A stretch of DNA of 37,008 nucleotides. Source: a virus. Made by a program: the position numbers and the translations under genes. The number at the start of each line of letters is the position of its first letter. The stretch's first letter is position 1. The stretch covers positions 1-37,008 of the IMG/VR virus record IMGVR_UViG_3300033997_000086; one strand, given 5' to 3'. This document shows positions 1 through 37,008 of the stretch, one piece after another. The notes under the pieces are model-generated. The model was not told the origin of the DNA and made no database searches. It worked only from the letters and a program-made list of their open reading frames with translations.

Positions 1-31
1 GCCAGCGGAAACGCCGGCAGGCCGAAAGGCC
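1..31 (+). promoter_or_regulatory. Tandem GNRA-loop hairpins (put/boxB-like)
   Basis: Two RNA hairpins sit back to back. Hairpin 1 (1-18) pairs GCC with GGC and GCG with CGC around a GAAA loop, with one A-C mismatch. Hairpin 2 (20-31) is GGCC-GAAA-GGCC. A single unpaired A (19) separates them. Two stem-loops separated by one base is the described architecture of phage HK022 put antitermination RNA, and GNRA-type loops are typical of lambdoid boxB. A boxA-like sequence follows three bases later. The role in antitermination is inferred. The element touches the window edge, so its upstream part and promoter are not visible. Confidence 0.5.
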
Positions 32-33
32 AA

Positions 34-45
34 CGCTCTTTAACA
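34..45 (+). promoter_or_regulatory. boxA-like antitermination element
   Basis: The sequence CGCTCTTTAACA matches the ribosomal-operon boxA (TGCTCTTTAACA) at 11 of 12 positions and shares the leading C of lambda boxA. In rRNA operons and lambdoid early operons, boxA RNA binds NusB/NusE and helps RNA polymerase read through terminators. It lies just after two small hairpins and before a long leader and a terminator (3365-3383) inside the same operon, which is the context expected of an antitermination site. The function is inferred from sequence and position. Confidence 0.6.
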
Positions 46-518
46 ACCAGCGCCATGAACGACTAACCCGGCTCAGCCGGCTAGGTCAGCCCGAGCTGCC
101 ATCTGGCGGGCGACAGAAATCCAGATGGGAACAACCGCGACTGCCTCTACGGCGACCGGCGATCCGACAGGCCAGAAAGCCTGCCAACGCGCAGACATTG
201 CGACGGCGGACGAAGCGAAAGCTGAACCGTGAGGATGACCCGTAAGCAGGAGCGGAGAACGACGACACACGCCGGGGCTTAGGCTCCGGCTGTATCGGTG
301 GGTGATCTGAACAGCCAGCAACCTATAAGGCGCTGGCAAACAGCCAAAACGCGAGGGTTTGTGGCCTCGGGAAGACAGCAAGTCCGAATGCCCAGGCGGT
401 GAAAAATCACGGGGCTCGGCTAGTGGGGCGCAGCTCAGTGGCGCCAAGCGGGGTTTGCCTTCCGCACAGATCACCCAACCCATACAGCCACCAGCACCAC
501 ACAGAACAGGGGACGGGC
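46..518 (+). other. Gene-free, hairpin-rich early leader
   Basis: No convincing gene lies here on either strand. Short inverted repeats are dense: CCGGCT/AGCCGG near 69-81, an 8-bp stem 99-106/121-128, 168-172/179-183, AGC-GAAA-GCT at 214-223, an 8-bp stem with TTAG loop at 271-290, GCCAGC 314-319 with GCTGGC 332-337, CGAGG 352-356 with CCTCG 365-369, and GGCGC 427-431 with GCGCC 441-445. The stretch reads as a long structured untranslated leader of the rightward early transcript. Its exact role is unknown. Confidence 0.45.
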
Positions 519-719
519 ATGAATCTACGGGAAGCAGGCTTTCGTTTCTGCATCAGCCCAGACCGCAAGCAAGGCCAGTGGCTGCACCCTGCTGTTAAAG
601 CTCACATGCACGCCGACTGGACTGACGTAACCGACTGGCCAAGTGAGCAGCTAGTCGAGTTCCTGATGCAGCCACAGCAGCAGGATCTGTTTAACGCTGT
701 ACCAGCAAGTTCCCCCTGA
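519..719 (+). CDS. Small phage protein, unknown function (66 aa)
   Basis: The first likely gene of the rightward early operon. The ATG at 519 is chosen over an upstream in-frame ATG at 399 because a purine-rich ribosome site (AGGGGACGGGC) sits directly before it and the upstream frame runs through leader hairpins. The protein has a Trp-Leu-His-Pro segment near residue 22 and an acidic C-terminal half with DWTDVTDWPSEQL. No recognised domain, signal peptide or membrane segment is seen. Its position suggests an early accessory role, but none can be assigned. Confidence 0.6.
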   Translation: MNLREAGFRFCISPDRKQGQWLHPAVKAHMHADWTDVTDWPSEQLVEFLMQPQQQDLFNAVPASSP

Positions 720-799
720 GCAACTCATGGCCAGCCGGCTGATCGAGGATCGAGAGGCCGGCACCTAACCCTCCTTGCCCGTCGCAAGAGGGCCTTTTT

Positions 800-886
800 G
801 CGGAAGATTCGCGCCATTGGTGGCGGCCCTGCGCAGGGCAAAGACGGCTTAGCTGGCTGGCGGTTCGAATCCGCACTTCCGCTCCA
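800..886 (+). tRNA. tRNA-like element, non-canonical
   Basis: The ends are tRNA-like. GCGGAAG (800-806) pairs perfectly with CTTCCGC (876-882), followed by a discriminator T and an encoded CCA (884-886). A T-arm with loop TTCGAAT (864-870) has four of five stem pairs. A D-like hairpin (CGCC-ATTGGT-GGCG, 812-825) includes the GG pair. The acceptor and the T before CCA resemble tRNA-Gly. However, no standard five-pair, seven-base anticodon arm can be drawn; instead there is a tight palindrome GCCCTGCGCAGGGC (826-839), and position 8 is not T. The 87-nt length fits a long-variable-arm tRNA. It may be degenerate, a tRNA mimic or an unusual tRNA; no anticodon is assigned. Confidence 0.4.
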
Positions 887-901
887 CCCATCCCTATACG
901 A

Positions 902-949
902 AGCACCCTGGCGCCGACCTTGCGGAAGGACTGCGGCTGTCGGGGTGCT
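902..949 (+). promoter_or_regulatory. Stem-loop upstream of gene at 977
   Basis: AGCACCC (902-908) pairs with GGGTGCT (943-949) around a GC-rich interior that can form further pairs. There is no U-tract, so it does not look like a terminator. It sits between the tRNA-like element and the next gene start and may be a processing or translation-control structure. The role is speculative. Confidence 0.25.
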
Positions 950-976
950 CCCTATGGCGATAGCGAGGAACCAACT

Positions 977-1309
977 ATGAACCACGCAATCAGCAATGCC
1001 GGCTCGCTTGAGGCGGACTACTACCGGCGCGAGACGCTGGCCAGCATCGCGGACCTGGCGCAATCGCGGCGCGAGTTCGCAGCCGAGCAGATCATCGACG
1101 GCTTCGACTGGAAAGACGCCCGCGACGCTATGGAGCTGGCCGGCGAGAAAGACCCCGAGGCTTTTCAGGCCCTGTGCGAATCGCTCGCCCACCTCCAGCA
1201 CATTCCAATCCACAAGATCGAAGACCGGCGCATCCGTGACTTGGCTATCGCGCTGGACAAGGTATCTCGGTTCTACGCAGGCCATAGAGCGGCTGGGGAG
1301 GCGGCATGA
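977..1309 (+). CDS. Hypothetical phage protein (110 aa)
   Basis: Start at ATG 977, preceded by GCGAGGAACC. Largely charged and probably helical, with segments such as YYRRETLASIADLAQSRREF and DALRD-like acidic patches. The central FDWKDARDAMELAGEKDPEAF region has no motif I can name. No membrane segment or cysteine cluster is seen. It is the first gene of a run with four-base ATGA overlaps (next gene starts at 1306), so it is probably translated as part of one coupled set. Function unknown. Confidence 0.7.
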   Translation: MNHAISNAGSLEADYYRRETLASIADLAQSRREFAAEQIIDGFDWKDARDAMELAGEKDPEAFQALCESLAHLQHIPIHKIEDRRIRDLAIALDKVSRFYAGHRAAGEAA

Positions 1310-1491
1310 ACAAGCCAGAGATTCACGACGACGACTACAACGACCTGGAGTACGAGCACAGCAACGCTCTGCGCGAGCTGGAGAGCCTGAGCATTGCCGA
1401 CTTTGGCATGGCCAATGACGTGCTGATGAAGCTGCAGGACAAGGCTTACCAGCTCGGCCTGGAGCGCGGGAAGAAGGAGCTGAAGGCATGA
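1306..1491 (+). CDS. Small acidic hypothetical protein (61 aa)
   Basis: The start overlaps the previous stop as ATGA. Very acidic N-terminus (HDDDYNDLEYEH), then a predicted helical segment (ALRELESLSIADFGMANDV), then a lysine-rich end (GKKELKA). The next gene again overlaps by four bases. The helix-rich charged make-up is typical of small phage accessory proteins. No domain is recognised. Confidence 0.7.
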   Translation: MNKPEIHDDDYNDLEYEHSNALRELESLSIADFGMANDVLMKLQDKAYQLGLERGKKELKA

Positions 1492-2015
1492 GCGATGTCG
1501 ACTGGAGCAAGGCGCCGGTGGGCGCGACGCACGCCGGCATGGACGGTAACTACGTTCAGTTCTACCGCATCCCAGGTTTGCTCGGTGACTACGACTACTG
1601 GAGTGAAACGCTCCGACAAGGCGCTTGGAATGAAGGCCATGGAAAGCCAGTGGCGAATCCTTTGTACGCCATGCCGCCAGCCTGGACAGGCTACGGCCTG
1701 CCGCCTGTGGGGACGGTGTGTGAGACGTGGTTCGACGACGGAAAGGCATGTTGGCACGAATGCGAAGTCATCCACCATAAATCGGACGACCAAAGGTTGG
1801 CTGCCGTCATTCTGCGCGGCGAGCATAAGGGCCGACTCTCTTGGGGTATGGACTTCCGCCCCATCCGCACGCCCGAGCAGATCGCGGCGGAAGAGCGGGA
1901 GAAGGCGATTCAAGCAATGCACGACATTGTTGGCGATATCGAGAGGGTTCCCACTTGGGACGATGCCCTGGCCGCTCTCTACGACGCCGGCTACCGCAAA
2001 ACGGAGGCCCCATGA
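1488..2015 (+). CDS. Hypothetical phage protein (175 aa)
   Basis: ATGA overlap with the preceding gene. The N-terminus (DWSKAPVGATHAGMDGN) resembles a segment often seen at the start of accessory proteins of Pseudomonas and related phages. The middle is rich in Trp/Tyr with a small beta-domain feel (VGTVCETWFDDGKACWHECEV). The C-terminus is an alpha-helical tail (AEEREKAIQAMHDIVGDIE, then a YDAGYRK ending) also common in such proteins. No catalytic motif. Role unknown; expressed with its neighbours by position. Confidence 0.7.
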   Translation: MSDVDWSKAPVGATHAGMDGNYVQFYRIPGLLGDYDYWSETLRQGAWNEGHGKPVANPLYAMPPAWTGYGLPPVGTVCETWFDDGKACWHECEVIHHKSDDQRLAAVILRGEHKGRLSWGMDFRPIRTPEQIAAEEREKAIQAMHDIVGDIERVPTWDDALAALYDAGYRKTEAP

Positions 2016-2146
2016 CCGACGCCGCAATCATCATCTGCGCCTTCCTCGGCGCAGGTTTAGGCGCATCAGTGATAGCCGCGCTTCTGATTCGTGCAGGCGC
2101 TGCCTACGACAAAGACATGGGGCTTGAGGCGGAGGATAGGGAATGA
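2012..2146 (+). CDS. Small single-pass membrane protein (44 aa)
   Basis: Starts at ATG 2012, overlapping the previous stop by four bases. Nearly half of the protein is one hydrophobic stretch (AAIIICAFLGAGLGASVIAA, about residues 4-26) rich in Gly and Ala, followed by a short acidic tail ending LEAEDRE. This predicts one inner-membrane helix. Small membrane proteins in early phage operons sometimes act in exclusion or host takeover, but nothing here specifies a role. Confidence 0.6.
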   Translation: MTDAAIIICAFLGAGLGASVIAALLIRAGAAYDKDMGLEAEDRE

Positions 2147-2574
2147 GCAAGCACGCCACAGGAACATTGAAAGTTTTTTCCGGCAAATGCTGCCTTTGTG
2201 ATGTTGGCATTCCGGTGAAAGCGCGCAGCACATGGGGCGATCCCGTGGAAATTCACACTGGCGACATCATCATTCTTTGGCGTGGCGGATTTATCGGCAC
2301 GGATGTTGAGCAATGGACTCCAGACAGCGAATTAACCGTTGTCGTCGCTGACCACTACCAGAGCTATTCGGACGGCTCGATAGAGCTGATCAAAGAGCCG
2401 GAAGCCCCATTTCCGATGGGGATCAAGGACTGCGGCTTTGACAGTCCGGAGTGGCGCATCCAGGTCGTCAAGAAGTTCTCCGACGTTATCCCGGGTGAGC
2501 ACTGGCCTGCTTACGGGTTTTCATACGCCTACAGCGAAGTTGCAGATGACGCTCGCGCCAGAGGTGCCTCATGA
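2143..2574 (+). CDS. Hypothetical phage protein (143 aa)
   Basis: Overlaps the previous gene by four bases. The N-terminus has a Cys pair (GKCCLCDVGIP) followed by beta-rich sequence with a TGDIIILWRGGFIGTDVEQW segment. The C-terminal part has aromatic-rich sequence (HWPAYGFSYAYSEV). No known domain is recognised; the CxxC-like start could bind metal, but no second pair is obvious. It lies in a coupled accessory gene block. Confidence 0.65.
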   Translation: MSKHATGTLKVFSGKCCLCDVGIPVKARSTWGDPVEIHTGDIIILWRGGFIGTDVEQWTPDSELTVVVADHYQSYSDGSIELIKEPEAPFPMGIKDCGFDSPEWRIQVVKKFSDVIPGEHWPAYGFSYAYSEVADDARARGAS

Positions 2575-2690
2575 ACATCACCTTCCTCACCCTGCGCGCC
2601 TTCGCCGAAGCAATGGCGCAGATCGGGATACACACAGCGGGAGACTTGATGGCTAGCGGCAAGGTGCTGCGGGAGGTGAAGCGTGGGTGA
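2571..2690 (+). CDS. Small hypothetical protein (39 aa)
   Basis: A short reading frame with ATGA overlap to the preceding gene and an eight-base overlap with the next one. It reads MNITFLTLRAFAEAMAQIG then GIHTAGDLMASGKVLREV, a compact helical sequence reminiscent of an HTH-like or winged fragment, but too short to classify. Its tight packing between two genes supports it being real. Confidence 0.5.
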   Translation: MNITFLTLRAFAEAMAQIGIHTAGDLMASGKVLREVKRG

Positions 2691-2925
2691 GTGGATTAAG
2701 TGCAGCGATAGGCTGCCGGAGGCAACTGACGAGTTTCAAGACGCGTCGGAAAACGTTCTGATCTATGCGCCAGATTGCGATGAGCACTGGCCAGGATGGT
2801 TCGCAATACGTAGCGCATTTTATTCGCATGCGGATGAGGTTTGGCGCCTTGGAACTGGAGCGCATCCTTTGCCAAAAGACGATGTAACCCACTGGCAGCC
2901 CCTCCCGGAGCCGCCCCATGACTAG
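2683..2925 (+). CDS. DUF551-family protein (80 aa)
   Basis: Starts at GTG 2683 with GGGAGGTGAAGC just upstream. Matches the DUF551 pattern common in phages: WIKCSDRLPEA at the N-terminus, VLIYAPD in the middle, and a C-terminal DVTHWQPLPEPP. Family members are small, phage- or prophage-borne and of unknown biochemical role. The length (80 aa) is normal for the family. It overlaps the genes on either side. Confidence 0.8.
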   Translation: MGEWIKCSDRLPEATDEFQDASENVLIYAPDCDEHWPGWFAIRSAFYSHADEVWRLGTGAHPLPKDDVTHWQPLPEPPHD

Positions 2926-3022
2926 CGCCCAACTCCACCGCCGCCACGCCATCTGGAAGGGCTGCGCATTCGTTACCGGCCTAGCTGTTCTGCTGGCTGT
3001 CATCGGCCCGAGCCTGGGCTAA
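2918..3022 (+). CDS. Small membrane protein (34 aa)
   Basis: ATG at 2918 overlaps the end of the DUF551 gene. The sequence starts with a basic segment (HRRHAIWK) and continues into a hydrophobic helix (GCAFVTGLAVLLAVIGPSLG), predicting a single membrane pass with the N-terminus inside. It is too short for family assignment. The overlap with the preceding gene and the lack of a competing frame support it. Confidence 0.5.
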   Translation: MTSAQLHRRHAIWKGCAFVTGLAVLLAVIGPSLG

Positions 3023-3067
3023 TCCAATCACACGATTCCGCTGCGCTGGGCGCGGCTAGGGGAAGGT

Positions 3068-3325
3068 ATGTCTAGTGAAAATGGCGGGCCGGCGTTTCCG
3101 CAGGAAGTCAGGTACATAACGCCAAATCAGCAAACCGGGTCGTATGGCCCTTGCGGCGGCATGACCCTGCGCGACTACTTCGCGGCAAAAGCTAGTGATG
3201 GCGATATCGGCGAAATTATGAGCCGCCATTTTTACTATGACCGCGACGAGTACACCATCACTCGGCAGCAGGCGCGCTACATCCACGCTGACGCCATGCT
3301 CGCCGCCCGCAACGAACCCCGCTGA
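3068..3325 (+). CDS. Conserved phage protein of unknown function (85 aa)
   Basis: Preceded by a strong ribosome site (AGGGGAAGGT) five bases before ATG 3068. It has the recurrent phage signature GGPAFP near residue 6, then GGMTLRDYFAAKA near residues 30-42, and a C-terminal ARYIHADAMLAAR helix. This arrangement is widespread in lambdoid and Pseudomonas prophage accessory regions, with no known biochemical role. It is the last gene before the terminator at 3365-3383. Confidence 0.75.
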   Translation: MSSENGGPAFPQEVRYITPNQQTGSYGPCGGMTLRDYFAAKASDGDIGEIMSRHFYYDRDEYTITRQQARYIHADAMLAARNEPR

Positions 3326-3364
3326 CCCAACGACAGCGGCCCCGGAAATGGACCCGGGCGACTC

Positions 3365-3383
3365 GCCGCCGTAAGCGGCTTTT
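3365..3383 (+). terminator. Intrinsic terminator within early operon
   Basis: GCCGC (3365-3369) pairs with GCGGC (3375-3379) around CGTAA, followed directly by TTTT. It lies 40 bases after the stop at 3325 and before the recombination genes. It would shorten the early transcript unless polymerase is antiterminated, which fits the boxA-like site at 34-45. The U-tract is short, so it may be partial. Confidence 0.5.
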
Positions 3384-3385
3384 AT

Positions 3386-3489
3386 GGGGATGAATGCGCA
3401 GGCTGATGCGCTTACGCGGAAGAGTCAAAGCGGCTGCTAGGTTCGCCCTGGTCAGTAAGACAAGCCGGAGATCAGCGCCGGCCATCCCC
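3386..3489 (+). ncRNA. Closed multibranch RNA structure, cloverleaf-like
   Basis: GGGGATG (3386-3392) is the exact reverse complement of CATCCCC (3483-3489), closing a 104-nt domain. Three bases inside the 5' strand is a five-pair hairpin GCGCA/TGCGC (3396-3411, six-base loop). Directly against the 3' strand is a five-pair hairpin GCCGG/CCGGC (3464-3482, nine-base loop). This outline resembles a tRNA-like cloverleaf, but without a T-loop or CCA end. It sits in the gene-free 200 bases between a terminator and the recT-like gene. Could be a leader structure, processing signal or small RNA; function unknown. Confidence 0.4.
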
Positions 3490-3533
3490 ACCCCATTCCC
3501 AACTCACATGCTGCGGTAGCGGCAGGAGCAATC

Positions 3534-4280
3534 ATGTCTACAGCATTGGCCCCCCTCCTCAACAAGTTCGCCCAGCGCTACGAGATGGGCGCCAGTCCGG
3601 AAGAAGTCGCGGCAACGCTGAAGCAAACCTGCTTCAAGGGCCAAGTCAGCGACGCGCAGATGGTCGCCCTGCTGATCGTGGCCGACCAGTACAAGCTGAA
3701 CCCGTTCACCAAGGAGCTGTACGCCTTCCCGGACAAGAACAACGGCATCGTGCCGGTGGTCGGCGTGGACGGCTGGGCGCGGATCATCAACGAAAACCCG
3801 CAGTTCGACGGCATGGAGTTCGCCATGTCGGCAGACGGCAGCGAATGCACCTGCAAGATCTACCGCAAGGACCGCAGCCACGCCACCAGCGCCACCGAGT
3901 ACATGTCCGAGTGTAAGCGCGGCACCCAGCCGTGGCAGTCGCACCCGAAGCGCATGCTGCGCCACAAGGCCATGATCCAGTGCGCCCGCCTAGCGTTCGG
4001 CTTCGCTGGCATCTACGACCAGGACGAAGCCGAGCGGATCGTTGAGCGCGACATTACGCCCGCCGAGGAAGTCGAGGACGTATCGCAAGCCGTCACGGCC
4101 ATCGGTAACGCGACAAGCATCGAGGTGCTGCAAGAGGTGTTCGGCGCCGCCTGGCGCACCTACAAGTCAAAAGGCGCCCGCGACCAACTGACAACCGCCA
4201 AGGATGCCCGGAAGAAAGCCCTGATGGATCAGCCCATTGAGGCCGAGTTTCAGGAGGTAGGCGATGATCGAGCAGCGTAG
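3534..4280 (+). CDS. bet: Single-strand annealing protein (RecT/Bet family)
   Basis: A phage recombination annealing protein of the lambda Bet/RecT superfamily (248 aa). It promotes pairing of complementary single strands made by the partner exonuclease encoded next. The Bet core is visible: LIVADQYKLNPFTKELYAF around residues 46-64, GIVPVVGVDGWARIIN around 71-86, then CTCKIYRKDR, PWQSHPKRMLRHKAMIQCAR (about 132-151) and FGFAGIYDQDEAERI. The C-terminal tail from about 170 is variable and charged, as usual. The 17-base overlap with the exonuclease gene matches the Red-type pairing. The start at ATG 3534 has GCAGGAGCAATC upstream. Confidence 0.93.
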   Translation: MSTALAPLLNKFAQRYEMGASPEEVAATLKQTCFKGQVSDAQMVALLIVADQYKLNPFTKELYAFPDKNNGIVPVVGVDGWARIINENPQFDGMEFAMSADGSECTCKIYRKDRSHATSATEYMSECKRGTQPWQSHPKRMLRHKAMIQCARLAFGFAGIYDQDEAERIVERDITPAEEVEDVSQAVTAIGNATSIEVLQEVFGAAWRTYKSKGARDQLTTAKDARKKALMDQPIEAEFQEVGDDRAA

Positions 4281-4893
4281 CGACGACTGGTTTGCCGCCA
4301 GGCTGGGCAAGGTGACGGCAAGCCGAGTGGCAGACGTGATGGCAAAGGGGCGCGGAAGCGCCCCTTCTGCTTCTAGGCGCAACTACATGATGCAGCTGCT
4401 CTGCGAGCGCCTGACAGGCAAACGCGAGGAAGGCTACACCAGCGCCGCCATGCAGCGCGGCGTCGATCTGGAGCCAATCGCGCGCTCGGCCTACGAGTTC
4501 AACGCTGGCGTGATGACCGTGGAAGTCGGCCTGATGCAGCACCCGCGCATTGCGGGCTTCGCGGCCAGCCCTGACGGGATGATCTTGCTGCCGCCAAAGA
4601 AGCGCGGCCTGGAGATCAAGGTTCCGAACACAGCCCAGCACATCGCCGTTCTGCAGTCCGGAAAGCACGACCCGCAGTACGAGTGGCAAATGCTCGCCCA
4701 GATGGCCTGCGGCGGCTTTGAAGCGGTCGATTTCGTCTCTTTCGACGACCGCCTACCCGAAGAACTCCAGTACTTCTGCGCCCGCTTCGAGCGCGACGAC
4801 AAGCGCATCGCCGAGATGGAAGCCGAAGTCACTGCATTCCTGGAAGAACTCAACGAGCTAGAGCGCGATATGCGCGGGAGGATGGCCGCATGA
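4264..4893 (+). CDS. exo: Lambda Exo-like YqaJ recombinase/exonuclease
   Basis: A 5'-3' double-strand-specific exonuclease of the YqaJ/lambda Exo group in the PD-(D/E)XK fold (209 aa). It resects DNA ends for the annealing protein encoded just upstream. Visible motifs: RSDDWFAARLGKVTAS at the N-terminus, an RGVDLEPIARSAYE segment with Glu70, SPDG with Asp104, LEIKVP with Glu117 and Lys119, and YEWQMLAQMA near 160. These residues correspond to the metal-binding active site. Length is close to lambda Exo (226 aa). Overlaps bet and the next gene. Confidence 0.93.
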   Translation: MIEQRSDDWFAARLGKVTASRVADVMAKGRGSAPSASRRNYMMQLLCERLTGKREEGYTSAAMQRGVDLEPIARSAYEFNAGVMTVEVGLMQHPRIAGFAASPDGMILLPPKKRGLEIKVPNTAQHIAVLQSGKHDPQYEWQMLAQMACGGFEAVDFVSFDDRLPEELQYFCARFERDDKRIAEMEAEVTAFLEELNELERDMRGRMAA

Positions 4894-5438
4894 TCAGCCA
4901 CGAACTCTCAACCATCCAGCAGAACGCAGCGGCACAGGACTGGCTCCGGTCGCTGCCGGGGTATGTCGAGCCGAGTATGGAGGGGCTGGATAGTCCCTTT
5001 CGTGTCGAGTACCTGCCAGTTCGCCACGAACCCAAGCGTCGCACGCGCGTCGAGAAGCCGCGCGAAACACCGGAGCGCCGGCTGGAACGCTACAAGGCCA
5101 ACCAGCTGCCGGAACACGTTGTATCCACCCTGCGCGACATGGCCCAGACCATGACCGTTCCAGAGGTCGCAGCGGCCACCGGCTACAGCGAGAGCGGCAT
5201 CAAGCGCATCGAAAGCCGCTACGGCTTCAAGTGCGTGCGCCGCTTCGACCGCTGCAAGCCGAACACCGAGGACCTGGAGCAGATCAAGCGACTGGCCCGG
5301 AACTTCTGCATGACCGAGGTTTCGCGGACTACCGGCCTCAACCGCTACACCCTGCTCAAGATCGCCGCAGAACACGGAATCGAGTTCCGCAGCGGCGCCG
5401 ATATCCCGCGCAGCCACGCGCGCAAGCACATGCACTGA
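4890..5438 (+). CDS. Putative DNA-binding protein with tandem HTH (182 aa)
   Basis: Overlaps the exonuclease stop by four bases. The C-terminal half has two helix-turn-helix-like repeats: MTVPEVAAATGYSESGIKRI (about 96-115) and MTEVSRTTGLNRYTLLKIAA (about 145-165), each followed by a Gly-Phe/Ile-type ending. The N-terminal third is basic and probably disordered (RHEPKRRTRVEKPRETPERR). No catalytic domain. Being translation-coupled to bet-exo, it may regulate or assist recombination or act as an early transcription factor; this is inference. Confidence 0.65.
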   Translation: MISHELSTIQQNAAAQDWLRSLPGYVEPSMEGLDSPFRVEYLPVRHEPKRRTRVEKPRETPERRLERYKANQLPEHVVSTLRDMAQTMTVPEVAAATGYSESGIKRIESRYGFKCVRRFDRCKPNTEDLEQIKRLARNFCMTEVSRTTGLNRYTLLKIAAEHGIEFRSGADIPRSHARKHMH

Positions 5439-5446
5439 GGTGCCCC

Positions 5447-5635
5447 ATGCCATTCATGACCACTGAAGAACTCCACGCCCAGCGCCGCGAGTACGTGCAG
5501 AGCGTGCATCTGATCAAAACCTACTTCGCCGGCATGGACTTCGCCGCCAAGCAGCGCGCAGCCAAGACCATCGCCAACATCCAGCACCGAATCGACGAGA
5601 TCGACGCTGAGCTGAAGATGGCGGGTGCGGCATGA
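5447..5635 (+). CDS. Small helical phage protein (62 aa)
   Basis: Start chosen at ATG 5447, with GAGGTGCCCC just before it; an in-frame ATG at 5456 is an alternative. The sequence is almost entirely helical, with repeated charged residues (EELHAQRREYVQSVHLIKTY, then QHRIDEIDAELKMAG). It has the look of a short coiled-coil protein. No family is recognised. Overlaps the next gene by four bases. Confidence 0.6.
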   Translation: MPFMTTEELHAQRREYVQSVHLIKTYFAGMDFAAKQRAAKTIANIQHRIDEIDAELKMAGAA

Positions 5636-5832
5636 GTACTCCGACCATCACTGATGCAGAGCTTGCGTTCATTCGCGACTATTACGCGACAACAGGCGCA
5701 GATACAGGCATTGAAGTTCTGTCTCCCGAAGGCTGCTTAAAAGTTGCCGCAATGGCATCTGAGCTTCTTAGCTTCAGGGCCACTGCTAAAACGGCCGCAA
5801 TGGCTCAGCCTGAGCCGAATCACCCCGCCTAA
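5632..5832 (+). CDS. Hypothetical protein (66 aa)
   Basis: ATGA overlap with the preceding gene. N-terminus ITDAELAFIRDYYATTG, then a segment EVLSPEGCLKVAAMASELL and an Ala/Pro-rich end. This is likely a small helical protein. No domain, signal or membrane segment. About 57 gene-free bases follow before the next start. Confidence 0.55.
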   Translation: MSTPTITDAELAFIRDYYATTGADTGIEVLSPEGCLKVAAMASELLSFRATAKTAAMAQPEPNHPA

Positions 5833-5889
5833 TCGCCTCACCCTTCCCCACTCCCCAATCTGGCGGGCATCGGCTCGCCGGGAGGGCTT

Positions 5890-6057
5890 ATGCATTCCGG
5901 AAATCACCAGCGGCTGCCCGAGACGTACTACCAGGGCAGGCACGCACGCGAGCGCAACGAAGCAAACAACCCTCCTGCGGGCCTGAGCTGGGAGAACCGG
6001 CACTGGTTCCTAGCGGGCTGGAACGACCGAGACATGGAGCTGAAGAAATGTGCATGA
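5890..6057 (+). CDS. Small Rmf/CrpP-like protein (55 aa)
   Basis: ATG 5890 follows GGGAGGGCTT. The sequence contains YYQGRHARERNEANNPPAGL, then WENRHWFLAGWNDRDMELKK. The spacing of an R-x-A-x-x-x-G-like helix, a Pro-containing turn and a terminal W-x-x-G-W segment resembles ribosome modulation factor and the related CrpP proteins found on Pseudomonas plasmids and phages. If correct it might touch ribosomes; no activity can be read from sequence. The resemblance is by eye and moderate. Confidence 0.5.
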   Translation: MHSGNHQRLPETYYQGRHARERNEANNPPAGLSWENRHWFLAGWNDRDMELKKCA

Positions 6058-6260
6058 CCGAAAGCCCGCGCGTTAAGCGCATCAACGAGTTGTGCAGGCA
6101 GGCTCCTGGCGAGCGTTGGCTGCACATCGCCACGAACAAGTACCACCTGCTCATGATGGATATCGGCGGTGCCTGCTGGCTGGAAGACATGGAGCGCCGC
6201 GTGCGGGAAGTATCGCGGGCCGACCTGGAGAATGCTGAGGTGTGGAGGAAGCTGCCATGA
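6048..6260 (+). CDS. Hypothetical protein (70 aa)
   Basis: Two adjacent starts are possible: ATG 6048 (GGAG eight bases upstream, used here) and ATG 6054, which overlaps the preceding stop as ATGA. The protein has CRQAPGERWLHIATNKYHLL in the centre and a charged C-terminus (MERRVREVSRADLENAEVW). No domain is recognised. Overlaps the following gene by four bases. Confidence 0.6.
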   Translation: MCMTESPRVKRINELCRQAPGERWLHIATNKYHLLMMDIGGACWLEDMERRVREVSRADLENAEVWRKLP

Positions 6261-7156
6261 GCGACGTTATCAACGGTGTGCCGCGTGAATTATTAGAACA
6301 GGCAAAGGACTACTTTTCCTCGGGGGTAATACCTGAGCATTCGCTAGCAGAGCGCTTCTCCGCCCTGCTCACCGCGCAGCCGCAAGCCAGCATGTGCGAA
6401 ACGATGAGGCGACCAAAGGCCGAATGCGGTTGCCCTGACTGCGGATCGTCGTTGATCGACTGGCCGCAAGCCAGCGCCGCGCAATCTGCGCCGACTGGCG
6501 CCATGACGTGGGATATGCAGCGCGAGGCCCAGCAGTGCCTGTGGGTCATGCGCGAACTCGGCAGTATGGACGCCGAGGACGTGACCGGCGACAACGTAGA
6601 CTTGCGCTTTGAGGACGAGCACGGCGCCGATACTGGCTGCGACGTTTCCATCGTCGAATATGCCGAGCGCACGGCCAAGGTTCTGGAGGCTGTGCTGCTG
6701 TCGCAATCTGCGCCGGCAGGGGAGCGCGAAGCGTTTGAAGCGTTTGCCAGGGATGCGTGCAGAATCCCAGCGCATATCCCAGTGAACTGGGAGGCGAAAT
6801 GGACGCAGCAGGCATGGGAAGGCTGGCAAGCCCGCGCCGCCTGGCGGCGTGCGCAATCTGCGCCAGTGGTGCCGGAGGGGTGGAAGCTTGTGCCTGAACA
6901 GCCAACCGACAGCATGGTCCAGGCGGTTATCGACTCCGGCTACTACGCCACTCCGGCGACTGCTTGGCCGATCCTTGTCGAGGAATACAAGGCCATGCTC
7001 TCCGCCGCCCCAGCTCAGCCAGCAGCGCAGGGCTATGTGATTGTTCCGGTCGATCCGACACCGAAGATGCTGGTCGCGTACATGGAAACTGACGGTGCGG
7101 TTAAGCGCTGGAAGGCAATGGTCGCTGCCTCAAAGACAGAAGGAGCGCATGCATGA
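6257..7156 (+). CDS. Modular phage protein with QSAP linkers (299 aa)
   Basis: Start at ATG 6257 with a strong GGAGG site eight bases upstream. The protein is built of segments separated by Ala-Gln-Ser-Ala-Pro linkers (near residues 75, 155 and 200, plus an AQPAAQG variant near 260), encoded by a repeated DNA string GCAATCTGCGCC. A C-x-C-x-x-C-like cluster (ECGCPDCG) occurs near residue 56. Two C-terminal modules carry the common phage pattern PEGWKLVPEQPTDSMVQA and VIVPVDPTPKMLVAY. Such proteins are frequent in Pseudomonas and enteric phages with unknown role; the linkers suggest shuffling of modules. Confidence 0.7.
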   Translation: MSDVINGVPRELLEQAKDYFSSGVIPEHSLAERFSALLTAQPQASMCETMRRPKAECGCPDCGSSLIDWPQASAAQSAPTGAMTWDMQREAQQCLWVMRELGSMDAEDVTGDNVDLRFEDEHGADTGCDVSIVEYAERTAKVLEAVLLSQSAPAGEREAFEAFARDACRIPAHIPVNWEAKWTQQAWEGWQARAAWRRAQSAPVVPEGWKLVPEQPTDSMVQAVIDSGYYATPATAWPILVEEYKAMLSAAPAQPAAQGYVIVPVDPTPKMLVAYMETDGAVKRWKAMVAASKTEGAHA

Positions 7157-7626
7157 AGCCCGCCAACTACGCCCCGATTTACGCATGTGTCTACGCGCAG
7201 TTGGCCGAGGTTGCGCGTTCGCACGGCTATGCCATGGCCGCGCATGGGAGCCTAGCCGCCGACTTCGATTTGGTCTGCATCCCCTGGGTTCCCGGCGTCA
7301 GCGATCCGCAATCCGTGGTGGACGAGATCACCAGCCGGTTTGCAATAAAGCAGGTTGGCGCACCTGAGCAGAAAGAGCACGGACGCATTGCCTACACCAT
7401 CAGCTTCGAGTTCGGCGAGTGCCGGCTTGACCTGTCGTTCATGCCGACCGCAGCAGCGCAGGACCAGGGCGAGGTGCGGAGGCTGCGCGAGGCGCTGGAG
7501 CTTTCCGCTAACCGGCTTGACCGGCTGACGCTTGAAGTCCCCGGAGGCTACTGGCGCGAGCAAGCAGCCGAATGGGCAAGCGAGGCACGCGCAGCCATTG
7601 CCGCCAGCACCGGGCAGGAGGTGTGA
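7153..7626 (+). CDS. Hypothetical phage protein (157 aa)
   Basis: ATGA overlap with the preceding gene. The N-terminal 100 residues read as a compact domain (YACVYAQLAEVARSHGYAM, then LAADFDLVCIPWVPG) similar to nucleotidyltransferase-like small phage proteins in which a D-F-D pair follows a Gly-Ser (GSLAADFDLVCIP). The C-terminus is helical and charged. No active site can be confirmed; the similarity is only suggestive. Confidence 0.6.
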   Translation: MKPANYAPIYACVYAQLAEVARSHGYAMAAHGSLAADFDLVCIPWVPGVSDPQSVVDEITSRFAIKQVGAPEQKEHGRIAYTISFEFGECRLDLSFMPTAAAQDQGEVRRLREALELSANRLDRLTLEVPGGYWREQAAEWASEARAAIAASTGQEV

Positions 7627-7627
7627 G

Positions 7628-7879
7628 GTGAGCGACTTCGAGAGAGAAGTGACCGAAAACTCGCGCGCATGGATGCGGACGCTTGGAAATTTCGGGCCGA
7701 CCGTAAATCCGCTTTACCGAGAAGTTAAAGGCTACATGCTCGGAGAAAGCGGGGAAGGTGAGAAAGCCTACTTCGATAGCAAAGAATTGCGTGCGCTTGC
7801 CGCTTCCTGCATCGAAGTGGCTGACTGGCTAGACGCACGCGCCAGCACCGCCAACCAACAGCAAGAGGGGGAAAAGTGA
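7628..7879 (+). CDS. Hypothetical protein (83 aa)
   Basis: Start assigned to GTG 7628, because AGGAGG lies six bases before it and no ATG is suitably placed. Sequence SDFEREVTENSRAWMRTLGN at the N-terminus, then a probable helical domain with LRALAASCIEVADWLDARA near the end. No family is recognised. The stop overlaps the next ATG. Confidence 0.6.
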   Translation: MSDFEREVTENSRAWMRTLGNFGPTVNPLYREVKGYMLGESGEGEKAYFDSKELRALAASCIEVADWLDARASTANQQQEGEK

Positions 7880-8157
7880 TGGACATCTACAGCCTGCATC
7901 ACCGGGCACACGTCAGACACCCTATGTTGCCCAAAGCAAGCCTGATAAAGGTCACGTTCTTTCGGTTCCCGTGCGGATTTAAATGGTCAACCATGCGCAT
8001 GGCCAACGCCTTGCGCATCCAGGCATGGAGATTCGAGATTGTTGTCCGACGCCCTTGGCTCGCCGGCCCTGCGCGACAACTGCACCCGGAGCTATGGCAG
8101 TCGGCTCAGCGCTCAACCAACACCGATACGCGGGAGGCCGCCGGCCATGAGCAGTGA
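7879..8157 (+). CDS. Basic hypothetical protein (92 aa)
   Basis: ATG 7879 overlaps the previous stop and has a GGGGGAAAAG tract upstream. The product is rich in Arg, His and Trp (HHRAHVRHP, FEIVVRRPWLAGPARQLHP) and overlaps the next gene by 11 bases. No domain is visible. The composition suggests nucleic-acid contact, but this is only a guess; the reading frame is less certain than its neighbours. Confidence 0.45.
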   Translation: MDIYSLHHRAHVRHPMLPKASLIKVTFFRFPCGFKWSTMRMANALRIQAWRFEIVVRRPWLAGPARQLHPELWQSAQRSTNTDTREAAGHEQ

Positions 8158-8830
8158 AGAATTGAAGCCGTGCCCGTTTTGTGGGGGCGACGTGTCATTC
8201 CACAAGGACGAAGAGTGCCCTGGTTGCCACTTAGTACAGTGCGGGCAATGTCGCGCCTTTTTCGACTTTGCTACCGGAGCAGACCCAGGCAACGACTACG
8301 ATTCCGTTGGTGCTTTGCGTGCCGCCATAGCGCCGATGTGGAACACGCGCGCCCAGCTCGCAGCCATACAGGGCGGGATGGGGGAGGTGGTGGAGGTGGT
8401 GGCGCACCGTTTGGTGAACACCCTTGGAGAAGTCATAACCGAGTGGCAAGACGGACCAGCGCCGGAAAAATTCACCAGCCATTGCGGCGTAGTTCAAACC
8501 GATGTCCGCGCCGAGCTTGCCTACTCCGCCGAGTCGCACCAGCGCATCACCGCAGCTATGGCGGCAGAGGTGCAGACGTGGAAGCAACTGCACGCTGACG
8601 CACAGGAGCTGTACGCTGACGCCATGATCGCCATCGGCAAGGAACTTGGCATCGACGTTTCTGACGAGCCACGGTGCAAGCATGTATCCGCTCAGGCTAT
8701 GGCTATGGCGGCAGAGGTGGAGCGGTTGTCGCGCATGCTCAACAACGCGACCAATGACGGAATAAAGCTGGCAGACGAACGCGACGCCCTGCGCGCCGAG
8801 CTGGCCGAGGTGAAGGGGCGGTACAAATGA
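8147..8830 (+). CDS. Lar-like zinc-ribbon protein with long coiled tail
   Basis: The N-terminus is a Lar-type (restriction alleviation) zinc ribbon: LKPCPFCGG with Cys9/Cys12, followed by further Cys pairs at 24/27 and 32/35, then the usual MWNTRA segment near residue 66. Classical Lar-like proteins are about 60-100 aa and are linked to protection of phage DNA from type I restriction. This one (227 aa) has an extra C-terminal half that is helical, with repeated MAAEV-type segments (two near-copies around residues 142 and 187) and an ERDALRAELAEVKGR coiled-coil end. The Lar role is by family resemblance only. Start ATG 8147 follows GGGAGG. Confidence 0.65.
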   Translation: MSSEELKPCPFCGGDVSFHKDEECPGCHLVQCGQCRAFFDFATGADPGNDYDSVGALRAAIAPMWNTRAQLAAIQGGMGEVVEVVAHRLVNTLGEVITEWQDGPAPEKFTSHCGVVQTDVRAELAYSAESHQRITAAMAAEVQTWKQLHADAQELYADAMIAIGKELGIDVSDEPRCKHVSAQAMAMAAEVERLSRMLNNATNDGIKLADERDALRAELAEVKGRYK

Positions 8831-9165
8831 CACCGCCAAGAATACGCGGACTCATTCAGCGATTTGAAAAGTGTGTGCGGATGGAGTTTCATGACAAAGC
8901 CAACCGGCCGGCTAGAAAGCGCGAGACAGCCGCCGCACGAATTGAGGTGCTGCGCGCTTTTGCGGTGGTCGCAACCCCGCCCGCCTCGCCCGATGTTGAG
9001 GGGCTGGTTAAGGCGCTGGAAGCGTCGGACGAATACCTGAGCGACAACCGTCTGAACGAAATCGGCTCGGGCTCCATCCTGCACCGGCAGATGCAAGACG
9101 CCCTCTCCACCTGGCGACAAGCGCAAACCACTTCAACACTGCCGGCATCGTCGGCGGAGGAATAG
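8827..9165 (+). CDS. Hypothetical protein (112 aa)
   Basis: ATGA overlap with the zinc-ribbon gene. Basic N-terminus (RIRGLIQRFEKCVRMEF, then RPARKRETAAARIEVLRAF), a Pro/Ala linker and a helical segment EGLVKALEASDEYLSDNR. This mid-section with VKALE and an S/T-rich end is common in phage accessory proteins. Function unknown. Confidence 0.6.
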   Translation: MTPPRIRGLIQRFEKCVRMEFHDKANRPARKRETAAARIEVLRAFAVVATPPASPDVEGLVKALEASDEYLSDNRLNEIGSGSILHRQMQDALSTWRQAQTTSTLPASSAEE

Positions 9166-9167
9166 TC

Positions 9168-9596
9168 ATGCCTGACGAAATTGAACAGCTCCACGCTGTG
9201 CGTGATGCATTGGGCGACGGGCCTGCAGTACGGCGCGCACCAAGTTTCAGCGAGGAAGACAAGCAACAGCTTACGCTGGCAGCAAAGGCAGCCGGGCTTG
9301 CGGTCGTCCGTTGGGCCGATGCGTATATGGAGTGCGGCTACCACTCCGAAAGGTATGGGCAGCCGGGGTTTGTGGTGCTGGTCAATGGCCTGGAAGAGCT
9401 GTGGAACCCGCGCCACTTCGACGGCGATGCGCTGCGGCTGGCGGTAGCAATTAGAGCGGAGATTTACCACGGCATGGTAGTCGTGGATACCGATAACCAC
9501 TATTTACATGCCAACTATGATCTGGATGCTACGCCAGAGCTTCGCCGAGCAATCGTCCGCGTCGCCGCCGAAATCGGCGCCAACATGCAGAGCTGA
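9168..9596 (+). CDS. Phage protein, DUF2591/NinX-like (142 aa)
   Basis: ATG 9168 has GGAGGAATAGTC upstream. The core ELWNPRHFDGDALRLAVAI (about residues 74-92) matches a segment typical of DUF2591-type phage proteins, which include lambdoid NinX relatives, and there is a YHGMVVVDTD strand nearby. The family has no established activity. It lies just before the excisionase gene, probably in the same transcript. Confidence in the family name is moderate. Confidence 0.6.
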   Translation: MPDEIEQLHAVRDALGDGPAVRRAPSFSEEDKQQLTLAAKAAGLAVVRWADAYMECGYHSERYGQPGFVVLVNGLEELWNPRHFDGDALRLAVAIRAEIYHGMVVVDTDNHYLHANYDLDATPELRRAIVRVAAEIGANMQS

Positions 9597-9606
9597 GAGG
9601 TGAGCG

Positions 9607-9849
9607 ATGAAGCTAGTCACGCTGGAGAAGTGGGCAGAAGCCCACCTTGACCCTGTGCCGTCGCCCGCAACCCTGCGTATGTGGGCCAGAACGAGTCGCT
9701 TTGACCCGCCAGCGCGGAAGGTGGGCCGTAGCTACCGGGTGGACGAAAACGCGCGATACTGCGAACCTGAGCGGCCTGTGAACCTGCCCCAGGACAACTC
9801 GCTGCTTAGCCGCATGATGAGGGATCACTATGGCACCCAGGCCGCGTAA
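9607..9849 (+). CDS. xis: Excisionase
   Basis: A lambda Xis-type recombination directionality factor (80 aa). It has the typical start MKLVTLEKWAEAHL, the winged-helix segment PATLRMWARTSRFDPPA and PARKVGRSYRVDENARYCEP. Family members bend attachment-site DNA and steer the integrase toward excision. It overlaps the integrase gene by 20 bases, as in many lambdoid phages, which supports translational coupling. AGAGGTGAGCG precedes the start. Confidence 0.88.
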   Translation: MKLVTLEKWAEAHLDPVPSPATLRMWARTSRFDPPARKVGRSYRVDENARYCEPERPVNLPQDNSLLSRMMRDHYGTQAA

Positions 9850-10924
9850 AACTGGATCCAAAGACCTCCCGCCAAACCTGTACCGCAAGAAAGACAGCCG
9901 CAACGGCATCGTCTATTACAGCTACCGCAACCCCACCACTGGCAAAGTCTACGGCTTGGGCACCGACAAGGAAGCGGCCATAGCTCAGGCCGTCATCGGC
10001 AACCACTCGATGTTCGCCAGGCCAGAGCTTGCAGAGCGCATGGATAGGCCTGCCAAGCACGCGTTCGGCAAGTGGCTGGCCGAGTACAGCAAGATCATCG
10101 AAGACCGGGAGATTGAGGCGCAGACCCGCCGCAACCTGCGGATGCGGATCAAGCGGCTTGATGCGGAGTTCGGGAAGCACGACATCAGTGCCATCAGCAC
10201 GCTCATGATCGCGGACTACTTGGGCGGCATGGCCAAGGCGGGCAAGGCGCAGATGAGCAGAGCCATGCGCTCGCTGCTGCGTGACGTGTTCATGGAGGCA
10301 ATGGCGGCAGGCTGGGCGTCGTCGAACCCGGTAGAGGTGACAAAGGCGGCCAAGGTCAAGATCAAGCGAGAGCGCCTGACCCTGGATATGTGGCGGGCGA
10401 TTCATGCCAGGGCGCGTACGGACTGGCTGAAGCGTGCGATGGAGCTGGCGCTGATTACCGGCCAGCGGAGGGACGATATCGCCTCGATGCTGTTCAAGGA
10501 CGAGCAGGACGGCTATTTGCATGTCGTGCAGAAGAAGACCGGCCAGCGGCTGCGGCTGAGCACGGCTATCGGCCTGCAGTGCATCGGCCTGGATCTGGCC
10601 GGCGTAATCCGGCTGTGCCGCGACAACGTAGTGTCAAAGCACCTGATCCACCACCCGAGGACGATCAGCCGAGCCAAGGCCGGCAGCCCCATCGTTCTGG
10701 ACACGATCAGCAAGGCCTTTGCCGACGCGCGAGACGCTGCCGCAGAGGCCGGGGAGATCACGCTGACCGACAGCCCGCCAACCTTCCACGAAATGCGCTC
10801 CCTTGCCGCCCGCCTGCACGACGCAGAGGGCCGGGACGCACAGGCGCTGCTCGGCCATAAGTCCGCCCGAATGACTGAGCTTTACCGCGACAGCAGGGGC
10901 GCCGAGTGGATCGACGTGGCGTGA
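9830..10924 (+). CDS. int: Tyrosine integrase (lambda Int type)
   Basis: A site-specific recombinase (364 aa; lambda Int is 356). Residues 1-60 form the arm-site-binding domain (LPPNLYRKK, YYSYRNPTTGK, LGTDKEAAI). About 75-170 is the core-binding domain, and 180-364 the catalytic domain. Visible catalytic residues are Arg213 (ITGQRRDD), His320 and Arg323 (FHEMRSL), His343 (LGHKS) and nucleophile Tyr352 (ELYRDSRG), a complete R-H-R-H-Y set. It integrates phage DNA by recombining attP with a host site. GAGG lies eight bases before ATG 9830. The gene is convergent with the late operon and points to the candidate attP. Confidence 0.96.
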   Translation: MAPRPRKTGSKDLPPNLYRKKDSRNGIVYYSYRNPTTGKVYGLGTDKEAAIAQAVIGNHSMFARPELAERMDRPAKHAFGKWLAEYSKIIEDREIEAQTRRNLRMRIKRLDAEFGKHDISAISTLMIADYLGGMAKAGKAQMSRAMRSLLRDVFMEAMAAGWASSNPVEVTKAAKVKIKRERLTLDMWRAIHARARTDWLKRAMELALITGQRRDDIASMLFKDEQDGYLHVVQKKTGQRLRLSTAIGLQCIGLDLAGVIRLCRDNVVSKHLIHHPRTISRAKAGSPIVLDTISKAFADARDAAAEAGEITLTDSPPTFHEMRSLAARLHDAEGRDAQALLGHKSARMTELYRDSRGAEWIDVA

Positions 10925-10943
10925 ACATTACGAGGAACTGAAA

Positions 10944-11426
10944 ATGGCAAGACCGAGAATTCATGTCCTTCCGCAGAATCTCTACACGTCGAAAGGCTAC
11001 TATCGATACAAGAAATCGGACGGCACAGAGGTTTACCTAGGTGCAGACAAAGACGCCGCGATCAAATTCGCCTTGCACGCGAACCTGCACAGGGCGAATG
11101 GTTACGCACGCAGGCCGAACGGGGTCAGGACAAGGCTGAAAGAATTGCTTGACCACGAGCATATCGTTTCCCTTTGCCAGCCTTACTCTCCTTGTGTAGG
11201 CGTCTATTTCCTCATTTATGAAGAGAAGATCGTGTACGTTGGCCAGGCGACTAACTGCCACAGCAGGATAAGCTCTCATGCTGCCGGAAGGGAGATGAAG
11301 CTTTTTGATTCCTTCTACATAGTCGAATGCCCAGCGCACAAGCTTGATGAGCTTGAAGCACTTTACATCCGCAAGTTCTTGCCGCCACTGAACAAGCTTA
11401 TGAGCGGCGAAAGATATGTCTCTTGA
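10944..11426 (+). CDS. GIY-YIG nuclease fused to integrase arm-binding domain
   Basis: A 160-aa protein 20 bases after int, with its own ribosome site (GAGGAACTG). Residues 1-55 closely resemble the arm-DNA-binding domain of lambda-type integrases: LPQNLYTSKGYYRYKK then LGADKDAAIKFALHAN, parallel to LPPNLYRKK and LGTDKEAAIAQA in the integrase next door. Residues 84-155 are a GIY-YIG endonuclease: GVY at 86-88, YVG at 98-100, Arg108, His112, catalytic-type Glu138 and Asn150 in PPLNK. GIY-YIG domains cut DNA and normally borrow a separate binding domain for specificity. Here the domain suggests targeting of attachment-site arm sequences. Biological role unknown; it may be a homing-like or competitor-excluding enzyme. 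Confidence 0.8.
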   Translation: MARPRIHVLPQNLYTSKGYYRYKKSDGTEVYLGADKDAAIKFALHANLHRANGYARRPNGVRTRLKELLDHEHIVSLCQPYSPCVGVYFLIYEEKIVYVGQATNCHSRISSHAAGREMKLFDSFYIVECPAHKLDELEALYIRKFLPPLNKLMSGERYVS

Positions 11427-11429
11427 CTG

Positions 11430-11593
11430 GCATTTTGCAGAGATTTTGGAGATGATTTTGGGATGAGATTTTATGACTTCTAAATCAATGACTTACACCA
11501 TCTACGGCATCAAGGCCTGGGACACGGTGTAGGTTCTGGATTTTCCCATGTGAATCAATGCTTTGCGCTGATTTTTTACCATGTAAAAGCGTC
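11430..11593 (+). other. attP: Candidate attP with arm repeats and host-gene-like core
   Basis: An AT-rich segment, unlike its surroundings, directly after the integrase/GIY-YIG genes. Left arm: imperfect direct repeats of GATTTTGG(G)ATGA at about 11442, 11454 and 11467, plus a related CATTTTGCAGA at 11431. Right arm: GATTTTCCCATG (11539) and GATTTTTTACCATG (11570). Between them is a sequence that translates as MTYTIYGIKAWDTV-stop (ATG 11489-TAG 11532), matching the start of ArsC/YffB-family proteins. Inverted repeat TACACC 11494-11499 with GGTGTA 11526-11531 flanks part of it. The layout fits a lambda-type attP; core limits are inferred. Confidence 0.65.
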
Positions 11594-11637
11594 TCCTGAA
11601 GCAGCGTAGGAATCAAGCATGTAGGCATGGTTTTGGG

Positions 11638-11662
11638 GAAGAAAAGCCCGCGCTAGGCGGGC
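11638..11662 (-). terminator. Late operon terminator
   Basis: On the minus strand GCCCGC pairs with GCGGGC (11646-11651 with 11657-11662, five-base loop), followed by a TTTTCTTCC tract. It lies 19 bases beyond the stop of the last late gene and would end the whole leftward late transcript. It is nearly identical (15 of 17 stem-loop bases) to the terminator at 12985-13012. Confidence 0.85.
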
Positions 11663-11680
11663 ATTGCACACAGCCCTTTA

Positions 11681-12100
11681 CTATGTCGGCCAGCCCATAG
11701 GCGGAAGCCCAGCCAACACTTCCGCTTCTGACGGTATCGGCCGGCGTCCAGACTGCACGTCATCAAGTAGTGCGTACCCGTATGTCCAGCAGGCGTCGCG
11801 CACTTCTACCCCGCGCTGCCCTTCTGCCTGTAACTTAGGGACCGTGCTGGTAGCGTAGGTGCACAGGCTTAGGATGGACTCGTATCCGCGCTCGCCGGCC
11901 CATTCATCAAGGCGTCGCTGCACTACAGCCTGCAGGCGCAGGAATGCCTGTTCCGGCGTTTCTGCATCAACCGGCTCCGGGGTATTGCCTTCTGCAAGCC
12001 ATGCCTCATACGCCAAGCGGTCGCCGTTGTGCGGATCGCGCGGGATGCAGGCGCCGTCTGATAGACGAACAACCGCGTCACTATTTGTCAACTTATACAT
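11681..12100 (-). CDS. Probable tail-fibre-associated/assembly protein (139 aa)
   Basis: Last gene of the late operon, just after the tail fibre gene. N-terminus [20 protein letters not shown] followed by [20 protein letters not shown], a pattern often seen in small proteins encoded after Pseudomonas phage tail fibres. The C-terminal part ([33 protein letters not shown]) is similar to phage tail-fibre assembly-type and DUF4376-type proteins. Probably helps fold or attach the fibre; not confirmed. GGAG lies nine bases before ATG 12100. Confidence 0.65.
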
Positions 12101-12103
12101 GCT

Positions 12104-12973
12104 TCAAAGCTCCGCTGATGCTGTCCAAACGGACTGGAAAGCGCCTAACCCACTGCCGCTCGCGGTGCGCGCCTCAGAAAAGCCCTTTGTGCCGGCCGTG
12201 GTTGATCCAGCAGTCACGGGGAAGTTGAACGCCGACACGTTCGTTACAGTGATTGTCGGGACAACTCGCTTGGCTGTAGCGAACCTGACGCGCGCTGGGT
12301 AAGTGTTGCCGGACGTTACGTTACCGTCGAAAGATGCTGCGGCGCCCTCACCTGCAAGAGCGTTCTCGAAATATCTCTCGCAGAGCTGCAGCTCTTGCCC
12401 GTAAAGGCGGCTTTTATCAAACGGAGTTGCAGTATCGCCCAGCTCGAACTGAACCTGCGATAGTGTTCCTGTGCCAAACTCGATGGTCAGGTTGCTACCG
12501 CCAGTTACGGACCCGGTTACGCCTGATGCCGAGTAGCTGCCAGCGCCGATCTTGCCTTGAGCGGTGCCGGCCCACGACAGAGTGTGCGTGCCACTCTGCA
12601 GGTTGATGCCCTCGATTACCTGCTGCAGGCTGCCGGCCGTGATCGTCAGCGTGGTGATGCCGCCGCTAGTGGAAAATGAGTACGTGCAGCCAGAGGCCCC
12701 AGCCTTCCAGCGGTCAAATCCTTTAGTAGATGCTGCAGCCCATCCATATTGACCAGCAGTCAGCGTAACAGTGCCAGACGCAGTTGCCGGATCTGCTTGC
12801 TTTACCTGAAATCCTCCGTTGATTACGAGGTTTCTGCCTCTGTCGCGCAGCCGAGCAATGAACGCGGCGTGCGCGCGCAGGTAGTCGTCAATCGTTGCCG
12901 GCGACTCAGAACCAGGCGGGCTGTTACTGCTCGCAGTCGTCGAAAGATCGTTTATGCTGGCGGGTACTGGCAT
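12104..12973 (-). CDS. Tail fibre protein
   Basis: A 289-aa protein with a recognisable phage-tail-fibre N-terminus (MPVPASINDLSTTASSNSPP, then SPATIDDYLRAHAAFIARL). After that come beta-rich Ser/Thr/Gly repeats, including NLVINGGFQVKQ at about residue 47 and a C-terminal GNVTSGNTYPARVRFATAKR segment. The N-terminal part would anchor to the tail, while the middle (a carbohydrate-binding-like beta sandwich, with TFSTSGGITTLTITAGSLQQ-like strands) and tip would contact the host surface. It is bracketed by two near-identical terminators and may be an exchangeable module. GGAAG precedes the start. Confidence 0.78.
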   Translation of the reverse strand: MPVPASINDLSTTASSNSPPGSESPATIDDYLRAHAAFIARLRDRGRNLVINGGFQVKQADPATASGTVTLTAGQYGWAAASTKGFDRWKAGASGCTYSFSTSGGITTLTITAGSLQQVIEGINLQSGTHTLSWAGTAQGKIGAGSYSASGVTGSVTGGSNLTIEFGTGTLSQVQFELGDTATPFDKSRLYGQELQLCERYFENALAGEGAAASFDGNVTSGNTYPARVRFATAKRVVPTITVTNVSAFNFPVTAGSTTAGTKGFSEARTASGSGLGAFQSVWTASAEL

Positions 12974-12984
12974 GGCGTTCTTCC

Positions 12985-13012
12985 AATAAAAAAGCCCGTA
13001 CTAGGCGGGCTT
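12985..13012 (-). terminator. Terminator upstream of tail fibre gene
   Basis: Minus-strand AAGCCCG and CGGGCTT form a stem around CCTAGTA, followed by TTTTTTATT. It lies between the large ejection-protein gene and the tail fibre gene. The late transcript must read through it to express the last two genes. The stem-loop copies that of the operon terminator at 11638-11662. Confidence 0.8.
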
Positions 13013-13021
13013 GGAGATGTG

Positions 13022-13114
13022 ATGGAATTTACGGATTACATGGTGCTGAAGCTGGTGGTCGTGTTTGTTGCTGCCTGCATCTACGGGTTCTGGATGGGCA
13101 TCACTGGGCGCTGA
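13022..13114 (+). CDS. Possible tiny membrane protein on opposite strand (30 aa)
   Basis: On the plus strand, against the late genes: MEFTDYMVLKLVVVFVAACI then YGFWMGITGR. TTGGAGATGTG supplies a good ribosome site five bases before ATG 13022. One transmembrane helix fills residues 7-25. It overlaps the end of the opposite gene by 14 bases. Similar tiny membrane proteins occur in Pseudomonas phages. No promoter is obvious, so it may ride on rightward readthrough from int; it could still be chance. Confidence 0.45.
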   Translation: MEFTDYMVLKLVVVFVAACIYGFWMGITGR

Positions 13115-14849
13115 GTACCGGCGCCGCACGCTGAACCCCAAGAAGGCCCTGCCGCAGCACCAGTGGCGTATTGCTGTTCAGCAGGCCGCCAGTAACTGCG
13201 CGCTTTGCGGCATCGCTGGAAAGCAGCGCATTCATTCCGCGCCCAGCAACTGCACCGCCCGCCACCATTGGCAAAATGCCAAGGCCTGCGCCTGCGGTTA
13301 GGCCTGTGCCGCCTATCACTAGGCGCTGAAGCGCGCCGTGAGGGCTTTCTCGGGTTTTCAGGAACTGCGACGAGATGTCCGCAAGGTCTTGAAGGTCCTG
13401 GTTCAAGAACCCTCTCTGGTTGGCAAGGCGGGCGATTGATACATCTCCCTCTGCTCCGTTGCCTACTAGCTTTTCGACGGACTTCATGTTTCCGTACTGC
13501 TGCCGAGCCTTGGTAAAGGCTGCGGCCTCGTCTGCGCTCAGGCTTCGCTCTAAAGCGCCCATCAGCGACTTTTTCAGCTCTCGCGCATAGAAGGCTTCAG
13601 GCGAGTTCCTGCCTCCAATCCGGTCGAGCGTCCGCTTGATGTTGTAGGCAGCCTGCCCGTCAATTTGGCCGTTCTGCGCTTTGGCAAGGATTTCATCCAC
13701 TTGCTTCTGAATGATCTTGGCGCCATCGCTGCCCAACTCGTCTGAGGCCTGCTGCGCGTTGCGCGCCAGGTCTTGAACGAACACGTCGTCCATAGCAACG
13801 GAATTGGACTGCAGAACTCTGTCGAACTCGCCGCCAAGCTGCTGCCGAGCTGATTTAACAGCCTGGACTACATTGTCGGTGTCCTGCCCCATAGTTCTTG
13901 CGACTGCGCGGTTGAGCTGGCTGCCCATCCGCTCGTTAACAGCTGCGCGCCCGCTAAATGGCACGTACTCAAGAGACGCAGCCACGGCGTTTAGCGGCTT
14001 GCTGTTTGCTATCCGGTCTGCAGGCAGATCGATGCCGTAAGCCTCAGCTTTCTTGGCAAGCTCAGCCACTTCCGGGGAAACGTTCCCGCCAATGGAGCGC
14101 CCGACAGAGCGGAATGCTTCTGCGCCGCCCTTTGCCAAAACAGGCAGCGCCCCACCGACCACGGCGCCAACGTCCGCATCTTCAGGATTGACCATGCCCG
14201 CAGCCAAGGCGCCAGTAGTTGCGCCTGTAGCGGCTCGGGTCAGCAGACCTCCGGCGCCAGTACGCCCAGCCACGTTCAGGCCGCCAGACTGCAGGCCGGA
14301 GACGATCGCCGGGGAAGCGCCTGCAGCCTTAGCGCCGCCAGCGAGCACAGAGCCGCCGCCAGCCGTGCCAGCGATCTCTCCAGTCAGCTTGCCCACCTGA
14401 TATGGAACCGACTGCGGGTCTGCCCCCAGAAGCTCCTGAAGGCCGCTATCCATGGCAACGCGGCGCTCGCGATTGGACTCCAGCGTCAGGCCTTTGCCGG
14501 CCATAGCGTCCTTTGCCACGTCTACCGGCGCCAGGGCCGTAGCGCCAATCGAGCCAGCGCCACGAATGACGCCGGCCTGCAGGTTCAGCGCTGGGTCAAT
14601 CAGCGAGGTCTTGAGCGCCCGGGTGGACATATCCCACAGGTCGCCGGCCCGGTCGGACAGGCTGCGCTCAGGCTGCGGGGCGGCTTGCGGCGCTGCAGGG
14701 GCTTGCTGTGGCGCAGGCGCAGCCTGTGCAGGCTGTTGCGTGTTCACATAGCTGGAAATCATCTGCTGCGCTTGCTCGGGCGTGGTGCCTTCCGGCACCT
14801 CAAACCGACCAATCCGGCCATCCGGCATCTCGAATCGTGCGACAGGCAT
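13101..14849 (-). CDS. Large internal/DNA ejection protein (582 aa)
   Basis: Begins VARFEMPDGRIGRFEVPEGT and TPEQAQQMI, a short motif common at the start of phage internal-virion proteins. It continues with a Pro/Ala/Gln-rich linker and long Gly/Ala-rich helical stretches, and ends in hydrophobic Gly-rich segments (GGTGLTAGAGLGILPMVAGG). Such proteins sit inside podovirus capsids and are ejected with DNA to form a channel. No lysozyme or other enzyme motif is seen. Gene order (after tail genes, before the fibre) agrees. Role by context; confidence moderate. Confidence 0.7.
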   Translation of the reverse strand: MPVARFEMPDGRIGRFEVPEGTTPEQAQQMISSYVNTQQPAQAAPAPQQAPAAPQAAPQPERSLSDRAGDLWDMSTRALKTSLIDPALNLQAGVIRGAGSIGATALAPVDVAKDAMAGKGLTLESNRERRVAMDSGLQELLGADPQSVPYQVGKLTGEIAGTAGGGSVLAGGAKAAGASPAIVSGLQSGGLNVAGRTGAGGLLTRAATGATTGALAAGMVNPEDADVGAVVGGALPVLAKGGAEAFRSVGRSIGGNVSPEVAELAKKAEAYGIDLPADRIANSKPLNAVAASLEYVPFSGRAAVNERMGSQLNRAVARTMGQDTDNVVQAVKSARQQLGGEFDRVLQSNSVAMDDVFVQDLARNAQQASDELGSDGAKIIQKQVDEILAKAQNGQIDGQAAYNIKRTLDRIGGRNSPEAFYARELKKSLMGALERSLSADEAAAFTKARQQYGNMKSVEKLVGNGAEGDVSIARLANQRGFLNQDLQDLADISSQFLKTRESPHGALQRLVIGGTGLTAGAGLGILPMVAGGAVAGRGMNALLSSDAAKRAVTGGLLNSNTPLVLRQGLLGVQRAAPVLSAQ

Positions 14850-15949
14850 TATTCAAACCCCAGGAACTTGATGCCGCCAGCGGGCTGCTCGGCTGGCCGT
14901 GCGCCACCGCTTAGGCTCTTGTTAGCGGTTACGAGCACTTCGCGAAGGTCTTCAAGCGACTTCTTGAACTCTTCGTCGCTCTGCGCGCGATTCAGGCGAG
15001 CGATTGCCTGTTCTGCCTTCTTGCCCTCGATTTCGGTAATAGCGCCACCGCCTTTCAGGCTCTGGAAGCCCTGCAGGAACGCCGCGCCGCCGATTTGATC
15101 CAGCAGAACCTGGAAGTTGGTAGCGTCAGTTCCAGGGATGAAGTTGCGCGGGTCGGTGGTGCTCGATAGGCCAGTAGCTGTTTCTCGGCCCGGGTGCTTG
15201 ATCGCCTGGTCAATAACTCCAAGCTGAGAGGCTGCGCTTGCCCGCTGAGCCTCAAGCGCCCGCTCTCTCTCGATCTGCTTCGCGCGCATGTCGCCAAGCT
15301 TCATCTCTTTTTCTTGGATATTGAGATCGCGCATGACTTGGTTTTGCTCGCGCAGAATGTCGTTCTGCTGTCCGCGCAAGCCGATACCAGCCCAGCCGCG
15401 AGCGTTCGCGGCCTGCTCGGCCGGCGACATGCCTACCTGGAACGACTGGCCAGCGGTCGGCGTGACGAACATCTTCCGGTCGCCGGTATCGACCATTTGC
15501 GGGGCAACGTAGCCATCCAAACCGCCGCCAACCTGCTGACCGTAGTCGTCCAACTGGACGATCTGCTTCATGCCGTTCGGCCCCATGACTTCCTGAGTGC
15601 GGGCGACCTTAGCGCGGCCGTAGTTAGGCACTTCCGCGTAGCTCTTGATCTGCTCCGGCGTAAACAGGCCGGAATCAATAGCGCCCTGCACATCAAACTG
15701 CATTGACCCGTCATCTTTGCGTTTGTACATGGCTGGAATGGCCTGGCGCACCTTTTCAGCCTGCGTCCGTGCCAGCTGCTTCTCCTGAATGGAGCTTGCG
15801 GCGTTGTAGCCGGTCAGGCCAGCCAGGCCAGCCGCGCCAAGCGTGTTCAGCGGGGCGCCACGGCGAGCACCGGCCAAGCCGCCAGCCACAGCTGACAGCA
15901 GGCCCACGCCAGCGGGCGATTTAGCGAAATCCAGCAGACCCTGCATCAT
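14849..15949 (-). CDS. Putative ejection protein (366 aa)
   Basis: N-terminus has Gly/Ala-rich hydrophobic sequence (GVGLLSAVAGGLAGARRGAP, about residues 14-35) then a long coiled-coil region (IQEKQLARTQAEKVRQ; later MRDLNIQEKEMKLGDMRAKQ). The middle carries a beta-rich stretch (KQIVQLDDYGQQVGG). It begins three to four bases before the end of the preceding gene and abuts the next one. The pattern matches middle-size internal or injection proteins of BPP-1/BcepC6B-like podoviruses. No enzymatic domain. Function assigned by position and composition. Confidence 0.6.
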   Translation of the reverse strand: MMQGLLDFAKSPAGVGLLSAVAGGLAGARRGAPLNTLGAAGLAGLTGYNAASSIQEKQLARTQAEKVRQAIPAMYKRKDDGSMQFDVQGAIDSGLFTPEQIKSYAEVPNYGRAKVARTQEVMGPNGMKQIVQLDDYGQQVGGGLDGYVAPQMVDTGDRKMFVTPTAGQSFQVGMSPAEQAANARGWAGIGLRGQQNDILREQNQVMRDLNIQEKEMKLGDMRAKQIERERALEAQRASAASQLGVIDQAIKHPGRETATGLSSTTDPRNFIPGTDATNFQVLLDQIGGAAFLQGFQSLKGGGAITEIEGKKAEQAIARLNRAQSDEEFKKSLEDLREVLVTANKSLSGGARPAEQPAGGIKFLGFE

Positions 15950-16644
15950 CCCAGCAGCCCTCGACGGTTAGCGCGGCGCGCCTCGCGGGCGGCAGCGGAG
16001 TTTTGCAGCATGGTGTCCTGTGCTTGGCGGCCCTGGTTGGCCAGCATTGCCAGCGTTTCCGGCCCGCCGCCCATGTTCTGCGCCATTACGGGCTGGGGCG
16101 CCGACTGCGCTTGCTGGCCCTGCGGCATGAACTGCTGGCCGATCTGGTATGCCTGCATGTAGGGCTCCACGGCCTCGTTGGCGCTCTTGAGCTTGCCGCC
16201 AAAGGTGCTCAGCAGGCCGGGCTGGCTCTGTGCGCCGCCGATTGCGCCGCTACCAGAACCTGGAGCCTGCCCGACAACCTTGCCGGCGCCATCGACCCAG
16301 GTAGCCGAGCCGCCCCCGGTTCCGCTGCTAAGCAGGCCGCCCGCCTTGTCCGCGCCGTAGCCGCCCGCGTAGAACGAGGCGATGGTCTTGGCAACGTTGT
16401 GCCCGGTACGGCCGGCGCGGGTATCAATCCCAGCGTCCTCGGCCTCTTGGTAGCGGTGATCAGCAGCGCCGCCCCACTGGTCAATGATGGGCTTGCTGTC
16501 GCTGCCGGTGAGCTTGTTCCAAAACTTCGTCGATAGCGGATCAGCCGACCCAACAAAAAGTCGCCACGGGTCTTCCTTGACCTGATTGGCCATGCCTTTC
16601 AGGTTGAACAGCTCAAAATTGCCCAGGTTTCCAAGCCAGCTCAT
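15946..16644 (-). CDS. Putative internal virion/tail protein (232 aa)
   Basis: Overlaps both neighbours by four bases. The first 60 residues are mixed charged (LGNFELFNLKGMANQVKEDP), the centre is Gly/Ser-rich (GGLLSSGTGGGSATW), and the C-terminus is Gln/Ala-rich and helical with an Arg-rich tail (AAREARRANRRGLLG). Low complexity and position between tail and ejection-type genes suggest a structural or ejection protein. No family is recognised from the sequence. Confidence 0.6.
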   Translation of the reverse strand: MSWLGNLGNFELFNLKGMANQVKEDPWRLFVGSADPLSTKFWNKLTGSDSKPIIDQWGGAADHRYQEAEDAGIDTRAGRTGHNVAKTIASFYAGGYGADKAGGLLSSGTGGGSATWVDGAGKVVGQAPGSGSGAIGGAQSQPGLLSTFGGKLKSANEAVEPYMQAYQIGQQFMPQGQQAQSAPQPVMAQNMGGGPETLAMLANQGRQAQDTMLQNSAAAREARRANRRGLLG

Positions 16645-17414
16645 TTGCCACCCCCGCCAGAGGTCTTAGTAGTCGAAGACTGGCCAAGGCCAGAGCCAAA
16701 CACGCCAGCCATCGCGGCAAGCTGCTTGTAAGGAAGGTCCTGCCGCTCCTGATGCTGCTGGTACCAGTAGTCGCGCAGTTGCTGGGATTGGTCTTGCTGC
16801 GTTTGGCCGGCGCGGAACAGCTGGTCGGCGTCGGTGTACGCTTGGTTGGCGAACTGCTGCGCCATGCCAATGCCCTGCATCTGGCGGTTACGGTCGGTTT
16901 CGTACGCTTGGCCGTACATGTTGGTAGCAACGTCGCCGAGGTTCTGCGCAAATTGCTCCTGCAGGCCCGAGTTGCCGAAGCTGCCAGAGTTCACGGCGCC
17001 GGTATTGAACTGCGAACGCACCGAGTCCTGGGCCTTGCTGACCATCTGGTCTAGGTAGGGGTTGGTATTGCCGCCTGCAATGATGTTATTGAGCTGCGAT
17101 TCGGCGTTGTTGAACGTCTGCGAGCCGGACTTGGCACGATCGATGGTCGCCTGAAGGCCTTGATTCTGCGCCGCGTTCAGCGGTTCAAAGCGCCAATCCC
17201 AGGCGAAGCCCTGGTACGGCTGATTGCTCAGAGCCATCGCCTTATTGGCGTAGGCCGTGGCCAAGGGCTTCAGCTCCTTCGGGATCTCGGTCGTGGTGGT
17301 GCTTTTGCCGCTGTCGCCGCCGCCACCTCCGCAGATCAGGCGCCCAGCCTCAACGCGCGTGCAGCTTTCGCCGAACGGCTCCCCCATAGCGTACAGCTCG
17401 CGCCGACTGATCAT
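16641..17414 (-). CDS. Putative tail/internal virion protein (257 aa)
   Basis: The start is taken at ATG 17414, overlapping the previous stop. There is a poly-Gly run (ICGGGGGDSGKS, about residues 27-38), then helical Gln/Asn-rich sequence (LNAAQNQGLQATIDRAKSG, FNNAESQLNNIIAGGN), and repeated QAY/QQ segments toward the end, finishing TKTSGGGGK. This composition is common in tail or ejection proteins of podoviruses. No catalytic domain. Function inferred from location. Confidence 0.6.
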   Translation of the reverse strand: MISRRELYAMGEPFGESCTRVEAGRLICGGGGGDSGKSTTTTEIPKELKPLATAYANKAMALSNQPYQGFAWDWRFEPLNAAQNQGLQATIDRAKSGSQTFNNAESQLNNIIAGGNTNPYLDQMVSKAQDSVRSQFNTGAVNSGSFGNSGLQEQFAQNLGDVATNMYGQAYETDRNRQMQGIGMAQQFANQAYTDADQLFRAGQTQQDQSQQLRDYWYQQHQERQDLPYKQLAAMAGVFGSGLGQSSTTKTSGGGGK

Positions 17415-17818
17415 ACGGCCACCTCCAGAATCTGATAGACCGGCTTGAAGCCGCATTTGTGTTGATAGAGGCGCTGCTGGGCCGGCTTGGCCGCACAGCG
17501 GATAACGGAGCAGCCGAACGCGCGGGAAATCTCGCGCAGCGGCTCTAGGCAGCGGTCGAAGTAGCCGCCAGGCGCGACAAGGTCCGTGACCATCATCACG
17601 CGCATATTCGGGAGCTGGTCGACGCGGACCACAGCCCAGCCAACCGGTGTTTCGTCGTCATCGAGGCGCAGCAGCGTGCGCTCGCCACGGGCCAGGATCA
17701 GCTTCAGCTGGTCGCCGGTAATCTCCCCGCCCGACACGTCGCAGGCCTTGGAGAGCACGTGCGCGCCATCGCGCCACGCGAAGTCGATATGCGTGGACGT
17801 AATTGGAATCAGCTTCAT
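17411..17818 (-). CDS. GNAT-like acetyltransferase-fold protein (135 aa)
   Basis: Lies within the tail gene block, overlapping both neighbours. The central strand-helix pattern (TPVGWAVVRVDQLPNMRVMMVTD) followed by APGGYFDRCLEPLREISRAF and the final FKPVYQILEVAV is typical of a GNAT fold. A canonical Q/R-x-x-G-x-G/A acetyl-CoA loop is not clear, so it may be inactive or structural. Similar GNAT-like proteins occur in tail regions of other podoviruses. Whether it acetylates anything is unknown. Confidence 0.6.
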   Translation of the reverse strand: MKLIPITSTHIDFAWRDGAHVLSKACDVSGGEITGDQLKLILARGERTLLRLDDDETPVGWAVVRVDQLPNMRVMMVTDLVAPGGYFDRCLEPLREISRAFGCSVIRCAAKPAQQRLYQHKCGFKPVYQILEVAV

Positions 17819-18114
17819 CAGGCACCCGTCAGGAAGCGGCACTGCACCCAGGTGCCGGGCGTGCCCGGCACGACACAGCGCCAGCCGTGGATGATGTATT
17901 TGGATCCAGCGGTACCCAGCTCGGTGGGCGCCGAGTTCAGAACAAAGTCGCCTTGCGCCCACGTTTCCGTGGTTGGCACCGCTGTGCGGGCCTGGTAGAA
18001 CGCCGAAATGCGCCCCTCGGCCATGAGGTTGACTTGCGTAGCGTGCTCGCGCAGTTCGCGCTGTAGCAGAGGGTCTTGCACTGCCACGCACGGCGTCGTG
18101 TTGAGCCTCGACAT
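17818..18114 (-). CDS. Small tail/head-completion protein (98 aa)
   Basis: Its ATG (18112-18114) overlaps the stop of the beta-propeller gene. The N-terminal part is helical (MSRLNTTPCVAVQDPLLQRE), and the rest is beta-rich with WAQGDFVLNSAPTELG and HGWRCVVPGTPGTWVQCRFL. The second half resembles small phage tail-spike or fibre-attachment beta domains. It follows the adaptor and nozzle-type genes, consistent with a minor tail component. Confidence 0.55.
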   Translation of the reverse strand: MSRLNTTPCVAVQDPLLQRELREHATQVNLMAEGRISAFYQARTAVPTTETWAQGDFVLNSAPTELGTAGSKYIIHGWRCVVPGTPGTWVQCRFLTGA

Positions 18115-19559
18115 CAGCGCCTCCCTGCCGGTACTACGTCGGCGTCCATGTGCGTGATGCGCACCGGGCCGGTGAAGTTGAAGGTCGCCTTGTGCCAGCG
18201 CGCGGTCTGCCGCACGTCGAACTTGCCGTCGAGAACGGTGCAGGTACCGGTCGAGCTGAAGCCAACGCCAGAGTTCTGCTGTGCGAACACCTCGGCGTCG
18301 GCCGTAGTCGGCGCCACGGCGTAGCGCAGGCGAATGCCGCGCAGGGATGACACGGCGTAGTCGTCGCCCACCTCCCCCGTGGTCATCGAGCAACCGACAG
18401 ACGAGCCAGTCAGCGACTGCAACTGGTGCGAGGTGTTGAAGATGGCAATTGAGCGCCCGCCAGTCAGCCAATACTGCGAGTCGAACGACACCAAGGGTAG
18501 CTCGTCGATGGTCGCGGACACCGCCGACAGGCCGTCAATCGTGACGGTTGATTGGATGTAGTTAAGCACCGCCTCTACCGAGCGGTTGGCCACGCCCCAC
18601 TTCTTGCCGGTGACGTGGTACACAAGCGCAGAATCAGGCTTCTCGGCGCTGTTGGACGGGTAGAAGATCCACACCAGATCCTTCTGCCGGTCATACGTGC
18701 AGATTGTGCGGTAGCGGTATTGCGGGCTGCAGTTGTCGTTGAACCACTGCCGAACGACACCTTCGGCGACCGGAACGGGGCGCGTTCCGTCAAAGATCCA
18801 CAGATTGTCCTCGCCCACGAAGAAGTGGGCGCCGCCAATGTCGCAGAGCGCTTCCTTGCCGACACAGCCAGCGGTGCCGCCAGGAACCTGTATCCAGTTC
18901 CAGACCGTTGGTGCTCCCACGTACTGGCCCAAGTAGATCGAGTTCTTTTTGTAAGCCACGGCGTACTCGCCAAGGCGCTGGCCAGCGGTGATCTTGCCGG
19001 CAGTGGCCACAAGGCGCGCGGAAGCGGCCTGCGTGGTCGTGCTCGGCGTCCAATCCGTATCGTCAAACGCGGCACAGCAGTGCCAGCCGTCCGGCTTCTC
19101 CGAGCCGTCATTGGTGTTGAGCGCCATAACGAAAGCGCCGACGCTGAAGATAATCTCGGCTTTTGGGGCGCTCGCAATGTCGGCAAACGCTGCGCCGGTC
19201 GAGCGCTGGATGACCTCAACACGGTTCGCAGCCAAGGTCGAGTCGCCGAACTGCGTAATGGACCAACGGCTGTCGTTGCCGCCGCTGTAGTTGCCCACCC
19301 TAGAACGGTCAACCCAAGAGCCAGCAGACAGCTCATACAGCCGGGTCGCAGTGCCAGCGACGATCCGGCGCGTGTCGTCCAGCTTAGTGACCACCGCAGC
19401 GCCACGGCACTCGTCAGCCAGCACAGGCGTGCTCGCAGGCGTGGTAGGCTCCGGGGCGCCCTCCATGCCGTTCAGGTACGGCACCAGATTGCGGCAAGCG
19501 GAGATCAGCCCCGGCGTGGTCAGGTCCGCATCTGGCGCAAAGCCAATGACAGGCACCAT
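18114..19559 (-). CDS. Beta-propeller tail (nozzle/stabilisation) protein
   Basis: 481 aa with repeated short beta-blade motifs, for example VVTKLDDTRRIVAGTATRLY, WSITQFGDSTLAANRVEVIQ, EYAVAYKKNSIYLGQYVG and GAHFFVGEDNLWIFDG, the pattern of P22 gp10-like and SU10 nozzle-type proteins that close the podovirus tail. The C-terminal part (RGIRLRYAVAPTTADAEVFA) is a smaller beta domain. It follows the adaptor gene with a one-base overlap, as expected. Not an enzyme. Confidence 0.75.
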   Translation of the reverse strand: MVPVIGFAPDADLTTPGLISACRNLVPYLNGMEGAPEPTTPASTPVLADECRGAAVVTKLDDTRRIVAGTATRLYELSAGSWVDRSRVGNYSGGNDSRWSITQFGDSTLAANRVEVIQRSTGAAFADIASAPKAEIIFSVGAFVMALNTNDGSEKPDGWHCCAAFDDTDWTPSTTTQAASARLVATAGKITAGQRLGEYAVAYKKNSIYLGQYVGAPTVWNWIQVPGGTAGCVGKEALCDIGGAHFFVGEDNLWIFDGTRPVPVAEGVVRQWFNDNCSPQYRYRTICTYDRQKDLVWIFYPSNSAEKPDSALVYHVTGKKWGVANRSVEAVLNYIQSTVTIDGLSAVSATIDELPLVSFDSQYWLTGGRSIAIFNTSHQLQSLTGSSVGCSMTTGEVGDDYAVSSLRGIRLRYAVAPTTADAEVFAQQNSGVGFSSTGTCTVLDGKFDVRQTARWHKATFNFTGPVRITHMDADVVPAGRR

Positions 19560-20128
19560 CAGCGCGCCCTCGCTACCATCGGGCCGGAGCGGCGATTCTC
19601 GTTGCCCTGCACCTCAGACAGCACGGCCTGGAAGCGGCCTTCCCAGCTCGCAGCAGTGGCCTCGTCCTTGACGTACAGCGCCGCCTCCATGAGCGCGCAA
19701 AACAGGTACAGGCTCCACGGGCCTTCGCTTACCCAGTTGGTCGTGGTGGTCTGAAGGGCCGGAATGCGCACATACAGCACGCCCTGCACGTCGCCGCCGC
19801 CGTCAAAGCGCAGATCCGCGCCATCCCATGCGTACATGGTGGGCGTCCCCTCGTAGCCGGCAGCTATGACCGACTCCAGGCCCTGCGGCTTGAGCGGAGT
19901 GCGCTCGTAGTTCGGCACCCACAGCGCCTTCACGTCGAGGACGTTGGCAGCCGGGGTGATCAGGTTGTTCGTGATGGCAGTCGCGGCCAGCGCGCTCTCC
20001 ATCTGGCGCACACGGAGGGCACGGTTCAGCCGTTCTTCCGTCAGCGCGATAAAATCAGGGATGCGCGTGGTCAGGTCAGAGCGGTTCAGCCAATCCGCGA
20101 CGCGCTCGCTGATCTCGGTGTAGTTCAT
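19559..20128 (-). CDS. Head-tail adaptor protein (189 aa)
   Basis: Starts MNYTEISERVADWLNRSDL, then IPDFIALTEERLNRALRVRQ, the characteristic start of phage adaptor (gp4/gp6-like, SU10-type) proteins that bind below the portal. A beta-rich middle (GTPTMYAWDGADLRFDGGGD) and helical end follow. Family members form a dodecameric ring between portal and tail. Overlaps the neighbours by a few bases. Gene order after the capsid gene supports the assignment. Confidence 0.8.
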   Translation of the reverse strand: MNYTEISERVADWLNRSDLTTRIPDFIALTEERLNRALRVRQMESALAATAITNNLITPAANVLDVKALWVPNYERTPLKPQGLESVIAAGYEGTPTMYAWDGADLRFDGGGDVQGVLYVRIPALQTTTTNWVSEGPWSLYLFCALMEAALYVKDEATAASWEGRFQAVLSEVQGNENRRSGPMVARAR

Positions 20129-20421
20129 TTCAGCACCCTGCTGAAGGTGGCCAGCTTCGGATTGGCCTTGAGGTAGGCGATCAAGCGGTCACGGTCGAAA
20201 CCACCGTCCTGCCGCATCATCTTTCCGAGCTCAGCCATCGGAATGAACCCAACGTGCCGCATCTCGCCCCAGCGCTGACCCTCGGTAGCGGCGCGCATTT
20301 CTGCGGCGGTGTCGAGCAGCGGCTGAGCGTCGTATTCCTTCTGGATGACGGTCTTCCCATCCAGGTAGTGCACAGACGTGGTAATCCCCGTCTCTGCGTC
20401 GTGTTCGGTGATCTTGGTCAT
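20125..20421 (-). CDS. Small structural-region protein (98 aa)
   Basis: Start at ATG 20421 with AAAAGGGGGACG upstream; it follows the terminator after the capsid gene. Sequence begins TKITEHDAETGITTSVHYLD, with a WGEMRHVGFIPMAELGKMMR segment and a C-terminal helix LIAYLKANPKLATFSRVLK. Phages with this capsid type often carry a protein like this after the capsid gene; its function is not established. Could assist capsid or adaptor assembly. Confidence 0.6.
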   Translation of the reverse strand: MTKITEHDAETGITTSVHYLDGKTVIQKEYDAQPLLDTAAEMRAATEGQRWGEMRHVGFIPMAELGKMMRQDGGFDRDRLIAYLKANPKLATFSRVLK

Positions 20422-20443
20422 TGCGTCCCCCTTTTGGGCGGGC

Positions 20444-20470
20444 AAAAAGAAAGGGGGCCGAAGCCCCCTT
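20444..20470 (-). terminator. Terminator after capsid gene
   Basis: On the minus strand AAGGGGGC and GCCCCCTT form an eight-pair stem with a TTCG tetraloop, followed by TTTCTTTTT. It lies 17 bases after the capsid gene stop and before the next gene. It could reduce expression of downstream tail genes relative to capsid, or be read through by Q-modified polymerase. Confidence 0.85.
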
Positions 20471-20486
20471 CCAGTTCCTGCTGCCG

Positions 20487-21458
20487 TTAGGCGGTGAGGT
20501 TGGCGACCTTGCCGTGGGCGGCCTCGGAAGTGACCACCAAGCAAGCCTCAACCGACACCATTTCCTTGTCGGTGTGGCCGGTCTTGGCCAGAGCTTCCGA
20601 CTGGAAGCCGCTCAGGTAAGCGATGCCGGCATATTCCGGGTTCAGGATGAACGCGGTGTTGGGGTTGGCAGTGGTCTGCACGTAGTTCGGCACCACGGTC
20701 AGCTCGCCGAAGTCGCTCATGTACACGTCAGCGCCGCCGACGATCACGCCTTGCTGGCCGCGCTTCAGTTGGTTGCGGTTGGCAGAGATGCCAGTGAAAC
20801 CAGAGAAGGTGACCTTGTGGCTCGGGGTCAGGCTGATGATCGACGGCATTTCGCCGCTGGTGTTGGCAATGCTCAGCATCACGGCGTCGAGCAGGGTCTT
20901 GGTGAACGCGCGGTTGGTGCCTGCGGTCTGCGCAGTAGTGGCCAGGCCAGAGGTATGGGCCGGAGTAGCGCCCGAACCGCCGTGGCTCACGTTGCTGTAG
21001 ATCAGGGTGCCGAGGCCAGCCGACTTACGGGCGGTGGAGCTGTTGCCAGCTACAGCCACGTTGTCGGACAGCACCATGGCTTCCAGGTCGCGCTTCAGCT
21101 CGACCATGCACTTGGCGATCTGGTACTTCATCTCCGAAGAGCGACCAGCCGACTTGGTTTTCGACTGAGTACCAGAAACAACGGCCACCTTATCGAACAG
21201 CTGCACGGTGTTGGCCACGCGAGCGGTCGCGGTCAGCGAGGTTCCGCTGCGGTCATCGCCTTCGATTACGGCGTTGTCCTTGTTCGGAGTAGCCAGGCTG
21301 TCGCGCTGCCATTCGTGCAGGCGCTGGGAGGCCTTGAAGCGGCGAATCGCGGAGACGATGGGGGTCTTCTCCGGCGACACCATATAGATCTTGTCTTGCA
21401 GGTCTTCTTTGTTACCTACGGCATCGTAGGAGTCGAAGGTATTGGTGGGTTGGGTCAT
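20487..21458 (-). CDS. Major capsid protein (SU10/DUF5309 type)
   Basis: 323 aa. The sequence reads as an SU10-like (DUF5309) major head protein: TFDSYDAVGNKEDLQDKIYM at the N-terminus, PEKTPIVSAIRR, RRSGTSLTATARV-like linker, and a C-terminal half with VIVGGADVYMSDFGELTVVP and AFILNPEYAGIAYLSGF, typical of the HK97-fold A-domain and strands. It forms the icosahedral shell. It lies between the scaffold gene and a terminator, as expected for a heavily expressed gene. GAGGAGAG precedes ATG 21458. Confidence 0.88.
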   Translation of the reverse strand: MTQPTNTFDSYDAVGNKEDLQDKIYMVSPEKTPIVSAIRRFKASQRLHEWQRDSLATPNKDNAVIEGDDRSGTSLTATARVANTVQLFDKVAVVSGTQSKTKSAGRSSEMKYQIAKCMVELKRDLEAMVLSDNVAVAGNSSTARKSAGLGTLIYSNVSHGGSGATPAHTSGLATTAQTAGTNRAFTKTLLDAVMLSIANTSGEMPSIISLTPSHKVTFSGFTGISANRNQLKRGQQGVIVGGADVYMSDFGELTVVPNYVQTTANPNTAFILNPEYAGIAYLSGFQSEALAKTGHTDKEMVSVEACLVVTSEAAHGKVANLTA

Positions 21459-21470
21459 GATTTACTCTCC

Positions 21471-22340
21471 TCAGAGCAAAGCAGCCAGGTCCTCTTGACG
21501 GCCATTTTTCTTCAGGCGGCCGAGGGCGGCTTGATTGGTTCGGGGCTTTTGCTGAGCGGCCTGCGGCTTGATTGCCGGGGCGGCTTCTGCGACTTTCCGC
21601 ATGGCTTGCGGCTGCTTGGCCTGGAGCTCACGCCACTTCATGGCGTCATGCAGAATGTGGACATGGCGGGCATCGACCAGGCCGTCGAGTTCTTCGGCCT
21701 TGAGCCCGTAATGCTCCTGAGCTGTCTTGCGGATCTGCTCTGCGGTCTGCGGTCCAAAGTCCGGCAGGCGTGCGCGCAGGTCCTGTGCAGCCTCGGCTAG
21801 CATTTGCTGACGCTGGTGTTCCGTCAGTTGCTGTACCTGGGCCTGGCTCTGCTGCAGCTCTGCGTACTTGGCTTGCGCCTCTCGCTGAAGCTGTTGATAC
21901 GCAATGGTCAGCTTTTGGGCCTGTACGGGATCGGCGTCTACCAACGCGTTCCAGTCCAAGGCCTCGAACTGGGCCAGCTTGTTCTGCACTTCGCGGAACT
22001 CGACGGCCTTCTCAAAGGAGGCGCCCAACGCCTGCTCGCGCTGTTCCAGAGCTTGCGCACGCTCTTCGACAGCCCGGCGCTGTTCGGCAACCGCCTGGGT
22101 CTTCTGGGTGTAGTCCTTGTGCATGAGGACCATGTCCTTGAGTTCCTTGGGAACCCGGTAGGACTTGCCCTCGATCTCGACCAGCTCGCCGTCGTCTTCT
22201 GCCTCGGGCTCGGGTTGCTGCTCCTCTTGGGGCAGTTCCTCGCTCTCGGCTACCTCGCCGCCTTCGATCTGCTCGGGCGCTTCGTCCAGAAGCTCGGAAA
22301 CATCGTCCAGCGACACTCCAGTTTCTTGGTTGGTGTCCAT
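21471..22340 (-). CDS. Scaffolding protein
   Basis: 289 aa, very Glu/Gln-rich. The acidic N-terminus (ESEELPQEEQQPEPEAEDDG), a long coiled coil (EQRRAVEERAQALEQREQAL, then QREAQAKYAELQQSQAQVQQ) and a basic C-terminus (NGRQEDLAALL preceded by RLKK) are the classical features of podovirus scaffold proteins. The C-terminal basic segment contacts the capsid protein. Start at ATG 22340, with GGAG six bases upstream. It sits between portal-region and capsid genes in standard order. Confidence 0.85.
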   Translation of the reverse strand: MDTNQETGVSLDDVSELLDEAPEQIEGGEVAESEELPQEEQQPEPEAEDDGELVEIEGKSYRVPKELKDMVLMHKDYTQKTQAVAEQRRAVEERAQALEQREQALGASFEKAVEFREVQNKLAQFEALDWNALVDADPVQAQKLTIAYQQLQREAQAKYAELQQSQAQVQQLTEHQRQQMLAEAAQDLRARLPDFGPQTAEQIRKTAQEHYGLKAEELDGLVDARHVHILHDAMKWRELQAKQPQAMRKVAEAAPAIKPQAAQQKPRTNQAALGRLKKNGRQEDLAALL

Positions 22341-22357
22341 CACTCACTCCAGAAGTC

Positions 22358-22372
22358 GCCCGTTTTGCGGGC
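22358..22372 (-). promoter_or_regulatory. Hairpin before scaffold start
   Basis: GCCCG and CGGGC pair around a five-base loop, placed between the terminator at 22374-22399 and the ribosome site of the scaffold gene. It may insulate that ribosome site from upstream structure or mark an RNA processing point. No U-tract follows, so it is not a terminator. Confidence 0.3.
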
Positions 22373-22373
22373 A

Positions 22374-22399
22374 TAAAAAAACCCGCTCGGAGGCGGGTT
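22374..22399 (-). terminator. Terminator between head genes
   Basis: Minus-strand AACCCGC and GCGGGTT pair (22393-22399 with 22380-22386), followed by an uninterrupted run of Ts reaching 22374. It lies 17 bases after the small gene that follows portal and before the scaffold gene. Readthrough is needed for scaffold and capsid expression unless a separate promoter exists; none is obvious here. Confidence 0.85.
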
Positions 22400-22416
22400 C
22401 GGGGGTTTGCTTGTTG

Positions 22417-22710
22417 TTAGCGAGGGAACAGGCGTCGCAGCCTGCTCTCCTCTTCAAATCGCTTGAGATTGGCCGTGGCCAGCTTGCCGGTGTTGATGTA
22501 GCCGAGCAGGATTTCGCGGAACTTGCGGCTGGTCTTGATCAGCTGCCAGAGGGCTTCTTTGCCCTCCTTGTCGCGCGCCGGGCAGGCTATCCACTGCTCC
22601 ATCACTTCCTTCTCGATGGCCTCCAACGCTTCCTTCAGCAGCTCGTTTTCGAGCAGATGCAGGGCGGTCTGGCCGCGCGATTGCTGTTCCAGCAGGTCCA
22701 CTTCGGTCAT
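22417..22710 (-). CDS. Small structural-region protein (97 aa)
   Basis: Overlaps the portal gene by four bases. Mostly helical and charged (MTEVDLLEQQSRGQTALHLL, KEALEAIEKEVMEQW) with a CPARDKEGKEALWQLIKTSR segment and a basic C-terminal end. Similar short proteins follow the portal in related podoviruses, but without a known role. Perhaps a head assembly factor. Confidence 0.65.
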   Translation of the reverse strand: MTEVDLLEQQSRGQTALHLLENELLKEALEAIEKEVMEQWIACPARDKEGKEALWQLIKTSRKFREILLGYINTGKLATANLKRFEEESRLRRLFPR

Positions 22711-24716
22711 TGGAAGCCCTCAGTCGGCACGATTACGGGCTGTTGGCTGGACAGGCGAAGCTGCTCCATCTGGAGCTTGAACTGGCGGTCCAGCTCGGCC
22801 TGTTCGGCCTTGAATTGGAACTCGCGAGCCTGCTTCTCCAGCTCAAGCTGCATCTCGGCCTGGGCCTTCTGCTGGTCGTTCTTCAGCTTTTCTTGCTCAA
22901 GCACAACCTTCGGATCAGGCGGCGGCGGGACGTTGTCTTCCTCCACAGTCGCCGGGTCCACCCAGAACTCTTGCGGGTTCTTGAAGCCGGCGTTCTCGGC
23001 CAGGCGGGCCTGGACGTTGTAGAACTTGTCCGGGGACATGAGCATCTTGCCGAACGGGGACTGAGCCACCATCGCCTGGGTCTGCGCGATCTGCTGCAGG
23101 AACATGTTCTGCTGCTGCACGTCGCCGGTACCGATGCCCACGTTGATGGTCATGTCGTACTGGTCGCGCCATTCCTGCGGGTCGTACTCCACGAACTCGC
23201 CGTTCAGGCGGTAGCTCAGGCGCTCCATCCCGTTGTCGGTCAAGCACTTGAAGATGCCTTTGAACATCGGAGCCACCAGGCACTCGGCAGCGATACGCGC
23301 CATCAGCTTCATGCGCTTCTGGCTGGCGTTCATGATCATCTGAGCGCCGGTCGCGGTCTTGTTCAGGCTGTCGCCGTCCAGGCCCTGCGAGTAGCGCGTC
23401 CAGCCGGTGCGGTTCTCCTTCTCCATCTGGAGCTGTTCGAGCATCGGCATGGCTTCGATGCCCTGCCAGCGCTCTGAATAGGGCCGCACAGCTCCGGCCA
23501 CCTTCTCCAGAATGATGCCGCCCGGACGACGGTTCAGCAGGCTGTCGATATCGGCCTGCGGGTTGCCCTGCGAATCAGTCGATACGACCGTCTCCTGGTT
23601 GTTCGCAAGCGCCAGGTTGTCCAGCTGGTTGCGCATGATCGTGGTGTGGATGCGCTGGAAGTCCTCGACCAGATCCGCGACGGACACGCCACTGAAGGCA
23701 TGGGTCTGGATGTACGGCGTCCAGGCCGCGATAGGCACGTGACTGCACTCGCGGTTCTCCAGCACTAGATCACCGAGGCGCACGATGCGGCGGCGCTCGG
23801 CAATGCCGTCACCGTCGAAGTCCACCAGAACGTACTCGTCGCGCAGGTAGCCGCGGACCATCGAATCGTCGGCGGTGTCCTCGTCTTCCCCGTCGTCGAA
23901 CCGGCCGCCGTTGTTCTCTCGGTAGTCGGTCACGTTCTCGTAGACAGCGGCGCGCACCTCGGACGAGTCCACGTCATAGCCCATCTCGCGCAGTTCGGAG
24001 ACGCTGCGTCGGGTCACATGGCAGACGTACGGGCAATCCTGCAGCAACGGCGAGTCATGCCGGCGCGATACCTGCAGCTCCTCAGGCGGGATGGCCATGA
24101 CACAGCAGTAGCCCTTCTCCTCGACCGTGCGCACCTTTATGTTGAAGCGGCGCTGGAACGGGAGGCCGGCGAGCTCGAACTGCGCCAGCTCTTCCGGCCC
24201 TGGCTGCACCTCTTCCTGCTCGACAATCTCGGCATCAGGGTTCTGGTCGAGGAACAGCGCAATCTGCATCTCGTCCACGCCACGGTACCGCGTGAAGGTC
24301 GGCGTCTTCTTCTTGTCCCAGAACCACTTGACCGAACCCGTCTTGAGCAGCAGCGCGTCTTTCAGGGCGGTGTAAAGGATCAGGAAGCCGTTGTTCTGCT
24401 TGTAGAACACGTAGTTGCAGGCGTTCGTTACCTGCTCGGCGCTCTCTTCGTCCTCCGGGCCGACCGGCTCGAATACCACGGCCTTCTCGGAGCTGGTGAA
24501 CACCTCGATCAGGTCCGGCAGCATGCCCTCAACCGCATCGAACACGTCCGAAGCCACGACAGCCGAGCGTCCTTCCTCCTCGTTGCCATACGGCTCGCGG
24601 GTATAGGCACGCATTGCCTTGACGCGCTCTTCCTGCAGCTCGCCATCGTTGAACAAGTGCGCCTGGCGCGCCTCGTCATTGAGGAAGGCGACCAGTTCAG
24701 CGTCCGTCATCTTCAT
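22707..24716 (-). CDS. Portal protein
   Basis: A large head portal protein, 669 aa, of the P22/SU10-like group. Motifs include ERVKAMRAYTREPYGNEEEG, GRSAVVASDVFDAVEGMLPD (near residue 50), the TGSVKWFWDKKK segment, VPIAAWTPYIQTHAFSGVSV and LDGDSLNKTATGAQMIMNAS, with the long C-terminal helical barrel (KNDQQKAQAEMQLELEKQAR). The portal is the DNA entry and exit ring. Start ATG 24716 overlaps the terminase stop (ATGA); an ATG two codons later is possible. Confidence 0.92.
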   Translation of the reverse strand: MKMTDAELVAFLNDEARQAHLFNDGELQEERVKAMRAYTREPYGNEEEGRSAVVASDVFDAVEGMLPDLIEVFTSSEKAVVFEPVGPEDEESAEQVTNACNYVFYKQNNGFLILYTALKDALLLKTGSVKWFWDKKKTPTFTRYRGVDEMQIALFLDQNPDAEIVEQEEVQPGPEELAQFELAGLPFQRRFNIKVRTVEEKGYCCVMAIPPEELQVSRRHDSPLLQDCPYVCHVTRRSVSELREMGYDVDSSEVRAAVYENVTDYRENNGGRFDDGEDEDTADDSMVRGYLRDEYVLVDFDGDGIAERRRIVRLGDLVLENRECSHVPIAAWTPYIQTHAFSGVSVADLVEDFQRIHTTIMRNQLDNLALANNQETVVSTDSQGNPQADIDSLLNRRPGGIILEKVAGAVRPYSERWQGIEAMPMLEQLQMEKENRTGWTRYSQGLDGDSLNKTATGAQMIMNASQKRMKLMARIAAECLVAPMFKGIFKCLTDNGMERLSYRLNGEFVEYDPQEWRDQYDMTINVGIGTGDVQQQNMFLQQIAQTQAMVAQSPFGKMLMSPDKFYNVQARLAENAGFKNPQEFWVDPATVEEDNVPPPPDPKVVLEQEKLKNDQQKAQAEMQLELEKQAREFQFKAEQAELDRQFKLQMEQLRLSSQQPVIVPTEGFQ

Positions 24717-26167
24717 GCGATCACTCGGTTTCGGTATTTGATGGGGGCCGGCGCGCGGCCACACATTGAGCGCTGCCTGGCATGGCGGCGCATCATGTAG
24801 GCGTAGCGAGTTGCAGCAAGCAGGTCGTCGTTGATCTTGACGATTCGCCCATGCTCGTCTCGGTGGTAATTCATTTTTTCTTCGAACCAGGGCGCAAGGT
24901 GCGAAAACACCTTGAGGCGCCCTGTCGTCATGCGCTCGTATAGCTCGACGATTCCGGCTTCTACCCCAACGCCGCCATCTGGCCACGTGGCGTGCTCAGG
25001 TAGCATTTCCCAGCCTGCATCCAGGTACGCGGCTTTCTGCTGCTCCCCTGATGACTTCTCAGATTGCAGGCCGTCTGACGGCCACGAAGTGGGCACGTTC
25101 TTCGCCCAGGACTTGATCCCACTCCACGCAACTGCAGGCGTCACATGCGCCATCTTCCAGGCATGCGCCACATAGATCACGTCAGCGTCCTGGTCTATCC
25201 AGAGCTGCACGTGCGCCTGCGGGTGATCCCAACCGAAGTCCATGCCGTTGATTACGAAGAAGTGCGACGGGCACTCAAACGGCTGGCACTTAATCTCGTC
25301 GTCGCCGAAGTCGAAGATGAGACCAGTGCCGAGCAATGGCATGCCCTTGGTCCTCATCTCTCGTTGCCACGGCGGGTACTGGCCGATCAGGTTCTGCTTA
25401 GTGCTTTCGCTTAGGTGCGGCGCGTCATCCCACGTCGCGCGCTGCATGTACTGGCTTGGGCCTGGCGTATCCATGAACTGGACGACCAGTTCGGTGCGCC
25501 CGTTCTCTGGCGTAAACGTCAGGATGCCCCGGCCACCGCGCCCCCTGTCACCGTTCGCCGTCCGCGTGATGACCTGCGGGAAGATCGCCTTGTCTCTGGG
25601 CTCTTCGTCGATGTGGTACCAATCGACCACGTCACCCATGATCGCGTGCTGGCCCTGGCTGTAAGACCAAAGCTGCGCAGTGGAAATGCCGCCACTTGAG
25701 TGCCGAACGCGAACCTCGCGCATAGCACCGCTTGTTCCTGTCGCTGACTTGTGGTCAACAATCCTGTCTGCAGGGATCAGGCCGCCAGTCCACCGGCCAC
25801 CCTCAAGGCGCCCAAACAATGGCGTTTGCAGCAGGTCGCGAGTCTTCTCCATTGAGAAGCCAAGCAGCCAGCACATTGGCGCATGGTCGAACCGATGGCC
25901 TTCCCAGCCTTCTGGGTACTCGCCAAGCAAATGCGCGGCGTCGATGGTCAGGCCGGTGCGCGTCTTGCCCACCTGGTTGGCCGCCATGAGCATGCAGGCC
26001 GAATAGCTTGCGGTAGCCTGGATGAACTTGAGCTGCCACTCATAAAGCGATGCAAACTGCAGCCTGAACCGCTGCTGCTCTTGCCTGCGCTTCCGTTCTT
26101 CAAGCAGGGCAATCAGCTCTAGCCGCTCTTCCCTACTCTTTGCTGAGCTGTGCGATGCGGCGTTCAA
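24713..26167 (-). CDS. terL: Terminase large subunit
   Basis: 484 aa DNA-packaging ATPase/nuclease. Walker A motif AANQVGKT at residues 62-69 and Walker B VVDWYHIDEEP (Asp187-Glu188) are clear. The nuclease half includes GMDFGWDHP with Asp310. It pumps DNA through the portal and cuts the concatemer. It overlaps the small-subunit gene by 35 bases and the portal gene by four. The ATPase motif resembles that of Sf6/P22-like terminases, which suggests headful packaging, but no ends can be seen in the window. Confidence 0.95.
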   Translation of the reverse strand: MNAASHSSAKSREERLELIALLEERKRRQEQQRFRLQFASLYEWQLKFIQATASYSACMLMAANQVGKTRTGLTIDAAHLLGEYPEGWEGHRFDHAPMCWLLGFSMEKTRDLLQTPLFGRLEGGRWTGGLIPADRIVDHKSATGTSGAMREVRVRHSSGGISTAQLWSYSQGQHAIMGDVVDWYHIDEEPRDKAIFPQVITRTANGDRGRGGRGILTFTPENGRTELVVQFMDTPGPSQYMQRATWDDAPHLSESTKQNLIGQYPPWQREMRTKGMPLLGTGLIFDFGDDEIKCQPFECPSHFFVINGMDFGWDHPQAHVQLWIDQDADVIYVAHAWKMAHVTPAVAWSGIKSWAKNVPTSWPSDGLQSEKSSGEQQKAAYLDAGWEMLPEHATWPDGGVGVEAGIVELYERMTTGRLKVFSHLAPWFEEKMNYHRDEHGRIVKINDDLLAATRYAYMMRRHARQRSMCGRAPAPIKYRNRVIA

Positions 26168-26597
26168 GTTCTTCGTCGCTCAAGTCTGAGTGGCTGACGT
26201 GGCCTGAGTGCTCAAGCTGCTGCTTGTCGCCGTATTTCTTCGGCATGATCTTGGACAGATACCACTTGCGCACATCGATACGGAGCTGAGAGCGCCGGAC
26301 ATGCTCGCCATTCAACTGCCAGCCAACGCCTTGCCCTTCAGCGTCAAGACGCTCCATCCAGTCGTTCGACGCATCGTCTGCAATGTCGAACAGCTCTTCA
26401 GCCAAAGCCTCGGCACCTTCCTGCTTGGCGCGCGCGTACTGGGCACGAAACTCTTCATGCTTGGCGAGCCAGCGCAACACGGCCTGCTTTGACGGCATGT
26501 CATCGTCACGGCAGATCGTGCGCAGCGAGTCACCTTCGGCCAGGCGCAAGCAGATCAGCTCAGCCAGCTCAGGGCTGTAATCACTCGGCCTTGCCAT
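26133..26597 (-). CDS. terS: Terminase small subunit (Sf6 gp1-like)
   Basis: 154 aa. The N-terminal HTH (ELICLRLAEGDSLRTICRDD then MPSKQAVLRWLAKHEEFRAQ) and middle ARAKQEGAEALAEELFDIAD follow the Sf6-type small terminase. The segment RRSQLRIDVRKWYLSKIMPK is also typical, and the C-terminus is charged. It recognises the packaging site and regulates the large subunit. Overlaps Rz (17 bases) and TerL (35 bases), so expression is probably coupled. Confidence 0.88.
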   Translation of the reverse strand: MARPSDYSPELAELICLRLAEGDSLRTICRDDDMPSKQAVLRWLAKHEEFRAQYARAKQEGAEALAEELFDIADDASNDWMERLDAEGQGVGWQLNGEHVRRSQLRIDVRKWYLSKIMPKKYGDKQQLEHSGHVSHSDLSDEELERRIAQLSKE

Positions 26598-27045
26598 GTC
26601 TCAAGCACACCTGACGGATGTATCGCTGCAGTCCACGGATCTGGACCATGTTTTGTTCGTTTGCGAGTTCAAGATCGGCGCGAGCCTGTTCAGCATCGGG
26701 CGTAAGTCTTGGGGTTCCTGCATCAGCTGGGCTGGCGGTTCCGGTATCTCGCACGCAGGTGGCATTGACTGACACCCGCTTACGGCCAGCAGCGAGGTCA
26801 GCACGAAGCACGTCATTGGCTTTGCGCGCATTGGTGAATGCCTCGGTTGTGTCTTTGTCGATCTGGCGTTGGAGCTTGAGCGTGGCTTGCAGGCTGTCGG
26901 CTTTTGCTTTAGCGGCTGTCCACTGTCCACGGACAACGGACAACTCGGCATCCTTGGCATCGATGCGCCACGCCTGGAACGCGATCACCCCAGCGCAGGC
27001 CAGCAAGGCCCACACCCATATAGGGATCAGTCGAAGCAGGGCCAT
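26581..27045 (-). CDS. Rz: i-spanin (Rz-like)
   Basis: 154 aa inner-membrane spanin subunit. A TM anchor (RLIPIWVWALLACAGVIAFQ, residues 5-24) is followed by a periplasmic coiled coil (VVRGQWTAAKAKADSLQATL and on) and the Rz-typical segment RKRVSVNATC. With the o-spanin encoded inside this gene it bridges the envelope and fuses membranes at lysis. Start ATG 27045 follows closely on the preceding stop. The C-terminal end overlaps terS. Confidence 0.85.
   Translation of the reverse strand: MALLRLIPIWVWALLACAGVIAFQAWRIDAKDAELSVVRGQWTAAKAKADSLQATLKLQRQIDKDTTEAFTNARKANDVLRADLAAGRKRVSVNATCVRDTGTASPADAGTPRLTPDAEQARADLELANEQNMVQIRGLQRYIRQVCLRHGKAE
26601..26831 (-). CDS. Rz1: o-spanin lipoprotein (Rz1-like), embedded in Rz
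   Basis: Read in another frame inside the Rz gene. The 76-aa product starts MRAKPMTCFVLTSLLAVSGC: a short signal peptide and lipobox with Cys20. The mature part is Pro-rich (SMPPACEIPEPPAQL), as Rz1 proteins are. It would be an outer-membrane lipoprotein pairing with Rz. An alternative start is ATG at 26816. Overlapping embedded spanin genes are well known in lambda. No strong ribosome site is visible. Confidence 0.8.
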   Translation of the reverse strand: MRAKPMTCFVLTSLLAVSGCQSMPPACEIPEPPAQLMQEPQDLRPMLNRLAPILNSQTNKTWSRSVDCSDTSVRCA

Positions 27046-27046
27046 A

Positions 27047-27217
27047 TCAAGCGAGCAGCACGCCCAGACCAAAGAACAGCCCCAAAACCGTGAAGCAGGT
27101 GCCGACGGTGAAATGGAGTGCTGCGTCATAGACCAGGTCAGCCTTGAGCCGCTGACGGCTCTTGCGGAACTGGAACAGGGCCAGACCGGCAATCACGGCG
27201 AGCACGATCAGAGCCAT
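27047..27217 (-). CDS. Small two-helix membrane protein (56 aa)
   Basis: Start at ATG 27217, overlapping the endolysin stop (TGATG). Two hydrophobic segments, ALIVLAVIAGLALFQF (2-17) and DAALHFTVGTCFTVLGLFFG (31-50), are separated by a basic loop (RKSRQRLKADL). Found in the lysis cassette between endolysin and spanins, it could be an antiholin or second holin. That role is inferred from location and topology. Confidence 0.65.
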   Translation of the reverse strand: MALIVLAVIAGLALFQFRKSRQRLKADLVYDAALHFTVGTCFTVLGLFFGLGVLLA

Positions 27218-27630
27218 CAGCCCACGTCCTTGAAGAAGATGTGCCGGCCAATCTGAGTGGTCTTGGTTCCACTCTTGGCCCACTGCGGCGGCTTCTTCAT
27301 GCTGGTTGAGTAGTAGTGCGTGGCGCCGTTGGTTGGGTCAGGCTCATGGCCTTCCAGCACAGCCACGGCAGCCTCACGGCAGCGCATGTACTCACGCGGC
27401 GGGATCAGCTTGCGGCCCCGCAGGTAAGGCGCGTTCGGGTCGTCAGCGTTCCAGCAGCTGAACTGGTACGGCTTCAGGCATACCAACTCAATGGACTTGC
27501 CCCACCAGCCGGGATTATCTGCGCGGTTCTTGATGACCCAGGCAACGGCGATCAGGCCTTCCCGCCCCTCGCCACGCGCCTCGCCGTAGAGAGTCTTGGC
27601 GACTATGTCGAGTTCGTGGTCGGTGGCCAT
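27217..27630 (-). CDS. Endolysin, SleB-type cell-wall hydrolase
   Basis: 137 aa. It contains the Hydrolase_2/SleB core: DIVAKTLYGEARGEGREGLI (Glu17 is the likely catalytic residue), AVAWVIKNRAD, YQFSCWNADDPN, and GATHYYSTSMKKPPQWAK. SleB-like enzymes act as lytic transglycosylases on peptidoglycan. No signal peptide, so a holin must release it. An upstream GTG (27636) is possible, but ATG 27630 couples better to the preceding stop. Confidence 0.9.
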   Translation of the reverse strand: MATDHELDIVAKTLYGEARGEGREGLIAVAWVIKNRADNPGWWGKSIELVCLKPYQFSCWNADDPNAPYLRGRKLIPPREYMRCREAAVAVLEGHEPDPTNGATHYYSTSMKKPPQWAKSGTKTTQIGRHIFFKDVG

Positions 27631-27848
27631 CAGCACATAACCCGATCAGTCATACCTGGGAATACTGGGAGCCCGTGCGGAGGCAGCGCGGGGCTTGCGT
27701 ATGCCGGGCCGGTATCGCGCTCTGGCGTGACTTTCTTGAAAGCCAGTTGCAGGTGATCCTTGATGATCTGCCATTGCTCCTCATTCGGAGCCGGCGAACC
27801 CATCTCGGCGTAGCCTTGCAGCCAGTAGCAGAACTGTTCTGGAGTCAT
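27630..27848 (-). CDS. Conserved small phage protein (72 aa)
   Basis: Starts at ATG 27848 after GGAGCTGACC. N-terminal MTPEQFCYWLQGYAEM and EEQWQIIKDHLQLAFKKVTP match a small protein pattern repeatedly found in Pseudomonas phages, usually near lysis genes, with unknown role. The second half (GPAYASPALPPHGLPVFPG) is Pro-rich. Stop overlaps the endolysin start. Confidence 0.7.
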   Translation of the reverse strand: MTPEQFCYWLQGYAEMGSPAPNEEQWQIIKDHLQLAFKKVTPERDTGPAYASPALPPHGLPVFPGMTDRVMC

Positions 27849-27850
27849 GG

Positions 27851-27898
27851 TCAGCTCCACTCTTTAGGGCCGAAGCCCTCGTAGTCGTCGCGGATCAT
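27851..27898 (-). CDS. Possible 15-residue peptide between holin and next gene
   Basis: MIRDDYEGFGPKEWS is read from an ATG that overlaps the holin stop as ATGA and ends two bases before the next start. It contains the ribosome site for the following gene, so its translation could couple the two. It may be real or just an accident of spacing; no known family. Confidence 0.3.
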   Translation of the reverse strand: MIRDDYEGFGPKEWS

Positions 27899-28281
27899 CT
27901 GAGCACCGCCGCCTTCAGAGCTGCAGTCAGCTCCGCAATCATCTTGATGAAGTTCTTCCCGCCCTTCCGGTACTCGGCATAGGCGAAGAAGCCGCGAATC
28001 AGTACCCATCCAGGGAGGCCGCAGGCGAACACAAGGCCCAGCAGGGAGCACAGGCCGAACAGGTCGTTTGCCCAGCTCACCAGGTCATAGGTCTTGATGA
28101 TCAGTGCGCCGCCGCCTATCGAGCAGGCCAGCGTGCAGATCAGAGCGCACACGAACTCGCGCACGGTCTTGGGAATGGTCAGTGCCATCACCACCACTGC
28201 GGCCAGGGCTGCAGCGAGGCCGAAGGCGCCCAGCTTGTAAAGGGCCAGGCCTCCAACCGCTGTCGAGGCCGGCTCGGTCAT
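27895..28281 (-). CDS. Holin-like membrane protein (128 aa)
   Basis: Start at ATG 28281, chosen because GAGG lies nine bases upstream; an ATG five codons earlier has no ribosome site. Three to four hydrophobic helices are visible: LGAFGLAAALAAVVVMAL, FVCALICTLACSIGGGALII and LFGLCSLLGLVFACGLPGWV. The C-terminal end is charged (YRKGGKNFIKMIAELTAALK). Length and position ahead of the endolysin match phage holins that form the lysis hole. Family assignment is by pattern, not certain. Confidence 0.7.
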   Translation of the reverse strand: MTEPASTAVGGLALYKLGAFGLAAALAAVVVMALTIPKTVREFVCALICTLACSIGGGALIIKTYDLVSWANDLFGLCSLLGLVFACGLPGWVLIRGFFAYAEYRKGGKNFIKMIAELTAALKAAVLR

Positions 28282-28311
28282 GTCTTGAATCCTCATGATG
28301 AAAAGTGACGG

Positions 28312-29685
28312 CTAGAGCAAGCGCGCCACAGCCCTCGGATCGGGTACGGCGCGAAGCTCGACCGCGCCAAACTTCACAACGCCGGTACCGGAGGCGCCAC
28401 CGCCAGTCGAGCCGACGCGCACCTCAAGGCGCCAACGCAACGTGGCGCTACCGCTGACGATCTGAATCGGCGGCGTGACCAGCATCCCGTTGCTCATGGC
28501 GCGGGTGGGCAACTTGATGTTGCCGGCGCCATCGTCGAACGGCTCAAGGTCGTAGGCGATCAGGCCGTTGGTGCCGTTGTCCTTCAGGTACAGGCTGACG
28601 CCCTGCCAGCCGTTGAAGCTGCCGATGTCGGCCTCTACCGATGCCTGCACCCACGTGCCAGCCGGGTAGGTGTGCGTGGTGTCGGCGCTGTTGGTGCGGA
28701 AATAGATCAGGCTGTCGGTTGCGCCCGGCGTGCAGGTCAGCACCTGATAGTCGCCACGGCCATCGGCTCGGGTCTCTTTGGTGCAGGCCACCGTAGCGGC
28801 GCCGCTTGATACCTCGACGCGCATTCCGGTTGCGACAGTGCCAGTAGCGCCAGACGCCACAGCAGTGCCGCCAGTGCCGGTGCAGAACGGGTTGGTGAGC
28901 AGGTTCCCCAGCGGGTTGTTCGTGGCGTCGTACTTGTCATCCGGCGACCACACGCGCGGCGCAGGATCAGGTAGGAAGCGCTGCAGGAACGTAGCCAGGG
29001 CCTCACCCACTGCCACGCCACCAGGCGGGGAGAAGTGAATGCCGTCGTTGGAGTAGCCAGAGCGCGGCTCACCGTCAGCGCTTGCCGGGTCTACCCAGGC
29101 TTGGTTCCAGTCGAACAGGTAGCAACCATCGGTAACGTCGCAGAACTCGCGGGTCTTCTGGTTGATCCAGGCCGCTTTCTTGCGCTCGGCGCCGCCAGAG
29201 GCCCAGGACGAAACGCCCCGGCTCAGGATCGGCAGCATGATTACGACGATGCCGTAGGACAGGTAGAACTGCGCCAGGCTCTCGCGAGCTGCCTGGATCA
29301 CTTCCTTGGCTACCGGCGCCATGTCGTTGGTACCGGAGTCGAGGATAATCAGGTCGCACTTCAGCGACTCGGCCAGGTACCCCCTGCGCGCGTCGATCAG
29401 CGCAGCAGTCTGGCCAGAGACGCCAGCATTCAAGCCACGGAAGCTGCGAGTCGCACCAACTACCTGCGACGGCTCCCAGCCCTGATACACGGCCGGGTCG
29501 TGCCAGATCTCACAAGAGAAGCGACCACGCGAGAAGTAGCGCGCCCACGACAGCCAGCCACGGTTCCAGTGACTGATCTTGGCGCTGGTGGCCACATCGT
29601 TCTGTTGCACCAGGGACGTGCCAATGACGCCCACGCGGTTGCCTGGCCTACGAGTCTCGTAAGCTACGCTGCCTCGAAAAGCCAT
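28312..29685 (-). CDS. SGNH/GDSL hydrolase with beta-sandwich tail, spike-like
   Basis: 457 aa, first gene of the late operon. SGNH blocks are present: IGTSL (Ser24), NAGVSG (Gly88-91), GTNDM (Asn120) and DGIHFS (Asp214, His217). Residues 240-457 read as a carbohydrate-binding-like beta sandwich (LGNLLTNPFCTGTGG, then TWVQASVEADIGSFNGWQGV). SGNH enzymes remove acetyl or acyl groups, for example from capsule or LPS sugars, and occur in phage tailspikes. No signal peptide or membrane segment. GAGG lies seven bases before ATG 29685. Could be a virion-borne deacetylase or a lysis/host-modification enzyme; virion role is inferred. Confidence 0.7.
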   Translation of the reverse strand: MAFRGSVAYETRRPGNRVGVIGTSLVQQNDVATSAKISHWNRGWLSWARYFSRGRFSCEIWHDPAVYQGWEPSQVVGATRSFRGLNAGVSGQTAALIDARRGYLAESLKCDLIILDSGTNDMAPVAKEVIQAARESLAQFYLSYGIVVIMLPILSRGVSSWASGGAERKKAAWINQKTREFCDVTDGCYLFDWNQAWVDPASADGEPRSGYSNDGIHFSPPGGVAVGEALATFLQRFLPDPAPRVWSPDDKYDATNNPLGNLLTNPFCTGTGGTAVASGATGTVATGMRVEVSSGAATVACTKETRADGRGDYQVLTCTPGATDSLIYFRTNSADTTHTYPAGTWVQASVEADIGSFNGWQGVSLYLKDNGTNGLIAYDLEPFDDGAGNIKLPTRAMSNGMLVTPPIQIVSGSATLRWRLEVRVGSTGGGASGTGVVKFGAVELRAVPDPRAVARLL

Positions 29686-29881
29686 CTCAAAACCTCATGG
29701 GCGCTTACTGAGCCTGGTCCGGCTCTGGGTACTGCGTGGAGATAGGTTCATGCGGCCGGTGCTCAACTCCGGCTAACGGCCGCTCAATCGCAGCCCAGCA
29801 ACTCGCGCCGCTACTGCCGCGCATTCGCATGAATAGGGTGCCGCCCTTGCGGACGGCGTAGCGCTGGGGAGGCGCTGAAAC
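29686..29881 (-). other. Late leader, gene-free
   Basis: 196 bases between the tR'-like terminator and the first late gene. No reading frame is convincing. Contains short inverted repeats, for example GCCGG with CCGGC near 29758-29776. It is probably the untranslated leader of the late mRNA; a Q-binding site may lie closer to the promoter. Confidence 0.4.
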
Positions 29882-29909
29882 GAAAAAACCCCGGCGCTAG
29901 GGCCAGGGC
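29882..29909 (-). terminator. tR'-like terminator after late promoter
   Basis: On the minus strand CCCTGGC pairs with GCCGGGG around CCTAGC, followed by TTTTTT. It is centred about 40 bases after the predicted late start point. Without antitermination the late transcript would end after roughly 50 bases, as at lambda tR'. Confidence 0.88.
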
Positions 29910-29942
29910 TTCGTCGAGCGGTAAAACCGCATCATTGGCAGA

Positions 29943-29971
29943 AATGTACTGGTTTATGTTGACACGGTCAA
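29943..29971 (-). promoter_or_regulatory. Late promoter (pR'-like, sigma70)
   Basis: Minus-strand TTGACC (29971-29966) and TACATT (29948-29943) are separated by 17 bases, a good sigma70 -35/-10 pair. Transcription would start near 29936 and pass a GCGGT/ACCGC hairpin (29918-29930) and then the terminator at 29882-29909. It lies right after the Q-like gene, exactly where lambdoid phages have pR'. Confidence 0.75.
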
Positions 29972-29986
29972 GTGTGTTTGCAGCAT

Positions 29987-30361
29987 TCAGGCAGCCATTT
30001 GTTCGATTCGATCCGCCTTCATGTCGAGCACGGCTTGGACGTAGCAGGTTCCGGCATACAGCAGCTCGCGCACCTTGAGGCGGTGCAGGTTCATCACCTT
30101 ACCCACCCCATGCATCGTGCGCCCGGTGGCGTAGTACAGCATCACCGCCTTGGCCATCTCCGGATCGCGCCGGCCCATGCGCGCCAGTATCGAGTCCACC
30201 AGCATTGCGTCCTCGTCCGTGATCGCAGCAGCCGGCGCGTAGTGCTGAGCCACGTTATCCCGCATCAGGGCGTAGCACGGCGAGACGTAGCCCGGCACGC
30301 CTGTGCTCTGCCATACCCAGCGGCCCCACTGCGTCAGAAGATCCTCGGCGATGTGTCTCAT
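29987..30361 (-). CDS. Q: Late antitermination protein Q-like
   Basis: 124 aa. Start at ATG 30361 overlapping the preceding stop. RHIAEDLLTQWGRWVWQSTG at the N-terminus and YALMRDNV, then DAMLVDSILARMGRRDPEMA and MAKAVMLYYATGRTMHGVGK, follow the antitermination Q family (ANT_Q-type), with an HTH-like C-terminal segment (LHRLKVRELLYAGTCYVQAV). Q binds at the late promoter and lets polymerase ignore terminators. The pR'-tR' pair beginning 16 bases downstream strongly supports this. Confidence 0.82.
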   Translation of the reverse strand: MRHIAEDLLTQWGRWVWQSTGVPGYVSPCYALMRDNVAQHYAPAAAITDEDAMLVDSILARMGRRDPEMAKAVMLYYATGRTMHGVGKVMNLHRLKVRELLYAGTCYVQAVLDMKADRIEQMAA

Positions 30362-31491
30362 GCAGCCTCCTGACTTACCATGTCCGAGTTGATGACCACG
30401 CGGCTCACCTCGCCGAACTCGCGGTGATAGGTGATGACCTTCGCGTCTCGGCCTGTGATCCACCCGCCCCGAGCTGCATAGGCATCTGCCGGCGCCAACG
30501 TGCGGTGCTGCTCCACAATCATCAGGTTGTTCTCCTTGACGTCGACGTGGTGCAGGTGGCCCAGGTGCGCATAGGCGTGCTTAGTGCGCCCGAACAGCTC
30601 GCGGAACTGCGCCGCGAACACCTCCGAGACGTTGGAGACCTTGCGCTTGTGCCCGTGATGGAAGAACAGCGCAGTCTTGCCGAACTCGTAGGCGTTGTAC
30701 GGCGAAGGGCTGCGATCCACAGTCACGCGCGGCTCGTTCTCGTAAAGCACAGAGAACCACTCGCGCAGCCAAATCTGCGACACCGGGTCGTGGTTGGCGT
30801 CGGCCATGATGATGTGCACCTGGCGGTGCTTGCTGAGCAGCATGCCGATCACCTGGCGCAGCACGCGGATAGCTGAACGCACCACCTTGGCAAAACGCGT
30901 ATCGACGTCGAGCAAGTGCTTACTAGCCGGCGTTACCGCATCCATTCCGTCGAAGTGCAGGAAGTCGGAGAGCTGTGCAAATACACCGACGTCAGCCGCT
31001 GGCGATTGCTGGATGGCTTGAGCAAACCACTTCACCACCAGCGACTCGGCCTTGCGCAGATCCCAATCAGCGCCGGTCTCTTCATGCCAGCTCAGCATGC
31101 CCATGTGGTAGTCGGTGATGACGTACAGGTTCAGCAGCTCGGGCATGGTCACGGCGGGGGCAGGGACCAAAGAGGCCCTTGGAATTTCCTCGGCAAAGGC
31201 CTGCACGGCCTCCTGCATGAGCTGCAGTTGCCGCTCATGATCAATGCTCGACTTCACCCACTGCAGTACCGGCTTGCCTTCCTTGTACAGCGTGGAGGCG
31301 CCTTTGAGGTGGAAGCCGTCCGGCACTTGGTGGCGCAGGTCGTGCTCGGGGCTCCAGCCCTGCCGAGCTAGCTTTGCTCGGCGCCGCTCAATGTTGCGAA
31401 TATCAACGCCGAAGTGATTGGCCGCCGCACGGTTCGACATGGTGGTCAACGCTTCCTTCAACTGTTCATCAGTGAACTTGGCGGCAGGCAT
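30358..31491 (-). CDS. Metallophosphoesterase with N-terminal HTH (377 aa)
   Basis: N-terminal HTH-like region (MSNRAAANHFGVDIRNIERR, about 18-37), then a calcineurin-like fold: DYHMG (Asp127, His129), SDFLHFDG (Asp176), ANHD (Asn233-His234-Asp235), HHGHKR (His279-His281) and LGHLHH (His312, His314). These are the di-metal ligands of phosphodiesterases and phosphatases. Such genes occur upstream of Q in several Pseudomonas and related phages. The substrate (DNA or nucleotide) is unknown. Overlaps its neighbours. Confidence 0.82.
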   Translation of the reverse strand: MPAAKFTDEQLKEALTTMSNRAAANHFGVDIRNIERRRAKLARQGWSPEHDLRHQVPDGFHLKGASTLYKEGKPVLQWVKSSIDHERQLQLMQEAVQAFAEEIPRASLVPAPAVTMPELLNLYVITDYHMGMLSWHEETGADWDLRKAESLVVKWFAQAIQQSPAADVGVFAQLSDFLHFDGMDAVTPASKHLLDVDTRFAKVVRSAIRVLRQVIGMLLSKHRQVHIIMADANHDPVSQIWLREWFSVLYENEPRVTVDRSPSPYNAYEFGKTALFFHHGHKRKVSNVSEVFAAQFRELFGRTKHAYAHLGHLHHVDVKENNLMIVEQHRTLAPADAYAARGGWITGRDAKVITYHREFGEVSRVVINSDMVSQEAA

Positions 31492-31769
31492 CAGGCTTGC
31501 TCCTGTTCAAGGGCTTCAGCTTTGAGCGCGGCATAGGCCACGCAGTCTTCTGCGCTGTCGGCGTGGAATGCCGGGTTCTGCCACTGGCGCACGTCCTTGA
31601 GTATCTGGAGCAGCAGCCAGCCTTCGCTCTCGCGTATGTTAAGGCCAGTGATAGCGTTGAATGCCATGACGGCTTTTCCCATGGAGCGCTCGCCCTCGGG
31701 CTTGTCGTACTGCTTGCCGCGCTCGATCATCAGGGCTTGGGCTTTTCCTAAATACTCGTCGGCGCGCAT
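31491..31769 (-). CDS. DUF6378-like protein (92 aa)
   Basis: Start at ATG 31769. Sequence RADEYLGKAQALMIERGKQY, then FNAITGLNIRESEGWLLLQI and DSAEDCVAYAALKAEALEQE, follows the small helical phage proteins of the DUF6378 type. Function unknown; it may bind nucleotides by analogy with all-alpha phage pyrophosphatase-like folds. Overlaps the preceding nuclease-like gene by 22 bases and the next by one. Confidence 0.65.
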   Translation of the reverse strand: MRADEYLGKAQALMIERGKQYDKPEGERSMGKAVMAFNAITGLNIRESEGWLLLQILKDVRQWQNPAFHADSAEDCVAYAALKAEALEQEQA

Positions 31770-32152
31770 GGCATTCCATCCCGTACAAGTTGAAAAAAGT
31801 CTTCTGGCTCGATAGCGGCCCAGCTCTTGCGGGGCTGCCAGGAGTCGTTGAGGTCTGCCATATCGACGTAGCAGGTCCAGCCTCGGCGGTTGACCTTGAT
31901 GGCGAGTACGGGCTTGGCCTTGGCTGCTTCGGCCTGCTCGATGGTCTGCGCCCACATGTTGAGCAGCTCGGAGCGCGTAGGCACATTGGCCCGCGCCTTG
32001 ATCTCCGGCGCCCAGCCATACAGCCCCTTCAGGTCATGCCCGCCGCTGCGGGATTGGTCGAGGTTGCGCTCAACCTTTACGCCCAAGTGGTCGAGGCACA
32101 GGCGGGCAAAGTCGAGCTCCACTCTGGCGCCCTTGGCGCGGGAGTTAGGCAT
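31748..32152 (-). CDS. PD-(D/E)XK nuclease-like protein (134 aa)
   Basis: N-terminus PNSRAKGARVELDFARLCLD, then GVKVERNLDQSRSGGHDLKG and WAPEIKARAN. Asp40 (GGHD), Glu50 and Lys52 (EIK) give a PD-(D/E)XK-type active site, as in phage resolvase-like or DNA-repair nucleases found in ninB regions. It probably processes recombination intermediates, but no partner or substrate can be read. Overlaps the next gene by 22 bases. Confidence 0.7.
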   Translation of the reverse strand: MPNSRAKGARVELDFARLCLDHLGVKVERNLDQSRSGGHDLKGLYGWAPEIKARANVPTRSELLNMWAQTIEQAEAAKAKPVLAIKVNRRGWTCYVDMADLNDSWQPRKSWAAIEPEDFFQLVRDGMPCAPTSI

Positions 32153-32516
32153 CTGCTACCCACTCGTAAGTGGCCGCGAAAATATCCGGCTTGCACGGAT
32201 ACCGTTCACCCTTGACGCCAGTGATGATCCAATCGCCGGGGCAGACGATGTGGCCGCCTTCCAGGGTTTCTATCCACCCATGATCGTGCATGGTCTTGCC
32301 ACAGTGCTCGCACTGGCGTTCGCCACTGACTTTGGGGTGGCGGAAGTAGCGCACGATGTCGCCCTCCCAAGCGTTAGCCTTGCGCTCCTCAGGGGTGAAA
32401 TCGCGCAGCTCGCCGCCATCTAGCCCGGGGGGCGTCTTGCTGTAGTCAAGCGGGTGGTCGCCGTTCTTAAACCATTGAGTTGCTTCGATAACAACAGGGA
32501 TCTTTCTAAATTTCAC
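32145..32516 (-). CDS. Conserved phage protein with zinc-type Cys pair (123 aa)
   Basis: N-terminus KFRKIPVVIEATQWF, a common phage start, a central CEHCGKTMHDHGWIETLEGG segment with two Cys and several His residues, and PGDWIITGVKGERYPCKPDI near the end. The final KPDIFAATYEWV is also a recurrent phage ending. Widespread in phages of Gram-negative bacteria; role unknown. Overlaps both neighbours. Confidence 0.7.
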   Translation of the reverse strand: MKFRKIPVVIEATQWFKNGDHPLDYSKTPPGLDGGELRDFTPEERKANAWEGDIVRYFRHPKVSGERQCEHCGKTMHDHGWIETLEGGHIVCPGDWIITGVKGERYPCKPDIFAATYEWVADA

Positions 32517-32737
32517 GCCGCCCTCTCCTGCGCCGCCATATGCGACTCACATGCTTGCTTGGCCTTCTCGGCATCGACGCCGGAGAAGATGATTCGACCT
32601 GCCGGGCAGCGCGCTATGTAGACCTCTGCGCCTTCGGGCATGTAGCGCGAGACGACGTAGCCTTCCTCGGACTCAATCGCGCATTTGGAGCGCGTTGGCT
32701 CGCCGCGCACCGTGAACTTGTGGGCTGTCCACTTCAT
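32513..32737 (-). CDS. Hypothetical protein (74 aa)
   Basis: Start at ATG 32737 (ATGA overlap with the upstream gene). Beta-rich with alternating charges (KWTAHKFTVRGEPTRSKCAI, EGYVVSRYMPEGAEVYIARC) and a helical end (EKAKQACESHMAAQERAA). No family is recognised. Its place in a tightly overlapping block supports it being real. Confidence 0.6.
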   Translation of the reverse strand: MKWTAHKFTVRGEPTRSKCAIESEEGYVVSRYMPEGAEVYIARCPAGRIIFSGVDAEKAKQACESHMAAQERAA

Positions 32738-32916
32738 GCGGGCTCCTCCATTACAGAAGTAACGACACAGAGAGATGATGCCCAACGCTTGTCTTGTTCC
32801 GACGCAAGCTCAGGGTCAAGGTCGTAGTTCTCCCACCACCTAGACAGCGCATACGATTCCATCGGGGTTTCTGCCGAGATGACCAAAGTTCCTTTCTCGT
32901 TGATTTCGGCTTTCAT
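32734..32916 (-). CDS. Hypothetical protein (60 aa)
   Basis: Overlaps its neighbours by four bases on each side. Begins MKAEINEKGTLVISAETPME and continues SYALSRWWENYDLDPELASE, a short mixed alpha/beta protein with an aromatic pair. No domain is known; it is part of the early leftward operon. Confidence 0.6.
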   Translation of the reverse strand: MKAEINEKGTLVISAETPMESYALSRWWENYDLDPELASEQDKRWASSLCVVTSVMEEPA

Positions 32917-33119
32917 GCGCCGTCCTCCGGCTCAAAGCTGATCGCGTTGAAGTCGAGATCCGACATCAGCCGGTAGAGGTGCCCGATCATCATCACGGTC
33001 GGGATACCTTTTTCGATACCGAAGTGGATGGCGCCGAGCAGGTACGTCTCGAACTCCTCAGAGTCCCGCATTAGGGCCTCGTACTTGTCGCGCTTGAACT
33101 GGACGATGATGTCGGTCAT
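32913..33119 (-). CDS. Hypothetical protein (68 aa)
   Basis: ATGA-type overlap. Helix-rich sequence (MTDIIVQFKRDKYEALMRDS, FETYLLGAIHFGIEKGI) ending with LYRLMSDLDFNAISFEPED. No motif is recognised. Probably an accessory protein of the early leftward operon. Confidence 0.6.
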   Translation of the reverse strand: MTDIIVQFKRDKYEALMRDSEEFETYLLGAIHFGIEKGIPTVMMIGHLYRLMSDLDFNAISFEPEDGA

Positions 33120-33349
33120 TGATCCGGCCTCCCCTTCACATGCTGCTTACGGATAGAGCCGATCCACTCCAGCTCATGCGGCTTGATTAGCCAGGCCCAT
33201 TCCACGAACCGGGCCTTGAGCAGCCCGAGGCGCATCGTCGAGGTGTCATCTCCTACCAGCACGACGCGACCGCTCTTGGTGCGCACCGCCATCCCGGGCG
33301 CGAACTTGGCCGGCGCTTCCTTGCTCCAGTCGAGGGTGAGAATCGTCAT
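33116..33349 (-). CDS. Hypothetical protein (77 aa)
   Basis: Start at ATG 33349, overlapping the Ref-like gene stop. MTILTLDWSKEAPAKFAPGM, then AVRTKSGRVVLVGDDTSTMR, a small beta-barrel-like pattern, and a C-terminal Trp/Lys-rich segment. Such short proteins with a Gly-Met and R-V-V-L-V-G pattern are frequent in phages; function unknown. Confidence 0.6.
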   Translation of the reverse strand: MTILTLDWSKEAPAKFAPGMAVRTKSGRVVLVGDDTSTMRLGLLKARFVEWAWLIKPHELEWIGSIRKQHVKGRPDQ

Positions 33350-33651
33350 GCCGCCTCCTCGTCTCCGATCAGTTGGCGCACCAGAGTGAGCAGCGCGGCT
33401 TCGGTGCCGAATCGCTCGATGAACGCCTGTTTGCTCAGGTGAATGCTGGGTACTGCTGGGTGATGGGTGCCGCGATGGTGGGCAGCGCAAAGGCCGATAA
33501 CGTCGAAGTGGCTTGCGCGCTGGCCACGGCCTACGCCGGAGCGCGGGTGATGCAGCTCGGCCGGAGTGCCCGGAGTGCCTTGCAGGTAGCACGCCACGCA
33601 CCCCAGCGCCGCCACCTTGTCCATGTGCTGCTTCTCGGCTTTGGTGGTCAT
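33346..33651 (-). CDS. Ref-like HNH endonuclease (recombination enhancement)
   Basis: 101 aa. KVAALGCVACYLQGTPGTPA, LHHPRSGVGRGQRASHFDVI and GLCAAHHRGTHH fit the Ref family: a compact HNH-type nuclease with Cys18/Cys21 and the His34-His35 and His58-His59 residues. Phage P1 Ref is a RecA-dependent nuclease. It lies near ninB, as in other lambdoid early operons. A 101-aa length is short compared with P1 Ref (186 aa), but typical of the phage core domain. Confidence 0.8.
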   Translation of the reverse strand: MTTKAEKQHMDKVAALGCVACYLQGTPGTPAELHHPRSGVGRGQRASHFDVIGLCAAHHRGTHHPAVPSIHLSKQAFIERFGTEAALLTLVRQLIGDEEAA

Positions 33652-33947
33652 GCCGGCACCTCCCGAGACTTCTGCTGCTCGGGCTGGAAGTCGCCGCGAA
33701 GGGGCATGAGGTGGCTCTCTTCAAACAGCCCCCATGGCTTCCCCTCAATACTCACAAGGTCATCCGACGCAGCAAGCCAAAAGGGCCGATCCCCCACGGG
33801 CTCAGCAATCCGAAATGATCCACTTGGGTCTGTAAACCCTTCACCAGGCCAAACCTCTTCAAGCAGTTCAACTGCCTTGCCAATGTTCTTTGGGTTGCGC
33901 ACGCATCCAACAACCAGCGCCAAATCCCCAGCCTTGAACTTGCTCAT
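33648..33947 (-). CDS. Conserved phage protein (99 aa)
   Basis: Start at ATG 33947, which overlaps the NinB stop; GGGAGGCCGC precedes it. KFKAGDLALVVGCVRNPKNI, then AVELLEEVWPGEGFTDPSGS and a mid-part with FRIAEPVGDRPFWLAASDDL, a small SH3-like barrel pattern often seen in phage proteins. Function unknown. Confidence 0.65.
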   Translation of the reverse strand: MSKFKAGDLALVVGCVRNPKNIGKAVELLEEVWPGEGFTDPSGSFRIAEPVGDRPFWLAASDDLVSIEGKPWGLFEESHLMPLRGDFQPEQQKSREVPA

Positions 33948-34345
33948 GCGGCCTCCCAATAGTCGCGAGTGGTGAACTTCACGCCGCGCTCGGCTGCGAA
34001 GGACTCCATGACGAGGAACATGTCGTTAAACCAGGACTTGGTTTGCTTGCGGGTAGCGACGCCGAGGACTACGAAGCCACCGTTGAGGCCTGGCACAACG
34101 TCCTGCTGCTGTACTGCGGCGCTGAAGACGTGCTTCCACGATTCCTCGTCCAGCCGGCGCCCGTGCCACTCAACCTGGCGGCTGATGTCGCGGAGCATTG
34201 CCCACATGCGCCGATTCTGAGCGTCGCTGCGGCACTCGTCCTTGAGGCACCAGGTCTTGCCGGAGTCGAGATCAATGCGCTCCAGGATCTGGATAGCGCG
34301 CTGGCGGTCCTGCTCGTTGCGCAGGGGGAAGGAGGGGTTAGCCAT
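33944..34345 (-). CDS. ninB: NinB-like recombination protein
   Basis: 133 aa (lambda NinB/Orf is 146). Recognised from PSFPLRNEQDRQRAIQILER, KDECRSDAQNRRMWAMLRDI, WHGRRLDEESWKHVFSAAVQ, then GLNGGFVVLGVATRKQTKSW and MESFAAERGVKF. NinB binds single-strand DNA and SSB and stands in for RecFOR in Red-type recombination. Overlaps the genes on both sides. Confidence 0.88.
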   Translation of the reverse strand: MANPSFPLRNEQDRQRAIQILERIDLDSGKTWCLKDECRSDAQNRRMWAMLRDISRQVEWHGRRLDEESWKHVFSAAVQQQDVVPGLNGGFVVLGVATRKQTKSWFNDMFLVMESFAAERGVKFTTRDYWEAA

Positions 34346-34802
34346 TTACGCCGCCCTCCTTGGCCATCAACGCGTCAATGTCGATATCGACATCAAGTCC
34401 AGTGCTATTGATTCCCTCGTCGCGTAACACTCCATCAAGCCAGAGCTGAAAGCCCGGCTGATCGCACAGCCACCGATACCGCTCAGCATCCTTGCGGTAC
34501 TGCTCTAGCTCGGCGCGGAGTTGGTCGCGCTCGAACTTGATATAGGCTTCGTAAATATCCAGCTCGCCAAGCAGGAAGAGGATGGCGGCGGGGTTGGCAG
34601 CCCCAACGTAAGCAATATTAGGAACGCTGTGCTCTGGGAAATTGTTATTCCCCTCCATTAGCACATACGCACCATCGTCCGTGTCCGCGATGATCTGGTA
34701 CTTCAAGATAAAGGCTTTGCCGTATGCGTTGCCTGCGCGCCATTCCTTATGCGATGCCGCCTCAGCCAACCGCCGCAGCTCCTGCTTGTTCACCTTATCC
34801 AT
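34338..34802 (-). CDS. Ead/Ea22-like protein (154 aa)
   Basis: Start at ATG 34802. The N-terminus KQELRRLAEAASHKEWRAGN and the AAN-P segment (GAANPAAILFLLGELDIYEA) are hallmarks of Ead/Ea22-like phage proteins. The middle is a coiled coil (RDQLRAELEQYRKDAERYRW) and the end acidic. Ead/Ea22 proteins are lambdoid early proteins linked to delay of host takeover in lambda; biochemical role unclear. Confidence 0.72.
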   Translation of the reverse strand: MDKVNKQELRRLAEAASHKEWRAGNAYGKAFILKYQIIADTDDGAYVLMEGNNNFPEHSVPNIAYVGAANPAAILFLLGELDIYEAYIKFERDQLRAELEQYRKDAERYRWLCDQPGFQLWLDGVLRDEGINSTGLDVDIDIDALMAKEGGVNG

Positions 34803-35001
34803 GGCGCTCTTCTCCCAGCGATGCACAGTCGAAGCACAGCCGCACACCAGGCACAGCAACCTGCCGCGCCTGCGGAATCGCCTCGTCACACTCAGCGCAG
34901 TGGGTACGGCTCACGCCGCGAAGCTGCATGCGGCTGATTCGGTCCTGGCGCTCGCGCTCTTGGCGGTCCATTTCGGCGTCTAGGAGTTGTTCGAAGTTCA
35001 T
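34795..35001 (-). CDS. DksA/TraR-type zinc-finger protein (68 aa)
   Basis: Start at ATG 35001 with GGAGG seven bases upstream; a TTG six bases earlier is less likely. Cys35-Cys38 and Cys56-Cys59 with IPQARQVAVPGVRLC between them match the C-terminal zinc finger of DksA/TraR proteins. The N-terminal helix (LLDAEMDRQERERQDR) is short, as in TraR-like phage proteins that bind RNA polymerase in the secondary channel. Likely a host transcription modulator. Confidence 0.82.
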   Translation of the reverse strand: MNFEQLLDAEMDRQERERQDRISRMQLRGVSRTHCAECDEAIPQARQVAVPGVRLCFDCASLGEERHG

Positions 35002-35003
35002 GC

Positions 35004-35222
35004 TCAATCCTCCACTGGCATGAGCCAGGACTTGCTGTTCGTGGGGGCCTGAAAAGTCCCGCCGTCTTCGCGGCTGAAGCGGCGAACTTCACGGCCAAAC
35101 TTGGCGTGGATCTGCTTGGGGTAAACGGCGCTGATTCGGGCCTCGACAGCCCCTCTTGCGCCCATGTCGATGCGCACCGGAGTGCCGACCGACAGGCTGT
35201 CTAGGAACGCGCGGCGGGTCAT
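35004..35222 (-). CDS. Hypothetical protein (72 aa)
   Basis: Overlaps the P-like gene by four bases. RRAFLDSLSVGTPVRIDMGA, then RGAVEARISAVYPKQIHAKF, with a small beta-rich pattern (VRRFSREDGGTF). No domain is recognised. It lies between replication and DksA-like genes in the early leftward operon. Confidence 0.6.
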   Translation of the reverse strand: MTRRAFLDSLSVGTPVRIDMGARGAVEARISAVYPKQIHAKFGREVRRFSREDGGTFQAPTNSKSWLMPVED

Positions 35223-35887
35223 GGCTGGGCTCCAGAGAGCTTGCCGCGCAGAGCATCAATGGCGGCGCGCCCAACGGCCTCAGTGCGGCGGCCATCGACC
35301 TTCTCCGGCAGCGCCTTCGGCATCGGCTTCAGCTCCTCGCCGTCCATGACCATGCGGCAGGCGATGGCGTAATTGCGCAGGAACAGCTTGCGGCTGTCGG
35401 CCATCTTCAGCGTGTTCAGGTTGTAGAACCCGGTCTCCTTGGCGGCGTGGTACACAGCGTTGTGCGACCACTTGCTGATGCCTGCCATGGACGGGTGAGC
35501 GTTGCGGCAGGCTTCGCGGTAGGCCTTGTCCTCGTCCGGCAGCCCGAACGCCTCGGGGGTGCGGTTCTCGCACATGCTGCGGAACTCAGGGGCGCTCGGC
35601 GGCCACTTCTTAAGCTGCTCGTCCTGAGTGCTGGCGAGCATGGTCAGGCCGGCGCCGATCTGCTGGCCATTCAGGCCGCCAAGGGTCGCGGCCCAGGCGT
35701 GGGACTGGTCAGGCGACATTCCAAAATTCCCCGTCCAGCGGTGCCCGTAGATCTCGGCCATCTTCAGCCAGAGTTTGTCCAGGAGCGGCTGCGCGAGCTT
35801 CGGCGGCTTCTCGGGCTGCGATGGCTTGCTTGACTCGGCCAACGGCTGAGTTGTCAGCTTGTTGGCTAGGGTGCTGGCTTTGTCCAT
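35219..35887 (-). CDS. Replication protein P-like (helicase loader)
   Basis: 222 aa. The start at ATG 35887 follows GAGCAGGTGCCCC. The core LWLKMAEIYGHRWTGNFG, then WAATLGGLNGQQIGAGLTML and WPPSAPEFRSMC, matches phage replication P-type proteins that load DnaB helicase at the phage origin. The C-terminus is helical and charged. Remarkably, its first 179 bases overlap the 3' end of the O-like gene in another frame, and this overlap encodes part of the conserved core. Confidence 0.82.
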   Translation of the reverse strand: MDKASTLANKLTTQPLAESSKPSQPEKPPKLAQPLLDKLWLKMAEIYGHRWTGNFGMSPDQSHAWAATLGGLNGQQIGAGLTMLASTQDEQLKKWPPSAPEFRSMCENRTPEAFGLPDEDKAYREACRNAHPSMAGISKWSHNAVYHAAKETGFYNLNTLKMADSRKLFLRNYAIACRMVMDGEELKPMPKALPEKVDGRRTEAVGRAAIDALRGKLSGAQP

Positions 35888-36515
35888 GGGGCACCTGCTC
35901 AGGGAATACGCCGGTCCAACCGTTCTCGATTGAGCGGTTCAGCACGGCATCTGGATTGGGGTGATCAGCAAGCTTCAGGGCGATCAGCTCGCAGGCCTTC
36001 TCGGTAAGCTTCGATTTCTTCGCCTTGCGGTGAGACACGAAGTCAGCCCATGCGCTTGGGCTTACGTTGAGAGGGCGATGGGGAATCGGGTCGAAAGAGT
36101 CCCTAGCCGAGGCCCTCTTGCGGGACCGCGAGAGGGACTCTTTTAAATCTGTATCTGTATCTGTATCTGTATCTGGGGGCGTTTCTGTAACGTTACATGC
36201 TTGTTTCTTGCGCTCGCGATGCGCTGCAACCCTTGCGGCACTAGAGTCCGAGGCGTATTGACGCTTGTCCCATGCACAAGGCTTGTTGCACTCAGTGATC
36301 AGCCCCTTAGCCACTAAAACGGCCTTTGTTGCTTCCCACTGTTCGTTACTGATCCGCAGCTGAAACGCAACTTCCTCATCGTGTAACGTTACATCGCCGT
36401 TACTGCAACGAAGGCAAAGCAGCATGACAAAGCGACGCTGATCAGCCTCGCCAAGCATCTGCACCTTGGGATCAGTGGCAAACTCTGAGTACATGCGGAA
36501 CCAGGGATTGGCCAT
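35709..36515 (-). CDS. Replication protein O-like (DNA-binding initiator)
   Basis: 268 aa. MANPWFRMYSEFATDPKVQM at the N-terminus, LGEADQRRFVMLLCLRCSNG and LRISNEQWEATKAVLVAKGL are the winged-HTH features of phage replication O-type proteins. A Thr-Asp repeat (DTDTDTDTD, encoded by a hexanucleotide repeat at 36151-36174) and basic linker lead to a second segment (LNVSPSAWADFVSHRKAKKS) that binds helicase or loader. It would recognise origin repeats, which in lambda lie inside the O gene. Two palindromes inside this gene are candidates. No strong ribosome site before ATG 36515. Confidence 0.8.
   Translation of the reverse strand: MANPWFRMYSEFATDPKVQMLGEADQRRFVMLLCLRCSNGDVTLHDEEVAFQLRISNEQWEATKAVLVAKGLITECNKPCAWDKRQYASDSSAARVAAHRERKKQACNVTETPPDTDTDTDTDLKESLSRSRKRASARDSFDPIPHRPLNVSPSAWADFVSHRKAKKSKLTEKACELIALKLADHPNPDAVLNRSIENGWTGVFPEQVPHGQSQHPSQQADNSAVGRVKQAIAAREAAEARAAAPGQTLAEDGRDLRAPLDGEFWNVA
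36186..36394 (-). promoter_or_regulatory. Candidate origin palindromes inside the O-like gene
   Basis: The 12-base palindrome TGTAACGTTACA occurs twice, near 36186 and near 36382. The copies are about 196 bases apart and lie in different reading frames of the gene, so coding similarity does not explain them. I see no further copies in the window. They may be origin iterons, or operators for the O-like or the RHH protein. Confidence 0.5.
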
Positions 36516-36541
36516 CACAGCACCGTGTTGTTATGAGGCCC

Positions 36542-36760
36542 TCAGGCCGACCCTTCTGAGGCCCTGTCTGAGTCCCTCTTTGGGGCCACCAGTTGCAGAA
36601 CCTTTGCTTTCTGTCTTCCAACCGCTGAGGTAGCGCCGCCAGCAACTGCCGCAATGCAGATCTCGTTGATGGCTTTCTCAAAACTCCAGCCCCGCTCAGT
36701 CATAAGCTGCTGGACTCGCTGCCTAGCTGAAGGCGACAGCTTTTCTTGATCGAAAAGCAT
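36542..36760 (-). CDS. Small DNA-binding-like protein (72 aa)
   Basis: Start at ATG 36760, five bases after a GGAGG that lies in a hairpin (36763-36778). MLFDQEKLSPSARQRVQQLM, then TERGWSFEKAINEICIAAVA, suggests a helix-rich regulator; GATSAVGRQKAKVLQLVAPK is basic. No clear HTH. It follows the RHH gene and precedes the replication genes. Possibly an early regulator; function unknown. Confidence 0.6.
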   Translation of the reverse strand: MLFDQEKLSPSARQRVQQLMTERGWSFEKAINEICIAAVAGGATSAVGRQKAKVLQLVAPKRDSDRASEGSA

Positions 36761-36762
36761 TT

Positions 36763-36778
36763 GGCCCTCCAAAGGGCC
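36763..36778 (-). promoter_or_regulatory. Hairpin masking the ribosome site of the 36760 start
   Basis: On the minus strand GGCCCT pairs with AGGGCC (six perfect pairs) around TTGG. The ribosome-binding GGAGG lies in the loop and 3' arm, two bases before ATG 36760. Folding would block initiation until ribosomes from the upstream gene, a protein or melting opens it. It also reads as an interrupted palindrome that could bind a protein. Confidence 0.5.
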
Positions 36779-36779
36779 T

Positions 36780-36980
36780 CTAGCCCGCGATATCTTCGTG
36801 AGCGTTTTCCAGGAGTTCTTCGATGGCGCCATTGGCAATCGCCCACTCGATCAGCTCGTAGAGATACGTGGCGTGCTGACGGCGGGATTTGGTGGAGGCC
36901 TTGCGAAGGATTCGATCAAGCACCGGCTCGAAACGAACCTTCACCGGGATCTGGCGGCGTTGGGACGGGTCTGCGTACAT
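36780..36980 (-). CDS. Ribbon-helix-helix-like regulator (66 aa)
   Basis: First gene of the leftward early operon. The pattern RRQIPVKVRFEPVLDRILRK (beta strand then helix A) followed by KSRRQHATYLYELIEWAIAN (helix B) matches a small Arc/MetJ-type RHH fold. Such proteins are phage repressors or antirepressor controllers. AGGAG sits 11 bases before ATG 36980. Upstream control sequences are cut by the window edge. Confidence 0.6.
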   Translation of the reverse strand: MYADPSQRRQIPVKVRFEPVLDRILRKASTKSRRQHATYLYELIEWAIANGAIEELLENAHEDIAG

Positions 36981-37008
36981 GGCTGCGGGGTCTCCTATGC
37001 GGCCAGGG

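Follow-up and report, generated by a model that had tools for sequence, protein, structure and literature searches.

The window analysed here, the whole of a viral DNA stretch of 37,008 nucleotides, derives from a Pseudomonas-type phage and contains, in this order, an excisionase gene (xis), an integrase gene (int), a gene encoding a fusion of two domains, an array of P' arm-type sites and the attP core (Table 1). An identical order was found in L002, a Pseudomonadaceae MAG (UBA836), where it runs into an intact bacterial gene and thereby identifies the attP core. From the reading of its sequence, we take this bacterial gene to be arsC/yffB-like. The first-pass annotation of this DNA had placed the fusion gene by int and attP, and this placement holds, with xis and int directly upstream of the gene and attP directly downstream.

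Table 1. Features of the integration region, numbered from the first nucleotide of the window
Feature	Position	Strand	Evidence
Excisionase gene (xis)	9607..9849	+	PF07825 (E 1e-14), phrog_629
Lambda-type tyrosine integrase gene (int)	9830..10924	+	PF09003, PF00589; lambda Int structures (E 1e-64)
Fusion gene, 160 aa: N-terminal integrase-type arm-binding domain, linker, C-terminal GIY-YIG nuclease (predicted)	10944..11426	+	ORF, Pfam, PDB, model
Arm-binding domain, residues 8-60	10965..11123	+	PF09003 (E 3e-7); 1kjk (E 6e-4); best-conserved part of the protein
GIY-YIG nuclease core, residues 85-150 (GVY, YVG, R108, E138, N150)	11196..11393	+	PF01541
P' arm-type array, three sites: CATTTTGCAGA, GATTTTGGAGA, GATTTTGGGAT	11431..11464	+	Matrix from other clades
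attP core region, matching the start of the presumed arsC/yffB-like bacterial gene	11482..11525	+	Common to the L002 prophage/chromosome junction
Probable arm-type site across the core (TTTTGGGGA)	11631..11639	+	Strict consensus match

Organisation of the locus

The P' array begins 4 bp past the stop codon of the fusion gene and consists of TTTTGG-type sites which follow each other in steps of 11 and 12 bp. Its score was reached by none of 1000 shuffles. A strict arm-site consensus, built from phages that lack the fusion, occurs only twice on both strands of the 37-kb window, at positions 11444 and 11631, where the two occurrences flank the core. Across the carriers, the start codon of the fusion gene is located 17-42 bp after int and the gene is therefore probably co-expressed with it.

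Domain architecture of the fusion protein

Both domains that the first-pass annotation had assigned to the protein were recovered in the Pfam profile search, where domain calls were judged against the curated cut-offs and both exceed them. The arm-binding domain (PF09003, Arm-DNA-bind_1) scores 30.8 bits against a cut-off of 22, and the GIY-YIG domain (PF01541, residues 85-147, E 6.4e-6) scores 26.8 bits against a cut-off of 22.6, with the match covering positions 2-74 of the 78 in the profile. PF01541 was also found above its cut-off in the L002 and L088 fusions. In the same Pfam search, the fusion ORF gave no match to AP2 or to the tyrosine recombinase catalytic domain PF00589, the latter being present in the neighbouring int.

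A sequence search of the PDB matched the protein to the N-domain of lambda Int (1kjk). The AlphaFold2 model of the protein is of low confidence (pLDDT 58) and served for the domain layout only, in which three strands and a helix (residues 13-52) are followed by linker helices (59-77) and a GIY-YIG arrangement (86-144). In Foldseek, this low-confidence model aligned with 1kjk at a TM score of 0.80 by target length and 1.6 A, and its nuclease half matched the GIY-YIG domain of UvrC. By profile and fold match, residues 8-60 are of the lambda Int arm-binding type.

Residues R108, E138 and N150 were observed to be invariant in the alignment of the three fusion lineages, and the roles of these conserved arginine, glutamate and asparagine motif residues are taken from previous work (PMC2988022). 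The GIY box varies only at the I/V position, being GVY in the window fusion and GIY in its relatives. By its domain and motif residues the ORF is a member of the GIY-YIG superfamily and a predicted nuclease. Conservation within the fusion is highest in the arm domain (68-76%, against 47-61% in the nuclease), and the dN/dS of the gene is about 0.13 for the window-L002 pair.

Chance similarity is ruled out by the two curated profile matches together with the conservation in three lineages. A recent duplication of the 5' end of the neighbouring int is unsupported because the arm domain is equally far from the neighbouring Int (43% identity over 46 columns, BLASTP E 2e-5) and from lambda Int (42%). 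A known defence gene was also considered and rejected, as the PADLOC matches involve only the nuclease-domain part of the candidate families.

Relatives of the fusion

Besides the window, only two other lineages were found to carry the fusion, and both domains are kept in their full-length relatives. The L002 fusion is 63% identical to that of the window, and the fusions of four viral contigs (L087-L090) are about 45% identical to it; L082 and L096-L099 are further fetches of the L087-L090 contigs, with L082 corresponding to L090. One of these contigs, L088, matches DNA of Pseudomonas phage PS-1 at 95.5% over 21% of the query. Orthologues, which the first-pass annotation had suggested looking for, are located beside int in other phages, at the same insertion point. 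No more full fusions were found in viral contigs, cultured phages, plasmids and Pseudomonadaceae or Gammaproteobacteria genomes. A survey of 274 Gammaproteobacteria genomes turned up PF09003 in nine integrase-length frames and only once in the fusion, which indicates that the architecture is rare. Our literature searches found no published description of an arm-domain/GIY-YIG fusion, in agreement with the first-pass annotation, which knew of no described example. The fusion is a real and rare architecture in a revealing position.

A single insertion point between int and the arm sites

A total of 88 int loci were classified, comprising related ints of viral contigs (61-85% identical) and the cultured-phage loci LESphi3 and LPPA33. 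In 29 of these loci int runs straight into the arm sites, seven carry the fusion (one contig being counted twice, as L082 and L090), four have other genes after int and the remaining 48 end at int and are uninformative. All three fusion lineages have the gene inserted at the same point, past the int stop codon and ahead of the arm-site array. In loci without the fusion, 10-13 nt separate the first base of the int stop codon from the start of the first arm motif, and successive sites are spaced at 11 bp, except for a single step of 10 in L060; in carriers, the fusion gene fills the gap between stop codon and first motif. Most of the informative int relatives lack the fusion, and so do the close relatives L060 and L007. 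The fusion is an optional gene which is present or absent at one site among close relatives.

The four loci with other genes fall into two kinds. In L008 (5104-6805) and L038 (5107-7221), three related genes whose family was not recognised occupy the int-attP gap on the opposite strand. In L022 (5120-5620) and L057 (5114-5596), another gene without a known family (161-167 aa) directly follows int, also on the opposite strand. None of these cargo genes gave a PADLOC match.

We also noticed that GTGGCATAAT terminates int in 27 of the 29 loci which run straight into the arm sites. The corresponding stretch at the int stop codon (positions 10916-10926 in the window) is altered in the window as well as in L002 and all four loci with other cargo. 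GTGGCATAAT has the look of a -10 box, from which the bacterial gene might be expressed in lysogens.

Arm sites and the specificity of the arm domain

The arm arrays were scored with a matrix derived from non-carriers of other clades. Carrier arrays scored 31.1, 26.3 and 19.8, the non-carriers scored 31.6-42.9, and each carrier array was observed to score below its matched non-carrier. This weakness could reflect self-protection or relaxed constraint and is suggestive only, given that non-carriers seeded the matrix and that the carriers comprise no more than three lineages.

The first-pass annotation had proposed that the fusion targets the same arm sites as Int, which is only a conjecture. The arm domain resembles the neighbouring Int no more than it resembles lambda Int, and in the alignment the beta-sheet residues differ systematically, with YRYK...EVYLG in the fusions and YxYRxP...xxGLG in the neighbouring Ints, so that an identical site specificity is unproven.

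The altered arrays of the carriers, the arm domain being the best-conserved part of the protein and the start codon located shortly past int would be compatible with a role in regulating integration or excision, in which the arm domain would compete with Int or Xis at the arm sites and the nuclease would be secondary or would nick DNA to help recombination. We consider this explanation quite improbable, as the nuclease motif residues are retained and the close relatives L060 and L007 do without the gene. An aid to excision, one of the functions that had been suggested for the fusion, likewise lacks specific support since the gene is missing from most of the informative relatives.

Evidence for mobility

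On the Int tree, carriers and non-carriers are interleaved inside one clade, and L002 (a carrier) and L060 (a non-carrier) form sisters at 100/100. Among L087-L090, a group of Pseudomonas phages, the fusion DNA is 99.6-100% identical, with 0-2 of 498 bases differing, whereas the adjoining ints are only 91-93% identical (differing at 7-9%). This contrast between gene and int is significant (Fisher p about 3e-11), and a near-identical fusion beside diverged ints therefore shows recent movement between diverged phages. The near-identical tract runs without a break from 60 bp before the end of int through the fusion gene, and it extends over the arm array where this is readable (L088 and L089). 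However, non-carriers share the identical terminal 60 bp of int, and the tract alone therefore does not separate homing from ordinary recombination. Across the three lineages, the divergence of the fusion roughly equals that of int for window-L002 and exceeds it for L087-L090. This between-lineage divergence is as compatible with a long-standing association and repeated loss as it is with transfer. An unusual DNA-level constraint on the 3' end of int as a cut target was also considered and rejected: among 76 distinct ints, the last 24 codons were ordinary except for the last four.

Several considerations count against homing, among them the divergence of the gene between lineages and the sheet residues that differ from those of the neighbouring Ints. 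Ordinary homologous exchange between conserved flanks could be the source of the identical tract, and the int-attP gap may simply be a cargo slot because four related phages carry unrelated genes there. The fusion would then be cargo of this slot, as an example an unrecognised defence gene, which is moved by ordinary recombination in its flanks and whose target on DNA has nothing to do with attP. The recombination flanks could be the att core and the conserved 3' end of int. We regard this as rather improbable. The arm domain of the fusion is of the integrase type, the orientation and spacing of its gene resemble those of an xis-int operon member, and no known defence family matched it specifically. 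Nor did PADLOC recognise the other cargo.

A proposed homing-type endonuclease as the best explanation

The explanation that we favour, to which we give about an even chance, is that the fusion is a free-standing homing-type endonuclease of temperate phages whose arm domain targets int-attP regions without the gene. The fusion gene would be co-expressed with xis-int, and the arm domain would recognise the arm-site region of an int-attP that lacks it. The nuclease would then cut near the int/arm junction, and repair from the carrier phage would copy the fusion gene together with its flanks. Insertion of the gene places it between the end of int and its arm sites, and self-protection may be reinforced by the weaker arm arrays that carriers have. 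The fusion has the architecture typical of phage homing endonucleases, with DNA binding at one end and the nuclease at the opposite end, and co-conversion of the flanks is likewise typical of these enzymes (PMC10448857, PMC2988022). Of the functions offered in the first-pass annotation, homing is the most supported, by the polymorphism at one point and the near-identical copies beside diverged ints, while the activity itself is what we infer. The pattern of spread suggests a selfish gene which copies itself into related phages at the region that controls integration.

The nuclease might instead be a competition weapon which destroys or blocks the attP of superinfecting phages with the same integration site, the gene being kept for the benefit of the phage and not through homing. 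The gene adjoins attP and encodes an integrase-type targeting domain, and the weaker carrier arrays would fit self-protection here as well. The two explanations are hard to tell apart by sequence because their biochemistry overlaps, but the gene is rare and patchy and its near-identical copies in different backgrounds are what homing would be expected to leave, and we therefore consider a weapon unlikely, if worth keeping in mind.

If homing is correct, the arm-site reading module of an integrase has found a second use in directing a nuclease to that same control region, which would link site-specific recombination with homing. It would also provide a concrete route by which temperate phages with a common integration site compete or exchange att regions. 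Furthermore, the fusion would be a compact natural nuclease with a DNA-reading domain of a structurally solved type.

A possible HNH counterpart

A metagenomic phage ORF (L100, positions 116-556) joins an N-terminus reading MARPRIHD...LGADKD to an HNH nuclease (PF01844, E 8e-13). Pfam reported no PF09003 match in L100 at E up to 1, and its putative arm domain is assigned from a 38% tblastn match to fusion residues 1-86 and the alignment. A related int was not found on the L100 contig. We tentatively propose, as a possibility somewhat short of even, a class of homing nucleases which use an integrase arm domain as the targeting module, exist in GIY-YIG and HNH versions, have the region that controls recombination in temperate phages as their homing site and co-evolve with the arm sites.

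Comparison with known systems

The AP2 domain and the arm domain are both sheet-type readers. The fusion resembles the HNH-AP2 homing endonucleases of phages (PMC10448857) in combining a phage nuclease with a small DNA-binding domain, but it differs from them in the nuclease, the domain order and the DNA-binding family. Residues 8-60 resemble the arm-binding domain of lambda Int (PF09003; 1kjk and 2wcc) in sequence and predicted fold, whereas the nuclease replaces the core-binding and tyrosine-recombinase domains of a lambda-type Int. Like the free-standing Seg family of T4 and the intron-encoded I-TevI, the fusion combines a GIY-YIG nuclease with a separate DNA-binding region, and like the T4 GIY-YIG homing endonucleases it is an optional phage gene whose flanks move along with it (PMC2988022 for T4). 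Unlike I-TevI, where the nuclease is N-terminal, the DNA-binding domain of the fusion is N-terminal and of the integrase arm type. Unlike both Seg and I-TevI, the fusion is located at the int-attP of a temperate phage, and for it homing is only predicted.

Follow-up and report, generated by a model that had tools for sequence, protein, structure and literature searches.

The best described relative of the locus studied here is pp3, a prophage of P. aeruginosa that excises and circularises, its own int being required (PMC5367828). The 26-bp att of pp3 has been sequenced and lies at the 5' end of a gene of the ArsC family; the protein sequence is unchanged by integration and the same predicted -10 is found before and after it (PMC5367828). 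The yffB site is thus already known from this prophage. The phage analysed here, whose virus record of 37,008 bases is called the window below, resembles pp3 (LES prophage 3) in the family of the target gene, the 5'-end position, the core, a related integrase and the preservation of the protein, and the 26-bp att of pp3, once reverse-complemented, contains TACGGCATCAAAGCCTG (PMC5367828). However, the window phage belongs to a different lineage, with a gene for a GIY-YIG/arm-domain protein between int and attP, and it has no retained -10 (which is not a strict criterion), whereas most of its relatives have a GCATAAT motif.

Replacement of a host promoter by phage DNA has been demonstrated by experiment for HK022, which inserts between torT and torS, replaces the torS promoter and raises torS expression (PMC6814406). 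Like the phages considered here, it belongs to the lambda family and its int-side att DNA replaces the promoter of a neighbouring host gene (PMC6814406). By comparison, the yffB integrators also replace coding codons, and expression appears to be preserved. IMEVchUSA3, found in dusA, and SXT, found in prfC, are integrative mobilizable or conjugative elements with other integrases and other targets (PMC8409611).

The attP of phage lambda shares with this locus its Int/Xis/IHF anatomy, including int-side arm repeats located between int and the core. Unlike the yffB site, the attB of lambda is intergenic. In the literature searched, which covered few subscription journals, no description was found of the genus-wide reach of the yffB site, of the overlap between int stop and -10, of its relocation by cargo or of the fossil int ends presented below. 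The reading favoured here, with a probability of about 0.93, is that the stretch under study is the attP of a temperate Pseudomonas phage with a lambda-type Int/IHF system, which would rebuild yffB on integration and, through its int-side DNA, keep yffB-dapD expressed. The attP anatomy, the site, the restoration of the frame and the placement of the motif can be read directly from the DNA.

The attP region of the window phage

The features of the region are collected in Table 1. Their order (int, int-side arms, IHF site, core, IHF site, distal arm) is that of the lambda attP map. Perfect matches to the IHF consensus occur only twice in the 37 kb of the window, once on either side of the core, each containing a copy of the 8-nt direct repeat AATCAATG that flanks it. 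The arm-like repeats proposed in the earlier note are real, including the copy on the far side of the core. Arm repeats and IHF sites are identified at consensus level only, and the arm pattern taken alone is not above chance over the whole window; the repeats count as evidence because they cluster at attP and recur in relatives, in which int-side repeats of the same kind lie at the same place. From this arrangement, we infer that Int and IHF would bind here and that recombination would take place between attP and attB. Since the attP is intact, the record represents the free form of the phage and not an integrated one.

Table 1. Features of the int-attP region, in window coordinates
Feature	Position	Strand	Remarks
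Xis, excisionase gene	9607..9849	+	PHROG 629 excisionase, E 1e-20; adjoins int
Int, lambda-type tyrosine integrase gene	9830..10924	+	Pfam Arm-DNA-bind_1, E 6e-23; Phage_integrase, E 4e-11
Small protein gene (P0002), lambda-Int arm-binding domain fused to GIY-YIG	10944..11426	+	Pfam Arm-DNA-bind_1, E 3e-7; GIY-YIG, E 6e-6
Int-side (P') arm-type direct repeats	11432..11469	+	ATTTTGCAGA at 11432, ATTTTGGAGA at 11443, ATTTTGGGAT beyond; ATTTTGG-/TTTTGG-type
Two in-frame start codons that would open yffB after integration	11473..11490	+	ATG at 11473 and ATG at 11488
IHF-consensus site, H' position	11483..11495	+	perfect WATCARNNNNTTR; overlaps ATG 11488
yffB-like attP core region	11488..11532	+	ATGACTTACACCATCTACGGCATCAAGGCCTGGGACACGGTGTAG, read as MTYTIYGIKAWDTV-stop
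Crossover interval	11509..11519	+	ATCAAGGCCTG, ATCAARGCCTG; smallest stretch common to both junctions in relatives
Second IHF-consensus site, P-arm side	11553..11565	+	perfect WATCARNNNNTTR
P-arm copy of the arm repeat	11630..11639	+	GTTTTGGGGA; same element in relatives

Beyond the core lies a tail-fibre-like gene directed leftward, while the Xis, Int and GIY-YIG genes are directed rightward. The int gene ends with GTG GCG TGA, and the GCATAAT seen in relatives is absent there. Homologues of P0002 occupy the same place, between int and attP, in four relatives (L017, L019, L021 and L041). A related-locus search and a search of 398 genomes returned no relative of this protein, negatives that are weak because inspection by hand did find the homologue in L019 and its sisters. 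Two roles are possible for P0002: an influence on integration through binding to the attP arms, or that of a homing-type nuclease. Elsewhere in the window, a reading frame on the minus strand (28312-29685) matches a PHROG labelled lipase (phrog_6102, E 2e-53).

The yffB site and the restoration of its reading frame

The earlier note had likened the core to the 5' end of an ArsC/YffB gene and had proposed its alignment with the yffB starts of Pseudomonas, which bears out the likeness. From ATG to GACAC, the core is identical to the best host yffB start at 35 of 38 nt, against a median of 26 matching nt over the same 38 nt in 97 unoccupied genomes. When window positions 9830-11640 were searched as DNA, the part at 11481-11525 matched yffB starts in dozens of Pseudomonas genomes, in most cases with 83-93% identity and with E down to 1e-9. 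An attB-like motif is present in 111 of 119 genomes of the genus, as a single copy in all but one. The names given by NCBIfam in the junction neighbourhood are ArsC family reductase (YffB), DapD_gpp and DapC_gpp, and YffB has a close match among solved structures in 1rw1, “yffB”. DapD acts in the synthesis of lysine and peptidoglycan.

The attP core is identical to codons about 8-11 of yffB, and the crossover interval lies immediately before the Cys codon, a residue with a known role in ArsC/Spx proteins. The base that follows separates phage from host, the former reading TGG (Trp) and the latter TGC or TGT (Cys of GIKACDT). The earlier note had regarded the core as a gene copy altered after the codons for GIKA. 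This holds for the right-hand part, where TGG stands in place of the Cys codon and is followed by a stop; this part is dead and goes to the other junction. It does not hold for the left-hand part: on the sequence, phage DNA to the left of ATCAARGCCTG is an in-frame replacement 5' end for yffB, providing a start codon and N-terminal codons.

A search with the integrase found 49 relatives in viral contigs and 7 in genomes, and the window Int is 57-85% identical to most related integrases found. At the DNA level, a megablast of the region against public phages gave no match; the protein search matched LES phi3, phi2 and LPPA33, the LES phi3 int being 65.8% identical to that of the window. Most relatives with DNA kept beyond int are of two kinds. 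In circular or free relatives, int, arms and core are followed by G-GACGC. In integrated ones, the same series is followed by C/T-GACACCATGAAAAAGGC..., the rest of yffB and then dapD, and in several genomes and viral contigs these int-side junctions run into complete yffB and dapD. Prophages in yffB with a matching duplication of the core, anticipated in the earlier note, thus do exist and encode related integrases, and their int-side junctions agree with its proposal that the host gene receives its 5' region from phage DNA. Both junctions were mapped in P. composti (G001, 48.2 kb apart), in S. kunmingensis (8.4 kb apart), in P. bohemica (on different contigs, with a common stretch of exactly 11 bases, ATCAARGCCTG) and in a MAG; the crossover interval was defined from these pairs. 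Neither the search of 398 genomes for P0002 nor the DNA search with the window revealed a lysogen of the exact window phage or one carrying P0002, so that integration of the window phage is deduced from its relatives.

Two further observations concern the use of attachment sites in this group. The 8.4-kb element of S. kunmingensis (L055/L065, G003:C17, 1096889-1105285) is bounded by the same junctions and is either a remnant or a satellite that shares the attB. In other loci with related integrases (L024, L045, L056, L057, L294 and L296), arms of the same kind are joined to other host DNA; the junctions of L024, L045, L056 and L057 lead into a sensor-kinase-like reading frame. This suggests that the integrase group has a second attB.

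In all 26 cargo-free junctions, an in-frame ATG is found within 13 codons, 18-39 nt before the core, and the int stop lies 85-89 nt from the core. The chance of such an ATG is about 0.14 per junction, although the 26 junctions are related and their counts are not independent. When the junction between the window and its closest host was simulated, the int-side product read MTSKSMTYTIYGIKACDTMKKA... and continued through the whole protein, restoring the yffB frame and giving a full-length YffB with the N-terminus MTSKSMTYTIYGIKAC or MTYTIYGIKAC. The other simulated junction reads MSYTLYGIKAWDTV-stop.

These data fit a model in which the phage would integrate into codons about 8-11 of yffB, in the dapC-yffB-dapD neighbourhood, by lambda-type Int/IHF recombination with a crossover within ATCAARGCCTG. 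The start codon and first codons would then come from int-side phage DNA, rebuilding yffB with a slightly changed N-terminus. Left behind at the other junction would be the original promoter and a stub in which TGG replaces the Cys codon and a stop follows.

The GCATAAT element and decayed int ends upstream of yffB

The genes dapC, yffB and dapD are neighbours in some species, where the end of dapC immediately precedes the yffB ATG; in others, dapC lies 0.2-8 kb upstream of yffB. Integration therefore cuts yffB and dapD off from whatever lay upstream. GCATAAT precedes the core at 87 of 97 unoccupied yffB starts, with a median distance of 82 nt. The same motif forms the last Ala codon and the stop of int in 26 of 26 cargo-free yffB integrators. 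The int stops of 8 relatives with junctions elsewhere (L024, L045, L056, L293-L296 and L298) all lack it. Several relatives at other sites have an int end of GCG TGA, GCC TAA, GCT TAG or GCA TAG, and L045 and L056 end otherwise. On the other side of the balance, L011 has GCATAAT at the int stop and no yffB junction in view. In most relatives, the int-side DNA brings GCATAAT close to the position of the native -10-like element of yffB, and expression of yffB and of downstream dapD should persist in the lysogen.

In L291 (G350) and L292 (G366), 1.86-1.87 kb of other DNA lies between int and core. The int stops are there GCT TAA and GCC TAG, GCATAAT being lost, and a GCATAAT in L291 or a weaker GGATAAT in L292 is found next to the arms, about 93 nt before the core. 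This relocation is the strongest sign that the -10-like element is retained for the sake of the host gene rather than that of int. The inserted cargo of about 1.86 kb includes, in L292, an ATPase-like reading frame; the gap between int and att looks like a place where extra genes are inserted. In L019, which has a GIY-YIG gene like that of the window, GCATAAT is kept at the int stop, 595 nt from the core. As judged from the placement of the motif, GCATAAT would work as a promoter for yffB-dapD, and dapD expression would be the selective reason for its retention. The hexamer preceding GCATAAT at unoccupied yffB is far closer to the GACGTG of int than at other GCATAAT sites; part of this likeness lies in the extended -10 TG and the species are related, so that it is suggestive only.

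The window itself has no GCATAAT between int and core (the best match there ranks 76th in the window), and a promoter scan of the window found none, so that the promoter part of the reading is unsupported for this phage. Its yffB would depend on read-through or on an unrecognised promoter, read-through being the likelier.

Some yffB starts adjoin int sequences in various states of decay. Out of 110 yffB starts first fetched, 8 have next to them an int gene that appears to be whole and is matched over a long part or at its C-terminus, and at least four species without an intact int have a decayed int end upstream of yffB. For example, only the last 68 residues of int are left in G109 (L256), int is broken within a 6.5-kb element in G022 (L252), and the match to the int-end profile exists at the DNA level only in G043 and G039. 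With an int-end DNA profile in which GCATAAT was masked, and with shuffled or reversed controls reaching a maximum of 5.4 bits, a fossil int end is strongly supported at four loci (L227, L175, L172 and L244) and moderately at L250, L202, L176 and L201 (10-15 bits versus at most 5.4 for the controls); L176 is not an independent case, since it forms the distal junction of the G022 element to which L175 also belongs. In most species, P. aeruginosa included, the profile does not support a fossil int end, and the proposal that every native upstream region of yffB has this origin was rejected.

A wider reading, to which slightly better than even odds are given, is that this phage group carries a portable promoter-plus-start module for the yffB-dapD operon, whose -10 is usually the int stop and moves with the arms when cargo splits int from attP. 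Through repeated integration and decay, phage int ends would then have become the resident region upstream of yffB-dapD in several species of Pseudomonas, so that part of the genus would run a gene of the lysine/peptidoglycan pathway from a fossil prophage end.

Competing explanations and biological meaning

That integration knocks yffB out, or leaves it with no dedicated replacement promoter and dependent on read-through from int, agrees with the lack of a -10-like element between int and core in the window and with the direction of the Int and GIY-YIG genes, both toward yffB. This is nevertheless unlikely, as every relative retains the frame and the start codon, and as the -10-like element stays with the arms where cargo has come between these and int. 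Somewhat less probable still is that GCATAAT at the int stop is a by-product of the conservation of protein and codons (Asp-Val-Ala-stop) and no promoter. The conserved WIDVA C-terminus of Int speaks for it, but relatives integrated elsewhere use different codons and stops for these residues (GCG TGA, GCC TAA, GCT TAG), and the L291 motif lies 1.8 kb from int, next to the arms.

It is very improbable that the yffB-like stretch is a chance resemblance or a decayed gene fragment and no attachment site. Its reading frame does end after 14 codons, but it adjoins int and xis, is placed between arm and IHF-consensus sites and corresponds to the exact position at which relatives are integrated, whose paired junctions already refute this explanation for the relatives themselves.

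Under the attP reading, these phages use a coding gene that leads an operon as a safe harbour, since the part that is cut off is brought back. If the promoter reading is true, the promoter of a host operon has been repeatedly replaced by viral DNA, and the decayed copies found in the genus would constitute a natural series for testing promoter replacement. The window phage, which has no -10, is a useful contrast to its relatives.
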